Both the position numbers and the translations under genes were made by a program. From Bolinopsis microptera (lineage: Eukaryota > Ctenophora > Tentaculata > Lobata > Bolinopsidae): DNA of 64,000 bases. The stretch lies in the NCBI RefSeq assembly GCF_026151205.1, contig NC_087077.1:16156983-16220982 (forward strand). Reading direction: 5' to 3'. The notes beneath the pieces were generated by a model. That model was not told where the DNA came from, did not search any database, and worked only from the letters and a program-made list of their open reading frames with translations. Positions 1 through 64,000 of this stretch are shown here, one piece after another. Each line of letters starts with the position of its first letter. Within the stretch, counting starts at the first letter, position 1.

Positions 1-354
1 GAAAGGATTATATATTTGAACGATAAATGACGATGTTACAGACCAAACAAGGTCGAAAAAAGAAAAATTGAAATGTTTGCCTACTTCTTAAGTTGTACAT
101 TTCACCAATCACCCGGGTCAGCAGATATCGCTTCGAAAAATCTTTGTGAGTGTAGCTGATGATCATATCAAACTTTTTGGAGTAGGATTTCACTCAGATT
201 TGAGGTTTAAGCTATGAAATGTGGCCTCAAACGACTTAGTAAAATTCATCGTAAAAAAGGGGCAAAAAAGGCAGATTATAGGCTTAAAATGCCTATAACT
301 CAAAAAGTATCAGCTTTTTTGAAATAATTTTTACAGAATCGTAATCAGCTTGGT

Positions 355-672
355 AAGACGAATCTTTTAGTGACAAATTTATAATACTTGAAGACCCTTG
401 TGTTCGAGCTAGAAAATTATTTAAGACTACCTTACAAGACATATTTATGTGGATCATAATCAGCGGGGATCGAAATTATGGGGGAACGAAAATATGGGGA
501 TTTTTTTCAGAAATACAGTAATGCAGTACGAAATTTCAGAAATTCAGTACGAAAATATGGGGATTTTTTCCCATTTTTTCCAAAAATCCTCAAATTTCGT
601 ACCATATAAATATGTCTCGTGAGGTATTTGTCTTCTAAAAGCACTAATTTAGTACTAAAAGATTCGTCTTTG
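355..672. repeat. Imperfect foldback (inverted-repeat) element
   Basis: Left arm around 355-455 (agacgaatcttttag, then acaagacatatttatgtgg) reappears as reverse complement around 597-672 (accatataaatatgtct, then ctaaaagattcgtct). The centre holds short direct repeats of 'gaaaatatggggatttttt' and 'cagtacgaaa'. No ORF is present. It looks like a small MITE or foldback remnant; no clear target duplication was found. The rest of 1-1263 shows nothing recognisable. Confidence 0.6.
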
Positions 673-1271
673 TTGGCCTTATGTTAACATAACTTTGACA
701 GCAATTTAGTTTCAAGTTCAACCATGAATATCATAATTATTTAATGAGTTAACATATTTCAAATATCCGATTAATTTAAAATAATTTGAATATTTTCCAA
801 TAACCTTTTATTGCTGCGTTTTGCGATATTATTCTAAGTTGATACAAAATATATGATCATCGTTCCACAAAAATGTACACCGCTTGGAAATTTGCTCATG
901 GAATGAGGCAACTATGTGAATATTAAAGGTGAGTAGAAGTTAACACACAGCCTCTATTGTAATTAGTTGTCTCTATCTATTGTCTGTCTTGTTAAATATT
1001 GTTTTATACCCTGATGAGCTGTCTTGTGCGTGTTTTATTGACTCGTTATCTTTTTGATTGATTATTGAGAGCGTGCAAAAAAAGTTCAGCATTTTTTCTG
1101 TCATGTGATCCAGTTGACTTTCAATGACCACATGATTCCATAACTGACGACCATTTAGTTTCCTTATCTCGTAGAGTAACTAGTGTACACTGTTACTCAT
1201 CGGTAGAGTACCAAGAGGTTTGTGATTGTTTTGAAAAGTTGCTAAACTCATATATTGACATGGTCAGGGAC

Positions 1272-2493
1272 TAGGGTTGCCAACCGATATTATCGGCCGA
1301 TAATTATCGGCGATAATTTCCCAAAAATCGTTATCGATTATCGCGATAATTTTCGAGAATTATCGCGATAATCAACAAATGTTTATTTAAAGGGTAAAAT
1401 GGCCAAAATTCAACATATTTTTCGAATCTATTTCTCTGTTTGTTAAGTTAAAACTCAGTGCTAGCATAATTTTCAGTGTGATGGTCTGCTGACGTGCTGT
1501 GTAGTGTGTACTGTGTAGTGTGTATGAATTTGTGGAAGTGAACATTGAAATGTTGCGTTATCGCATCTAGTAGGTAACTTGGAGGTTGTATGGTCAGACG
1601 TAGTTATTGTTGTTTGTTGAATTGCACGAAAAGGAACTCAGACTGCAACGAAACTACAAAACCCGTTGGAGCTCGCTGTGCAGTATGTTGGAGAGATATG
1701 ACCGGATAACTTATGCAGTGCACAGAATTTTAGATGACTTGGAGCTAGGCAATCTAAAACTGGATGTAGAAGAGACTGAGTTAGCTAAAGACATTACCAA
1801 GACTCTCGCACCGTTCAAGATTGTAACTGAGTCTTTGTGTAAAAGAGACAGCAAGCTCGCTCAAGCAGAAGTGATTATTTAGTTTATTGACAGCAAGTAA
1901 AGCTAGAAGATATCTGAAATATAAGACTCGCCACTTTCTCGAACCCTTCTCGATAAGCTACGTACACGATATGCCAAGAGAAAGAACCTTCACTTCGTAT
2001 CGTTGGACTCCTACAACTTCAGATGCCAGATTCCAATCCTATCCCGCTGACAAAACAATTATCAGACCTACATTAGGGCAGCGATTCGACTACGGTAGCA
2101 AGGACAGATAGTAGATACCCTTGCTCGGGAGATAGATCTGTTCACAGCTAACAGGCAGGAAACTGATACTATCAAATAAATACGTCGTGCATATGCTGAT
2201 TTCTTTTTTAAATTTTGCTAGAAGCAATAAGTCTTTAAGAACATATTTTGTCTATGAGTATGAAATATGGGCTTGTTAAATAAAAGGGCAATATTGCAAT
2301 TGATTCTTTAACAAAGTAATCATCACAAGATGCAACATAACACATGAGCATAATTCAAGTATGCAGAGTGCATACAAATATTACTTCAATTATATTGCCA
2401 AATTTATCGCCGATAACCGATATTATCGCGATAATTTTGAAAAAATTATCGATTATCGCGATACAAAATTTGGTACCGATAATGGCAACCCTA
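1272..2493 (+). mobile_element. Degraded hAT-family DNA transposon with 8-bp TSD
   Basis: The ends are inverted repeats beginning TAGGGTTGCCA (left 1272, right end 2493). They are flanked by an identical 8-bp direct repeat, TCAGGGAC (1264-1271 and 2494-2501); an 8-bp duplication is the hallmark of hAT insertion. Subterminal regions are packed with TATCG/CGATA motifs in both orientations, as expected for transposase binding sites. At about 1.2 kb the element is much shorter than an autonomous hAT (2.5-5 kb) and keeps only a transposase scrap, so it is a non-autonomous internal-deletion derivative. Confidence 0.88.
1607..2111 (+). pseudogene. hAT transposase fragment (ZBED-like), broken
   Basis: The first open segment (1607-1882) reads like the middle of a hAT transposase: a 'TRWSSLCSMLERY' block matching the family's RWNS..xMLERL region, then 'LAKDITKTLAPFKIVTESLC', matching its L..I...L.PF...T..L block. 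A second segment in another frame (1887-2111) continues with degenerate sequence. The N-terminal BED finger, the catalytic core and the C-terminal dimerisation region are absent. It lies inside the TIR-bounded hAT element and cannot make an active enzyme. Confidence 0.75.
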
Positions 2494-2501
2494 TCAGGGA
2501 C

Positions 2502-3059
2502 ATGAGATATGGATCATTTATGTATTTATTTTTCTTTTTATTTGACAGGTATTAATGCATTTTATTCATCTTTTTTTCCATATATATCTGCATAATTTTA
2601 TGAATATTGGTTGAGCAATAAAAAATATCATCATTGTTACCAATCCAGTTGCTTTAACTCAAAAACATCAATCTGAGTAAACAACAAATTTTAACGTTCA
2701 GTAACTTAGTAACCGTTACTTAGTAACCGTTCAGTGGCACACAAAAGCCACAAATCCGAAAAGTAATTAATGCATCTCAATAAAACTGGCGTACATCACT
2801 CAAATCATAACAATGAAAGTCTCACATAAATCACACATATTAATTTACTTTGATAGGAAAATGTCATTAAAAATCAAATGTTCCAGTTGCAGCAAAAAGC
2901 TTTTGAGCAGTTTCAGTGTCGTCGCTTATTATACGACGACTTGCGCCATATTTGAACATTTTCCGTCGCATCAAAAAGTCCACATGCTGGCAAAATTCTC
3001 GACAAATCAATCTCTTCGTTACAGAGCACACAGTTGGCTTTAACTGTCGATCAGTTGTA
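2502..3059. other. Unannotated AT-rich DNA
   Basis: No convincing gene. A 76-codon open frame at 2813-3043 has no family features. Confidence 0.5.
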
Positions 3060-3430
3060 TAACAGACATGGTGAAGAAGTTAACCTGACAGAAAGGGCTA
3101 TACTCCTAAATCTGTCATGGTGAAGAAGCTAACCTGACAGAAAGAGCTACACTCCTAAATCTGTCATGGTGAAGAAGCTAACCTGACAGAAAGAGCTACA
3201 CTCCTAAATCTGTCATGGTGAAGAAGTTAACCTGACAGAAAGAGCTACACTCCTAAATCTGTCATGGCGAAGAAGTTAACCTGACAGAAAGGGCTATACT
3301 CCTAAATCTGTCATGGCGAAGAAGCTAACCTGACAGAAAGAGCTACACTCCTAAATCAATAGCTTTGGAGATGAGCCCCTTGACACGGTGAAGAAGTTAA
3401 CCTGACAGAAAGGGCTACACTCCTAAATCA
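3060..3430. repeat. Minisatellite, 49-bp unit, about 7 copies
   Basis: A 49-bp unit (core 'catggtgaagaagttaacc' then 'tgacagaaagagctacact') repeats with starts at 3067, 3116, 3165 and 3214 onward. The last copies diverge and mix with 'aatcaatagctttggagatg', which itself recurs at 3425-3445. No coding content. Confidence 0.92.
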
Positions 3431-4997
3431 ATAGCTTTAGAGATGGCCTCCACAAAGTGATTCATGGCCTTGTGGATGAGCCCCTTGTTAGCCCCCTTCA
3501 ATCTGAACAGTATTACAACGCATGCTGTGAGCGAGTTACACACGAATATACTCTCTTCTGGGAACGTCTGCGGAGGGATGTTAGGTGAAGTAGAGCAACA
3601 GTAATCATTAGGTGATGTAAGCATAGATTTTCAAAGTAACTGGAAATGATCAGTGAGAACATTTCCGACCTTTTTAGAATTTCGTTAATTTGGTGAAATT
3701 TTGTCAAAAAAATTTTTTTAATTTTTCAGTAGGACCACAGCCGAATCATTTTAAAAGTATATAAATTATTAAGCTGAACATACCTTATTTCTACCATAAA
3801 GAATATTGGCAGACAAATCTGGATACACTGAGCTGTTGAGGGGGTATGTGACTAGTCGGATTATGCTGTACCCTGAAATAATAGGTATTACTCAGTAACG
3901 ATAGTCTTATATAGTAACTAGTCGGATTATAATGTACCCTGATACATAGCGTGATAAAGTTTTAGTGAGGCTGTATTCTCCCGAAAAAACTTGTGTTAAG
4001 TCGCACAATTAGGAGCTGAGATATTGTCTATCACTTTGCCCTAAGTTAGGCCAATAGTTCCCTAATAACATGTGAGTCAAGAGATGACACTGCGTTTTTA
4101 TAGTAGACATTTGGAACATCGCAAACAAGACCGTTTAGTGGCTTCCTCAAAATATTTACATTTTAAATAGATCATTTAGCAAAAAATCCCAGAATGACTT
4201 TTATTAATGAATTGTGAATTTTTAAATGATTTAAGAATGTCTGCGCTAAATATGTCGTAGAATTGTCCTGGGGACTTAATAATAGTCCGTTTAAAATATA
4301 AAACCTCAACCCCCTCTGACTCCCTAATATAGATCTTTTTACAGAAATCTTAGATAAACGTTTATAGATAAACTAAAAACGTCTGTGCCAAAATCCATTA
4401 ATATCTTGGAATCCCCTTTATTTAAATAACTTAAATGCTCAGTTTGAAATTCACTTGACTCGACAAATCTTGTCCACGGAGACTAAGCTTATTTCTGAGT
4501 AAAATAAAGTTATTTTAAAAACTGCACACATTATACTGATATATATAGCAGTTTATTTATGAATTTCATAGCTTCCCTGACTTAAATGCTCAAATTATCT
4601 CAGCAAGCGCTAAAATAGACACTGAGACATCTTGACAGTAGAAAAAGAGCAGCTTGTCACCTGAGTTTTTTAAAGAGTAAAATTAGAATTCACTAAGATT
4701 TTATTATCAAATCAACTGATTTTAAATGATAATTTGATCAACCAAATGATAAATAAATCAGAAATTACTATATATAATACGAATTATTGTATATAATACG
4801 ATATTGTATATAATACGATAATTTTTGATTTCATTATCATTTAATTAATAAAACTATTATCTTGAGATTGACAGTAAGGGTACCTGAGGGTGAGTCTGGG
4901 TCACTGCCCCACGATAGTCCTGAAAACACATCTTGATCCCCGGCCACTCCGTTACATAGCCTCAATACGTCTCTAGACTTAAAGTGGTCGAAACCTG
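3431..4997. other. Unannotated AT-rich DNA
   Basis: No gene seen. Short local repeats occur: 'actagtcggattat' at about 3850 and 3908, and a 'tatataatacga' cluster at about 4770-4825. Confidence 0.5.
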
Positions 4998-5935
4998 GTA
5001 AGAGTTGGGCGGTTAGTTACTTTTCTATTGATTATTTAGTAGGGAACAGTTAGGCGGTTAGTTACCTTTCTATTGATTATTTTGTAGGGAAGAGTTGGGC
5101 GGTTAGTTACTTTTCTATTGATTATTTAGTAGGGAAGAGTTGGGCGGTTAGTTACCTTGCTATTGATTATTTAGTAGGGAAGAGTTGGGCGGTTAGTTAC
5201 TTTTAATTGATTATTTAGTAGGGAAGAGTTAGGCGGTTAGTAATTTTTCTATTGATTATTTAGTAGGGAAGAGTTGGGCGGTTAGTTACTTTTCTATTGA
5301 TTATTTAGTAGGGAAGAGTTAGGCGGTTAGTAACTTTTCTATTGATTATTTAGTAGGGAAGAGTTGGGCGGTTAGTTACTTTTCTATTGATTATTTAGTA
5401 GGGAAGAGTTAGGCGGTTAGTAATTTTTCTATTGATTATTTAGTAGGGAAGAGTTGGGCGGTTGGTTACTTTTCTATTGATTATTTAGTAGGGAAGAGTT
5501 AGGCGGTAAGTTACCTTTCTATTGATTATTTTGTAGGGAAGAGTTGGGCGGTTAGTTACTTTTCTATTGATTATTTAGTAGGGAAGAGTTGGGCGGTTAG
5601 TTACTTTTCTATTGATTATTTAGTAGGGAAGAGTTGGGCGGTTAGTTACTTTTCTATTGATTATTTGGTAGGGAAGAGTTAGGCGGTTAGTTACTTTTTA
5701 TTGATTATTTAGTAGGGAAGAGTTAGGCGGTTAGTTACTTTCTATTGATTATTTAGTAGGGACGAGTTGGGCGGTTAGTTACCTTTCTATTGATTATTTA
5801 GTAGGGAAGAGTTGGGCGGTTAGTTACTTTCTATTGATTATTTAGTAGGGAAGAGTTGGGCGGTTAGTTACCTTTCTATTGATTATTTAGTAGGGAAGAG
5901 TTAGGCGGTTAGTTACCTTTCTGATTGATTACTAT
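4998..5935. repeat. Minisatellite, 45-bp unit, about 20 copies
   Basis: The consensus unit is 45 bp (gggaagagttgggcggttag followed by ttacttttctattgattatt and tagta). About 20 copies run head to tail. Variants alternate: gttGGGcgg versus gttAGGcgg, and ttactttt versus ttaccttt. Some units lack 1-3 bases in the T run. The alternation of GGG and AGG variants around 5220-5500 suggests that a higher-order dimer amplified. Confidence 0.95.
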
Positions 5936-8905
5936 TTTAAAAACTGTCTAGCCTCTAGGTGATGATAATTGGTCTATAGTCCGGCAGATGGTTTCTAAAG
6001 AGCTGTGTTTTACACACTAGAAATTAGCCCTCATGAGATATCTCCATCTACAACCACCTAGAATAACTGCGTGTACAATAGTGTCTCCCTACTGCAGAGA
6101 CTGCTAAGTAATACTCATTACACCAACTGGGATGCTAACTGAGATTGGACGGCAAAGTGTATGGCCAGGTGTTTTCGGTTCGAGTTGAAGCTTGCCAATG
6201 GTTTTGGTAGATATTCGACCTTAAGAACAACAGATAAGCCGGAGATAGCAATGGTTTAACAATATTTTGTCTTTGTGAACCTCCCTACTCTAAACACACC
6301 CTCTAAATACGAGGAAGTGTATCTCATATTAATCTGTGTGAAAGCTTTTAAACTTTCTATGATGTGTAAAACTGAACAAACGCACGTCGCTTCATGAGAT
6401 TGAGTTGTGTATAAGATTACATAGGTTTCACAGGTCATTAGCAATTATATGATCTGAAGACAGAACTTTTTTATTACACTCAGCTGGTCAACTCTTTTAC
6501 TATGCAGCCACTGTTTATCAATGCTCTTTTACTCTTTTACTATTGACCATTGCTTAAGTTTTTACAACAGAGCAATGTTATTATTAGTAGCTATTTGTAA
6601 CAATGTGTTGCCGGGGTAGCGACCTCTTTACCTCAGCTTCATCGTTTAACGCTGAATAGAAAAGTTTTAATTGTTACTTATTTTGGTGGTCATTATTCAT
6701 ATTTTCCTGATGGTTTCAGGAGCGTTTCGTTCTTCATGTGTCCCTTTATCATTATCAACATATCATAGGAATAGGACATTTAAGTACAAGTTGTTATGAT
6801 ACAATAATACCTTGGCTGTTGAGTGCTACGGGCAGGGGTGTAGGAAGAGGGGGGGGGGGGCTGGGGGTGGGGGCTCCCCATAAAATCTGGACAAGGGGCG
6901 AAAAGGGGCCAACTTTTTTGTCTAACTGCACGATAGTTGCCCTTTGCAGTAGTCTAAATTTACATTCCTTGTTTTTCTCATCTTTTTTGCCTAATCTTAC
7001 AGTTCTGTTGGTGAATCGGGGGATTGCTGCAGCAAGTCTTGCAGTCGCATATTAAGTGATGTAATACTATAACTTGTAATACTTCTATATTTGATATAAC
7101 CATTAAGAAGTGGTAAAGTCGTGCGATTAGTTTATCAGCGAATTTAATCCCAATTTTATTTTTAGGTGGATACAAATATTATTGCATTATCAAGTGTGGG
7201 AATCTATTGATAAGTTTACTTAATTACATTTGGTCTTGAAATATGTCATTTTTAATTAGAGAAAATGCTGGATTTATCATTTCACATCGCTAGATTTCAG
7301 TTCTGGAAGCAAATTTCCTGAAATATTTTTCGAGATAATACAATATGCATCCCTTTTTCGAACTACACTTATTTCGCGAGAGCTGCTTGTAGTCCCTAAT
7401 ATGCATTTAAAATCGTATCATTTGAATCGTTCTTGAAACTGTGTTTGAAAATGATCTCTATAGCCAAATTGCTCAGCTAGGCCTTTTGCAGTTTGCGTGC
7501 AAAATCATTAAAAACATTCGCCTTTAGTATCCATCTGCCAAATGAATTTGGACAAGATGCAGCCTTCGCTTATATATAGCCTTTAACTTATGACGACAGG
7601 TATCTTGATCTACCTGTCAGTGTCATATCTACTTATTGTAAGAGGACTATTTTAAGAAAAACTCCATACATCTAAGTATCTAGTAACCCCCGATATGTGT
7701 TTCTACCACTGATGTCGTGCAATCTAACCATGCAGTTGTCATGTCTCAGCTCCGGCAATAGTTTTGTAATGAAATCACTACCTTTCTTTAGCTCATAGGA
7801 GTTAAATGTCTTGATTAGTTGCCAATATTATAAAATATGTAAGTAACTTGATGCTGATTACCTAAAGGCTATAGCTATCTTTAGTAAATACACGTGATTA
7901 AACTGAAGGAACGCTTATAAACTCTCCTGATGATTTCCCCGTGTGCTACAAATACCAAATACCTTAATCCCACAGATCCACATTATATTTTACACCATAA
8001 GACCAATGATCAATTTGTAATTGAAATGATATCCTCCAATAATCCAATATAGATAATTACTTCTCCAAATAAACATTCCTCATCAAAGTTCGAATTTTCG
8101 CGAGTTTGACCATATGGTACACATTAACTCATTCCATATACAAACAAAGGTGGTTATCATTTGCATATTCCTTCAATAAAAAAACTAAATCCTAACTTGA
8201 GTGATGAGCAGAATTAACACACAGCACTACTTCTCTACTTTACACTAACACGCAGCATTAATGTAAAATAGAGGACTATTATAATAGTGTGTAGCACAGT
8301 AATTGTAAAGTGTAATGCCTAAAACTTAAAGATGCGGTAAACTCTAACTTTTTAAGATACTCAATATTCACTTTCCATTGATGTTATTTTATACGTTATT
8401 TGGTATAATTCCCCCTCTATAACGCACCGTTGTAGTTTTATTATTTGGCATCGCTTTTATTTGAAGGGAACATTTTTCGTTGATTTACGACACAATACGT
8501 GCATATAATTGGCCCCTAATGGGATATATGAGAATTTCGACAGGTTGTACATTATATTAATTAAATAAATTTCCCGATTTATATCTTTGATAATATATAA
8601 CAAAAAATCAAAATATTGTAACAGGATAATGATTAGCAATTATTTGTAAGCACTATATTAGACGTATTGATCAAACAAATATAATCTACGTGCAAAATTC
8701 TATAAAGTCGCCGTCACTGATCGTGATTTGATCAACATATCAATATGTCAGTTAGACACTAGACAAGTATGATCCGAAACAGAGACGCAACAAAACTGTT
8801 TGTTGAATTAATAACCCTTCTTGTTAAATAACTGCAGTTGAATAACAAATATGTAAATCAAAACATATATCACTAGGTTATAATTATGAATTTTCATAGA
8901 TGAGT
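5936..8905. other. Intergenic DNA without a recognisable gene
   Basis: About 3 kb of AT-rich sequence. Open frames are short and have no family features. A G-rich patch near 6837-6900 includes a G11 run. Confidence 0.5.
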
Positions 8906-8983
8906 ATTCTTTGTGAACGTATTTATAGCGTCCTGCGTATTGGATCCAATACGCAGGACGCTATAAATACGTTCACAAAGAAT
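8906..8983. repeat. Perfect 78-bp palindrome centred on GGATCC
   Basis: The 39 bases 8906-8944 are the exact reverse complement of 8945-8983, with no spacer. The centre is GGATCC (8942-8947). Pairing continues imperfectly outward after a 2-nt offset (gatgagt against tcatcga). There is no ORF. Confidence 0.95.
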
Positions 8984-9831
8984 TCATCGATGAATTTATT
9001 AGAATTTTTTCAAATGTCGTCTGCAGATTACGCATTGTGATGTTAATTGAAGCAACCTACTGGCTAGAGAAATGGTGACAAGAGCCGTCAAAATGATTTG
9101 AGGATTTCGAAGTTAATTTTCGCCTGTCAGTTTGTGAATTCTTAGTGCCATAATAATTGTGACCTTTGACAGCTAAAACGTAGTTTTCACTTTCTTCCAT
9201 AAACTAAATCAATGAAAAATTTCAGATCAGGTTTCGTTTCGAATGTGATTTGATAGCTTGTATACATATATTATATTATATAACAGTATAATACTGTGTA
9301 GTGTATATTCATATTATGATATGCAATTTTGGTTATGATATTATTCTTTTTACTCTAAGTGACTATAAGAGAGATAAAATCAATGGTTGCTTGTTACATG
9401 TTATCTCTGTTGTTTCTTTACAAATGAGGTAATAATGATGGAATGATGATGCATGTTTAATTTCTATCTCACATGGTCATATGCTCGCGACTTACGTAAA
9501 ATTAGAATTTGTTGACTGTTGGATTGAACGAAATTTCTCTGTTTGAACGTAATTCGTGCCTTTTTAAACTGTTTGACACGTTCAGAAAGATTCTATTAAA
9601 AGCATATTAAAGATTAAATCACACCTCTGCATTCACCGATTTATCTGAAAGCTCAAATATCGATGATTTATCATTATTTCTGTTATCAACCGCTGTTCAT
9701 TTACTAGTTTAGAGTTCAAAATTTCTGATAATTCCGTATATTGCGACCAAGATAAAGGAAACTGTTCAACATTTCAATGTAACTACACCATATTCATGTT
9801 CTAAAAAACAAACTACACTAGCTTTAAAACG

Positions 9832-12800
9832 ATGTGTGAATCGGTTCGGGGATGCATACAAGGGTTCGCCAAGGTGATCCTGATCATCATCAACACAATA
9901 GCCCTGTTAACCGGCATTGTACTGGTCGGGATGGGCATCTTCACCATGGCTAAGGGCAAGGAGTACCTCCCTGATGTGGGGTGAGTTGTTTTACTTATAC
10001 TTGTTGTTTTTACACATACTTAGTTTTGTTGTGTGGCAAGGAGTACCTCCCTGATTACCATAATGTGGGGTGAGTTGTTTAATTTGTTGTGCAGGTTTTT
10101 TCGTACAGTTGTTTTGGTTTGTTTTGATGTTTGGGTTTTTATCGTTAAGTTGTTTTGGTTTGTTTTGATGTTTGGGTTTTTTATGAAATTGTTTGGGTAT
10201 TGGAATTTGCACGAATAAGCGTCTCAGTACGCATTCTCCACAAAATACACAATTATTATTATTATATTAATGAAATAAATTTCTTGATTTCTATCATGGG
10301 AGAGCAAAATATTGCGACAACATAATGATGGGCATACATGATTTTGAGTATAATTTAGCCTGATAATCTGACTTAGCAAAGATGTATAGATTGTAATTTG
10401 TAAGTAATGAGTTTGAGGCTTTATGTCTTGTACAACTGTCATGTTTTAAATGTCAGCAACAAAAACAGACAAATCTGACTTGTTTATCATTTTATACATG
10501 TATATTCATTTCCATGGCATACATAATATGGCTACTACGACTACTACTTGAAATATTTTGCTTAGTTAAAATTCCATATACAAAATGTATTCAATCAAAA
10601 ATTTAAATTAATTCTTTGCGTTTATATTTAGATTCTAATTGCTTTCAAAAAACGAACCTTTAAAGGAATTCCATCGTAAACTAAATTATCAATTATGGTA
10701 GTATTTTGATTCATAAAATAGAGGACAACTTTAATAATAAAAATATATTTTCCCAGTCTAACCCCCTCTTTTCCAAGGGTAACGCTAACCCCTACTTTCT
10801 ACAGAATAAGTCTAACCACTCCTGCTGTATTCCTCATAATCCTTGGAGTCCTCCTCTTCTTTATCGGATGTTTCGGATGTTTCGGAGCTATTACAGGCAG
10901 ACTCTCACTCCTTAATGTTTACCTTATTCTTCTGGGAATCATCATCGTCCTTGAGCTTGGTGTTCTTATCTATGGTTTGTGAGACCTCATATAATGTTTT
11001 ACAGGCTCTTAAAGCTATTTAATAATACCAACTACATAATGATAAACACTCGTAACACCTAGTGTACTTACAGGTTTCGTCAACAAGGGAAAAGTGGAGA
11101 GTACGATTAAGGATGCTATAACTGACCCCTTCAACGACGTGAATGAGAAGGGACCTGATGCTGACGCCATTGACCGTGCAACTGTTGATACTATCAGGAG
11201 AAGGCTGAATGCTGCGGGTAACTATAGCAACTACCTTATCGGTCCTAATTTGTCCGGCACTAACTTGTGCGGCATTTAATCTTTTACTAATTCGCTCGCC
11301 CAAAATTTTCACGCGACTTTGGTTTTTATGGTTTTGATGGTTTTGCAGCCGAACATAAACCCTAATCCCAACCCTAACCATAATCCCGGAGCTATCCATA
11401 ACCCTAACCACAACCCTAACCCTAACCAGAGCTCTAAATAATCGAATTTGCATTTAACTAGCCTGTCACGTGACCAAAACAAATGTTTGCCCATAACTCT
11501 CCAGGGAAGCATTTTTACCCGCTGTTATGGGGGTGATTCGGAATCAGCGTCCAAAAACACATCGACTTAGATTACTTTATACCTTCAGGGCCTTTTCACA
11601 AGATTTTTGTCCGGCCCTCATTTGTCCGAATGTGGCCATACTTGTGGCCGGACAAACTTCTTGGTCAGCTGTCAATCATGAAACCAAACTACTGGAACTC
11701 CATCATGATAACAGCACAATTTTGTTTCTATTCTAATAGCGAAATTTTGAACATTGAAAATAATGTATGTAACACAGGGACATTAAAGAAAATCGCGATT
11801 ATTTTGCCCAAAAGGCGCGATACCGCGACAAGCCAAACAGACGACACATACAATTTGTCGCAAAGAATAGGAAAAATCGCGATCCTGCACATTTCGCGAT
11901 TTCCTTTTGTCTCTGATGTAACAGCACTCCCAAACCTTTCGCGTGTATTTATACACCACTTTAAAAAGTTGGATACTTTAGCATATACAGCTTCATAGCA
12001 TATATAGCTTCAACTTCTCACCTGTTTGAAGCTAAATACTCTGACGTCACTCTGATAAACAAATGTATTTTGAAAGCTCCTGCATATAAAAACCGTCCGT
12101 ATTATATTTTATATGTTTCCGATTCTAACGTTAAACCTCCCTAGAATTGACGGACCTGGTTTCTGGACGAACGCCAAGTTCGCTCCCCAAGTGCCAGCCA
12201 GTTGTTGTAAAAACCATGCAGCCGACGAAGAGCTCTGCGACAAGGACCAGGCTTACCAGTTCGGGTGTCTGAACTCGACCGAAATGCTGGTTAAGGACGC
12301 TCTGTCTATCATTATCATCGTGATCGTGGTGATCGTGCTCTTCCAGCTGATCTGCATGGCTATGGCCTGGTGCTCAAGAGGAGGTAAGTTGTTATCGCAG
12401 TGGATTTGCTATTGTTATAGGTTACCCTTAAGTGGGTACTAGCCATGAATAATGAATTTTTAGTGACCCATAAGTTTTTAATCGCCATATTACCAAGTTG
12501 CCTATTTTCCTGTGTTTCAACTTCTACCTCTCCTCCCGTTTGGAGGGAGCCCTTCATCACCCTTTTAGTACTGGTGTACAAAGCAGTGAAAACTAAGTAC
12601 ATCACCTTGTACAGTATAAGAGTAATAAGTCCAGTCACTAACAGTAATTTAGGAGCCCCTATTACCATTATAATCTTGAACTCTCTCCATCTGAAATCTG
12701 TAATCTGATCGACTGCCCCACCCCGGTAATAGTAATAAAGCAGTAAAGTTAACGATTGATAATTCACCAGACATAACATTATTGTTCTTTATAAATAACA

Positions 12801-13029
12801 ATATTAATATCTATAAATAGACATTGTGTCTACTGATCCTGTCTGCAGATGGTGTAACTCTGCAGTGTCTATTTAGTGTATTGTGTATTGTCAAGCGTCT
12901 CAGTTGTGTCCCACAAAGGCAGTGGGTATCTTATACTCCCTGTAATTATGCAAATATAACCATCTTCAGTACCCTTACATTATTATTGACACTTCTTCTT
13001 TTTCAGATTACGAAAGTGTGGATGCATAG
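9832..13029 (+). CDS. Tetraspanin, five exons, one-base frame break in exon 3
   Basis: Four-pass membrane protein of the tetraspanin family (organiser of membrane microdomains). Exons: 9832-9980, 10805-10974, 11074-11217, 12145-12383 and 13007-13029, all with GT-AG borders; intron phases 2, 1, 2, 1. Exon 1 starts at ATG 9832 (MCESVRGCIQG) and holds TM1. Exon 2 holds TM2 with the family signature GCFGCFGAITGR, and most of TM3. Exons 3-4 encode the large extracellular loop, with a CCG motif at the exon 3 end, then SCC, LC and FGC (six cysteines). Exon 4 ends with TM4 (LSIIIIVIVVIVLFQLICM). The tail ends DYESVDA, carrying a YXXphi endocytic motif. Total coding length is 725 nt, one short of 726 (241 aa). 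Reading changes frame between TVDTI and QEKAECCG near 11195, as if one C of a CC pair were missing. This could be a recent mutation or a base-call error. Confidence 0.85.
10035..10080 (+). repeat. Duplicate of tetraspanin exon 1 end plus splice donor
   Basis: The exon 1 end and donor (about 9955-9990: ggcaaggagtacctccctgat, then gtggggtgagttgttt) is repeated inside intron 1 at 10035-10080. An extra 'taccataa' sits between the two halves. The copy keeps an intact GTGAGT donor at 10070-10075. Confidence 0.85.
11335..11436 (-). repeat. Interstitial telomere-like (TTAGGG) degenerate repeats
   Basis: Within tetraspanin intron 3 there are about ten CCCTAA-related units (aaccctaatcccaaccctaa, ccctaaccacaaccctaacc), equal to degenerate TTAGGG on the minus strand. 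The array is short and mutated, so it is an internal relic rather than a chromosome end. Confidence 0.7.
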
Positions 13030-13075
13030 AGAGAGGTGAACAGAACTGTCGCTGTCATACGCTACTTTAGCAACC

Positions 13076-13192
13076 GTGGTGCGTTGCCACGGTAACCATT
13101 GTGGTAACCATGGTAACCATGGTGGTTACCAAGCTGGTCACCATACTGGTCACCATGGTAACCAAGCTGGTAACCATGGTAATCATGTGTAA
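13076..13192. repeat. Cluster of GGTAACCATGG-type palindromic repeats
   Basis: Just after the tetraspanin stop, tandem short motifs of the form ggtaaccatgg, ggttacc, ggtcaccat and ctggtaaccatgg alternate in both orientations. The first unit, GTTGCCACGGTAAC (13083-13096), is a full match to the RFX X-box consensus. The rest could form hairpins in the 3' UTR. Confidence 0.7.
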
Positions 13193-14363
13193 CCCTGCAA
13201 AACTTTTCGTATCACAACACGCACGACAGTTGTCCTCCTAGACGATTAAGTTTTCTTCTTCTATGGCTTTTTTTTTGTGTAGTCTAGGGTGCTGCTAGTG
13301 TCGGACCTAAACAATTATTACTGTGTACATAGTCCAACTTTAATTTTCACGCGGTCTAGGTGTACTAGTAGTTTTACGTGTAATAGTACACAGGTCCCTG
13401 TGTTTCTTTGCGTCTAGTTTGTGTGACAGTTTGTTGGCGGCGGTGTTCTTACCTCCTTTACTTTTACCTTTTTACAAATCTATGTGGTTGAAATATTGAA
13501 CTTCTTGATATCTTGTGTATTCTCATTTTCGTTCGAATTCTATAAGTTTAGGTTTCCCGATTTTTTATTATTTTTAGAGTGGTGATATTATCATGTAATT
13601 ATGTTACATTATATAAGTAGCTTTTTGAATCGGATCAATTGAATTAATCTCAAACGGCGTTTTTTCTTCTTCCTTGGAATCCAGTTAAAATATATATATT
13701 ATAGGATATATCATATCGTGCAGTGCAGGTTAAGAACTAAATTTTCGTTTAGGGATCAACAAATTGGTGTTAGATTTTGAAGGAATATTTATTAGGTCCC
13801 AAACAAATCAGCGCTATTTAATAAAATATGTCAAGGTCACTTACTACCTGTCAAGATATTGATCATGATGGATTGGAGTGCCTTATTGCTTAGTCTCAAA
13901 ACATTGTCGTTTATCTTATGGGGATATCATTTAAAGAATTATTTTTATGCCATACCAGCAAATACATTAATATGACCGACGATCGTGCTTGCCAGCACTG
14001 TGATTCACAACATATTTTCTCCAACTATGTGACTCTAACCGTAACATAACGTAGCCCCCCCCCCTCCCCTCCCCTCCCCCCTAGCATAGCAATCCTGTGT
14101 TTCGTTTTTTAATGTTCTAAGAAATCTCTGAAATTTTATATTCTTACTTTTGACCTCATATTAGTAATATTATTAATACAAAGATTATTGAGCACTACGA
14201 TTATTGAGTGAGTTATCAAATCAAAAATGAGATGTTTATGAATGGAATATCATGGCCCAAGTTGAAGAATCAGTTTCTTAAACAGATTATTAATGACCAC
14301 AACGAAATCTTTCTCTGAAACTTGAAGGACGAAAATTAAGGCCTTAAAATCACAGTTCCATAC
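13193..14363. other. Unannotated DNA after the tetraspanin gene
   Basis: Probable 3' UTR followed by AT-rich DNA. A C-rich patch lies at 14055-14082. No exon that would continue the minus-strand exon at 14364-14523 was found here. Confidence 0.45.
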
Positions 14364-14523
14364 CTTGATCAGCGGCTAGAGGGTTGCCGGAAGAGGGGCA
14401 AAACAGGGCAGCTTTAGTGTGGCACTCCTTCAGGAGGGACTCCTTGATCTGCTCCTCGTTAAGCATCATGTTCTGAACGGAGTCCCGGAAGTAGGACACC
14501 CATGTGTCCCAGGAGGAGCTCAT
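14364..14523 (-). CDS. First coding exon, possible profilin-like N terminus
   Basis: On the minus strand an ATG at 14523 opens 53 codons and stops at a good donor (caag|gtatgg, intron starting at 14363). The peptide begins MSSSWDTWVSYFRDSVQ and continues through LNEEQIKESLLKE to KAALFCPSSGNPLAADQ. The start (M-S-S-W-D-x-W/Y-V) and the later AALF...G.PLAA block recall the N terminus of profilin, an actin-monomer binder, but the match is loose. Codon use and GC content are clearly higher than in the flanks, which supports coding. The downstream exons were not found in the AT-rich 1.3 kb between here and the tetraspanin, so the gene is either interrupted, has a long intron, or this is an orphan exon copy. 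Confidence 0.45.
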
Positions 14524-16470
14524 TGCTTAGGAAATCAGGGGTTTATCATAAATAGTTATATGTCCAGTATCCACTGGGGCTATTAATGAGCAGTTAATAC
14601 GGGGTCAATTTCAAATAATAAGTTGCATGGGGGTTGTTGTTACAAATTTGAACGAATGTTTGTTCAATCAAGGGTATTCCTAAAACCGAACGCAATTGTC
14701 AAGTTCCGATAGAAGAATATAGTCTGTTGACATTTTCAACGCTATATTTCAGGCCACTCTGACTATCAACGCCACTACTCCCTACACGTTAAGCAAAAGG
14801 TTTGTCAAGTCAATCGTACTGCTAAAGCTTCGAGCCCGCGCTATAATCAGCTCCTACACTACAAACATTGTATTAGTATATTGCTGTAAGATTACATGCT
14901 ACATAGAATACATATAATACACACTGTACACAGTACCAAACATGGACCAAAAACGAATCGGTTTACGATAAACTATTGCAGGCTAACACTGGCAATCTTA
15001 GCCAAATACGGCAAAGTTATGTCAATAGTGTTAAAATGCATAAGGTGTTCCAAGTCGAGATCATCGTAATTTTTATAATGAAATCATCCAATAGCTGAGT
15101 AATAAGTGCAATCAGTGTAATACTGAGTAATAGGAATTCTCGTACTATTGTTGAATTAAGTTACTGTGTTATTCTTATGTTTTCACTTGACATATAGAAT
15201 ATCAGATTTAGATACCTTATAACAGTATATTACAATATTAAGAACTGTTACATAGGTCTCTGAAATCTCTGTGGCAAGTTGAATCTTTCCCGTTTTGGGA
15301 AGATATGGCCGTCAAATAACTATATTGATGTCGACATTTTAAGTCGTTGCAGATTTAATTAATGTTGACAATAAGTGAGATAACAGTAGGTACTCAATAA
15401 ATAAGTACTACTAATGAATGAATACGGTAGAACGGGGCCGGTTTCCTGTGATAGCTGCATCAATCGTGATTCTCGTGCATAACGTTCATCACTCGAATTA
15501 ATCAGGTAATCGTTGTATCAAAATCAAATAGAGAAACTTAACGTTATAAGGTATAACACCCGTCACCCTGTATAGAGAACTTTTACAGCACGTACCTGAT
15601 TTTAATGCAGATCTATAAAATTCTTAAAAGTGCGCCTGAGTTCAAATTGTCATTAACTGCCGAACTGCTTCTAAATTGTTTTTAGGGACGCGTTTCTGGC
15701 GCCTGCTCTTGTACAACACGTACGCACTGTATAAAAGTATAAAGAACTTATTATTCCCTGAACATACCAGCCTGACAGAGGGACGGTGATCAAGTTGACA
15801 GTAGCTGCCGAACTACTTCTAAATTGTTTTCAGATTGTTTCTGGCGCCTGGTCCTTCACTCGAGCTGGCCGGCTCCTCTCAGTGTGGGCTCACTGTCATC
15901 AGATGCATCCTGCCGAGTGGCGAAGCTAATAATTACGGACGTCAGACTAGTGGTGACAAATAGTTGCCCCGACAACGCAGAACTCAGCTGTGTGTTCTTA
16001 TGTTTTTTTGTTTTTTTTATACCTACATGTATTGTATGGTTTCTGCTTCGTTTTAGTTTAGTGTGGTTTACAATTAAAGATGTTTTAATTTTGTCTTAGT
16101 AGCCTTATATTGAGTTATACTCTTGTTCATTTTACACATTTGCTCACATCACTCACAGTCAGCCGCTCTGACATGGTTAACCACCTTCCTTGTGTTGTTG
16201 GTTAATCGTATGAGCGGGATATAAATACGTCATTTCATTTCAGGTGAAATTTTTTTTTCTCGGATCATAGGATATAGATACGATATTCGTTTTATGTTGA
16301 TCTTGAACAGTCTTAACACTTACGGCAATTTTCATGCTTATATTTATATTAACCCGATCGTACATTGCCGATTCTGTCTATCAATTTTAACGTCAAATAA
16401 TAGCCAATAAATAGGATGGAATATGAAGATCTATGAAAGGCTTGTGTCGTACTTTATGGTCAACTGTATG
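14524..16470. other. Unannotated DNA with one small direct duplication
   Basis: No gene seen. A roughly 50-bp block (ctgccgaactgcttctaaat followed by tgtt, then tttctggcgcctg) occurs at about 15655-15706 and again at about 15806-15853. Confidence 0.45.
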
Positions 16471-19151
16471 TTAACCCATTAGGGACGATAGGGTCGTTTA
16501 CGACCCACCTTTTCTAGAGGCTATAGAGGACAAACCATAATACTAAACGCAACGAATCTTTCGCACATATGCTCAAAATTTATTGGGCTACATTATTGAC
16601 TTTCCAGTCGAGACCCAATTAATTACTAACAACTAAATAATTAGGCTAATTAGTCGTCATAATTGGAAAATATTTCACTTTACTTCTTGCCTTGATTGGG
16701 ACATTAAAACTTTATGTAGGCTTATTTTGTTGAGGACAAAATAGTTGCGGGCAACGATTTCCTTGAGACATATGAAAAGCCCGTGATAATCAGATGTTCA
16801 CAAACAGAGCTAGACGCTGTTTACTAACTGCGGTCGCATACGACCCACTCGTCCGGGTCACAAAAGACCCATCACGGTTTTTCGGCTTTAACTTCTGAAA
16901 CAAAGACGTTAGGATAAAATAAAAACTGTAGCATAAGTTAATAACATATGGTCAATACTGTGTAACTCTAACCTTTTAAAAATAAAGAATTTGGGTCATT
17001 AACGACCCACTCGGCTCACTTGCTTATTACTACATATGTCCATGTTACTTCTTGAATTCAGCCTAAAGCATGACATCATAAGTTCAAAATCGCCTCTCAG
17101 CAAGTGATAATCATCATAAACTGCGAAAAATCGGTTAAATGGGTCATTAGCGACCCACTAGGACCACAAAATTGATTAATTAAATATAATGTTGTCAAAC
17201 TTTTACAAATATTAGTATAAAAACATGTTATATCTTGGTCATTACTCCTGTACGATGATTTAACTTTTAAAATCGATCAACTGGGTCAATAACGACCCAC
17301 TCGGAAGTTGAACCACCTCATCAATTATTATCAGTATCATGCTGTTCCACCATCAAGAAAGACACTCGTAGGTCTTAATTCCACGCAAACCACGGGTGGC
17401 TGACTACTAGCCCTTCTGAGATCCAGGGCCAACTGAAGGGCCGTCATCACTCATCAAAGAGCTGCGAGAATAACACTACTGCATATGCCTGAAGTTGCGT
17501 CCTGACTATAATACTATGGTGCGTGGAAATCTGTACCGAAAGGACCGTGGCCGTGCCGCAAAAGAAAAGGAATCGGCCCTCGTTCCTAACTTGCTAGGTA
17601 ATAGCCATGCTGCTGTTGTTGCTTATTAGATTCTGTTACCTTTTTCGTCAATTTCGAATCTTGGTAAACGACCTGCTACAACCCACCGCTTGAGACCCAG
17701 GGTCCCACGGTGATCAGATCATGTCACTCAAGAAAAATCCCCTGAACGAAGTATACGAGATATCATGTAACCTTGGGTAAATACTGAAAGACGAGTGGTC
17801 AAATTGCATATTCTAATCCAACATGCCAATATGTTTTTTTCATTCCTAGAAAGTACGAGAATAACTAAACAACTGCTGCATTCAGATGGCTACATCTACA
17901 GCTCTGTGAAGAAGGACAAGGAAAAAGCCCCCCCCCCCCCCCCCCCCCATTTGGCTGGCGGTGCTGCAACCTGCAATCTCTCAGACAACTACCTCGTTTT
18001 GGGTAACAAACCCCGCAACAACGAGGCAGCTTTCAAAACGAAAACAAGTATTACGTAATCGGCCGAGAGGGAGGGGAGTTTCCAAATGATTAAGCTTGTG
18101 TAATTTTGACATAATAGCTATGTGGTGGGGGGGGGGGGCGTAAAAATTGTCCAATAAGTGATTACGTAATATATGAACGGCCCCTAAGAAGTAAAGAAAG
18201 GGAGCTGCGAAGAGAGTAGATGCAGCCATCTGAAATCTGAATCCAGCAGTTGTATAGTTCTTCTTGGACGTTCTAGGAATCGGGAAAAGATAGGCATGTT
18301 GTTTGCTGTCTCACGACTTTACGGTCGTGTACTAACAGCTGATAAACTCACCTACCTATCAATCCAATTCTGCCCATTATTCGTCAGTCATTGGGTGACG
18401 TGATCTGCAGATTACCGTGAGACTCCAGATCTCAGAAGGGCTAGTAGTCAGCCACCCGTGGTTTGCGTGGAATTAAGACCTACGAGTGTCTTTCTTGATG
18501 GTAGAACAACATGATACTGATAATTAATGTCGTGGTTCAACTTCCGAGTGGGTCGTTATTGACCCAGTTGATCGATTTTAAAATTTAAATCAACGTACAG
18601 GAGTAATGACCAAGATATAACATGTTTTTATACTAATATTTGTAAAAGTTTTACAACATTATATTTAATTAATCAATTTTGTGGTCCTAGTGGGTCGCTA
18701 ATGACCCATTTAACCGATTTTTCGCAGTTTATGATGATTATCACTTGCTGAGAGGCGATTTTGAACTTATGATGTCATGCTTTAGGCTGAATTCAAGAAG
18801 TTACATGGACATATGTAGTAATAAGCAAGTGAGCCGAGTGGGTCGTTAATGACCCAAATTCTTTATTTTTAAAAAGTTAGAGTCACACAGTATTGACCAT
18901 ATGTTTTTAACTTATGCTTTTTATTTTATTTTATCCTAACGTCTTTGTTTCAGAAGTTAAAGCCGAAAAACCGTGATGGGTCGTTTGCGACCCGGACGAG
19001 TGGGTCGTATGCGACCATAGCTGTATCTTTTAAAGTAAACGAGATACAGATTAGCTTTTTTGGATATCTCATTTTTGCTGTAAAGTGACCTAGTGTGTTA
19101 AACGGCATCAAAATCGGCAAACTTTAAAACTCGTCGTCCCTAATGGGTTAA
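16471..19151. mobile_element. piggyBac-type non-autonomous foldback element, TTAA TSD
   Basis: The ends are TTAA|CCCATTAGGGACGA at 16471 and TCGTCCCTAATGGG|TTAA ending at 19151. These are 14-bp perfect terminal inverted repeats starting with CCC and flanked by TTAA, the piggyBac superfamily insertion signature. Inside, about 600-bp subterminal arms (about 16826-17424 and 18424-19012) are inverted copies of each other. Each carries palindromic GGGTC-N-GACCC iterons. The roughly 1-kb centre has a second, nested inverted repeat and C18/G11 runs, but no recognisable transposase. At 2.7 kb it depends on a transposase made elsewhere. Confidence 0.85.
17842..18287. repeat. Nested inverted repeat inside the foldback element
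   Basis: The arm at 17842-17893 (cattcctagaaagtac, then caactgctgcattcagatgg) is inverted at 18222-18287 (ccatctgaaatctgaatcca, then tctaggaatcggg). Between them lie a C run (17930-17948), a G run (about 18126-18137) and two 'attacgtaatc' palindromes. It looks like a second small transposon that landed in the centre of the larger element. Confidence 0.6.
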
Positions 19152-22100
19152 TGTAGTCTCGCGATTGCACAAGCAAAGTGCGATCAGGGGCGAATATACA
19201 TATTTCATTTCGCCAGCAAATAAATCTATAGAGCTCCGCCCTCTTGCTTTGCGTTCGAGTTGAACTCACCAAAAGATATCGCTAGCTATGGCTATGAGCC
19301 ATAGCTGATATCATACAGTGATGTAAGTGAAATTCTAGGTTGTACTAAAATATGCAGTGAAATAAATATGCACAAATATAATAATAATTAATATGCAGAA
19401 ACATAAATTTCAAAGCGGATAGAGAGTAATCTGTAGATAAAAACAGGTTAAAGCATAGAAAACAGAAGCTTAAAAGTGTTGTTGATGGTCCTACTCATGA
19501 GTGATGAGACAAACTAGTACAACACGTAGAAGCCGAATACGTATAGGTACAATCACACGACTGCTGCAGTAGTACAGTACGCGGCGGCTTTAAGACAAAT
19601 TGTATTTTTGCTAATTTGCTTTATTAAGATAAAGGAAACAGCAGCTATATAAAATACGCAGTGCAACAGTGGACCTACCCGAGTGTATAGTATTAAGAGT
19701 TGGATAATGTGTAGTTCCCAGAACAGGTGTGTTAACAACTTATAGAACTCTCTGGGAATAATACAACTACACTCTGGGAATACACGGATAACTAGCGCGG
19801 AGAACAGGAATTTACTGGAAATATGTGAACTGCCGGATATTGGATAATGACTGGCAGGAACCGGAATATTATACTTAAATATATCATCATGATTTACTGA
19901 TTTACTGGGGTAGTGGATATTGGCCGGAAGTTGCTTATTCATTGCTTCTTTTTGTTGGAATAGCAGGGTAACAGGTTCAAAGTACTGGCCTGTCAGTTAT
20001 AATTTACACGGTCCAACAGTCAACACTACCTGTACCCCATATATTATATATAGGGTCCTGTAATCTGTACACTGTTCAGAGATAGCGTCCTCTGAAACTC
20101 CCAGCTTAAGAGTTTGGACGCGGGAGAAAGGTTAAAGAAATAGAGGGAAAACATTTCTCGAACTAGAACTGGACTCTAGCTCGACACGTATCGAAGTTCA
20201 GCGGGGATGATTTCTAGCGAACCTAAGTTGTCGAACTAGAGTGTGTGTCAAACTAAAGTACGTGAATCAAGCTTTGATGCGGGACAGAGGTTAAAAGGGT
20301 ACAGCTTAAAGTGTAGTGTAGTAGGTATACCGTATACTTCGGGGTTTGGTAAGCGACATATTAGGACATACCAAAAGAAATGTTATAATCAAATAACGTA
20401 ATAAAGTAATAAGCCGTCATAAGGAATTTTGCACCTGGTCAGTCAGACCGTAGGAGGAGGATATAATAGACCTTGGCAGTTGGCACTATTCCAATTGGCA
20501 CCATTCCAATTGTCTGCCATATCCGATCAAAATATTGGGTTTGATCTCATGCCATTGATTTTAATCATGCAATTGTGTCATTTTTATCACACAATATGAT
20601 ATCAATTGCGTTATGTTAAAGCGATCCAAGTCATTTTAAGCCAAATTAAACATTTCTTGGCGTAATAAAATTGAAATTCGAGCAAAAGCCAAATTTTGCA
20701 TTTAAAATTTAAATTGATCCAAAAATTACTAAATCTTGCTGAAACCCAATTGACCTGCTTTCAAAACAAGAGATCATAAATGTAACTCAGAAAAATAATG
20801 TTTCAAGTTGCAATACATTACAAATTGCATGACCGAGCTGGCTTCGTCAAATCATGCCGCTATGTCAACAGACTCATGTACCGTTATACAGTATAACCTG
20901 AGTACCAGGACCTTACTAGTCGCATATCTTCCTGCTGTACAACGCACGACACGGTTTAAAGGTCTAAGCGAATCAAGAGTACCAGAATAGTAAACAGAAG
21001 TATCTAGATAGTTACTAAAATACTAAATTACCAATAATAGTACACCTGAACTTACCTTTAGAGAGTGTTGACGTTTGAATAATTACAGCTAGTTCATACC
21101 CCCTAACAACCGTACCCATAGCAACCCGCCGTAATAACCCCCTAACTACAGTACCATAACTACAGTACCCACAGCAACCCCTAACAACAGTCAATAGTAG
21201 TAGTAGTGCTGCTACAGTGCTACTTAACAACAGTCACTCTCGTGCAGCTGAGAACTGCAGGTGGACTGTTAGTAGAGAGGCAATTATAGATCTGATAGAG
21301 TGTACTTGTTTAACCGGGGGGATACCATCACATATATTATAAACATATATTATAAACATGATAACATATGATGAAATTAAGGAAGATATATATTAACAGG
21401 GGGGTGGTATATATATAGTTGTTAGTTATATATCATATGAAAATTGATACTGTATTATATTTTTGTGCTCTAGGCTCGCTCTCTCTCTCTCTATTTTGCC
21501 TATCACTACACTTAAACTTTACCTATCGGTATCCGATGACTGTTATCCTAGAATATTCTAGTGCCGACTGTTGATGCCTGCTAGCTTGTGGCCCGTTGTT
21601 TGGTATCAGCCAGTGTAGACTTATAGACAGTTGAGACCCTTTGTTTGGATATTTATAGTCTGGGGTGGACTTGAGAGGTTGCAGTTGTGTGGAACTTTCT
21701 AGATTTTATTTAACCTCATTGGTTGTTGTGAATAATTCACGCGTAAATGAACATATTCTCGTTAAATATTTTTATATAGGTTATAGCAGGTGTCGCTAGA
21801 GACTGTATAGATATACTGTTGGTATATCTAATTATTTGCATTTATAGTGGCAGTTTGCTTTGGAATTTTCTCAGTCTGCTTGGAATTTTGTCAGTTTTCT
21901 TTCGCTTTTTCGCAATACTGAACTTACTATCTTCGAATACTGAAACAATAAAATCTAAATGAAATATGACAACGGTCATCATACTCTTCATAAATCACAA
22001 CAGTTCTACGGCTCCAATTCCCTCAACACGATGTGATCAGTTTCCAAATTCTTTTCGTTCCGCATAATATATGACGTAATTCCTGTATTTATTAAAAAAT

Positions 22101-23980
22101 CTATATACGGTATATAATTTTATGGATTAACTATATCTGGCTATGATGACGGCGTTTACTCCTTCTACCCTTCTAGCAGCTGTTAACAGTCGAGCAAATG
22201 ATACACATTTTTTTCTGAAGAAAATACCGATCAATAGACTTTTTTGTTTGCGATAACATCTTTTCATAAAAATTACTTAACTCTGGCACTTAACAACTCT
22301 TAGAACATATTCCTGTGCACTCTACAGTTTTCATACCATAAAGTTGACAGATTGACTAAATAAAGCCTGTAATGACCATGGCACAAGTGGAAAATCACTT
22401 TGGAAAATCACTTTGGGCGTTGTCAAATTAGTAAGTTAATTCAATTTATTGCCTCAACATATGCGTTTTAGTTATCTTTAAACTATTTGTTTCAATCGTT
22501 CAATGTTCAATGTTCATCCGTTAGTAATTTGGGTTAAGGTCAAATTCACAGACTTGAAAACTTGGGATGAGATCTTACTGTGTGTCCTCAACGGTCGATT
22601 AAAAGGTCGAACAATTTGGTTGAAAAGTTGTTTAAAAAATGATCTATGGTTTCTTCTCTGGCTTCTCTCAATTGCTAAAGTAGCTCTGATACGTCCGATT
22701 AAAACCTGCAAAGATATAGATGTGAGCTAAGCCTACAATTTGGGAAAATTTGAAAACATTTTTATGACAAATATTCGCATGCCTCCTCTATTTTCTCATT
22801 TTTGTGCGACTTTTGCCCAAAATTTTTTCAACAGTGATATCAAACGAAAACGGAGTGCAGTCAAAATACTTAAATTATGCCTGTGAAGAGTGCAATCAAC
22901 ATAATATTGTTTATTTGTACGTTTATGTTAAGCAATCAAGTTCGGATATGAGCTGTCATTAGATACGATAATTGTATCTATGATACTTATCATTTCATTA
23001 TATACAGTTAGGATCAAATGAGAAGTCAGAATGAAACGTCTATAAATTGATAGCAACTGATCTTTCAAAATTTGCTCCTTCATAAAAAAAATGTATAGCT
23101 TTTTACAATCCAAACATTATTTTCAATTCACCCTGCACATACAATGATACTTATGCGGTCATATTTGAGTCTGCTTTGCATTTATTTTGGAGCTTTATAT
23201 ACGCACAAAATGAATCTATACTTTGAGCAACATGATGTTTTATGTAGGCGGTTCCAAGTCATTGATGCACGAAATACATATGTTAGCGCTTACGTGCGCA
23301 TGAAGCTTATCAAGACATACCACATAGTACGATCGAATCCATGTAAGTTCGTTTTACTTTCTATCTAGAGAAAGATTTCGAAGCAATACAGAATTACCCG
23401 ATAGAATTGTTAATGTAGATTGAATGATCAAGGTCCCAATTTCCTTCAAAGGGTATTGGGCGAGACAGATAATGTGATCTTGTTCAGTCAACAGGATTCT
23501 TTATTTCCCGGAGATATGCATTAAGGCTGGAGATCAGGTTTTGCTCATTTGACGTAGACTCAAGGTTCATGACAGAGATATCACCTATATCTTTCGTCCC
23601 TTAAGTTTTGTATCTATCTAGCCATTAGCTGCAGAATTGGGCCTTTGAGTAAGGTATCCCAGGTCAATGAATTGATCTGTGAATTCCATATGGACAATGT
23701 ACAATTTACATTAACATACGTCACGAAGTGAATTTACGTTGATTTGTAGCTTCATTGTGTAAAACTTGTAAACATGAAACCTTGTTACGGGTCTTATAGA
23801 GCTTTTGTCATGTATTTTGTAGAGCTCTTTGTTTGTTTTGCGTTGACGATAATAATGCATTTTACTAAAACATAGGTTTGTAAATGCTGTCATGACATTA
23901 ATATATATTATTTATGTTATACGTACAATAAAAATAACAAAGTCCAAGTGAGTTCGACTTGGAGGGGGATTGCCAGAGTT
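19152..23980. other. Long intergenic stretch without a recognisable gene
   Basis: Nothing convincing was found on either strand over about 4.8 kb. Small items: a hairpin at 19277-19313 (ctatggct-atg-agccatag bounded by gatatc), a low-complexity ccctaacaac/acagtacc tract at 21095-21200, and a short CT run at 21479-21493. Open frames (for example 19553-19942 minus and 22503-22730 plus) lack family features. Confidence 0.45.
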
Positions 23981-25434
23981 AATATGATAACCCTCCGTAA
24001 CTATAGTAACAGTTGCCATTGAAAACCTCTAATCTGTGACTATTGACTAAACTGAAACAGCACATTGTAGTAGGGCAGCAGGGTAACCCGCAAATGTGCA
24101 ACTTCAGCTCAACCGGGTACCATGGTACTGTGGTGGGTTGCATCAGACCCCAAGGTGTTACCATGGTAACATCCTATCCCAAGCTGATATCGAACCTTGC
24201 ACATTCTGCACGACAGAAAGGCGTTTTATTACAATTATCAATTATCTGGCCGACAAATCATACAACAGACATAACCAATTAGTGATGCAGGATAAACATT
24301 ATAAATTATAACCGTTTGATATCTCAATTTTGCATTAATTTTCGACAATTTCATAGCAATTTGCATAATATTTTAGCCTGGCCCTTGCAAGTTTGGCCAA
24401 TACAAATGCTCCCGGACATCGTAAAACTATATGGAGTGGCCACACCTCGTTTTTCTGTCGTTTTTGCTTATTTAGAATTCAGTTTGCCAGGCACAAAACG
24501 AGATGGAGCTTCTAACCATTGATTTGAAGAAAATACGGTCGGAGACGATCCTAGTCATCGCCATTATCAACGTGTCAATCCGTTACAAGAATTAAACTAA
24601 GTCGACAACGATTTCCGATTTCAAAATAACCATTATTGATGCCAATTAAAGCAAGTCGTGTGAATGAAGTCATTACTAGATGGATGAGATCATGACTAGT
24701 ATCTGAGGTAGATAATAGAGTCATTACCGTGGTCTTTAATATGTCGCCATTAACATCTATTGGGCTAAAGATAGGAGCGCGATATAAGTAAATCTAACGG
24801 AGTTATTTTCTGTGTACCTACCTGAATGACAGGAATGGACACACCGGACAGTGGTGAATAGTAAAGTAGAAATGGCTCGGATATTTAGACTAAACTTCAG
24901 AGTACTTGTAATCTCAGAAGAGTGCTCAATATCACGAACTAAAAAATATCTAATAGTTGCCGCCGTTTTTTCATTTGAGTAGTCTGTCATAATAACGTTG
25001 GAAAATGACCCTAATAACCTAGCAACTGTTACTATAGTAACGTAGTAAGTTACAGTTCAAGTACGTCTGACATCTGACTAGAAGAGTGAGCGTAGTTTCA
25101 TTGCGTACTATTATATGGCTTCACCCGTTACTATAGTAACAGTCGCCAAGGTAAAGTATACTTAACCCTGGTGACACTGTTGTCTGGGATAGTTCTGTTA
25201 CGTTAGATAATTACTATGTTTTACTATTTAGATTTTAAGAATCTTGTTCATCAAATAATTTGTAGTTTGGAACTCATTTTTGAGAGACGCAGTATATTGT
25301 AAGGTTTCATTCTGAAGCGACTAAGCTTCTGGAAACATCACTTTCTTCTATTTTGCTGAGCCATAAATAGGCATTACAAGTGTTTTTTTGTTTTTTTATT
25401 ATTTTAAAAGAGAGGCTGGGCCTGGTTTGCCCAC

Positions 25435-26330
25435 GAGACGATAGCATATGGATGCTTTGACTACCTCTGGGGTATGGCAGTCCTGTGGGAGGATGCCGGT
25501 GGAATCAAGATGTGTAATCAAGGATGATGGTAAGTGTTGTGGGGTGTGTCATAGATGAACGCTTAAGTGGTGGTTGAGTGTGGAAGAGAGAGGCGAAATA
25601 AGACGGCGTTAAAGTAGTCGCTATGTTACACCGGTCTGGTCCAACTCCTCTGGCACCATTAAGCGTTTAGTGTGGTTTGCAAAGTTGACAATGGTGGAGA
25701 TGTGTTGATTGTCGAATATGTCATTGACAGAGAGGTATTAGTCCCGGAAATATTTACCTCTTATTTGGGTAATAGCCGAGCACTGTCCGAGAAAGTGTGA
25801 GACAGTCTCCTCTTCGTCGCCGCATTTAGGACAAGCACTGTTGTTACTGATTGTAGTGTTGAGATTTTTGATGATGTTGATATTTTTGTGTCCAAGTGTC
25901 AGTTTAGTGTGTCTGGGACCATCAGTAATCCATGATTCTTGATTAAGTTTGGTGACTTTGTCGTTGATCAGGCGTTTGATGTAAGATTGTGGAATTGGGC
26001 AATTCAAAGTGGATTCACTGGTTCTGCCATTTTTGGCCAGCTCGTCTGCTTTTTCATTACCCCACAATCCGATGTGTGCTGCTATCCATTTGATCTCTAA
26101 GGTGTTAGTGGATCCGAGTGTATTGAGGGTGTCGTAACAGTCTCTAGTAGTTCTACTCCTCGTTGAGGGCGAGGATATAGCTTGAATAGAGGAGAGACTG
26201 TCTGACCATATGATGATGTGTGTGTTGGTATAGGTTGATAGATATTTACAAGCTTGAATGATCTTTCCTCTAGTGTAGTGTTGTTGTTGTCAGTGGTGAT
26301 AATATAACAAGTGTTATCTTATTTTATAAT
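25435..26330 (-). mobile_element. 5'-truncated non-LTR retrotransposon (I/Jockey-like)
   Basis: This contains the RNase H-zinc knuckle frame and its 3' UTR (about 25450-25737). The 3' UTR segment at 25450-25584 is nearly identical to 27256-27391, so at least two insertions share the same 3' end. No poly(A) tail is evident. Confidence 0.65.
25738..26285 (-). pseudogene. LINE fragment: RNase H domain and C-terminal zinc knuckle
   Basis: The minus-strand frame reads from about 26285 to the stop at 25738. It begins YTRGKIIQACKYLSTY, then IIIWSDSLSSIQAI (RNase H block with the catalytic Asp), then KWIAAHIGLWGNEKADELAK, which is the H-x-G-x-x-GNE-x-AD RNase H C-terminal block. It ends with a zinc-knuckle-like CPKCGDEEETVSHFLGQC. 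This arrangement, RNase H followed by a cysteine/histidine knuckle, belongs to non-LTR elements of the I/Jockey-related groups. The RT and endonuclease domains upstream are missing, so the copy is 5' truncated. Confidence 0.8.
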
Positions 26331-27255
26331 GTATATTTCAGCTTGAAAACTCTTAAATCTAAATATCTTTCCGTTAAACTCTCCGGTCTGATAAAGTTAT
26401 AAAGCCAGCCTCTTCAAAACTGTTGCTATAGTAACACTTTCTGACCCAAACGAGCTGATGCTAAGTCTTCTTTAGACGCAAATGTAGTGATATGAAAGCT
26501 AACGCAAAGGTATGATTTAGACGCAAATGGCAAACTGCAAGAGTTTCACGACAATTTTAACACTGTTAAGAGAGGTCTGTAGGCGTAGTAAGACTTTCAA
26601 TTTAGGAGAGGCTCCTGCCTAACAAGACTCCATCTAACAGTTTACATCTTTAAATAGTGTTTATAATAGTCAGCCAAAAGTAATAAATGTGTTTCCATAT
26701 AGTGTAGATATTGTGATGGTTCGGTATTCTGAGACATGACCCTGCAAGATCAAGACGAAACTGCTTTCTTAAATGATTCAGCGAGCACAAATTGATGATT
26801 ACGCACCACTTAGGGTCTAGGGATGATTTCCATGGAACATATTATCGGATCAGATAAACTCTCAGGGCGAACCTAGAGAAGTAGAGTCTTAGAGGATGAC
26901 AAATATCACAAAATGATATAAGGGTTGTTCTATGTTTCTCTGTCTCGGGCAACCATCTGATGGCCATTGTTATCGGAGGCCGCCTGACGAGTGACGACCT
27001 CCTAAGACCTTCCTCGACAAGAAGACATTGGATTGGAACTTGATAAATTTGCTCATGTGTTAAGTGCTGTCACGAAACTTGTTACAGACCAAATTTGGAT
27101 CGGTCGTAGGCAGGATGTCTCCATAAAGGGGGATGGGGGGGGCGCCAACTTGCAATGTTACGCCACTGATCCTGAGGCGTTTAACAAACCTATTACAAAC
27201 CTAATATCAGCTTTATTCTGTGATACAGATATCTAGTATCATTAATGCTGTCTCC

Positions 27256-27391
27256 ACAATGCTTTGCCTACCTCTGGGGTATGGCAGTCTTGTGGGAGGA
27301 TGCCGGTGGAATCAAGATGTGTAATCAAGGATGATGGTAAGTGTTGTGGGGTGTGTCATAGATAAACGCTTAAGTGGGGGTTGAGTGTGGA
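27256..27391 (-). repeat. Second copy of the LINE 3' end
   Basis: About 136 bp (ctacctctggggtatggcag, then ggaggatgccggtggaatca, and so on) match 25450-25584 with only a few substitutions (tgcc/tgac, cttg/cctg, ataa/atga, ggg/tgg). There is no coding part, so this is a severely 5'-truncated insertion. Confidence 0.85.
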
Positions 27392-27837
27392 ACACTATAA
27401 GTATACCAGATACCTAGATCACAATTCACAATATTGTCACATTTTTTAACGTCTTTGAAGTCTCAAAATTAACAGTATTGAGTGATGTAGTCCAATTAGG
27501 AACTTCATCCTAACTATTCACGTTTGAATCCGATGAATCATGCTATTTGTGGAAAATGGGAGGATTACACAAACTACCCTACTAAATCAACATCTCAACA
27601 TGAAGTATGTTTCATGTACTCATTAATCTTTAGTACAAGGGTACTCAGCTTCATAAAAACAATCTGCTAATTTGTGATTATCTATCGCCCAAATTCATTC
27701 CAGAACACTAAGTACGGCACAACATTTTCGGAGGGCTTCGCCCCCTATCCCTGTACAAGTGCAAAATGGGATTTTCGGCCCTGAATGCGATAATAATATG
27801 CTATCTGTATCATTAATGATGACTCTGAGATATGCCA

Positions 27838-28115
27838 TTATGTCATTACCCCGTTAAAGAGTATTATAACTAGATCACAGCAGTGGGAACTACACATACA
27901 TTCCATTTCGTCATTCGTTAGATCCCATCTTTCTTTCTCTGTAATTTCATTCACGACCCCCCGCTCGTGTAAACATCCTGACCCTTTAGTAGGTACTTGT
28001 ACTTTACTCCTATGTACGTCTCCATTTGATGTCACCTTGCACGCTCCAGCACTGTTTCTAACCCGGCCCAGCCATCTTATCATAAGTATCCTCCTTAAGC
28101 AACGATCCATCAGGT
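27838..28115 (-). pseudogene. LINE reverse transcriptase C-terminal remnant
   Basis: The minus-strand frame opens MDRCLRRILMIRWLGRVRN, which resembles the post-RT block (RCLRRILGIRW) of non-LTR reverse transcriptases. The rest includes ERWDLTNDEME and a cysteine-containing end with no clear match. No RT palm motifs are present. It is a short decayed fragment, independent of the RNase H fragment at 25.7 kb. Confidence 0.5.
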
Positions 28116-28133
28116 ACCCTTTATAATAATTAA

Positions 28134-28505
28134 AGTACTTAGTTTCCTCTAGTACTTAGTTTCCTCTAGTACTTAGTTTCCTCTAGTACTTAGTTTCCTC
28201 TAGTACTTAGTTTCCTCTAGTACTTAGTTTCCTCTAGTACTTAGTTTCCTCTAGTACTTAGTTTCCTCTAGTACTTAGTTTCCTCTAGTACTTAGTTTCC
28301 TCTAGTACTTAGTTTCCTCTAGTACTTAGTTTCCTCTAGTACTTAGTTTCCTCTAGTACTTAGTTTCCTCTAGTACTTAGTTTCCTCTAGTACTTAGTTT
28401 CCTCTAGTACTTAGTTTCCTCTAGTACTTAGTTTCCTCTAGTACTTAGTTTCCTCTAGTACTTAGTTTCCTCTAGTACTTAGTTTCCTCTAGTACTTAGT
28501 TCCAA
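28134..28505. repeat. Minisatellite, 17-bp unit, about 22 copies, almost homogeneous
   Basis: The unit tagtacttagtttcctc is repeated about 22 times with almost no variation. This implies very recent expansion or strong homogenisation. It contains TAGTACTA-like palindromic junctions. Confidence 0.95.
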
Positions 28506-28962
28506 CTAGAATATAGACTTTTGGAGCGGTAATTGTTAATTTAATTAAGGTTATTCAACCGCCTCTAAATCTATGATCGATATCGATATCGAAATATGCG
28601 CAACATATTTTATAATAAATGAGCTTAATTGCCATAAATCAGCCACTTGCTTGAAATATTATGAGATCTAATATTTAATTTCAGGCCCTCTTTATGGGTC
28701 TAAGTACTAGTATAAACTCTGATATTGGCTTAGACAATTGTTCTCCTAACAAACTATCCTTCTTCTCGTTCGATTATATCCGTAATAACAAGATATCAGT
28801 TGATATGATAAACAGTTCCTTATCAGGCCATGACGGAAATTAACTTTATACTTTTTAATAGCTTGCTTCCTTTTCACAGTGTTGGCAAGCTAGACCGTCG
28901 CCTTTCAGTGTGTCTTCAGGATCCAGTTTTAACCTAAAATTTGACAGATCCCACAATTGGGA

Positions 28963-29060
28963 CATAAATGGAAAGCATCTCGCACAGTTGATGTTGAAAT
29001 TGTGGGTAACATAAAACAACCTGGTGAACCGTTAAATACTTATGTTAAGTACATATTTAA
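28963..29060. repeat. Dispersed repeat, copy 1 of 2
   Basis: About 97 bp (gacataaatggaaagcatct, then cgcacagttgatgttgaaat, to ttaagtacatattt) recur at 30998-31093 in the same orientation, with about three differences. There is no ORF. Confidence 0.85.
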
Positions 29061-29278
29061 ATAGCGTTTTCTTCCTTAATCCTCCGGTACAATTCTGACG
29101 TTTGACCATCGTATGCCGCAAATGAGATCTCAGTCTCTCTTAGCATGGTTTGATATCCGATTCAGTTGTTATATTTTTATATAATACATTTGTTTCAGTT
29201 TCCTTTTTTGGCACATCCACGAAACCACTAAGCATCATTGAGTATCACTAAGTATCACTAATATCACATAAAGCGTGC

Positions 29279-29512
29279 ATGCACTGTTTACCGTTTGTAA
29301 CTCGGAGTATTCTTACTTACCCACAGGATGTTTTAGAACATCAACAAATGAAAAATAGGTTTGCTATGCTGGGGATTCCGGATTACGAACCCCTTCCAGT
29401 CAGTTTCAAGCTTGTCGCCCTGATTACATACTACATAATGATCAGCTCAAATTATTTATTACATAGTTGCGTTGAAAGTATTAAAACTTTAAACCATGTT
29501 TCAATCTTGTAG
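29279..29512. other. Unidentified open stretch, possible exon
   Basis: After an acceptor-like tract (ttacttacccacag at about 29326) the plus strand reads DVLEHQQMKNRFAMLGIPDYEPLPV, with coding-like composition. No partner exon and no family match are evident, so this is only weakly supported. Confidence 0.15.
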
Positions 29513-29584
29513 CATGAATAAAGAGAGTAATCAGCCTACAGAAAAAGGAGGTATCTAAAGAACTGAAAACTAGGGAGAAGGAAG

Positions 29585-29672
29585 AAGAAACAGAAACAGA
29601 AACAGAAACAGAAACAGAAACAGAAACAGAAACAGAAACAGAAACAGAAACAGAAAGGGAAACAGAAAGGAC
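29585..29672. repeat. Hexanucleotide microsatellite (ACAGAA)n
   Basis: About 13 units of acagaa, with one variant (agggaa) near the end. The Ser-Val-repeat open frame on the minus strand is an artefact of this array. Confidence 0.95.
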
Positions 29673-30997
29673 GGAGAAATGCATGGGGGTCGAGCCAATG
29701 GTGAGCGGATAACTTTCATTTTAATCTATCAGCTCAGATTTAAAGTCTAGGGTCTTCGTTTAGATGATTTAGGAGATTTGCTATATTATTATATAATATA
29801 TTATTTGACAGATATTGCTATATTGATTGAGTTCAATGGAAGGATTGTATATTTAAATGGTTGTTTCAAAATTCAGAAGCCTCCTTAAAGTTAATTTCGG
29901 TTAGAAACGCACAAGATTATTTTAAATTTTCTTGTTGTGTTCCACAACTGTAAAAAGTTATTGGTAGCTCTAAGGTCTATTGGCAACTTCTGAATTTTGT
30001 TTGTTGTTATGGCCACCATAGTATCATTCCAGGCACTACTCAGATTTAAAACTTTGATATAAATCATAATAATAATAAATATAAATCATATCATACGGTG
30101 TGTTTTACGTAAATATATAAACATTCTTCGTCATTCATTTCAATTTCCAGTATAGCATATTCATGGATTCTTGAGACTTTTGATACCTTCAACTTTTTAA
30201 ATTCAATAAATGCTTGAAATTAAGTAACTGCATGACTGTCTTTCTCAGGAAATATAAAACATGATGGTTATGATAATGCACTTTCTCAGGAAATATACAA
30301 AATGATGATAATGATTATAGCCCCACATGGTGTAGTTGTGGGAGAGGTGATTATGACGGAAAATTGAGTTCAGAAAATGTGAATCTGACACCTGTGGCTA
30401 ACAATGGTGAAGATAATCGTAAACTTTAGCATACAGTTTAGAGAAACAGCATGTATCTTGTTTAAAGTTTATAAACACGTTGCCACAGTGTCATGCATAG
30501 AACAACAGTAACAAATAATGTTTTACAAAACCAGTGAAGTACTCGCATGCAACTGCATAATCATTAAGTTATCATATAAATAAAATCATATAAATGGAAG
30601 TACTCAACAATTCCATGGCTTCTTACAAACTTGATTTAACTGAGTTCTGCTTAGAGTTAGATAATTTGTTAATTACTAATCGGTTTGTGGGATACTCAAA
30701 TTGTTGTCTTGTAGCAAACCAAGAAAAAATATTCTATCGATTTATACCAGATATTATCAACCACCTTCGTTGCCTTAATACGTAGATAGTGGAAAATTTA
30801 ACATTTTACACTTTATAAGATCCAATTACTGCGGAACTATTAGGAAGGTTAACTCGACAACATACCGGCGACACTTTTTCATTAGGCCCTTCAGGCCTTC
30901 AAAGTCATGGCCCCCTTAAATTATCAAAAAGGAAGCGATTTCGTGATAATATGTACCCAGTTGGGACGTGAGTGCCTTTTGGAGTTATGAATGACTG

Positions 30998-31131
30998 ACA
31001 TAAATGGAAAGCATCTCGCACAGTCGATGTTGAAATTGTGGGTAACATAAAACAACCTGGTGAACCATTTAATACTTATGTTAAGTACATATTAATACAC
31101 TTTATAAGATCTAATTACTGCGGAATTATTA
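30998..31131. repeat. Dispersed repeat, copy 2 of 2
   Basis: This is the second copy of the 28963-29060 block. It is followed by 'acactttataagatctaatt' plus 'actgcgga', which also occurs at 30809-30840 ahead of this copy. The segment has therefore been partly duplicated locally. Confidence 0.8.
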
Positions 31132-31731
31132 TGTGTATGTAACAATAAAAGGAGGGTTCTACTAATCTAAGTAAACTATAGGTAAAAATATAATATTAAT
31201 CATAAGCTAAAATGTACTAATCTTTGTATTCTAAATGGGGAAAAAGAAGAAACATTGTCAGTCAGTCGAGAAAATTGTCAGTCAGGCTATATGGCAGCTT
31301 TGTAGATGTTGTGACTATGCTAGTAGTTGTCCCAGGCTTGCGACTGGAATTGCGGTGTTAAATCGATTTAATGGTACCAACGATCCACCTCCCACTTGTT
31401 GTTTGGTACTTAGCATTAATAGTGTTAGCTGTAGCCATTTATAGCAAGAATCTTAAAACTAAAGGGGATGACAAGGAAAAGAGGAAGGAAAAAGAATAAC
31501 GGGAAAAACAATTAATTAAAGTATTTATAGGAGCATTAGATATTGTAATTACAAGCTTCAATAATAAATCACTGACTAAAACTTCTAATTAAAATGACAC
31601 TTGGTACGCTCGCCCATTTTCACTGGTCAGTCTGAACTTCGGTTTAGCACGTTGTACACTTATTCACCTAAGTTTCAGAATTTGTTCAGTTTAGCAGAGT
31701 TAGTACCCGTGTTTCAATAAATCAAAAGATA

Positions 31732-33110
31732 TCAGGGGAGTTCTTTAATAATGTTACGGTCATCTAGAATACCGACTTTCCTGAAAACGTTATCATATTT
31801 CCTCAGACAACGTTTAATGCCTTTAATCAGTCTATCACGGCTATATCCTCTATCAATTAGAATTTTTAATATTTTGTGAAGATGGGAGGTAAAGATATCC
31901 AATCTAGTGCAAACATTACCATATCTAAGAACTTGACTTGAAAAAACGTTGTAGCCAACCTCGGTTGGGATGTTACTGTGAGGAAATGTAAGGGATACAA
32001 CATGAAAATTAAAATCATCAGTTTTGTTATACACTGATATTTCTAGTCCTTCTGTGGAAATATTAATATTTAAATCAAGGTAGTTAATGATTTTATTATT
32101 GGAACCAGCTCGCTCCATCTCCAATGAATTAGGATAAATATCTTTAATCAATTTATGAAAGTAAAGGTAGTTAATAATAGATAAATCGTCAACATATCGT
32201 TTATTATTGGATAATATCTTTGCTAATCCCATTTTCTTTTCCTGAAGTAAACGTTTCATATAATTAAATTCCTTTTTGCCAACAGTGAGATCAGCTATAG
32301 GGGAACTTGAATTTCCACCCATAGGAATACCCTTGGTTTGTATGAATACAATCCCACCGAAGACGACATAAGTGTTATAAATAATAAATTTAACAGCCTC
32401 TTTTAGGTCATCTTGACTAAAGCAGGCATGACAATCATAGGTTTTATTGGAAAAGAAACATGTATTACTGTCTCTTTTAGAAATACAAATATATCTATTA
32501 CGGTCTGAAAATATTAAATCAACAACTTCATTAATCATATTCTCTACTTCAATCAAGTCTAATCTGGTATAAAGAGTAGTAAAATCATATACTTGTATAT
32601 TATAAACATCGCTATTTTTGATAGCTTCAAGGAATTCACTTGAGGAATCTATGCTCCAAAACATGTTTATACCGCTGTTGTTGTAGATTGCCTCGCAGTA
32701 TTTCTTGAAGTATTTCCTCAAAAGTTTCAGACAACAGTTAACTTGGACGTTAAGTTGTTTCGTAACGCAAAAACGGGCACCTGCAATGAACCTCGCCTTG
32801 TAAGGGTTCTTATGAAGCTTAGGGTTCCAGAAGATGCGTGCTAGTCGCAAGTTTTTATCTTCAACTTGTACATTAAATCTCTCCTTTAGACTCTCAGATA
32901 TTTTATTGACATAATGAGTCTCGTCTTCGCTACAGGGTTTATATGTATCATTACCTATACATTCTAGAGTATTAGGATCAAAACCCATTTCATTGACAAG
33001 AGTTTTTACATAAAACTTTTTACAAATAAATGAAAAATTACCAGAAGCTTTGTCGATACTACAAATAATGTATTTACTTTTCAGCAATTTAAGACTTCTT
33101 TTAACATCAT
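31732..33110 (-). CDS. PLE reverse transcriptase segment
   Basis: The frame is open from about 33110 (LEKDDVKRSLKLLKSKYIIC) to the stop at 31732. RT motifs are in order: ARIFWNPKLHKNPYKARFI (fingers), YDFTTLYTRL (motif A with the catalytic Asp), KGIPMGGNSSSPIADL (motif B) and RYVDDLSI (motif C, YVDD, both Asp present), then NYLDLNI in the position of motif D/E. A cysteine-containing insert (SNKTYDCHACFSQDD) lies between motifs A and B. This layout is typical of Penelope-type RTs, relatives of telomerase. All catalytic residues are intact. The frame is offset by one base from the endonuclease segment, with the switch in ggAAAAAga (33103-33112). It is probably one ancestral ORF of about 950 codons. 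Confidence 0.87.
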
Positions 33111-34489
33111 CTTTTTCCAGTGTGTTTTGAGTTTTCTTTTATTTCAAATGTTTCAGGAAAGTTTTTCTTGTAATATTCAATACGATTGGAAACTATTGAT
33201 AACACTTTTTCCTTCCAATCGCTGAACTTTACTTCTTTTTGACAGTACTTACTACTTTTTGATTTTATAAATTTATCGACAGCTTCGGTAACTGACATAT
33301 ATATCTCATCTGGAGATTTAAATGTGGGAATTCTGTATTTACAACCGTAGGAAAGTACTTCCCTAAGTTCAACATTATCAACAATATCTAAATTACCAGT
33401 AACTACATGTCCATGAGGAGGATAATTGAAAGGGGAGGAGTGACAATCGCATGGACTACCTAAAATAGATTTAATATCAGAAATAGAAAGTTTCTTTAAG
33501 AATGAAGCATAGTTACAAATAGAAAGACTTATAGGATCATTATACTCATAATAAATCTGTAATGGTGTAAAAGACTGAATCAAAATGGGAAGCAAATCAA
33601 TGACTGAAGTGTCAGAGAAAATAGATTTTAGGTTAAGATTATCAATGAATTTGCAATTAAATGGAACAATTATAAATTCTCTATTACTGGATTCAGATTT
33701 GTTCTGATGGTATTTGGGGGAAAATGTTGAACAGAAAGAGGAACATACGTTGTAAATCAATCCTGAATTATATTGACTCAAAGAGTAGAGAGTGTCTAAA
33801 TCTGATAAGCTATAACATTTTAATGTTTTGTATATGGAATGTTCTGAAGAGATGTTATCTTTCAGCCTGTTAATATCAGACTCTATGGTATCCAGAGACT
33901 TCTTAGGCTGAACTTTCTTCTTTCCATTCCCTCTGCCACGTTTGTATCGAGCAATCTGTCCACTAAAATAATTCATAACCCGATCTTGGGAGATGTTGCC
34001 CGTTCCTTTCTTCTTGTCATTAAGACCAAGAGGGAATGCTGTCCCAAGCTTCTCTATCCAGTAATCCTCCAGGAGAAGTAAATCATTTTTGACATCAGTG
34101 GACATGTCAGAATCAACATAATCTACAATCTGTATGGAAGCATCTGAGAAGACGTGACCAGGAATATTAAAATGTTCATATAAAAATGTGGATGATTTGG
34201 CTTTGACACAATTTCTGTGGCCATTGACTCTTTTATGAAGTGGTTGAGTTGTTTCTCCAACATATTGTTTTTTACAGGTAGAACAGGTAATAACATAAAT
34301 AACATAAATAACATTATTAGTTTTACAATTAAATATAAAATTTGTATGTCCAAAGATAAAATCATTATTAAAAGTACTGCTCCTAAATGTATTAAAAGGA
34401 TTAAAACTGTTGCAAGTGAGACAACCTCTACCATTGCAACATCTAAAAGTGCTAGAAAAGACATTACTAGGGGTTACCCATTTATTCAA
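33107..34489 (-). CDS. PLE endonuclease segment: GIY-YIG plus CxC linker
   Basis: This is the N-terminal half of the Penelope-like protein. It opens with a cysteine cluster (FRCCNGRGCLTCNSF). The GIY-YIG nuclease core follows: IYVIYVITCSTCKKQYVGET (the GIY and YIG equivalents are IYV and YVG), then a C-x2-C and His pair (PLHKRVNGHR) of the CCHH type found in PLE endonucleases. A later GSPCDCHSSPFNYPPHGHVV block at about 33425-33452 is the CxC linker. The role is to nick DNA for target-primed insertion. The frame is open upstream of the first listed codon to a TGA near 34523. In the neighbouring frame an ATG at 34604 begins MSDPLSLAYLESLGLGG and runs to RDDVTFLT, so the true N terminus probably joins by a one-base shift. 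The 3' end (stop 33107) meets the RT frame at an A5 run. Confidence 0.82.
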   Translation of the reverse strand: MNKWVTPSNVFSSTFRCCNGRGCLTCNSFNPFNTFRSSTFNNDFIFGHTNFIFNCKTNNVIYVIYVITCSTCKKQYVGETTQPLHKRVNGHRNCVKAKSSTFLYEHFNIPGHVFSDASIQIVDYVDSDMSTDVKNDLLLLEDYWIEKLGTAFPLGLNDKKKGTGNISQDRVMNYFSGQIARYKRGRGNGKKKVQPKKSLDTIESDINRLKDNISSEHSIYKTLKCYSLSDLDTLYSLSQYNSGLIYNVCSSFCSTFSPKYHQNKSESSNREFIIVPFNCKFIDNLNLKSIFSDTSVIDLLPILIQSFTPLQIYYEYNDPISLSICNYASFLKKLSISDIKSILGSPCDCHSSPFNYPPHGHVVTGNLDIVDNVELREVLSYGCKYRIPTFKSPDEIYMSVTEAVDKFIKSKSSKYCQKEVKFSDWKEKVLSIVSNRIEYYKKNFPETFEIKENSKHTGKR

Positions 34490-34504
34490 GGATTTTGAGA
34501 AAAA

Positions 34505-34790
34505 TTTACCATTACGTTTAAGTCAAGAAGGTAACATCATCCCTTTCGGCGTTTCCGCCTAGACCCAACGACTCGAGATAGGCCAAGGACAACGGGTCGG
34601 ACATCAACCTATTGTCATGGGGCTGCCATGATTGGGCGGGCGTTAGATGTCATGAACCTAAATAGTTCTCCCACCGACGCAGTGTAGCCTGGCGAGATTC
34701 TTCGCGACCATAAAAATCTCTTAGAACCGGATCTTGCACTGCCGCTGTTTCTCGTACCGTAGCATGGCGGACAGCTCACGCCAGAAAATG
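34505..34790 (-). other. GC-rich leader ahead of the PLE, open except for TGA
   Basis: This block is clearly GC-richer than the PLE body. On the minus strand one frame runs from about 34775 to 34514 with TGA codons at 34776-34778 and 34650-34652 and no TAA or TAG before the end. It passes through DPVLRDFYGREESRQATLRR, then WENYLGS, TGA, HLTPAQSWQPHDNRL, MSDPLSLAYLESLGLGG. It may be the 5' coding part or leader of the element, or unrelated sequence into which the element inserted. Confidence 0.4.
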
Positions 34791-35469
34791 AAATAAACAG
34801 GTAAATACAGGATAAATCAGGAGATGTATGTACAACAACAAGACTTCAAGGAGGGCGCCCAAGAAAACAAAGATCAACCAAATCTCGGAACCAATGGCCG
34901 GGAGAGATATAAATGTAATTATAGAGCAATATCAAGAAAAGCTATCAATTATGTATCCAACGGGGCGTACTAATAGTACGAAAAAGTCCGACACAGCGCC
35001 GTTGAATTCCACGGTGTAATTCCGTCCGGGCTTTCTACCGAGCTGTCCAGCTTTTAAACATAAACCCGTGTTCTGCCTTTAAATTTGTTTGTAGATTTTG
35101 AAGCGTAACATATAATTTCTAAGTACAGTTATCACTCAGTTACGGTTTAATGATGATATTTATTGCCTTCCTGGATCAATAAAATAAAGTAACAATAACA
35201 ATTACTCGTAAACTCGGTTATTGCAATTTGCACCTAATATTAAAGTAGTAAGCGCACTTAAAATTGCTCATATTCCAATTTACACTACATCACCAGGTAC
35301 CAGACTTGATATTTACACTTCTGTTCGTTATTAAGTTGCTTTAAAAAACCCTCCATATCGCTGGTGGCCACTAGACGTCTACAAGTACAAGGCAGTAACA
35401 GTTAGAGGTTTAAAAATCCAGACTCCCCCTCACCCCAGTGATGGCGTCCTTTATGTCCGTGTGCTCAGG

Positions 35470-36200
35470 TTAGCTCGAATTAATAAGGCTGCTAGACATT
35501 AGACAGACATAAATATTAAAAAGCTTTATAATGTTGAAATCAAACTTTGGGTGTCTTTCCGAATTACAAAATATAATGACCACAGCTCCATACCACTTAA
35601 AAGTTGAACTTCTAAATACAACTTCCATAACTTTCAATGCGATATCGATAACTTTAATTACAATATCGATAACTTTAAATGCAATAACAACGATAACTTG
35701 AAAGTTAACATGTAATATCGATAACTTTAAATTCAAGTTGGATATGCCAATAAGGGATAACCTGTTACTCTGTTAAACTCAGTAGATATCCTCTCCGTAC
35801 CATGCACGTAGAAAGTTTAACAAAGAATTGATGGCCTGAGACCCCGTCAAGACTGAAGACCAGCCTAAAGTTTGGTCGTACTCAAGGCCTTAAACCCAGA
35901 TATTTATGTTTCATTGCTGTTCAAAATCGAGAAGGTTGTCCTATTTCTGAGGACAGTGAGTCTGAAGACTCACTGCTAATGCCAATAACATTAAATGCGA
36001 TGTCAATAATTCAAAATTCAAGTTGGATATCCGTACCATGCATACGTAGAATGTTTAACAAGACATTGAGGGTTGGAGGACGGAGATCAGGGTTGGTTCA
36101 GACTGAAGACCGGCCTAAAGTTCGGTCGTATTTAAGGCCAGATTTATGTTTTATTGCTGTTCACGATGAAGGCGGCTGTTATATTTCTTAATGCTTGTTT
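35470..36200. repeat. Diverged direct duplication, about 250 bp, with ATCGATAACTTTAA runs
   Basis: The block at about 35730-35955 (aagttggatatg, ccgtaccatgcacgtagaa, agactgaagaccagcctaaa, gtttcattgctgttc) recurs at about 36020-36190 with many changes. The left part (35620-35735) contains five 'atcgataactttaa' type units. Also, 'ccttcctggatcaataaa' at 35165 resembles 'ccttcttggatcaataaa' at 36444. No coding content is recognised. Confidence 0.7.
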
Positions 36201-36506
36201 TTAGTCTTACTGCCAGAGTGCCAATGTCAGTATTTTCTTAGGCGAGATCAGTGAATTTAATTTTCCATTTTTAAACTCGATCGTCTTCTATCTTTAAATA
36301 TTTAGCCAGATTTGACAACATCGTAGTTAAATTTTTTTAATCGTAGTTGAATTTAAAGTACAGCTGTTATGATTCAATACCGTTCTAATTGGCAAAAAGT
36401 GAAAATCATCACAGCTTTATTTAATTTAAAATCTTATTTCAAGCCTTCTTGGATCAATAAATTAATGAAGTAAGAACATTAATACAAAGAAGGTTATTAT
36501 GCGATT

Positions 36507-37772
36507 CTAACGACACATGTGTTCATGCCTGTAGACTCCGTCAGAGCACTTGATGGTGCCGGAAGGACACCCCTTACAGCTGCCATCGCAGTTTCCACAA
36601 GTCTTCTGGCAGTAGCCCTTAACAATATGCTCGTATGTGCAGTGTGCACCACCACTCTTGACAAGTTTCCGTGTAGGAGTCCTCGCAGTCTTGATCTGGA
36701 GCAGGACCACTCCCATCACCATCCGCGTTATAGTCAGCTGCTCTGTTATAACCCTCCGGTATCAGAGGAACCAGTTGAGGCAAGTTTAGGGTAGCTGCTG
36801 TACTCCCATAGGTTACAGTTGTGGTGATTTCTTGCGAACTTAACAATCCTTTGTCTGCCCAGCTGGATCCCCAGGAGTTCTTAACCAGTACGTAATCCTC
36901 AGTGTAACCGACAGCTGTGACAGGATGGTTGGGCCAACCTGTGCATGTTTCGTCCCTGAGGATGCCGCTAAAGTAAAACTGGAAGCTGTATGTCACTTCA
37001 AAGGCCACAGAGACAGAACCCGAAGCCAGAGCTTCGATGTTAGCTTATCCAGTGCCTCCTACTTTCACTGCTCCTCTGATTTTAGCAGCTATCATAGCGT
37101 CTGGGGTTCTGGGGTTCTGGAGCCTTGACAGACGCCGTCTCTCTCTGTGTAAGGGTAGTCAGCTTTGCCAGCCAGTCTTTCCCCGTTACTGGCTGAGTAC
37201 TCGTAGCATTCATCAGGCCATCCACCGTTGCAACTGTCTCTAGATCCCTCGTACACACAGTCCAAGTACTCCTGCTCAGCGAACTTCCTCAGGACACCAG
37301 ATTCCACAGCATATCTCGTCTCCAGTCCACCAACAGCTCCCCAGGTCCAGCAAGATCCGCAGCTCCCGTTATTATAAACTTCCGTGACCTTTCCTTCATC
37401 TGTCCAGAGTTTGCTTGCAGGTGCATCAGCTTCTCCACTGCTCGTCAAAACAGGTTTAGCGTTCTTGTTGTGTCCTGTTACAGACCTCTGTATGAGATCT
37501 GCTCCGATTCAGTCATTGTAGAAAAGAAGTTCAGCTGCAAACACGGCAGTTTCTTCGTCCACAGAGTTCGCATCTGCTACCATCTCATCGTTCTCCCGGA
37601 ATTAAAGTCGGAACCTCAGTCTATCCTCCACCTGGTTGAACGCGAGGTGTTGCTCTACCTTGAAGTTGTCATACAGCTTCAGGGTTTCTTTGGGAGATCG
37701 CAGGACAGCTTTCAGACAGGATTCCTTTGCCAGCGAGGCACCAAACAGGGCAAGGATAAGAACGAGCTTCAT
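36507..37772 (-). pseudogene. Cathepsin (C1A papain-family) protease with ShK-like domain, broken
   Basis: The minus strand begins at ATG 37772 with a signal peptide (MKLVLILALFGASLA). Traces of an I29 inhibitor prodomain follow (LKLYDNFKVEQHLAFN), then the mature papain-fold part: NNGSCGSCWTWGAVGG (catalytic Cys), then CTGWPNHPVTAVGY (His) and YVLVKNSWGSSW (Asn). A linker and a six-cysteine ShK-like domain end the protein. The oxyanion-hole Gln of the usual NQG is Asn here (NNG). The frame is broken at several places: TAA at 37602-37604, shifts near 37535 and 37480, an 8-bp tandem duplication (37103-37118), TAA at 37045-37047, and a shift inside the ShK-like domain near 36652. There are no introns, but no poly(A) or flanking duplication proves retrocopying. 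It is not functional as read. Confidence 0.85.
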
Positions 37773-37839
37773 TTCTACTAGGTATAGTTTTAGTAAAGGC
37801 TGGATTCAGATTATGATGCTGAATTGGAGAAGGGGCAGG

Positions 37840-37847
37840 TTTATAAA
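37840..37847 (-). promoter_or_regulatory. TATA-like box of the protease pseudogene
   Basis: TTTATAAA lies 68 bp upstream of the ATG at 37772, a plausible core-promoter position allowing a short 5' UTR. If genuine, it argues against a processed retrocopy, because promoters are not normally copied with an mRNA. An 8-bp 'gttgcagg' triplicate follows at 37865-37890. Confidence 0.4.
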
Positions 37848-37899
37848 GCGTCCTGTTCTGTAGAGGTTGCAGGTTGCAGGTTGCAGGTTGTTACAACTT

Positions 37900-38590
37900 T
37901 CACCTCAACACTTATTCTTTGTTTTAGCTCTACGTAATAGTCATATTAAGCACTTTGCAGAGATTCACTACAAATCTTTTCTACTTCTCTATGCTAGAGT
38001 CACGCTTTGATTGACTCTGAAATGCTAAATGTACTACCATGTCATAATTCTGTACTTTACAAAGTTACAGTAAAAACTTACATATTGTCCTATCCTTACT
38101 CTACGACAATCAGACATCTTTCAAGAATTAAAGTTGTCACGCTCCATACTTTTCATTAAAAATTCACTCAAGATCTTTAGTTTTAACTTTTAATAAGGGG
38201 AAGTAGACGATTTATATGTACAATGTACGGGATATCACCCGTATACCAAAGTAAGTATTAAGGATAATAGGCTGCTTTAATTAATGATTTAAGTAAAAAC
38301 GTTGGCATCTTTTAAATATTTTGAATAAATACCAATTTTTTCTATAACGTTATACAATCGTATGCAAACTTACAGCGGGTTAGTGTGTACTGACCGAACA
38401 CAACAATGACTATATTTACCACAAGGAGTTATTAATTGTTGACAGTCCACTTATTGCAAGTTTTAAATAGTAAAAACAGGACTATAACATTAATAAATAA
38501 ACGTATGGTATTATAAGTTAATTCAAGTGTTGCTGAATATAACTTTCTTGTTATATAGAATATTCTGAGGAGACATAATGCTCTGCTCAG
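37900..38590. other. Unannotated AT-rich DNA
   Basis: No gene recognised between the protease pseudogene and the 32-bp array. Confidence 0.5.
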
Positions 38591-38597
38591 AGTTGTT

Positions 38598-38900
38598 AGT
38601 ATCACTGAGTTGTCATGACAACTCTGAACAGTATCACTGAGTTGTTATGACAACTCTGAACAGTATCACTGAGTTGTCATGACAACTCTGAACAGTATCA
38701 CTGAGTACTTGAGTCTCTAACCGTACAATCAGGAATGGAGAACGTTAAATTCAGTATCACTGAGTTGTCATGACAACTCTGAACAGTATCACTGAGTAAT
38801 GAGTTGTCATGACAACTCTGAACAGTATCACTGAGTTGTCATGACAACTCTGAACAGTATCACTGAGTTGTCATGGAAACTCTGAACAGTATCACAGAGT
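38598..38900. repeat. Minisatellite, 32-bp unit with internal palindrome
   Basis: The unit is agtatcactgagttgtcatg followed by acaactctgaac, about 7 copies, interrupted by a diverged stretch at 38705-38755. Every unit holds the perfect 18-bp palindrome GAGTTGTCATGACAACTC, so the array can form a row of hairpins. Later copies show ATGG in place of ATGA. Confidence 0.93.
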
Positions 38901-39142
38901 ACTCGAGTCTCTAACTGTTAAAACCATAGGAGAACAACTTTACGTTTCATAAAATCAGTGACGAACAATCTGTTTCACTTTACTTGTCTTTGAATGAAAG
39001 GAAAATAGTGAATACCCAATAAAGCTATGATACTTCACGAAAATGAGGTGACTCTCTTTTAACAAACCGTTTATTTTCACACCAAAACATCATCTTACTC
39101 TCCAACAACCCCCTACTTTCAGACCACAGCACTGAGGAGCAG

Positions 39143-41175
39143 ATGAAAGATAACATCCTGTGTGTGGATAAGATACCCCTTCTGACCAAGAAGTTATACC
39201 AAGCCGGACCTAAGAGTGCTATTAGAGACAACCTCATTACTATCAATGTGTCCGGGAGACCCTTCATTATAGACAGGTTTTATTGTAGACCCTTCGGTAT
39301 AGAAAGGTACAGGTTTATATTGTAGTACTAGTGTTATTATGGTAATATTACCTTATATGGTAGTGATACTATGGTGATATTACCTTATATGGTTATGTTA
39401 AACACCTCCTTAATTCCAGGTGCTATCTGGAACAGTACCCAACAACTCTGTTGGGATCCGGCGAGATTGAGAACTATTGGGACCCCAGGTAAAAGATAAA
39501 TTGTCCTGCTTCTACATTAAAAAGAAAAAAACTAAAACGGGCAATTAGTTCTAGGTAACCGCGATTACTAGTGTTCTTCATTGATCTCTTCTAAATGCTT
39601 ACTCTCCCAGGTATAACGAGTATTTCTTTGACACTCACCGGGACGCGTTCGAGAGCATCTTTGATTTCTACCTGTACGGCAAGCTATACCCACATCCTAA
39701 CGTGCCTGCCCCACTTCACCATGACAACGTGGAGTTCTTCAAGATCATGAGCGTGTTTGATGCTCAGGAACTGATGGAGGGAGGAGAACATACCATCAAG
39801 AAGAAGAGCAAATACGCGAGTATCAGGGGTGAAATACACAACACGCTGGAAGATCCCAGTACTTATCTGATAGGCAAAGTGTACGGGTGGGCGGATCTGT
39901 TGTTTATTCTGCTCTCCATAGCAACCATGTTAGTGGAGACTATCCCTCACATTCACGCCGTCTCAGATATCCCAGGCTCAATGGAAAGCAAGCTTTTCTT
40001 TGCTCTGGAAACTGCAACTGTTGTCTTCTTCACTTTTGATGTACTTATAAGAGCTTTTGCTCACCCTTCCAGGCTTGAGTTCTTCAAGTCCCCCGCTAGT
40101 TGGCTCGATATATGCACCATCGCCCCCTTTTACATAGAGCTCTTAGTCGACTTCTCCAAACTGGAGTCCATGAAAGTACTCAGAATTGCACGTGTAGCAC
40201 GAGTGTTGAAGCTGATAAAGAAGAACAAACGCTTGCAATTGATTGCGGAGGTGCTGATGAAGAGTGTCAGTGAGTTGGCCATGTTGGTTATAGTCTGGGC
40301 TATGAACATTACAGTTGCTGGAGTCGTGTTTTACTACCTGGAGGAAGGCAGTGAAAGTAACCTCATTACTAGTGGGGTGGATGGTATGTGGTGGGCTATC
40401 GTTACCATGAGCACTGTCGGGTAAGTAACGATAGTTACCACGGTAACTAGTCTCGTAACTACGGTAACTACTAGTCTAGTTAGAGCACTTCAATCACTCA
40501 TTCACTCAGACCTCTCACTAATTCTCACGTGTCTATCATCACCTGCCCACGTGACTATCATCACCTGCCCACGTGTGAATCACGTGACCCATATTACCTA
40601 TAATAGCTTGTAGATTATATTTACCGCCATCACTTGTTTAAGTTAATAGGTAATGAACGTGTCTAACACTTACGCGTCTTTTATGACTTTTTAATTGCTT
40701 TATAAATTAAATTAAGATAGTTTAAATTATTAGATTGTCTATCATCCACCACGATTACTGTGATCCACGACGTTAAATACACAAATTTAGGGGCTAGCCT
40801 TTTCACCATCCCTTAATTAAGTTAATAGGTGGCATTAATAGAAATAAATTAATAAGCTTTATACGCTTCACTACAGCTTCAACATGAGATAATCTCCCAC
40901 CACAGTGCCTAACACATGGTTAACTCGTGGTTTGTCACCATGACAACGCCTAACACGTGGTTTGTTTCAGGTACGGTGATATATATCCAGAGTCCTTCGT
41001 GGGCAAGATCTTCGCAACTTTCTTCATCTGGGTCAGCATGGTGTTCCTAGCTCTCCCCCTTACAATCATTGTCAGCACTTTCAACAAACAATACGAGAAA
41101 AAGAGGACCCTAACTCTAAAACAGAAAGGGGCCATGACCAAGACTGTTCCTATGATGCAAAAGAACGGGGGATAA
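39143..41175 (+). CDS. Voltage-gated K+ channel alpha subunit (Kv, Shaker-related), four exons
   Basis: Exons 39143-39276, 39420-39488, 39611-40420 and 40971-41175 (all GT-AG, all introns phase 2) give an intact 405-residue frame. T1 tetramerisation domain at about 28-130 (LITINVSGRPF, YLEQYPTTLLGS, YFFDTHRDAFESIFDFY); no HxxxC/CC zinc site is seen, so it is not a typical Kv2-4 T1. S1 about 156-178, S2 193-217 (FFTFDVLIR, with Asp where Shaker has Glu), S3 230-250, S4 254-275 (MKVLRIARVARVLKLIKK, basic at all six gating positions), S5 282-310, pore TMSTVGYGDIYP, S6 350-372. The S6 hinge reads LALPLTIIVSTF: the usual PVP is PLT, losing the second proline, as in vertebrate electrically silent Kv subunits. 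Intron 3 splits the GYG filter. The cytoplasmic tail is short. ATG 39143 fits the family, but an AG at 39121-39122 leaves room for an upstream exon. Confidence 0.92.
39257..39318 (+). repeat. Tandem duplication across Kv exon 1 end and donor
   Basis: A 30-bp period: agacccttcattatagacag then gttttattgt (39257) repeats at 39287 as agacccttcggtatagaaag then gtacaggttt. The second copy provides another possible donor (AAG|GTACAG). Only use of the first donor (39277) keeps the conserved T1 spacing. A second short duplication (tattaccttatatggt) follows at about 39347-39395. Confidence 0.75.
40434..40447. promoter_or_regulatory. X-box-like palindrome in Kv intron 3
   Basis: GTTACCACGGTAAC matches the RFX X-box consensus GTNRCC-N2-RGYAAC fully. 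It sits 14 bp inside intron 3. A second imperfect unit, tcgtaactacggtaac, follows directly. Function is inferred only. Confidence 0.35.
40527..40588. repeat. CACGTG (E-box) cluster in Kv intron 3
   Basis: Four CACGTG palindromes lie within about 60 bp: two 22-bp tandem units (cacgtgtctatcatcacctg, then cc) and a further pair (cacgtgtgaatcacgtg). Similar CACGTG clusters occur at 58.8 and 59.2 kb. They may be bHLH binding sites or simple repeat growth. Confidence 0.5.
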
Positions 41176-44160
41176 CGAGTGTAAAGTTGAAGTTGAATTT
41201 ACTTCATATGAAACACTATAAGTTATAAATATCAATTTGGTTTGGACACATAGTAAGACAGCACAAATATAGGTGAATTCTTCGTATATTTACGTTATAA
41301 ATATAGTATAGTAAGAATTGTAGGAGGGACCCAACTTGGCAACTTAGCAACTAAAATATGCGACCAGTCCTTGAAATGTGTGACCAGTCCTTGACTTTAT
41401 CTCATGAGGCATTGATGCAGGTAAAAGAAACAGAACATGAAGATATGAGTGAAGGAGCAGATAATTTGAACCGGGAACCCTGACGTGCACTTCGTTACCA
41501 GACGTGAAATTTAAGACGGAGCATGGAGCTTTAGACTCCATGTATATGAGACTAATAAATCAGTAGTTCAATACTTTAGTAGTATAGTAAAGTGTAAGCG
41601 GTAGACAAGTTAATGACTAGTTAATGGCTAAGGACTTGGGATAAAAAGTATATTTGTCGTGCCGTTGAATGTTTCATGTTAGTATTTCTAATCGGGTTTC
41701 TGCAATCTGCACTGTGTAAAAACAGTTTGTTGGGCTCTCAAAGTCTGGGCTGTGACATTTTAGTTTTTCTAATTGGGATTTCCCTTGTGCAGCATGCAAG
41801 CTGAAACTGTAAGCATTCAATCACGACACACCCAGATTTAACTTTTATGTCATATGTTTGTACGAGATACATAATACTTTTGTACGTTATAAGTTAAAAC
41901 CCTTTGTGTTTTTCTTGAAGTCGCCCGACGTATCTAGACTAACCCCAGCCCCGAATAATTAAACCCCCACGTACACCCTAAATGTCGAGTAGTGGGTACT
42001 GCTCCTTCACAAATATTTCCTGCGTTTCATTCTGCAGTGAGCTATGCTTACTGAGCTAGCGATAGTTTTTATACTTTTAAAGTTATATGACGAGCTTGCT
42101 CGATTTATATCGTTGCATTGTGTATCAAGATTTGTACACTATTTAGTATTTATGCACGATACTGCTTATGAAATTTAATGAAAACCAGATAACCATTAAT
42201 TTCAACCGAACTATAACTCATACATTTGGTGAATGGTGGTCAACAGCTTATACAGAGCTTTTTATGCGGTCATTTCGCAAAAATCTTCCCACAGATTCTG
42301 TTGGTCACTACTTCAATAGTCTTGAAGAGGCATGGAATCTCTTTGTTAGCTCAATTATCACACCTCATACAGACAAGGGCTTGGCTGACTGGTCAATGAT
42401 TTCTATCGTCGCGTTATAAGCCATTAAAAATTAAAATTGTTTTCTCTCGTTTTGTCTCTGCATAGTTGGGGATTATAAATTTTTGTGTCATGTCATGGTT
42501 TACTGACTAAGGATCTGGTACCAGGTACTGGTTTTTGAAATAGTTGTAACAGTCTGTGTACGTGCTTATTTCACATGTGAGTACCTGTAGAAACAAAGTG
42601 TGGCAGTCTAAATCCATCATTTCACAGTACAGTGATCTCTCTTGTATTCAACAATTTCTCCGCAGTAAAACTCTAAAATTATGCAAAGAAATCAGTTCAC
42701 AAAACTGTGACCTGATTTCTCCGCAGTTAAACTCTGAAATTATGCCTACTAGACCTCTCCACTCGAATGGAATGCAGACTATTTGATGGTATTGGTCAAT
42801 ACTCAGTCCTTGCTAGAGAATTAGACTCAACTCAGGGCTAGTTAATCTAGCTTGGCACTGTAAAGCGGGCTATAAGTATAATATCTTTACATAGTTTTGT
42901 ATTCTGGCTAGACTCAAATCATACGTACAGCAGCTCTAATACTCTAATACTGCCTCTGCCAGGAAAAGTGACTTAATACTGCTAAAATTATATTGCCATC
43001 ACGCTGACCAAGTTCCCCAATCTCTAATTTGACAGAATTACTCCATTCCTACCCCACTTCCCCGCACACCTCAACATTCACCTCAACCTCTTTTCCAGCA
43101 CCACTCACCTGCCTCCTTGCTCCTAGCACGTAGTTACTGAGGTGACCGTGAGGAAGAGCAGAAGAGGGCTACTTCACCTCGACTTCACCCTCCCAGACTT
43201 GTCACCTTGTTAAGGAGTAATGAGTATAACGCTACAGGTCCAGTAATGTGGCCACATTAACCGGTTACCAGCTACACCTGCTACTACTACTAGTACAACA
43301 ACTATAATACTAGTTATAGTGCTTTTTATACTACTGCTGTCTTCAGTGCTGCTTATTGACATAGTGGACGGTTGAGCTGGTTTCAAGCACAGGTCGCTCT
43401 CAAATCCAACGATAAGCAGTGACCTCCGGCACTTGAAACCTCCTCAAACCCACACTGAAGTATATTACCAGTGGTATAATATTGCTAGATTGTGACGTTT
43501 TATTTTCAAATAATTGTTTTAGTAGAGTACTACAACTACTGCTGCTGGAATACACCAGTCGTCAAGAGTATATTATCTCGTCCGCTTGCGGCTCTTTATT
43601 TATATATTTATTGATATATACCGGTTTAAGTGAGTAAATACGCTATATTTCTAGTTGGTTTATACCGTGTCATATCCTGATAGTTGATAGGAACATTATT
43701 TATCAGTCGGATTGTTGTGATGTAGTGTGGTTTATAGTTAAACCGGCTGAAGTAGAGCCGGGGAGCTGGAAATTGGAATAGATCGTCAGTACTTGCGTCA
43801 AGTACCTACTTTAAATACATTTTACTGAGTGGCGTAGCTTACGCGTATTGAACACCGTCCACGGTTACTGCTTTATTAATTTATTGTATGTCGAACTATT
43901 CTCCCGTATTCGGCTATTTGAGAGTCTCTGCATTTCGTGATGTTAAGGGACGCTACAGCTAGGGTTAAATGCACGGTGCAGTGTGTATCGTCCGTTTGGC
44001 TGTCGTTAAACCTGGACTTTAGTTTGAAAGCTGGACCTCAGTTTGAAAGTTCCACTTTTAAGGGTCTGAAGGAAAAGCAGATGTTATTTACTAGTTCAAC
44101 AAGTGTCATCTCCACACGATGTAGTCCCTGCAGCATTCGCTTCAAGCACGAGACGTATTG
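41176..44160. other. Kv 3' UTR, then no confident gene
   Basis: About 3 kb. An 83-codon frame at 42168-42419 (FNRTITHTFGEWWSTAYTEL and so on) looks somewhat coding-like but has no recognised family. A direct repeat of 'tttctccgcagtaaaactct' occurs at about 42655 and 42716. The 74-codon frame at 43937-44161 is unrecognised. Confidence 0.4.
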
Positions 44161-44220
44161 ACGATATAAATACTAAATAGTCAGTTTGGCGTCTGTTTTA
44201 CGTGAAGGTATTTTAAAGCT

Positions 44221-44403
44221 TTGATAACTCCCGCTTCCGATCAGGATCTACCTACCTATGTCACCTATGTTGAGATTCGTGAAGCTTTAACAGGGCCAAC
44301 CCACTGTATGACCACCCACAGAGAGGAGACCTCTCTGTCATTTCTCCAGCAAAGCAGCGAGTTTGAGTTCTGCGGAGTATTGGGACTGCACAGGGTTTCG
44401 TAG
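44221..44403 (+). other. Possible unidentified exon
   Basis: The frame ITPASDQDLPTYVTYVEIRE through LQQSSEFEFCGVLGLHR has balanced codon use and ends near a gcacag|g border. It has no family match and no partner exons. Two X-box-like palindromes (44412-44425 and 44447-44460) lie immediately downstream. Confidence 0.2.
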
Positions 44404-44512
44404 TAACTGCTTTTACCATGGTAACTCCATGGCAACTAGTACTGCTGTTACCATGGCAATTGGCAACTATTATACGGCACGAGGTGCTGACTCTGCAAAA
44501 CCTTGTTTTCAC

Positions 44513-47500
44513 GTTGCTTGAAATGTTCTCTTTAAAGACCGCATCGCAGGTATTGACAGTCTTGAAAATGTTCGAATCTTTGCCTCTGTAAGTTTATATA
44601 GTAGTGTTTAATACTTTCAACACTACTATATAACAAATAATTTGAGATCATGAATACGATGTAGTTACATTGAAACGTCGAGTAAACTCCTTTTCATAAT
44701 AAGAGCATTTTTATTTGTCGCAGTAACCGGGATAAAGATAATTTTACACAGAATACATAAGTTTATACAGATACCACCTGCTGAGTGACAATGTTATAAT
44801 ACTATGTAACATTATACAACGCTTAACCATGCGTAGTATTTGAGTTTACAGAGCGAATCATAGTCGGCAAAATAGTTCAAGCGTTACATTTATTTAATAA
44901 ATGTTTACAATATAAGGCTATGATAATTGACTGATACTGTTTCTTTAAACTACTACTTCTTTAAACTAAACTACTACTACTACTAGTAGAGTAAACTTGC
45001 GTTTACTCTCCTCTCTAACAGAAATAGAAATGAATTACTGCCCGACGAAAGTTTTAACTTAAAGCTTGGGTCAGAAAAGCGGGGAAAACTAGATATGCTA
45101 AAAATAAACTTAAACTTGACTGGTTACGATTGTGATTTTGCTGTTGCTGCCACATCTTGACGTATCTTCAACTATTAGTATTATGTTACAGGCAGTTCTT
45201 TTGCAAGCCCCTATCCTGCACAATATTGTATTTTCGTTTCTAGAAAATTGTTTTTTTTGAGCTGATACTTTGAATTTTGAAAAGGTCACGTCTCGATGAG
45301 TTTATGCCAGTGTGATCATTTTGATACTTGGGAGGAATTAGGCTTTATGAAGTGTATTTACAGAGCAAATTAAAGTCGATACAAGGTCAAAGCGTAGCAA
45401 GACATGGGGCTAACATTACTGACTTATAGAACTTTTAACTATTAATTAAAGCCACGGTCAGAAAAGTGAAACCAAACTTGACTTGCTAAAAATAAAGTTG
45501 ACTTGTTAGTTGTTGGCTATAAATACTAATTAGTCTGGTGAGCGATCTGTGAAATTTCCGTTACTATCATGTTTTGACATAGCTTAAAGTCTATTGTTGC
45601 AGCCTTTCCAGGTCTGATTTCTATCGGAAACGACCGAGCCGGGAATTTTTGCCAAACCTCGATCGAAATTTCCGTCGATTCTGACTGTGGACTAGTGATC
45701 AAACCCAGTCGATGTTGCAGTCGATGTTGCAGGCATGTCACCTTTTAGTTGCCATGGTTACACTCCGTTTCTAGGGTTACACAATATTACGTTTTAACAG
45801 TGCATTTCTTTCCGTTTCCGAGGTTGTTTCTATTTTCGCATTACTGGCCTTGCGTAATGAGGTACGGATATAATGGAACTAGGAATGATCTTCTAAATCT
45901 TCCGGCTTAAGTACCGGCCGAGTCTCAACCCAACCCTACCGGCTTTCACCGGACCAAGTTTTCTGATTTCGCTGAATTTCAGCGCACTTTCAAAGCAAAA
46001 GCAGCATACGTGACTCTGATCTAGGTAGCATATCTGTCATCGTTGACATCGGCGCTTTCTTGCTTCTGTTTCCGAAATCCCGGCTGCTCTAAATTTTGAT
46101 TATATAAGGATCACTGAATCCGATAATGCTAAAGTGTCGGTTGAATTTTGTCTTTTAACAGACCGTTCAAGACCGGACGAAATGATTCGTTTTATTGACA
46201 TTTAATTTCAGTAACTCGTAAAACTCGCTAAATCATACGGTAATACGTGATGTTAATTTCAGGAGATTCATATCCAGACGCATTGCTGCATCTGCTACGC
46301 TGCAAGATTGCAGATTTCTTATCGATTATAAGCCATTTACAGTGGGTATTTGCATATAGGGTCATAAGAAAGTACCCCGAATAGGAAATAATGAGCCAAA
46401 AGGAAAACATGATACCGAAAGTCAGCACACGACTCCTAATACTCCTTCATTAAACTCATTAACAGGAAACTAATACTCATTTCTCACATTCCAACCTGCA
46501 GACAGGTTGATAATTAACCAGAAATTAGCATATTATAAGCATATCTCCTGATTTAAGTGTTAGTAAATGCTAGCCACTAATCATTCGGAGAATAATTTCA
46601 ACGCTCATTTCCTTGGATTGTGTGGGGTGGCATATTAGTAATGGAACTCAATCTGATAGAACTATTCTGTATCATAACCTTACTGCAGAGGTAAAGGCTA
46701 GCTACCTGCACTGCATATTATATAACCTCAGAACAGCCACTTGATAATCATTGTTTACCCTGTCTCTGGCTAGTGGAAGTAACAGTCGCTATTGTACTGC
46801 TGTGAAGTAATAACCGCACACAGCCAGCCGCTGCGGCATCTCATTTGGGTTCGGTATAATCGACCTTGCCCGGACTCGGCTTGAAACTATGTTGCTATTT
46901 TGACGAATTCCTAAATATTTGATATATTTGATATTGACACGTTCACGCCTGGAGTTGCTCTGTTTTCGTGCTTCTCAGGCCCCGCCAAAAACACGGTAAA
47001 GGCACATGGTATTGGTAAATATTTGTAAATATTGAAATTACTGCTTGTCATGAAATTGGGCAGAAATTATGAAGTCTGGTCAGAGCTAACCGAGTGAACA
47101 ATAGCATTGTGTCTGATTATCGGTTGAAGGAGAGGTGTAGTAGCCTGGTAGCTACTGGGGTGTTAACAACGTTGCAGTAATTACACTTAAACTTTTAACA
47201 CTTCCTCATGGGAAAAATTTACTAATTTTGATTCCGAAAACACTTATAGAAAACACTTATAAGGATAGTAACTCCCGAACATGGCTTCCTTTCTCATAAT
47301 GATAATCAATTAATATTTACAAGCACAGCTGCTCCAGCTACTCCCTGATATTCCCTGAGTGGTATTGTCGTACAGACAAGGTATGTGTTTTTTTTGTTGT
47401 TGACTGAGACGGTGCCTGTGATTACCAACTTACATCAACAGTAAATACTTAAATAGCATAATAACATAATACATAGCATAAAATACCTTCAAACCTTGGT

Positions 47501-48138
47501 GATAATAAACCTAATGAACTGGCCCTGAAAATAACTATAGCCAAACTATTCGGACATTTTCCCACAGTAGGATTGCACAGTTGACGCTGTTCAGTGTTCT
47601 TATTTAGGTGAGCAGTTCCATTCGGTGCGCGTGTGCGTGACTTGGTTGCTATGACAATAGCGACTCCGTATTCCGTCAGGATATTATCAATTTGCAGTCT
47701 TGCCGGTCGGTTACATAACTCCCAATTCCAAACCATCCAAATTGATTATTGTTCTTTTGTCTGACGTAGCCGACAAGAAATTACCTTATATGGGCATCAC
47801 ATGACTTAGTAGACAAGAAACAGATCGGTAGCAGTAGACGGTGGTATGACTGGTAGGAAATACTAAATTTTCTTGTCTCAATTCTTTTCTGGTTTTCTTT
47901 TCTTCTCTTTCGCTACACCTGTACTAATCGGTACTTTATGGTTGTCTTCGCCAGTAATCTAAAACGTGAGATTATGTAGATTTTAGACTTATGTAGATTT
48001 TAGAGTCAAAACAAAGTGAGCTTTTGAGTTTCTACCACACTTTCGAGCAGTGGTCGTTCTGATTTCTGAACAGATATCCGATCATGCGTCATCCCATTTG
48101 ATTTATCTATCTTTGCTTTTAATATCCATCTGACAGAG
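44513..48138. other. Long stretch without a recognisable gene
   Basis: About 3.6 kb on both strands. One small hairpin at about 44593-44630 (tatatagtagtgtt, taatactttc, aacactactatata). Otherwise only short open frames without features. Confidence 0.45.
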
Positions 48139-48142
48139 TTAA

Positions 48143-49514
48143 GGGGGGGGGGGGGGGGCCAATGGATATTTTTTTGTGAAACTTGATTTCGAGATAGTAG
48201 TTGACCAACAAACTAAGACCAGTGACCGAACTTTTGAGGGGGTCCCGGACCCCAACCGCCAAACGGTGCGCGCAGGGCAGCCACGCCCATATTTGGTCCA
48301 AATTAGGCCCAATTTAGCCAAATACCCTGAACATGCCCAAAACCAAGGTTTATGGTGCTCTACTTGTAGCTAGTGGTCTCCTGAACTCGTATATGAAATT
48401 TCATCAAGATTGGACGAAAAATGACTGAGTTATGAGCCAAAAACCATATGCCCATATTTGGGCATACGCACCAAATTTGGTAGATTTCGGCCCATAAATT
48501 GGTCAAATATCAATATTTTTGAATGAAACTTACTTTATATGAAAGGTAAGCCTAAACTACATATTATCTGTAAGTTATATCTTTATATCTGTTTAAATGT
48601 GGATACTAAGGCGAAAAAGCCACAAAAAATGAACTAAATTGCCCATATCTCGGTTCGCGATATTTGCGGAATTGATCTCATTAAAATTGTAACAACTCAA
48701 TCAGTTTTCAAAATTTTTGCATGAAATTTTCGGAATCGACTCGAAATTGCATTTCCACCTTATTTTAAATACGGATTTTTGATTTAGGCCTCCAAAAAAA
48801 TTTGGCGGCCAAACTCCAAAATAATCTCACAAAAATTCAGAATTTGGCCGCCAAATTTTTTTGGAGGCCTAAATCAAAAATCCGTATTTAAAATAAGGTG
48901 GAAATGCGATTTCGAGTCGATTCCGAAAATTTCATGCAAAAATTTTGAAAACTGATTGAGTTGTTACAATTTTAATGAGATCAATTCCGCAAATATCGCG
49001 AACCGAGATATGGGCAATTTAGTTCATTTTTTGTGGTTTTTTCGCCTTAGTATCCACATTTAAACAGATATAAAGCTATAACTTACAGATAATATGTAGT
49101 TTAGGCTTACCTTTCATATAAAGTAAGTTTCATTCAAAAATATTGACATTTGACTAATTTATGGGACGAAATCTACCAAATTTGGTGCGTATGCCCAAAT
49201 ATGGGCATATGGTTTTTGGCTCATAACTCAGTCATTTTTTGTCCAATCTTGATGAAATTTCATATACGAGTTCAGGAGACCACTAGCTACAAGTAGAGCA
49301 CCATAAACCTTGGTTTTGGGCATGTTCAGGGTATTTGGCTAAATTGGGCCTAATTTGGACCAATTATGGGCGTGGCTGCCATGCGCGCTCCGTTTGGCGG
49401 TTGGGGTCCGGGACCCCCTCAAAAGTTCGGTCACTGGTCTTAGTTTGTTGGTCAATTGCTATCTCGAAATCAAGTTTCACAAAAAAATACCCATTGGCCC
49501 CCCCCCCCCCCCCC
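48143..49514. mobile_element. Near-perfect 1.37-kb palindrome flanked by TTAA, G/C-run ends
   Basis: The sequence from 48143 inward is repeated inverted from 49514 inward with only scattered mismatches. Each arm is about 670 bp, around a loop of about 30 bp near 48815-48845. The outer ends are a G16 run (48143-48158) and a C17 run (49498-49514), bordered by TTAA at 48139-48142 and 49515-49518. No transposase frame exists; the open frames inside are mirror images. It is best read as a long foldback MITE using TTAA targets, distinct in sequence from the 16.5-kb element. Confidence 0.8.
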
Positions 49515-49552
49515 TTAACACATTATAATCGTGTTGAATATTTATATTTTGT

Positions 49553-49692
49553 GATCCTTGAAAATCTGGGTTATATTGCCACCTAGCTAAAGAACATGTA
49601 AGCCTTGAAAATCCGGGTTCTTTTGCCACCTAGCTAAAGAACATGTAATCCTTGAAAATCCGGATTATTTTGCCACCTAGCTATAGAAGTAG
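49553..49692. repeat. Tandem repeat, 47-bp unit, 3 copies
   Basis: The unit ccttgaaaatccgggtt, then attttgccacctagctaaag, then aacatgtaa is repeated three times with few changes. Confidence 0.9.
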
Positions 49693-49699
49693 AACAACA

Positions 49700-52190
49700 A
49701 GACACCTATAATACTGTACGAGATTAGATGACAACAAGAAGAATTAGATGGCAACAGGGTTACACGTTCACCCATCACGGAGAATAAAGTTATAGGAATT
49801 TGTCGCCTGCATACAACATAAATTTAGGAAATCAATTATCACAATCCTGCCGTGTTCATCGCTAACGTTATACGTGAGGTCGCGCGACTGATTACAGAAA
49901 CTACCAGGTTTCCTTCTTCACAAAGTTCCATCAAGTTTGACTTAGCTTCCATGGAAACCGGACTAATTCCCACTAATTCCCACGTGTGTTACTATAAGAC
50001 TATAGTGACCTCTATTATAGTAAGAGGAGTATGTGAATACCACACAGTCAAGATATTGACTGTAATAATCGCAGCAGTCAATAGTCATACGATAGCCCGA
50101 TAAAGCAGGTCACCTGTAAAAGTCACCTTTAAATACAGTGTAATCAGTTATAAATCCCAATAAACGGGACCGAAATCACAAGGGACGGTCACTGCACCGG
50201 CGACTCTCATCCCCCGCTAAACATTCGACCATTAGGTATTAATTATATCAATACCATTGCAAGCATTGTGGGCTCATTTGACTCGTTACTCTTGAAGCTT
50301 TCAGGTACCTCTTGCGAGTAGGTGACTGGGTTGTTCAACCTCTTCCGTGGAGGTGACTGGGTTGTTCAACTGTGTCAAATTAACTTTAGTGGGCGCTTCA
50401 CAGCGCTCAGCGCATCCAGCGTGCAACCTGTGCCTAGTATACGAATTCCTCCGCTTCACGGTACGTAAATTGAGGTTTATATTAGCTCTTACACACTCTT
50501 AACAAGCGTTAAAAGTTGGCAGTACCAAGTATCGTCTCACTTGGTTAGTTTTCTAGCAGCTGCCACACTTGCCTTCTGTCACACTTGATCCACCTCCCGT
50601 TCTTAATTATATTTGTAGTTCTTAATTATATTTGTTAATACTTTTTACGCCAACTCCTTCTGTCGTGTGGTTTTCTTTCCGGTAGATGTTGTTGAGAAGG
50701 GTTGTATATTGCTGATAAATCACACATATATTATAATAGTGTTAATGTTGTAATGTTAACGCCTCTCTTCCCTTAGTACTTAACAGTGATAGTTGTAGGT
50801 TTACTCTATTGCTAGTACGGATTAAACTGGCAATAGTCTGGCATCTAGCTAGTTCATTCGCATCACATACGGGTAATTCCCTTGAGCTAGTTATTAACTT
50901 TTATTAGTTTCTTTGAACAGCTACATCATAATTGTAACTTGTACCTTGTTTCATTAATACTTAGATACTGCTTTAGCTGGTTATTAGTAACAACTAGCAG
51001 ATAGCTCTTTCATCTTTGTAATCGTAGCACGGCAGAAACAATTTTGTCTGGGTCCTTGTTTCTTGTCATTTGAATCCTGAGCTGCAATCCAGACAGCATT
51101 TTTGAAACTAATGCTTTTTTTGGATACTTTTCGGTGGTTGTGGGCAAAGCAGACAGGCTAAATGTCTCAGACCTCAGTTCGTAAACTTAGTAAACTTAAG
51201 AGCAATACAAATTCATTATTCTTTGAGTAACAGAAACTTTTAGATTAAGGTATTGGCTGTATGGACTTGACAACCTTTTAAATAATAGTTGGAGTAATAT
51301 CTCCATCGGTATCCTGTGATAGTCTGCTCTTTTGTCTGAAACTTTTGTAGCCGATTCCCTCTTCACAATGCCATCTTTGGTTATCAGGTTATCTTTTGAC
51401 ACGCGGCATCTTCAAGGACTGGCGTCATGGTGTTTTACCGCATTGTTTGATAATATTCATCAAAATTACTAAAACAATTTCCTTGATTGGGTGGGGTCTA
51501 CTGTCTGAAACGTTTGATGTTGAAAGCTTCAAAAAGACAAGTTTTTCGAAAGTTTGATGTACAGTTTTCCTATCCGTTTCTCGGTAGATTATAAGCACAC
51601 CGGTAAATTTCAATGGACTTACTTGAAACCTCCAACAGAATATAATAAGTACGACCAATCCCCAAACTGCAAGTGGGAGTGGCAATTTCCCCCGGACGCA
51701 TTTGAACCTCTCAGTCAAAGTAAATGTATCACATTACAATTGTGCTATATTTGCAGTGCAATTTCCCATGGATATAGCATATAAATATACATATGTTTAT
51801 AACATGTTTTTATTATATTATATTATATATGCGAGTTTTGAAGGAACTTATTTTCTTATCACTGAGGTAGTACTGTCAAGTAAGAATCTACAAAACTGAG
51901 TACAACTATACCTTGTCACATGCTGGGATATTACAAAGAGACCATTATAATATTAAATATATAGAGGTCTTCAAAGCTGTAGTGCCTGCTGCAGTTTGCA
52001 AAAAAAGATATAATGAAACAGTTTCCTTGGCTTAAATCAGAAATTATAATTACACAAGCCCCTTACAGACTATAATGAGTATTCAACTATCTAGAGACCT
52101 TTGTACCGGGTGTTTTATATTTAATTCACGTTAAATCTATTGCAACAAGTGAGGTATGTTTGTAAAAGAGTGGGTCATTAGTTCACAAGT
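49700..52190. other. No recognisable gene
   Basis: AT-rich. A 2-copy 27-bp repeat (gaggtgactgggttgttcaac) lies at about 50315-50370. Nothing else is supported. Confidence 0.45.
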
Positions 52191-52195
52191 TCTTC

Positions 52196-52755
52196 AATTC
52201 TCCACCCCATCCCATTTCCACCCCACCCCATCCCCACCTCATCTCCACCCCATCTCCACCCCACCCCATCTCCACCCCACCCCATCTCCACCCCACCCCA
52301 TCTCCACCGCCGCACCTCGTATTAACCCCACCCCATCTCTACCCAACCCCATCTCCACCCCAACCCATCTCCACCCCACCCCATCTCCAAACCCAACCCA
52401 TCTCCACCCCACCCCATCTTCACCCCACCCCATCTCCAACCCACCCCATCTCCATCCCGCCCCACCCCATCTCCACCCCAACCCATCTCCACCCCACCCC
52501 ACCCCACCCCACCCCACCCACCCCACCCCACCCCACCCCATCTCCACCCACCCCATCTCCACCCCATCTCCACCCCACCCCATCTCCAACCCACCCCATC
52601 TCCATCCCGCCCCACCTCGTATTCACCCCACCCCATCTCTACCCCAACCCCACCTCTACCCAAACCCCATCCTCACCCCACCCCATCTCCACCCCACCCC
52701 ATCTCAACCCCGCGTCCCCGCCCCACCTCGTGTTCACCCCGCCCCACTAGCCCGA
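52196..52755. repeat. C-rich, strand-asymmetric minisatellite (CCCCACCCCATCTCCA)n
   Basis: About 560 bp are made almost only of C, A and T, with G nearly absent from the plus strand. Units vary between ccccaccccatctccacc and ccccaacccatctccacc, with higher-order blocks such as 'cgccccacctcgtattcacc'. The minus strand is G-rich with dense GGGG tracts. Long Pro/His/Ser and Trp/Gly open frames here are products of the repeat. Confidence 0.93.
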
Positions 52756-53064
52756 CTGTGGAAGATTTACTTACTGTGAGCCTGATTAAATCGTAAATAT
52801 TTAAATGTTTCCAACTCCGATGGAAGTCTGGAGACACTTATTGTCTGAGACAATGAGCATGAATTATTCGCACACTTTTATTGAAGTCTTTTTATTGAGC
52901 ATTATTTAGCCATTCTCAGATTTCTACTGCCGATTACTTTACTGAGCGAGAACTCTGTTTTTCGTCGACTGGACAACCCTATGGCTATATAGAACTGACA
53001 GTTCCACATCCAGAAAGTTGTAATTTTTTTCGCTGGTCAATGTTTTCCCATTAAAACGTTTTCT

Positions 53065-53292
53065 ATGCCTAAAAAAAGGTCATTTCTTCAACAAATTTCC
53101 TCTTTGGCACAATATTGTCTCCAAAATCCAAAATATCCTCGCAGATTATCTGCCGTGTTTCTGGATGTGACAGTTCCCACAGAAGAGGGTCCTAGATACT
53201 ATCCCACGTACTCTAATCAAGACATTATTGACACTTGCTGCTGCAATTTAGAGAATGTTAGACGTCAGAGTACCGAAAGAGTGTGGCTTTGA
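53065..53292 (+). CDS. Small uncharacterised ORF, 75 aa
   Basis: MPKKRSFLQQISSLAQYCLQ, then RRLSAVFLDVTVPTEEGPRY, then DIIDTCCCNLENVRRQSTER, to VWL. It has a basic start, no signal peptide or membrane segment, and a CCC cluster. Codon composition is more even than in the flanks and the frame ends cleanly. No family is recognised. It may be a small gene, an exon or a transposon relic. Confidence 0.25.
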   Translation: MPKKRSFLQQISSLAQYCLQNPKYPRRLSAVFLDVTVPTEEGPRYYPTYSNQDIIDTCCCNLENVRRQSTERVWL

Positions 53293-53299
53293 ACACACA

Positions 53300-54640
53300 T
53301 TTAAGGACCTTGACACATTTCGTTAATAAATCAATAAATTCCCGTACTCCCATTATAATTTTATAATAAAGACTTGGTTCCCCTACTCCAATTTAATACA
53401 GACTTAGTCTACTAAACATCGTCCCATGCCAACCTCCTTGTACCCATGCCAACCCATGCTGGTAACCATGCCAACCCATGCTTGGAAAATATTCGATACT
53501 TGCAAGGAAGGACGTAGTGTTGGGAATATACCGAGCACAGCGTGAGGCTACTGCTACTGCTACTACTACTACATACCAATCAGTGCGCTGTTCTGAAGCT
53601 GGTTACAGACTTGTGACGGTCTTTATTTGTTAGTTAAATTTCCCTACCATTAATTTCAGTTTTTGATGTTTATAGTTTGTCTGTTGTCAGTACCACTTCA
53701 GACGCTTAATTTCACAATCGAAAGGTTCGTGCAACGTTATCTTTTTACTGTCTAGCATATAATCCAGCGATAGACTTTACCCAACATAAATTTTAAAACG
53801 ATCACGATATTGAAAATAAAAATCCAGACTTTCCTACAGGGTAGATTAGAAAATATCGGTTATGTTGCATGTGAAACCCACTTTTTCATTGTGTACTTAG
53901 AAGACTCCTCTTTAAAAAAGGGAACCCTCAATCAGCACCACCGGCGTATGAAATCATACCGGTGTAGACGAAATGTCTTGTAAGGTGCTGTGTGGGGGCT
54001 CGCAGTGTCCTCGTCATGTTTTTTTGATAAAACGACTCTAAAATTTCACAGTGTCTCATTTATTTTTTGATAAAACGACCCTACAATTTTGCAGTGTCAC
54101 CCTTCGCATCAGTTCAGAAACTCCATTTTTGATGCAATTCATTCTCCGAAAAGATTGTGCATAACCTACTAATCTAGCGAGGACTGTCTGAGACTACTCA
54201 CGTCAGCTTACCGTCCAACAGCAGTCTCTCCTACTGGCTTTGAGCAAGCTTCTGGTAGACATTCCTGAGCAATATACTGATTGATATTCCCTGGTATCTA
54301 GTAGACGACGCTCGATCCCAGTGGCATATATTATAATATTACTAATTATATATTATATATTACATATATTATGATATAACTTATTGGTCATGGAGACAAT
54401 TTGCCCCGCTTGTATAACGTTATAGAGATATTGACAAATTCTTTTGTCGCACTTATATTAGGAGTAAATACTGTCGATTGAATTCCCAATAGACTGTACG
54501 CGTTTATCTGTATTTCTCGTAGAGATTTATAATTTTTAAAAGTGTCTCTGTATTTCTTGATAACAAATCCATCCTGCACAATTTATCTATTTTTGATAAA
54601 TTTCAAAGTCTTTACTTTTGGATATTCATATAACGACTCT
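53300..54640. other. No recognisable gene; short duplications
   Basis: 'catgccaacc' repeats at 53425-53480. A tandem pair of 'tttttgataaaacgactcta' with following 'ttcacagtgtc' lies at about 54018-54100. Confidence 0.45.
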
Positions 54641-54645
54641 ATAAT

Positions 54646-54925
54646 TTCGCAATATTAAAGTAATATTAAAGTAATATTAAATTAATATTAAAGTAATATT
54701 AAAGTAATATTAAAGTAATATTAAAATAATATTAAAGTAATATTAAAGTAATATTAAAGTAATATTAAAGTAATATTAAAGTAATATTAAAGTAATATTA
54801 AAGTAATATTAAAGTAATATTAAAGTAATATTAAAGTAATATTAAAGTAATATTAAAGTAATATTAAAGTAATATTAAAGTAATATTAAAGTAATATCAA
54901 ATTAATATTAAAGTAATATTAAAGA
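54646..54925. repeat. Minisatellite, 11-bp unit (TAATATTAAAG)n
   Basis: About 25 copies of the 11-mer, with rare A-for-G or C-for-T variants at the edges. It is composed almost entirely of A and T and is self-complementary in part (taatatta). Confidence 0.95.
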
Positions 54926-55618
54926 AATAACTGCTGATCAGTTACCCTTTCAGACGGTGATGACATGGTAATCGCGTACATGTCGGATCTTTTCAATCAA
55001 ATCTCCTCCCGCTGCGTGTTATATAAGCTATTTCCGTTATGTAACTATATAATAATAACTATACAGTATATAATAATATAAGCTTATAAGCTTCCCTCCC
55101 CTGGTTATCCACCCTGTGTTATTACTTACTTACTTGCTGTACTTATAAAATAGTCTGACACAAAATGTTTCTCTGGTTATAGTGGTTATATCCATGTGTC
55201 ATTACATATTATAACCATATAAGCAAATAAGCTGGTTAGCCATGTGTTATCGCTCCTCGCTAAGTTTGTATTTGTGATGCTTAATATCATGGTCATAACA
55301 GACTCGTTCTGCTGTACTAAAGTGAGAAAGTGGTCTGACACACGTTCTTCTAGATTACTGATCTATACTTTAGTAGTCTAAACTATTGACCTACTAAAGT
55401 TGTTAATCGGATATTTTATCATGTTAAAGCGGGGTTAACTGTGTTAAACGTTTGCTTAATATTGATATTCAGCTGCTCTGGATAACTGATCTATTATATT
55501 GAAGCCTACTTGGTGTGTAGCTCTAATTAAGCAACGTGATGTGCATTTAGGCCTAATTTAATCTTGGAACGTGGAAAGCACGTGCAAATTTCCAGCACGT
55601 GGATATTTCCAGGGCCCA

Positions 55619-55832
55619 GGTCTAAAAGACATCTTTTGCAGACGTGCTAACTGAAGCGTCTTTTTGGGCGGCAGGTGCGTTTAGTGTTGTTTTATTTGTG
55701 CTGAAAAGTGGACATTGCCAAGCCTAAAAGACATCTTTTGCACACGTGTGCCAACTTAAGCGTCTTTTTTGGGCGGATGCCAAGCAGCTGTACTTTAAGG
55801 TTGTTTCATTTGTGCTGCAATGCCACTTTAAT
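55619..55832. repeat. Tandem duplication, about 105-bp unit, 2 copies
   Basis: The block ctaaaagacatcttttgcag, then acgtgctaac, gaagcgtctttttgggcgg, ttgttttatttgtgctg occurs at about 55621-55715 and 55725-55830. Each copy contains the hairpin aaaagacatctttt. Confidence 0.85.
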
Positions 55833-55839
55833 ACTAATC

Positions 55840-56640
55840 TAGCTTTAATTTACCATATAATTAGACTAACTAATTCTTTAAGCTAAGAAAATAGTACACA
55901 TATCCAACTTTTCTCATCTCGTAACTTGCATTAATTTTCGTCGGAAGATTAATTTGACGCAGCAAATAAACTATGATTGCATCAAGGAATGAATTACACG
56001 CAACGAAAAATTACTGTCCTGCCATATCATCCTGAATTGTGTGCTATTACCTTAGCTTGACTTTATAATCTATACAATGGACCATTATTATACAGACAGC
56101 TCATACAGTTATATCAAGCATATATTTATAAGATTTTATTAAAAGCTAAATGCCGTCTATAATTATTAACAGCATCAGCTTTTGATAAAAAGTTGTATAT
56201 GTTAGTGCCGTAATATTATCACTGATTATACATTAATTATAATTTACTTAATCTAGAGTCTAGACTAGAAGGTGCAGAAATAGTTAAGTCCTCGCCCACA
56301 ATTTTAAAAACAGCATTTAGCTTAGACTTAACCGTGATGAGATCCTTGCGATGAGACTTTTGTCATAGCTGTTACTTTTATTAAATCTGAATTTTGTTGC
56401 GTTGATAGCTAGAGGAATTTGAATGTTACGACTTTCATCTGAAGTATTTTATCCACATTTCAGTATAAATCATCAACATTTCAGTAAATCAACCACATTT
56501 CAGAAAGTAATTGTGTGTGGGGGGGGGGGGGGGGGACCCCATCGATGCCCATCTGACCAAAAGTTGAGGAATAAATGGGCATCCGTAATTCATCATTTTA
56601 CGGTCAAAATCGAAAAATAAATATTTCTGATATAATACTC
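55840..56640. other. No recognisable gene
   Basis: AT-rich. A G run at about 56519-56535 precedes the MITE. Confidence 0.45.
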
Positions 56641-56643
56641 TTA

Positions 56644-57028
56644 GGGGCCATCTACTTAAGACGTCCAGCAAATAGGGAGGGGGTGGTTTTGGAATTTCGG
56701 ACAAATCCGGACAGGGGGAGGGGGGGGGGGTGGTTTCTGAAAATCCGGACGTCCGGAAATTTTGGCAGAATTAACAAAAAAGTTTTATTTCAACTCTTTG
56801 AATTTTATTTCAACTCTTTGAATTTTATTTCAACTCTTTGAATTTTATTTCAACTCTTTGAATTTTATTTCAACTCTTTGAATTTTATTAACAATGAATT
56901 TGAGTTGGTTTTATTTGTACTCTTAAACGTACTCTTAAAAGTAGCTGGAAATCCGGACGTCCGGTGGAGGGGGTGGTCTGGAAATTTGAGATTTTGGCGG
57001 ACGTCCTAAGTGGATGCAAGATGGCCCC
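56644..57028. mobile_element. PIF/Harbinger-type MITE with TTA target duplication
   Basis: The left end GGGGCCATCTACTTAAGACG and right end (reverse complement) GGGGCCATCTTGCATCCACT are imperfect terminal inverted repeats continuing into TTAGGACGTCC. They are flanked by TTA at 56641-56643 and 57029-57031, the 3-bp TWA duplication typical of PIF/Harbinger. Subterminal 'aatccggacgtccgg' motifs occur in both halves. The centre is a 20-bp tandem repeat. There is no transposase; length is 385 bp. Confidence 0.78.
56780..56892. repeat. 20-bp tandem repeat inside the MITE
   Basis: The unit aattttatttcaactctttg occurs about 5.5 times without mismatch. Confidence 0.95.
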
Positions 57029-57031
57029 TTA

Positions 57032-57765
57032 TTCAGTAGAGGACGGCGAACATCATAACTCAATTTTTAGCTGTTTTTAAGACCATGCCCAACGATACCC
57101 ATGCCCATTGCCCATTTGACCAAAAATCGATAAGTTACTTGAACAGTAAGAACTATGAGGCTTTTTATATATTACAATTTATGTATATTATAATTTAAGG
57201 AAATCTTATTGGTGTATCTTTACCGCTGTTTCTGTTTTTCAACGGTTTTTCTCTTTCCTGATTGCACTTTAATTGCACATGTCAGTAAGATACTTTACAC
57301 TGACAACGGGAGAATATCCTGCAGATTTTTTGTTTCAGTCACGTACTTTATAAAGAATTCTCCTTATATTATTATATGACCAGATATTTTGCATAAAATT
57401 ACGACTTCAAAATTATGGGTTTTTCGAAACGATTTTTCTTTGAAGTTTTTTGCCGCAAACTATTATTTAAACATTATTAAACTACTAAACAGAATCTAAC
57501 ACACAAAAATTATTAAAATAACTTGAATTTTAAAAGGTTTAATCTATGCTTACATATCTTTAACCCAACATTTCTCAACACAAACATTGCACTTCGATTT
57601 ATCATTAATTTCATCAAGCCCACAAAAGTAGTCAATACTCAAGTATTTCATACTCAACTCTTTAAAAAAAAACGAAAAATAAATTGAATCAAGGCTTTCC
57701 TTGTCTCGGTATAAGCACATTATCAGATACCGCTAGTGGGACTGTAATCTTGGCTTCTGGGAGGC
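57032..57765. other. No recognisable gene
   Basis: AT-rich intergenic DNA. Confidence 0.5.
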
Positions 57766-57955
57766 GGTTACTAGGTTACCAGGATTCTAGGTTACTAGGT
57801 TACCAGGATTCTAGGTTACTAGGTTACCAGGATTCTAGGTTACTAGGTTACCAGGATTCTAGGTTACTAGATTACCAGGATTCTAGGTTACTAGGTTACC
57901 AGGATTCTAGGTTACTAGGTTACCAGGATTCTAGGTTACTAGGTTACCAGGATTA
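57766..57955. repeat. Minisatellite, 24-bp unit, 8 copies
   Basis: The unit ggttactaggttaccaggat then tcta is repeated 8 times, one with 'agatt' for 'aggtt'. It holds the inverted pair ggttac/aggttacc. The LGYQDSRL open frame is a by-product. Confidence 0.95.
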
Positions 57956-58794
57956 TATGGATAGGGCCAAACATCTTCCATTGATCATACTCTATTCGGT
58001 TACAGTCAGAGTCGTTCAGAGAGTTTTATAAAGAGTTTTTTTAAACATGTCCAGACACAATTTGACGCTTTTTACATGCTGCCGGAAATGTCAACCAAAA
58101 GATTGGCGAGAAATGAGTGTGTGTAAAATAAAATCCAGTCGGAGAACTCACTGATAGATTATTATATAATAGATGTATATATTTTCTAGTATTCTATAGA
58201 AAATCATGTAATAATATATTGTATTATATTAATGTATACTATGTAAAATATAATAATATGTCAAGTATAATGATATTTTATATCAGCTTTAGTTGTCGGC
58301 TGTTAGCAATTATTTCTATTATTATTATATAGCCGTCTTGTATTCCTTTATATTTTTATATTTTATTTGGTTCGTATTACAGGCTTTGTAGTCTAATGTG
58401 CCGATCTCAACAAACTTTTGCCAAACTGCCCAAATATAGAGCCAGTTACTAGGTGATTAGGAGGTTGCTAGGAGTTACTCGAGGGTGTAAACCTCCCGGG
58501 ATGAATAAAAAATTAACTGGAAAATATATACAGATTACAGTACTTGATATGGGTCATCATTCATTTTCATCTGAAATAGCTGAAACCAGAATCGATGGGT
58601 TAAACTCAAAGAATATTAACACAGAACTTCGTAAAGAAATTCCAATATCATTGATTACAGCCCCTTGGCGTAACAACGCCGCAACCTGTCAGGGTGCTGT
58701 AAATTTTTCCGCCATAAAATTCGCGATAAATACGAGCTCCTGAACAGTCACTGCTCCACAGTACGTTATGCCTGCGTCATAAGCATTGAGTACT

Positions 58795-58875
58795 GTCACC
58801 ATGGTCACCATGCTCCCACGTGCTATCACCATGCTACCACGTGCTATCACCGTGCTATCACCATTCACCATGCTA
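58795..58875. repeat. CACGTG/CACCATG short repeats
   Basis: Units of the type 'ccatgctaccacgtgctatca' are repeated here and again at 59145-59195. Confidence 0.7.
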
Positions 58876-59144
58876 CAGTCGTACAAACAAAATTTTGAAA
58901 TAGCTAGCTTCAGCTATACGCCTGTTTCCACTCTACACTCAGAAAGTGCATTAATATGATAATTTCAACTTTACAATCTTAAAGGCAACTTTAATTGTGC
59001 TCAGCTATGTTTGTTAAATAAGCTCCATTTTAATAGTTTCGACAATATCTAATCTTGTGTGAGTTTTTGACTTTTAGTAGATAATAATATTTTATTTTTG
59101 TTGAGCAAACATTGGCTGGTAGTTCGGGCCGGTCCCCAACAAAC

Positions 59145-59250
59145 GTGCTATCACCATGGTCAACATGCTACCACGTGCTATCACCATGGTCACCGCACCC
59201 ACGTGCTGTTTGACACGTGCTGTTTGACACGTGCTGTTTGACACGTTTAC
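59145..59250. repeat. CACGTGCTGTTTGA tandem repeat
   Basis: Three perfect 14-bp units (cacgtgctgtttga) at about 59201-59243 follow CACGTGCTATCACCATGG units. Each carries a CACGTG palindrome. Confidence 0.85.
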
Positions 59251-59408
59251 ACATCAAGCCCACGTACATCCCATTATCTCATTATGCTGAGAACATTTCT
59301 CACCAGTCACCAGCCACTGATCATAGTGATAGCCTCTAGAATCTAAATGAGCGTCGATTGGGTCAATTATAGATAATCAGTGCTATCTAAATTAAAAAGC
59401 ATTTATTA

Positions 59409-59500
59409 TAATAAGCGTGCAAAACAAATTATATAAAGCATAAAAATAAAATAAAATGCTAAACAATCAATCATTTATAATTTGTTTTGCACGTTTATTA
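59409..59500. repeat. Hairpin, 25-bp arms
   Basis: taataagcgtgcaaaacaaa-ttata (59409-59433) is inverted at 59476-59500 with one mismatch; the loop is 42 bp. It could be a small MITE or an RNA hairpin. Confidence 0.8.
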
Positions 59501-59732
59501 AGGGCTACATACTTAACTTTGATCGTTTGATGTTATTGAGCAATAAGGGTACTTAACTTTGATGTTCTTGAGTAATTAGGGCAGCAAGCTTCTCATTAAC
59601 ATGCCTTGTTATTTAGGACTTATTATAACAGCTACAGTTTTGTTTTTCAAATTACTGAAATCAAAATCAATAGCTTGAACAGTTGAACTCGGGAAGTAAA
59701 GTACTTAAACACAGTGCCAAATAGTAACCTCC

Positions 59733-59878
59733 TAGTAACTCAAACTGTCTCCTAGTAACTGTCTCCTGGTAACTGTCTCCTAGTAACTGTCTCCTAGTAA
59801 CTGTCTCCTAGTAACTGTCTCCTAGTAACTGTCTCCTAGTAACTGTCTCCTAGTAACTGTCTCCTAGTAACCATCTCT
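59733..59878. repeat. Minisatellite, 14-bp unit (CTCCTAGTAACTGT)n
   Basis: About 10 copies; the last ones diverge. Confidence 0.93.
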
Positions 59879-60119
59879 TAGTATAACACATGCCTTTTCA
59901 TAATATCAATAAAAAATAAACATGAGAGAGTGGCATGGCGAATAAAGCATTTATAATTTAAAAACGTTCTTCGTATTATGGAGACTGGAGCCAGGTGTGG
60001 ACTGGCTATACTTGGTTAAAGCACTTTCATCCCATTACATAATAATACTCAATAAATGTAATACATTCGTTATTTTTGTAGTGCTGTAATTAGCTTCAAC
60101 ATGTTGTTATAGATATTTA

Positions 60120-60665
60120 ATTCTAATTTCTAATTTCTAATCATCTAATTCTAACATTCAATTTCTAATTTCTCTATTGTAATTTCTGCAAGTTCCCTAA
60201 TATTAATCAATTCTTACTGTCTATTTTGCTAATTTTAATTTTTATTTCTGTCTATTAACACGTCCGAATGCATGACAGTAAAATTTACTTGTTATCATGC
60301 CGTAATAGACCATTTTCTTGGGCGGTTTAGAAAGCATATACCATTAACTTGTAGCTTTGATCAATGCTTCGCCGACTCGACAGCATAATTCTGCCACCCA
60401 AAGAAGATAGAAGCTCATAGAACGATTAAGATTGTATAACAAAGACTCCATGTACCAACCTATCCCATCGAAGTCAATACATGTTTTTGAGACACTTATG
60501 ACTTACGTCAAGATCAGACTGAAGCTCAGGTAACATAGTCAATCACTGATGGATCTGCAAATCTTGTCACAACGAAGATTAAGTTTAATGACACCACTAA
60601 AGCGATGCATATGATATAAAATCAGAGGGACCTACAACGTCTTGAGGACTACACTTATATGAATG
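60120..60665 (-). mobile_element. Decayed LINE 3' end (copy A), minus strand
   Basis: The sequence from 60245 to 60665 aligns with 63125-63565 (tattaacacg, gtaaaattta, gtttagaaagcat, agctttgat, tcgacag, gaagctcatagaa, aagatcagactgaagctcag, atcactgatggatctgcaaa). A scrambled TTCTAATT array at 60120-60175 lies on the outer, 3' side. Many small deletions relative to copy B show that it is older. The plus-strand RT frame starts immediately to its right. Confidence 0.7.
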
Positions 60666-60689
60666 CAATGATGAAGTTGTAAAATGAGT

Positions 60690-62790
60690 AAGACAAACCC
60701 ATGCAAGTGCATTTAACTGTAAACAACCCAGTTGATGACAGAACTCAAGTCCGTACAAGGATCAACAGGTTACAGAAAGACATCCGTAAGCATCTCAAGA
60801 ACCTTGCTGACACACGTGCCGATGACAATCGCTCGAACCATCATGTCAACAGATGACACAAGGCAGATGTTTGAAGCTGTGCGTACTCTAGCTGACACTA
60901 AGCCCAAATCTACTATCAGTGTCCACAATGAAGAAGGTAACTTTGTTGCCACAGATGCTGGTAAAGCTCAAGTGATCAGAGACTACTACGAAAAAGCAGT
61001 TCACGTGTGAGGATTGAACCACTTCAAGCATTTATAGGGGATGGACGCTGCCTAGACATACCCATCACATGTGATGAAGTAAAGAAAGCCGCCCAATCTC
61101 TCAAGAACAACAAAGCCACTGATCCAGATAAAGTCTACAACGAGTGGTTGAAAAATGCTGGTACAAAATTCTGGTCAAAATATGCCGAGATCATAAATAG
61201 CGCATTGGAGACCAATTCATTTCCTGATGTTATAGGTGAAGCCATCATCACCCCCTTACCGAAACCTCGCAAACCAGCTGGTCCTGTCACTAGTCTACGA
61301 CCTCTATGTCTATCAAATGGTGCTCGTAAGATATTATCCATGATTGTACTGGAGAGAATTGAAGACAAAGTTGATGCTTTCACTGGTAGCACGCAGGCGG
61401 GGTACAAACATGGTAGAAGTTGTGGTGATCTAGTGTGGGCTGAGCGGATGTTGATATCGGTTGTCACGCGTAAACACTTCCAGTATCACAAGATGGGCAT
61501 AGATATGTCTCGAGCATTTGACACAATCAAACGCCAGACTATACTTGACCTTCTTGTCAAAGCTGGATGCACAGACGACGACCTCAGGCTAGTAAGACTC
61601 CTCTTAACCAACACCATGCTCAAGGTCAGAGTGGAAGTAGAACTATCTGCTGTATTCGAGAGTCTTCTTGGGTCCTTTCAAGGTGACAGTCTCTCCGGCA
61701 AGCTTTTCACTCTTGTCCTAGCAGGAGCTCTTATAGAACTACGCCATCGACTAGCAGAGTCTCCCCCACACATACCCAATCCCCCTATTTCAAAAGAAGG
61801 TATGCCACTGGAGTCAGCGTATTCAGATGATTGTAACTTCATGAACGTGGAAAAAGAATCCTTAGAAGCTATCCTACCAATAGCTAAGGAAGTCTTCAAG
61901 GAGTTTAACCTGTTCATTAACACAGAGAAAACAGAATTTACCCATGTTTTCCTCGCTCCTGTTGGAGAAACAATCCCTGGTCGTGATGATACCATGTTAC
62001 GTGGAAATGAAGATTGGCGGAAGAGTAAGATTCTTGGGTCATTGTTGTGTAGTGAAAGTGATATAGCTGCTCGATGCATTGCTGGGAACAATGCCTTCTA
62101 TAAGTTCACCAAGATCTGGTCTCAGCAGAATATCTCCGTTACCAGAAAGATAGCAGTATACGAAGCCCAAATTGTATCAATCATCATGTACAATTGCAGT
62201 AGTTGGTTTCCTACTGCAAAGTCACTAGAAAAACTAGACATTTGCCATAGAAAACACCTTAGATCATTACTGAACATTTATTGGCCTCATGGAACAATAT
62301 CCAATGCAAACTTATACCTAAGATGTAACTCAGTTAAGCTATCAGATCGTGTCCCTAAAGCAAGGTGGAAGCTCCTAGGTCATATCTTGCGTAGTGCTGA
62401 TGACTCCCCCGCTGCATTAGCGTTAAAGTTTGCTGTCACAACAAACTGTAAAGGGCGCGTCGGTGCGCATCGTAAGAATTTGTTCAAGATTATTGTGAAT
62501 GATTTGACCCGTAGAGGTTTAAAACTTAACTCTTTGAATGATCTTAATAAGCTTAAGATATTAGCCGATGATAGAGTTGCTTGGAGAAACAAATTTTAAC
62601 TCTAGCTGTCTTGATCTGTACTGATCACCATTTTAGGATGACTTGATTTCTCTTAGGGGTTTTGAATATTTTAATGGTGTAAACAGTTTCTTAATAATAT
62701 AAATTTATTTATTTATCTACGATATTATGTTCTTTTTATTTGGTTGAATAACTTTCATTTAACTGATTGGGATCTGACACACGTAATTTT
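60690..62790 (+). mobile_element. 5'-truncated non-LTR retrotransposon
   Basis: A plus-strand RT coding region followed by about 200 bp of 3' sequence with no long tail. No endonuclease frame is seen upstream, where the sequence changes to the minus-strand LINE copy A. It sits between two copies of that other LINE. Confidence 0.7.
60732..62599 (+). pseudogene. LINE reverse transcriptase, frame broken near its start
   Basis: The main frame (61007-62599, 530 codons) has the order of a non-LTR RT: ITPLPKPRKPAGPVTSLRPL (fingers), GIDMSRAFDTIKRQTI (motif A, catalytic Asp), GSFQGDSLSGKLFTLVL (motif B), AYSDDCNFM (motif C, YSDD instead of the usual YADD), then WRKSKILGSLLCS and a C-terminal ARWKLLGHILRS block. 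An N-terminal piece in another frame (60732-61010: STDDTRQMFEAVRTLAD and so on) joins near 61008 by a one-base shift. A third frame at about 60735-60830 holds RTRINRLQKDIRKHLKNLAD. The RT core is complete with both catalytic Asp of motif C, but at least two frame changes and a missing endonuclease make the copy defective. Confidence 0.82.
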
Positions 62791-62798
62791 GTAATGAT

Positions 62799-63127
62799 CT
62801 TTCTAATTTCTAATTTCTAATTTCTAATTTCTAATTTCTAATTTCTAATTTCTAATTTCTAATTTCTAATTTCTAATTTCTAATTTCTAATTTCTAATTT
62901 CTAATTTCTAATTTCTAATTTCTAATTTCTAATTTCTTATTTCTAATTTCTAATTTCTAATTTCTAATTTCTAATTTCTAATTTCTAATTTCTAATTTCT
63001 AATTTCTAATTTCTAATTTCTAATTTCTAATTTCTAATTTCTAATTTCTAATTTCTAATTTCTAATTTCTAATTTCTAATTTCTAATTTCTAATTTCTAA
63101 TTTCTAATTTCTAATTTCTAGTTTCTA
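62799..63127. repeat. Heptanucleotide array (TAATTTC)n, about 46 copies
   Basis: Perfect TAATTTC units, with one 'cttattt' variant near 62936 and 'ctagttt' at the end. Read on the minus strand it is (GAAATTA)n directly after the 3' end of the minus-strand LINE, so it is best explained as that element's expanded 3' tail. Confidence 0.95.
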
Positions 63128-64000
63128 TTAACACGCCTACGAATTGACTGACCGTAAAATTTAACCTTTGTTTTATCAATGCCGATAATATGACTAATTT
63201 TTCTTGGAGAGAGTTTAGAAAGCATTATACCTTAACTTTGATAGCTTTGATCTGCTTCGTCGAAACTCGACAGGCCATTAGAGTTGCTGACCACCCCAGA
63301 GAGGAAGGAAAGGAAGCTCATAGAGAGGATTACGTTTGTTGACAAGATGACATATGTACTCACTACTCAAACTTATCCTCGTGTAATGCCATATTGTTTT
63401 TGATGACCACTTAGTGACTTTGTCAAGATCAGACTGAAGCTCAGTAACATTATGTGAATCACTGATGGATCTGCAAATTCTTGTGTCGTCAGCGAAAAAT
63501 CTTAACGTTTAATGCAACACGCAGCTATAAGCGATGTCATTAACGAATATTAAAAACAGTATGGGATCTAAAACTGTTCCTTGGGGGGCACCACTTATAA
63601 TAAAAGCAATGATAGACATGTTGGATTCGAATTCTATTCGTAAGAAATGACTCGATCGAGATGATGATTTTAGGATGAAAACCGATAGCCCCCATTATAT
63701 CAGCAACCGAGAATGCCAACATGTCATCAATATTCAATGAATGGTTTCTGTAGGGATGGTGACTGAAATAATGCATCATTGATGTTAGTGGCTGAAGGGT
63801 CACTGAATACACTGCTTAATTGACGCTGAAAGATGTTAGCAATCACTTCAGGATTGGTGCAAGTTCTCTTGGCCTCATTGAAAAGCATCGGAATGCTGCG
63901 TTTCTGCTTAGAGAACTTTTTGGCATAGCTGTAAACATATTTTGTATTGCTGTGCACTTTATCTACCGCCTGTTATTATATATAATACGGTAGTTAAAGT
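63128..64000 (-). mobile_element. Non-LTR retrotransposon (copy B), minus strand, runs off the window
   Basis: Two adjacent minus-strand frames carry linker and RT sequence: SYAKKFSKQKRSIPMLFNEA (63957 downward), then IGFHPKIIISIESFLTNRIR, then in another frame SGAPQGTVLDPILFLIFVND at about 63535-63600. That last block is the RT motif B region (GxPQGSxLxPxLFxIxxND) of Jockey/CR1-like elements. The frame shifts twice, so the copy is dead. The 3' UTR ends at 63128, next to the GAAATTA array. The 5' part lies beyond position 64000. Confidence 0.78.

Follow-up and report, generated by a model that had tools for sequence, protein, structure and literature searches.

How can a retroelement make its protein from a reading frame that offers no start codon? 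The question is raised by a Penelope-like element on the minus strand of the 64,000-nucleotide stretch of Bolinopsis microptera DNA analysed here (the window). The nuclease frame of this element opens directly after a TGA (34525-34523) and runs into the nuclease core without an ATG, the first methionine being residue 139 counted from the AAA at 34519. Some insect viruses start protein synthesis without a start codon through a folded RNA, and the retrotransposon R2 has an ORF without a conventional AUG, whose 5' RNA structure, an HDV-like ribozyme fold, is thought to promote translation. The window element is a damaged Naiad-like Penelope copy, and we propose that its protein would be translated without an AUG through an upstream RNA resembling the type 6 IRESs of viruses, a reading to which we give a probability of about 0.78. 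It would resemble R2 in its ATG-less ORF and 5' RNA structure, but differs in that no HDV-like family was matched here.

The protein part is that of an ordinary new Naiad-like element, and the finding lies in the 5' RNA, which the earlier note did not report. The coding features are as follows.

34522-33107, minus strand: nuclease and linker frame, 471 codons
33138-31732, minus strand: RT frame, 468 codons, overlapping the nuclease frame
33110..34519, minus strand: nuclease and linker part of the ORF, with GIY-YIG at 34306-34166 and CDC at 33451-33443
31735..33138, minus strand: RT part of the ORF, with YVDD at 32196-32185 and the stop at 31734-31732
33107..33138, minus strand: zone of the broken reading frame, with one frameshift; L011, L014, L016 and L018 are open without stops there
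34289..34314, minus strand: tandem duplication of 9 bp within the GIY strand, not shared by the four relatives aligned there
34517..34519, minus strand: predicted first codon AAA, in frame with the nuclease

The order that had been read from the letters, a GIY-YIG nuclease followed by a CDC linker and an RT with YVDD on the minus strand, is borne out by the frames, Pfam and the alignments. The Pfam GIY-YIG family matched residues 73-119 of the first frame (27.1 bits, E=5.3e-6, cut-off 22.6), and the RT half had no Pfam match at E≤1. Invariant residues comprise Y76, Y87, G89, R98, E152 and N168 of the nuclease and C80, C83, H102 and H117 of its CCHH motif (five nuclease sequences aligned), the linker cysteines C358 and C360 of CxC (five sequences aligned), and the RT aspartates D185, D317 and D318 (six sequences aligned). 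The single-sequence RT model was too poor for use (pLDDT 35), and an AlphaFold2 model from the six-sequence alignment was used instead (pLDDT 70, pTM 0.70). All 16 matches of this predicted structure in the PDB at E≤0.001 were to telomerase (best 6zdq, 6.3e-9), and the model places three short strands, residues 216-241, between motifs A and B.

Naiads reportedly combine an N-terminal GIY-YIG nuclease carrying CCHH with a CxC linker and a C-terminal RT related to telomerase, and the CCHH motif is said to be present in Naiad and absent in Chlamys. Further reported traits are an insertion-in-fingers domain between RT motifs A and B, the lack of a canonical hammerhead, pseudo-LTRs or a tandem arrangement, and a bias toward insertion in microsatellites. 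The window element agrees in its domain order with N-terminal GIY-YIG and CCHH, its CxC linker, its telomerase-related RT and its lack of a hammerhead match (no such Rfam family among the matches at E≤10 in the element region and the window), and these traits support the architecture of a Naiad-like Penelope-like element; to this extent the reading in the earlier note, of a young Naiad copy possibly from an active family, is partly supported. It differs in its IRES-like RNA and ATG-less ORF, neither of which Naiads are known to have, and in an ORF without internal selenocysteine codons. In the single copy examined, no repeat joining both flanks was seen within 29000-37000, and tblastn found no second copy of the element in the window. 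The copy had also been described as nearly intact: YVDD, CDC and the invariant residues listed above are kept, but a single break interrupts the frame on the way from nuclease to RT, and the 9-bp duplication adds three residues to the GIY strand of the nuclease. Position 34604, which had been given as the end of the element, is the first letter of an ATG; this ATG falls within the structured RNA described below and does not share the reading frame of the nuclease.

Comparison with relatives places the missing ATG in context. An RT motif pattern run over genome contigs returned 12 stretches, five of which encode full or partial relatives (L011, L014, L016, L017 and L018). The contigs that carry these five are short (3.7-6.1 kb) and had been assigned to bacterial or archaeal bins; we infer that they are eukaryotic contaminants. 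A FastTree phylogeny of the RT alignment gave three pairs, the window element with L011, L014 with L018, and L016 with L017 (support 0.877). Protein identity between the window element and L011 is 40% in the nuclease half and 48% in the RT half, and RT identity with L018 is 37%. No further RT copies were found in the genomes of the five relatives, and no protein relatives in viral contigs (two scans) or in one genome-contig scan; exact patterns in viral contigs gave either no match or stretches without a relative, the profile search there gave none, and tblastn of the RT half against phages and plasmids gave no match. L011, whose 934-codon frame is open throughout, has a TGA at the equivalent place and likewise no ATG between the opening of its frame and the nuclease core. 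In L018 an in-frame AUG stands at residue 49, just before the cysteine motif.

The sequence upstream of the frame is conserved between the window element and L011. Their 5' flanks align with a score of 161, while 300 dinucleotide shuffles averaged 38 and reached 59 at most, whereas their 3' flanks are unremarkable (score 66; largest of 300 shuffles 77). The whole 5' flank of L018 resembles the others weakly, 2 of 200 shuffles being as good against the window and 12 of 200 against L011. RNAalifold on the window element and L011 gave hairpins with compensatory changes, and the following layout was drawn by hand.

34520..34742 (223 nt), minus strand: type-6-IRES-like RNA, proposed from pair layout, covariation, the P1 covariance model and flank conservation
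34765..34783, minus strand: upstream hairpin HP1, stem nGGCG/CGCCn, loop UGAGCURUC, common to L011
34742-34737/34684-34679, minus strand: helix P1.1
From 34733, minus strand: internal loop L1.1a (GAUCC)
34720-34715/34699-34694, minus strand: helix P1.2
34709-34705 with 34599-34595, minus strand: pseudoknot PKII, GGUCG/CGACC
34654..34668, minus strand: SLIV-like hairpin, loop AUUUA
34651-34642/34608-34600, minus strand: helix P2, enclosing the SLV-like hairpin
34615..34631, minus strand: SLV-like hairpin, loop CAGCC; between the window and L011, five of six pairs changed on both sides
34592-34585/34545-34537, minus strand: helix P3.1
34584-34577/34569-34562, minus strand: helix P3.2
34559-34548, minus strand: SLIII-like hairpin
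34520..34524, minus strand: 3' strand of pseudoknot PKI, GACUU, pairing with loop GAGUC at 34574-34570 and overlapping the UGA at 34525-34523

Read from 5' to 3', the first part of this order consists of HP1, P1.1, the GAUCC loop, a CCGG/CC-A-GG step, P1.2, the GGCUA loop (L1.1b) and the returning strand of P1.1; the second part consists of the AUUUA hairpin, P2 around the CAGCC hairpin, the PKII strand, P3.1, P3.2, the SLIII-like hairpin and PKI. Within the L1.1 loop, GATCCGGTT and GCCAGGCT are invariant in all three elements that have the fold (the window element, L011 and L018), between helices P1.1 and P1.2 that covary. The AUUU hairpin loop occurs in the window element and L018, the SLIV-like stem of L011 being weak; the SLV-like loop CAGCC is found in the window element and L011; neither HP1 nor an SLV-like hairpin was seen in L018. 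The RNA measures 223 nt in the window, about 226 nt in L011 (both within 223-227) and 146 nt in L018.

The pairing of this RNA is maintained while its sequence changes. In a fold drawn from three sequences, with helices assigned by eye and counted afterwards, both partners differ in 24 of the 50 pairs tallied, a single partner in 4, and neither in 22, and two of the 50 were broken in one sequence; P3.1, SLIV and SLIII stand outside this tally because their lengths differ. PKII consists of five Watson-Crick pairs that differ in each element (GGUCG/CGACC in the window, GGCUG/CAGCC in L011, GUGGG/CCCAC in L018), three of the five covarying; shuffling loop and segment gave such pairing by chance in 583, 210 and 2340 of 20,000 trials for the window, L011 and L018. 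PKI is GAGUC/GACUU in both the window and L011, and GGGCC/GGCUC, still paired, in L018; the corresponding trials gave 390, 445 and 430 of 20,000. The window and L011 copies of PKI are identical, probably by descent, and are therefore not independent evidence.

Model R1, a covariance model of the P1 part (83 columns) built from the window and L011 only, matched L018 at E=2.8e-5 in a set of 21 sources and 206,306 bases, where the only other match outside training had E=4.9. Run against the genomes of the five relatives, it yielded L011 plus a single weak match in another place (G002, E=0.80) and did not recover L018 from its own genome. Of the four relatives whose 5' end is present, two (L014 and L016) have frames that begin with ATG and no match to R1, with only 234 nt available upstream of the frame in L016. 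A strict automatic descriptor matched L011 and L018 and missed the window element; its shuffle matches numbered 2, 5 and 0 of 300 for the window, L011 and L018. In the window element P3.1 comprises five Watson-Crick and three G-U pairs among eight. Single-sequence folding energy is ordinary (z of 0.17 and -0.84). In the 5' RNA of the three elements, Rfam matches were to weak, unrelated families only (best MIR7533 on L011, E=0.26), with no IRES family at E≤10 and no ribozyme family; blastn of the 5' RNA against phages gave no match. A pattern of IRES loop motifs picked out four stretches in viral contigs, of which one had a cmsearch E of 0.79 and three had no match, and we take these to be chance.

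In all three elements the nuclease-encoding frame begins with the codon that directly follows PKI (AAA in the window, ACA in L011, ACU in L018), and, counted from this codon, L011 and L018 have an N-terminal Thr-Lys in common. The start codons that PMC12221177 and PMC10516663 give for subtype 6f include ACA and ACU, and ACU is also given for 6e; AAA is not named in the passages covered. L018 in addition carries a separate upstream ORF (226-870), and P1.1 begins 249 nt past its stop; because of this ORF, the nuclease-RT ORF of L018 would be a second cistron.

Type 6 IRESs are described as having two nested pseudoknots with an L1.1 loop; some subtypes add the stem-loops SLIV and SLV, and the last pseudoknot, immediately 5' of a non-AUG codon, imitates the pairing of an anticodon with mRNA (PMC10516663, PMC12221177). 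Published lengths are 126-205 nt, and PKIII is described for most subtypes and absent in 6c; the SLIV loop is given as AUUU (PMC8002689) and the SLV loop as CCGAC, in uncertain reading order (PMC12221177). Set against these descriptions, the RNA is alike in domain order, the L1.1 internal loop and PKII, and probably in the AUUU hairpin of the window and L018 (PMC10516663, PMC12221177, PMC8002689, PMC4132737); PKII likewise lies between the P1.2 loop and the strand before the PKI domain, and GAU and GCU of L1.1 agree with residues mutated in PMC10516663. In pairing and frame, PKI directly precedes an in-frame non-AUG codon in all three elements with the fold. The differences are that the RNA is found here in a retrotransposon, that no Rfam IRES family was matched, that PKIII was not identified by eye, and that the RNAs of the window and L011 exceed the published 126-205 nt, into which L018 fits. 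The 5' RNA is not classed as a member of type 6 because it matches no Rfam IRES family; that it works like a type 6 IRES is better supported than that it is one.

The upstream RNA can fold into a compact structure of three domains (an L1.1/PKII domain, an SLV- and SLIV-like middle and a 3' domain with PKI), in which an anticodon-like loop pairs with the five nucleotides that immediately precede the first codon. By analogy with type 6 IRESs, this RNA would bind the ribosome, independently of initiation factors, and put PKI into a tRNA site, and elongation would begin at the next codon, AAA in the window, ACA in L011 and ACU in L018. If ribosomes enter elongation at the codon after PKI, the UGA within PKI would therefore not be decoded.

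The best-surviving alternative is that the conserved 5' RNA is some other structured signal, for recognition by the element's protein or as an undescribed self-cleaving ribozyme, and that translation begins at a conventional near-cognate codon. There is precedent in another Penelope element with functional RNA near the start of its ORF: in the Poseidon element PAc of Anolis, the template has to include the first 172 nt of the ORF, and a hammerhead extends over the start codon (PMC11167929). PAc is like the window element in its Penelope-like RT, GIY-YIG nuclease and structured RNA around the ORF start, and differs in a C-terminal nuclease, in that its RNA is a hammerhead ribozyme and in an ORF with a start codon (PMC11167929). 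Near-cognate codons are indeed present before the nuclease core, but by eye their positions do not match between the elements, the end of PKI coincides exactly with an ORF codon boundary in three elements, and the domains follow one another as in an IRES, so that we consider this alternative unlikely. No Rfam match marked the 5' RNA as SECIS, HDV-like or another known ribozyme.

Less probable still is that the UGA before the ORF is read through from an upstream AUG, for example as selenocysteine. Naiads of clams and spiders reportedly encode selenoproteins, and a TGA stands at the equivalent place in the window and L011, with in-frame ATGs 18 and 21 nt upstream in the window and 132 nt upstream in L011. 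We retain read-through as a rival because only TGA codons (one in the window, two in L011) separate these ATGs from the ORF. However, this TGA is missing from L018, where the upstream ATG is moreover separated from the ORF by a TAG 60 nt upstream; the leader would be 6 or 7 codons long in the window, as against 44 in L011; neither the window nor the relatives matched a SECIS family, and neither window frame contains an internal TGA. Splicing past the UGA was also considered, and by eye no acceptor was found that skips the UGA and keeps the shared N-terminus. That an ordinary Naiad copy was truncated or broken at its 5' end, with the missing ATG a lesion and the upstream DNA unrelated, would suit a copy otherwise damaged by a frameshift and a 9-bp duplication but is the least credible account, given that L011, with its open frame, has the upstream RNA as well and is likewise without an ATG at this position.

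A further candidate feature lies in the 3' flank.

31332..31389, minus strand: candidate type-P5 twister ribozyme, an Rfam match below the gathering threshold, putatively part of the element

The match (31389-31332) scores 28.8 bits against a gathering threshold of 37.6; E is 0.0055 when 6.5 kb are searched and 0.054 for a search of the window. It may instead belong to a neighboring element, because truncated twister ribozymes are mentioned for the 5' ends of RTE retrotransposons (PMC7761336). If it does belong to the element, twister cleavage could leave the element RNA uncapped, which would make an IRES useful.

In PMC12221177, type 6-like structures are also noted in Tombusviridae and Narnaviridae, and the origin of the mechanism is called unknown there and in PMC8002689; "transpos" occurs 0 times in the main text of PMC12221177. 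We raise it only tentatively, and with more doubt than confidence, that factorless, tRNA-mimicking IRESs are not solely viral and form an old part of Naiads, present in at least two deep lineages (the window element with L011, and L018), and that retrotransposons may have acquired them from dicistro-like viruses or the reverse, in elements whose RNA may be uncapped by ribozyme cleavage. If the protein is translated as we propose, this would explain how an ATG-less retroelement ORF can be made into protein, and gene predictors that require an ATG would cut or miss such ORFs. The RNA would then be either related to the type 6 IRES outside viruses or convergent with it, animal genomes could be searched for further cases, and it could bear on the origin of the type 6 IRES mechanism.

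The reverse transcriptase (RT) of L017, one of five relatives of the window's Naiad-like element found on short contigs, continues in-frame into a ubiquitin carboxyl-terminal hydrolase domain at the C-terminal end (E=5.6e-27 for Pfam UCH), and two further relatives, L018 and L014, carry upstream open reading frames (coordinates within each contig):

L017 1172-3808, minus strand: Naiad-like RT and hydrolase domain in a single frame
L018 226-870, plus strand: upstream frame, compared by eye and with Pfam
L014 4129-4506, minus strand: upstream frame, compared likewise

By eye, the two upstream frames are similar to each other, and a likeness to L1-type ORF1 was noted; the L018 frame gave only weak Pfam matches, including Tnp_22_trimer (E=0.044), and the L014 frame gave none.

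The following features were found in the window itself:

31332-31389, minus strand: candidate type-P5 twister ribozyme (Rfam, subthreshold)
60965-62599, plus strand: 544-codon open frame with RT domain (Pfam RVT_1, E=4.1e-17)
25738-26289, minus strand: domain matches to RNase H (E=2.1e-7) and, under its cut-off, to a zinc-binding RT-associated domain
48779-48883, minus strand: long near-perfect hairpin (several microRNA families, below threshold)
28961-29057 and 30997-31093: 97-bp repeat, 97% identity
36619-37508, minus strand: papain-family protease fragments (domain matches)
39585-40424, plus strand: BTB/ion channel gene fragments (domain matches)

The twister candidate lies approximately 340 nt 3' of the RT stop, on the same strand as the RT, and no such match was obtained in the five relatives (L011, L014, L016, L017 and L018; Rfam, E<=10). 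The RVT_1 frame is probably part of a non-LTR element, and the RNase H stretch represents the leftovers of a further retroelement. The hairpin is probably an inverted-repeat element; the 97-bp copies are spaced approximately 2 kb apart, close to two copies of a 36-bp repeat (30807 and 31096). The protease and BTB/ion channel gene pieces together suggest that the window is animal nuclear DNA.
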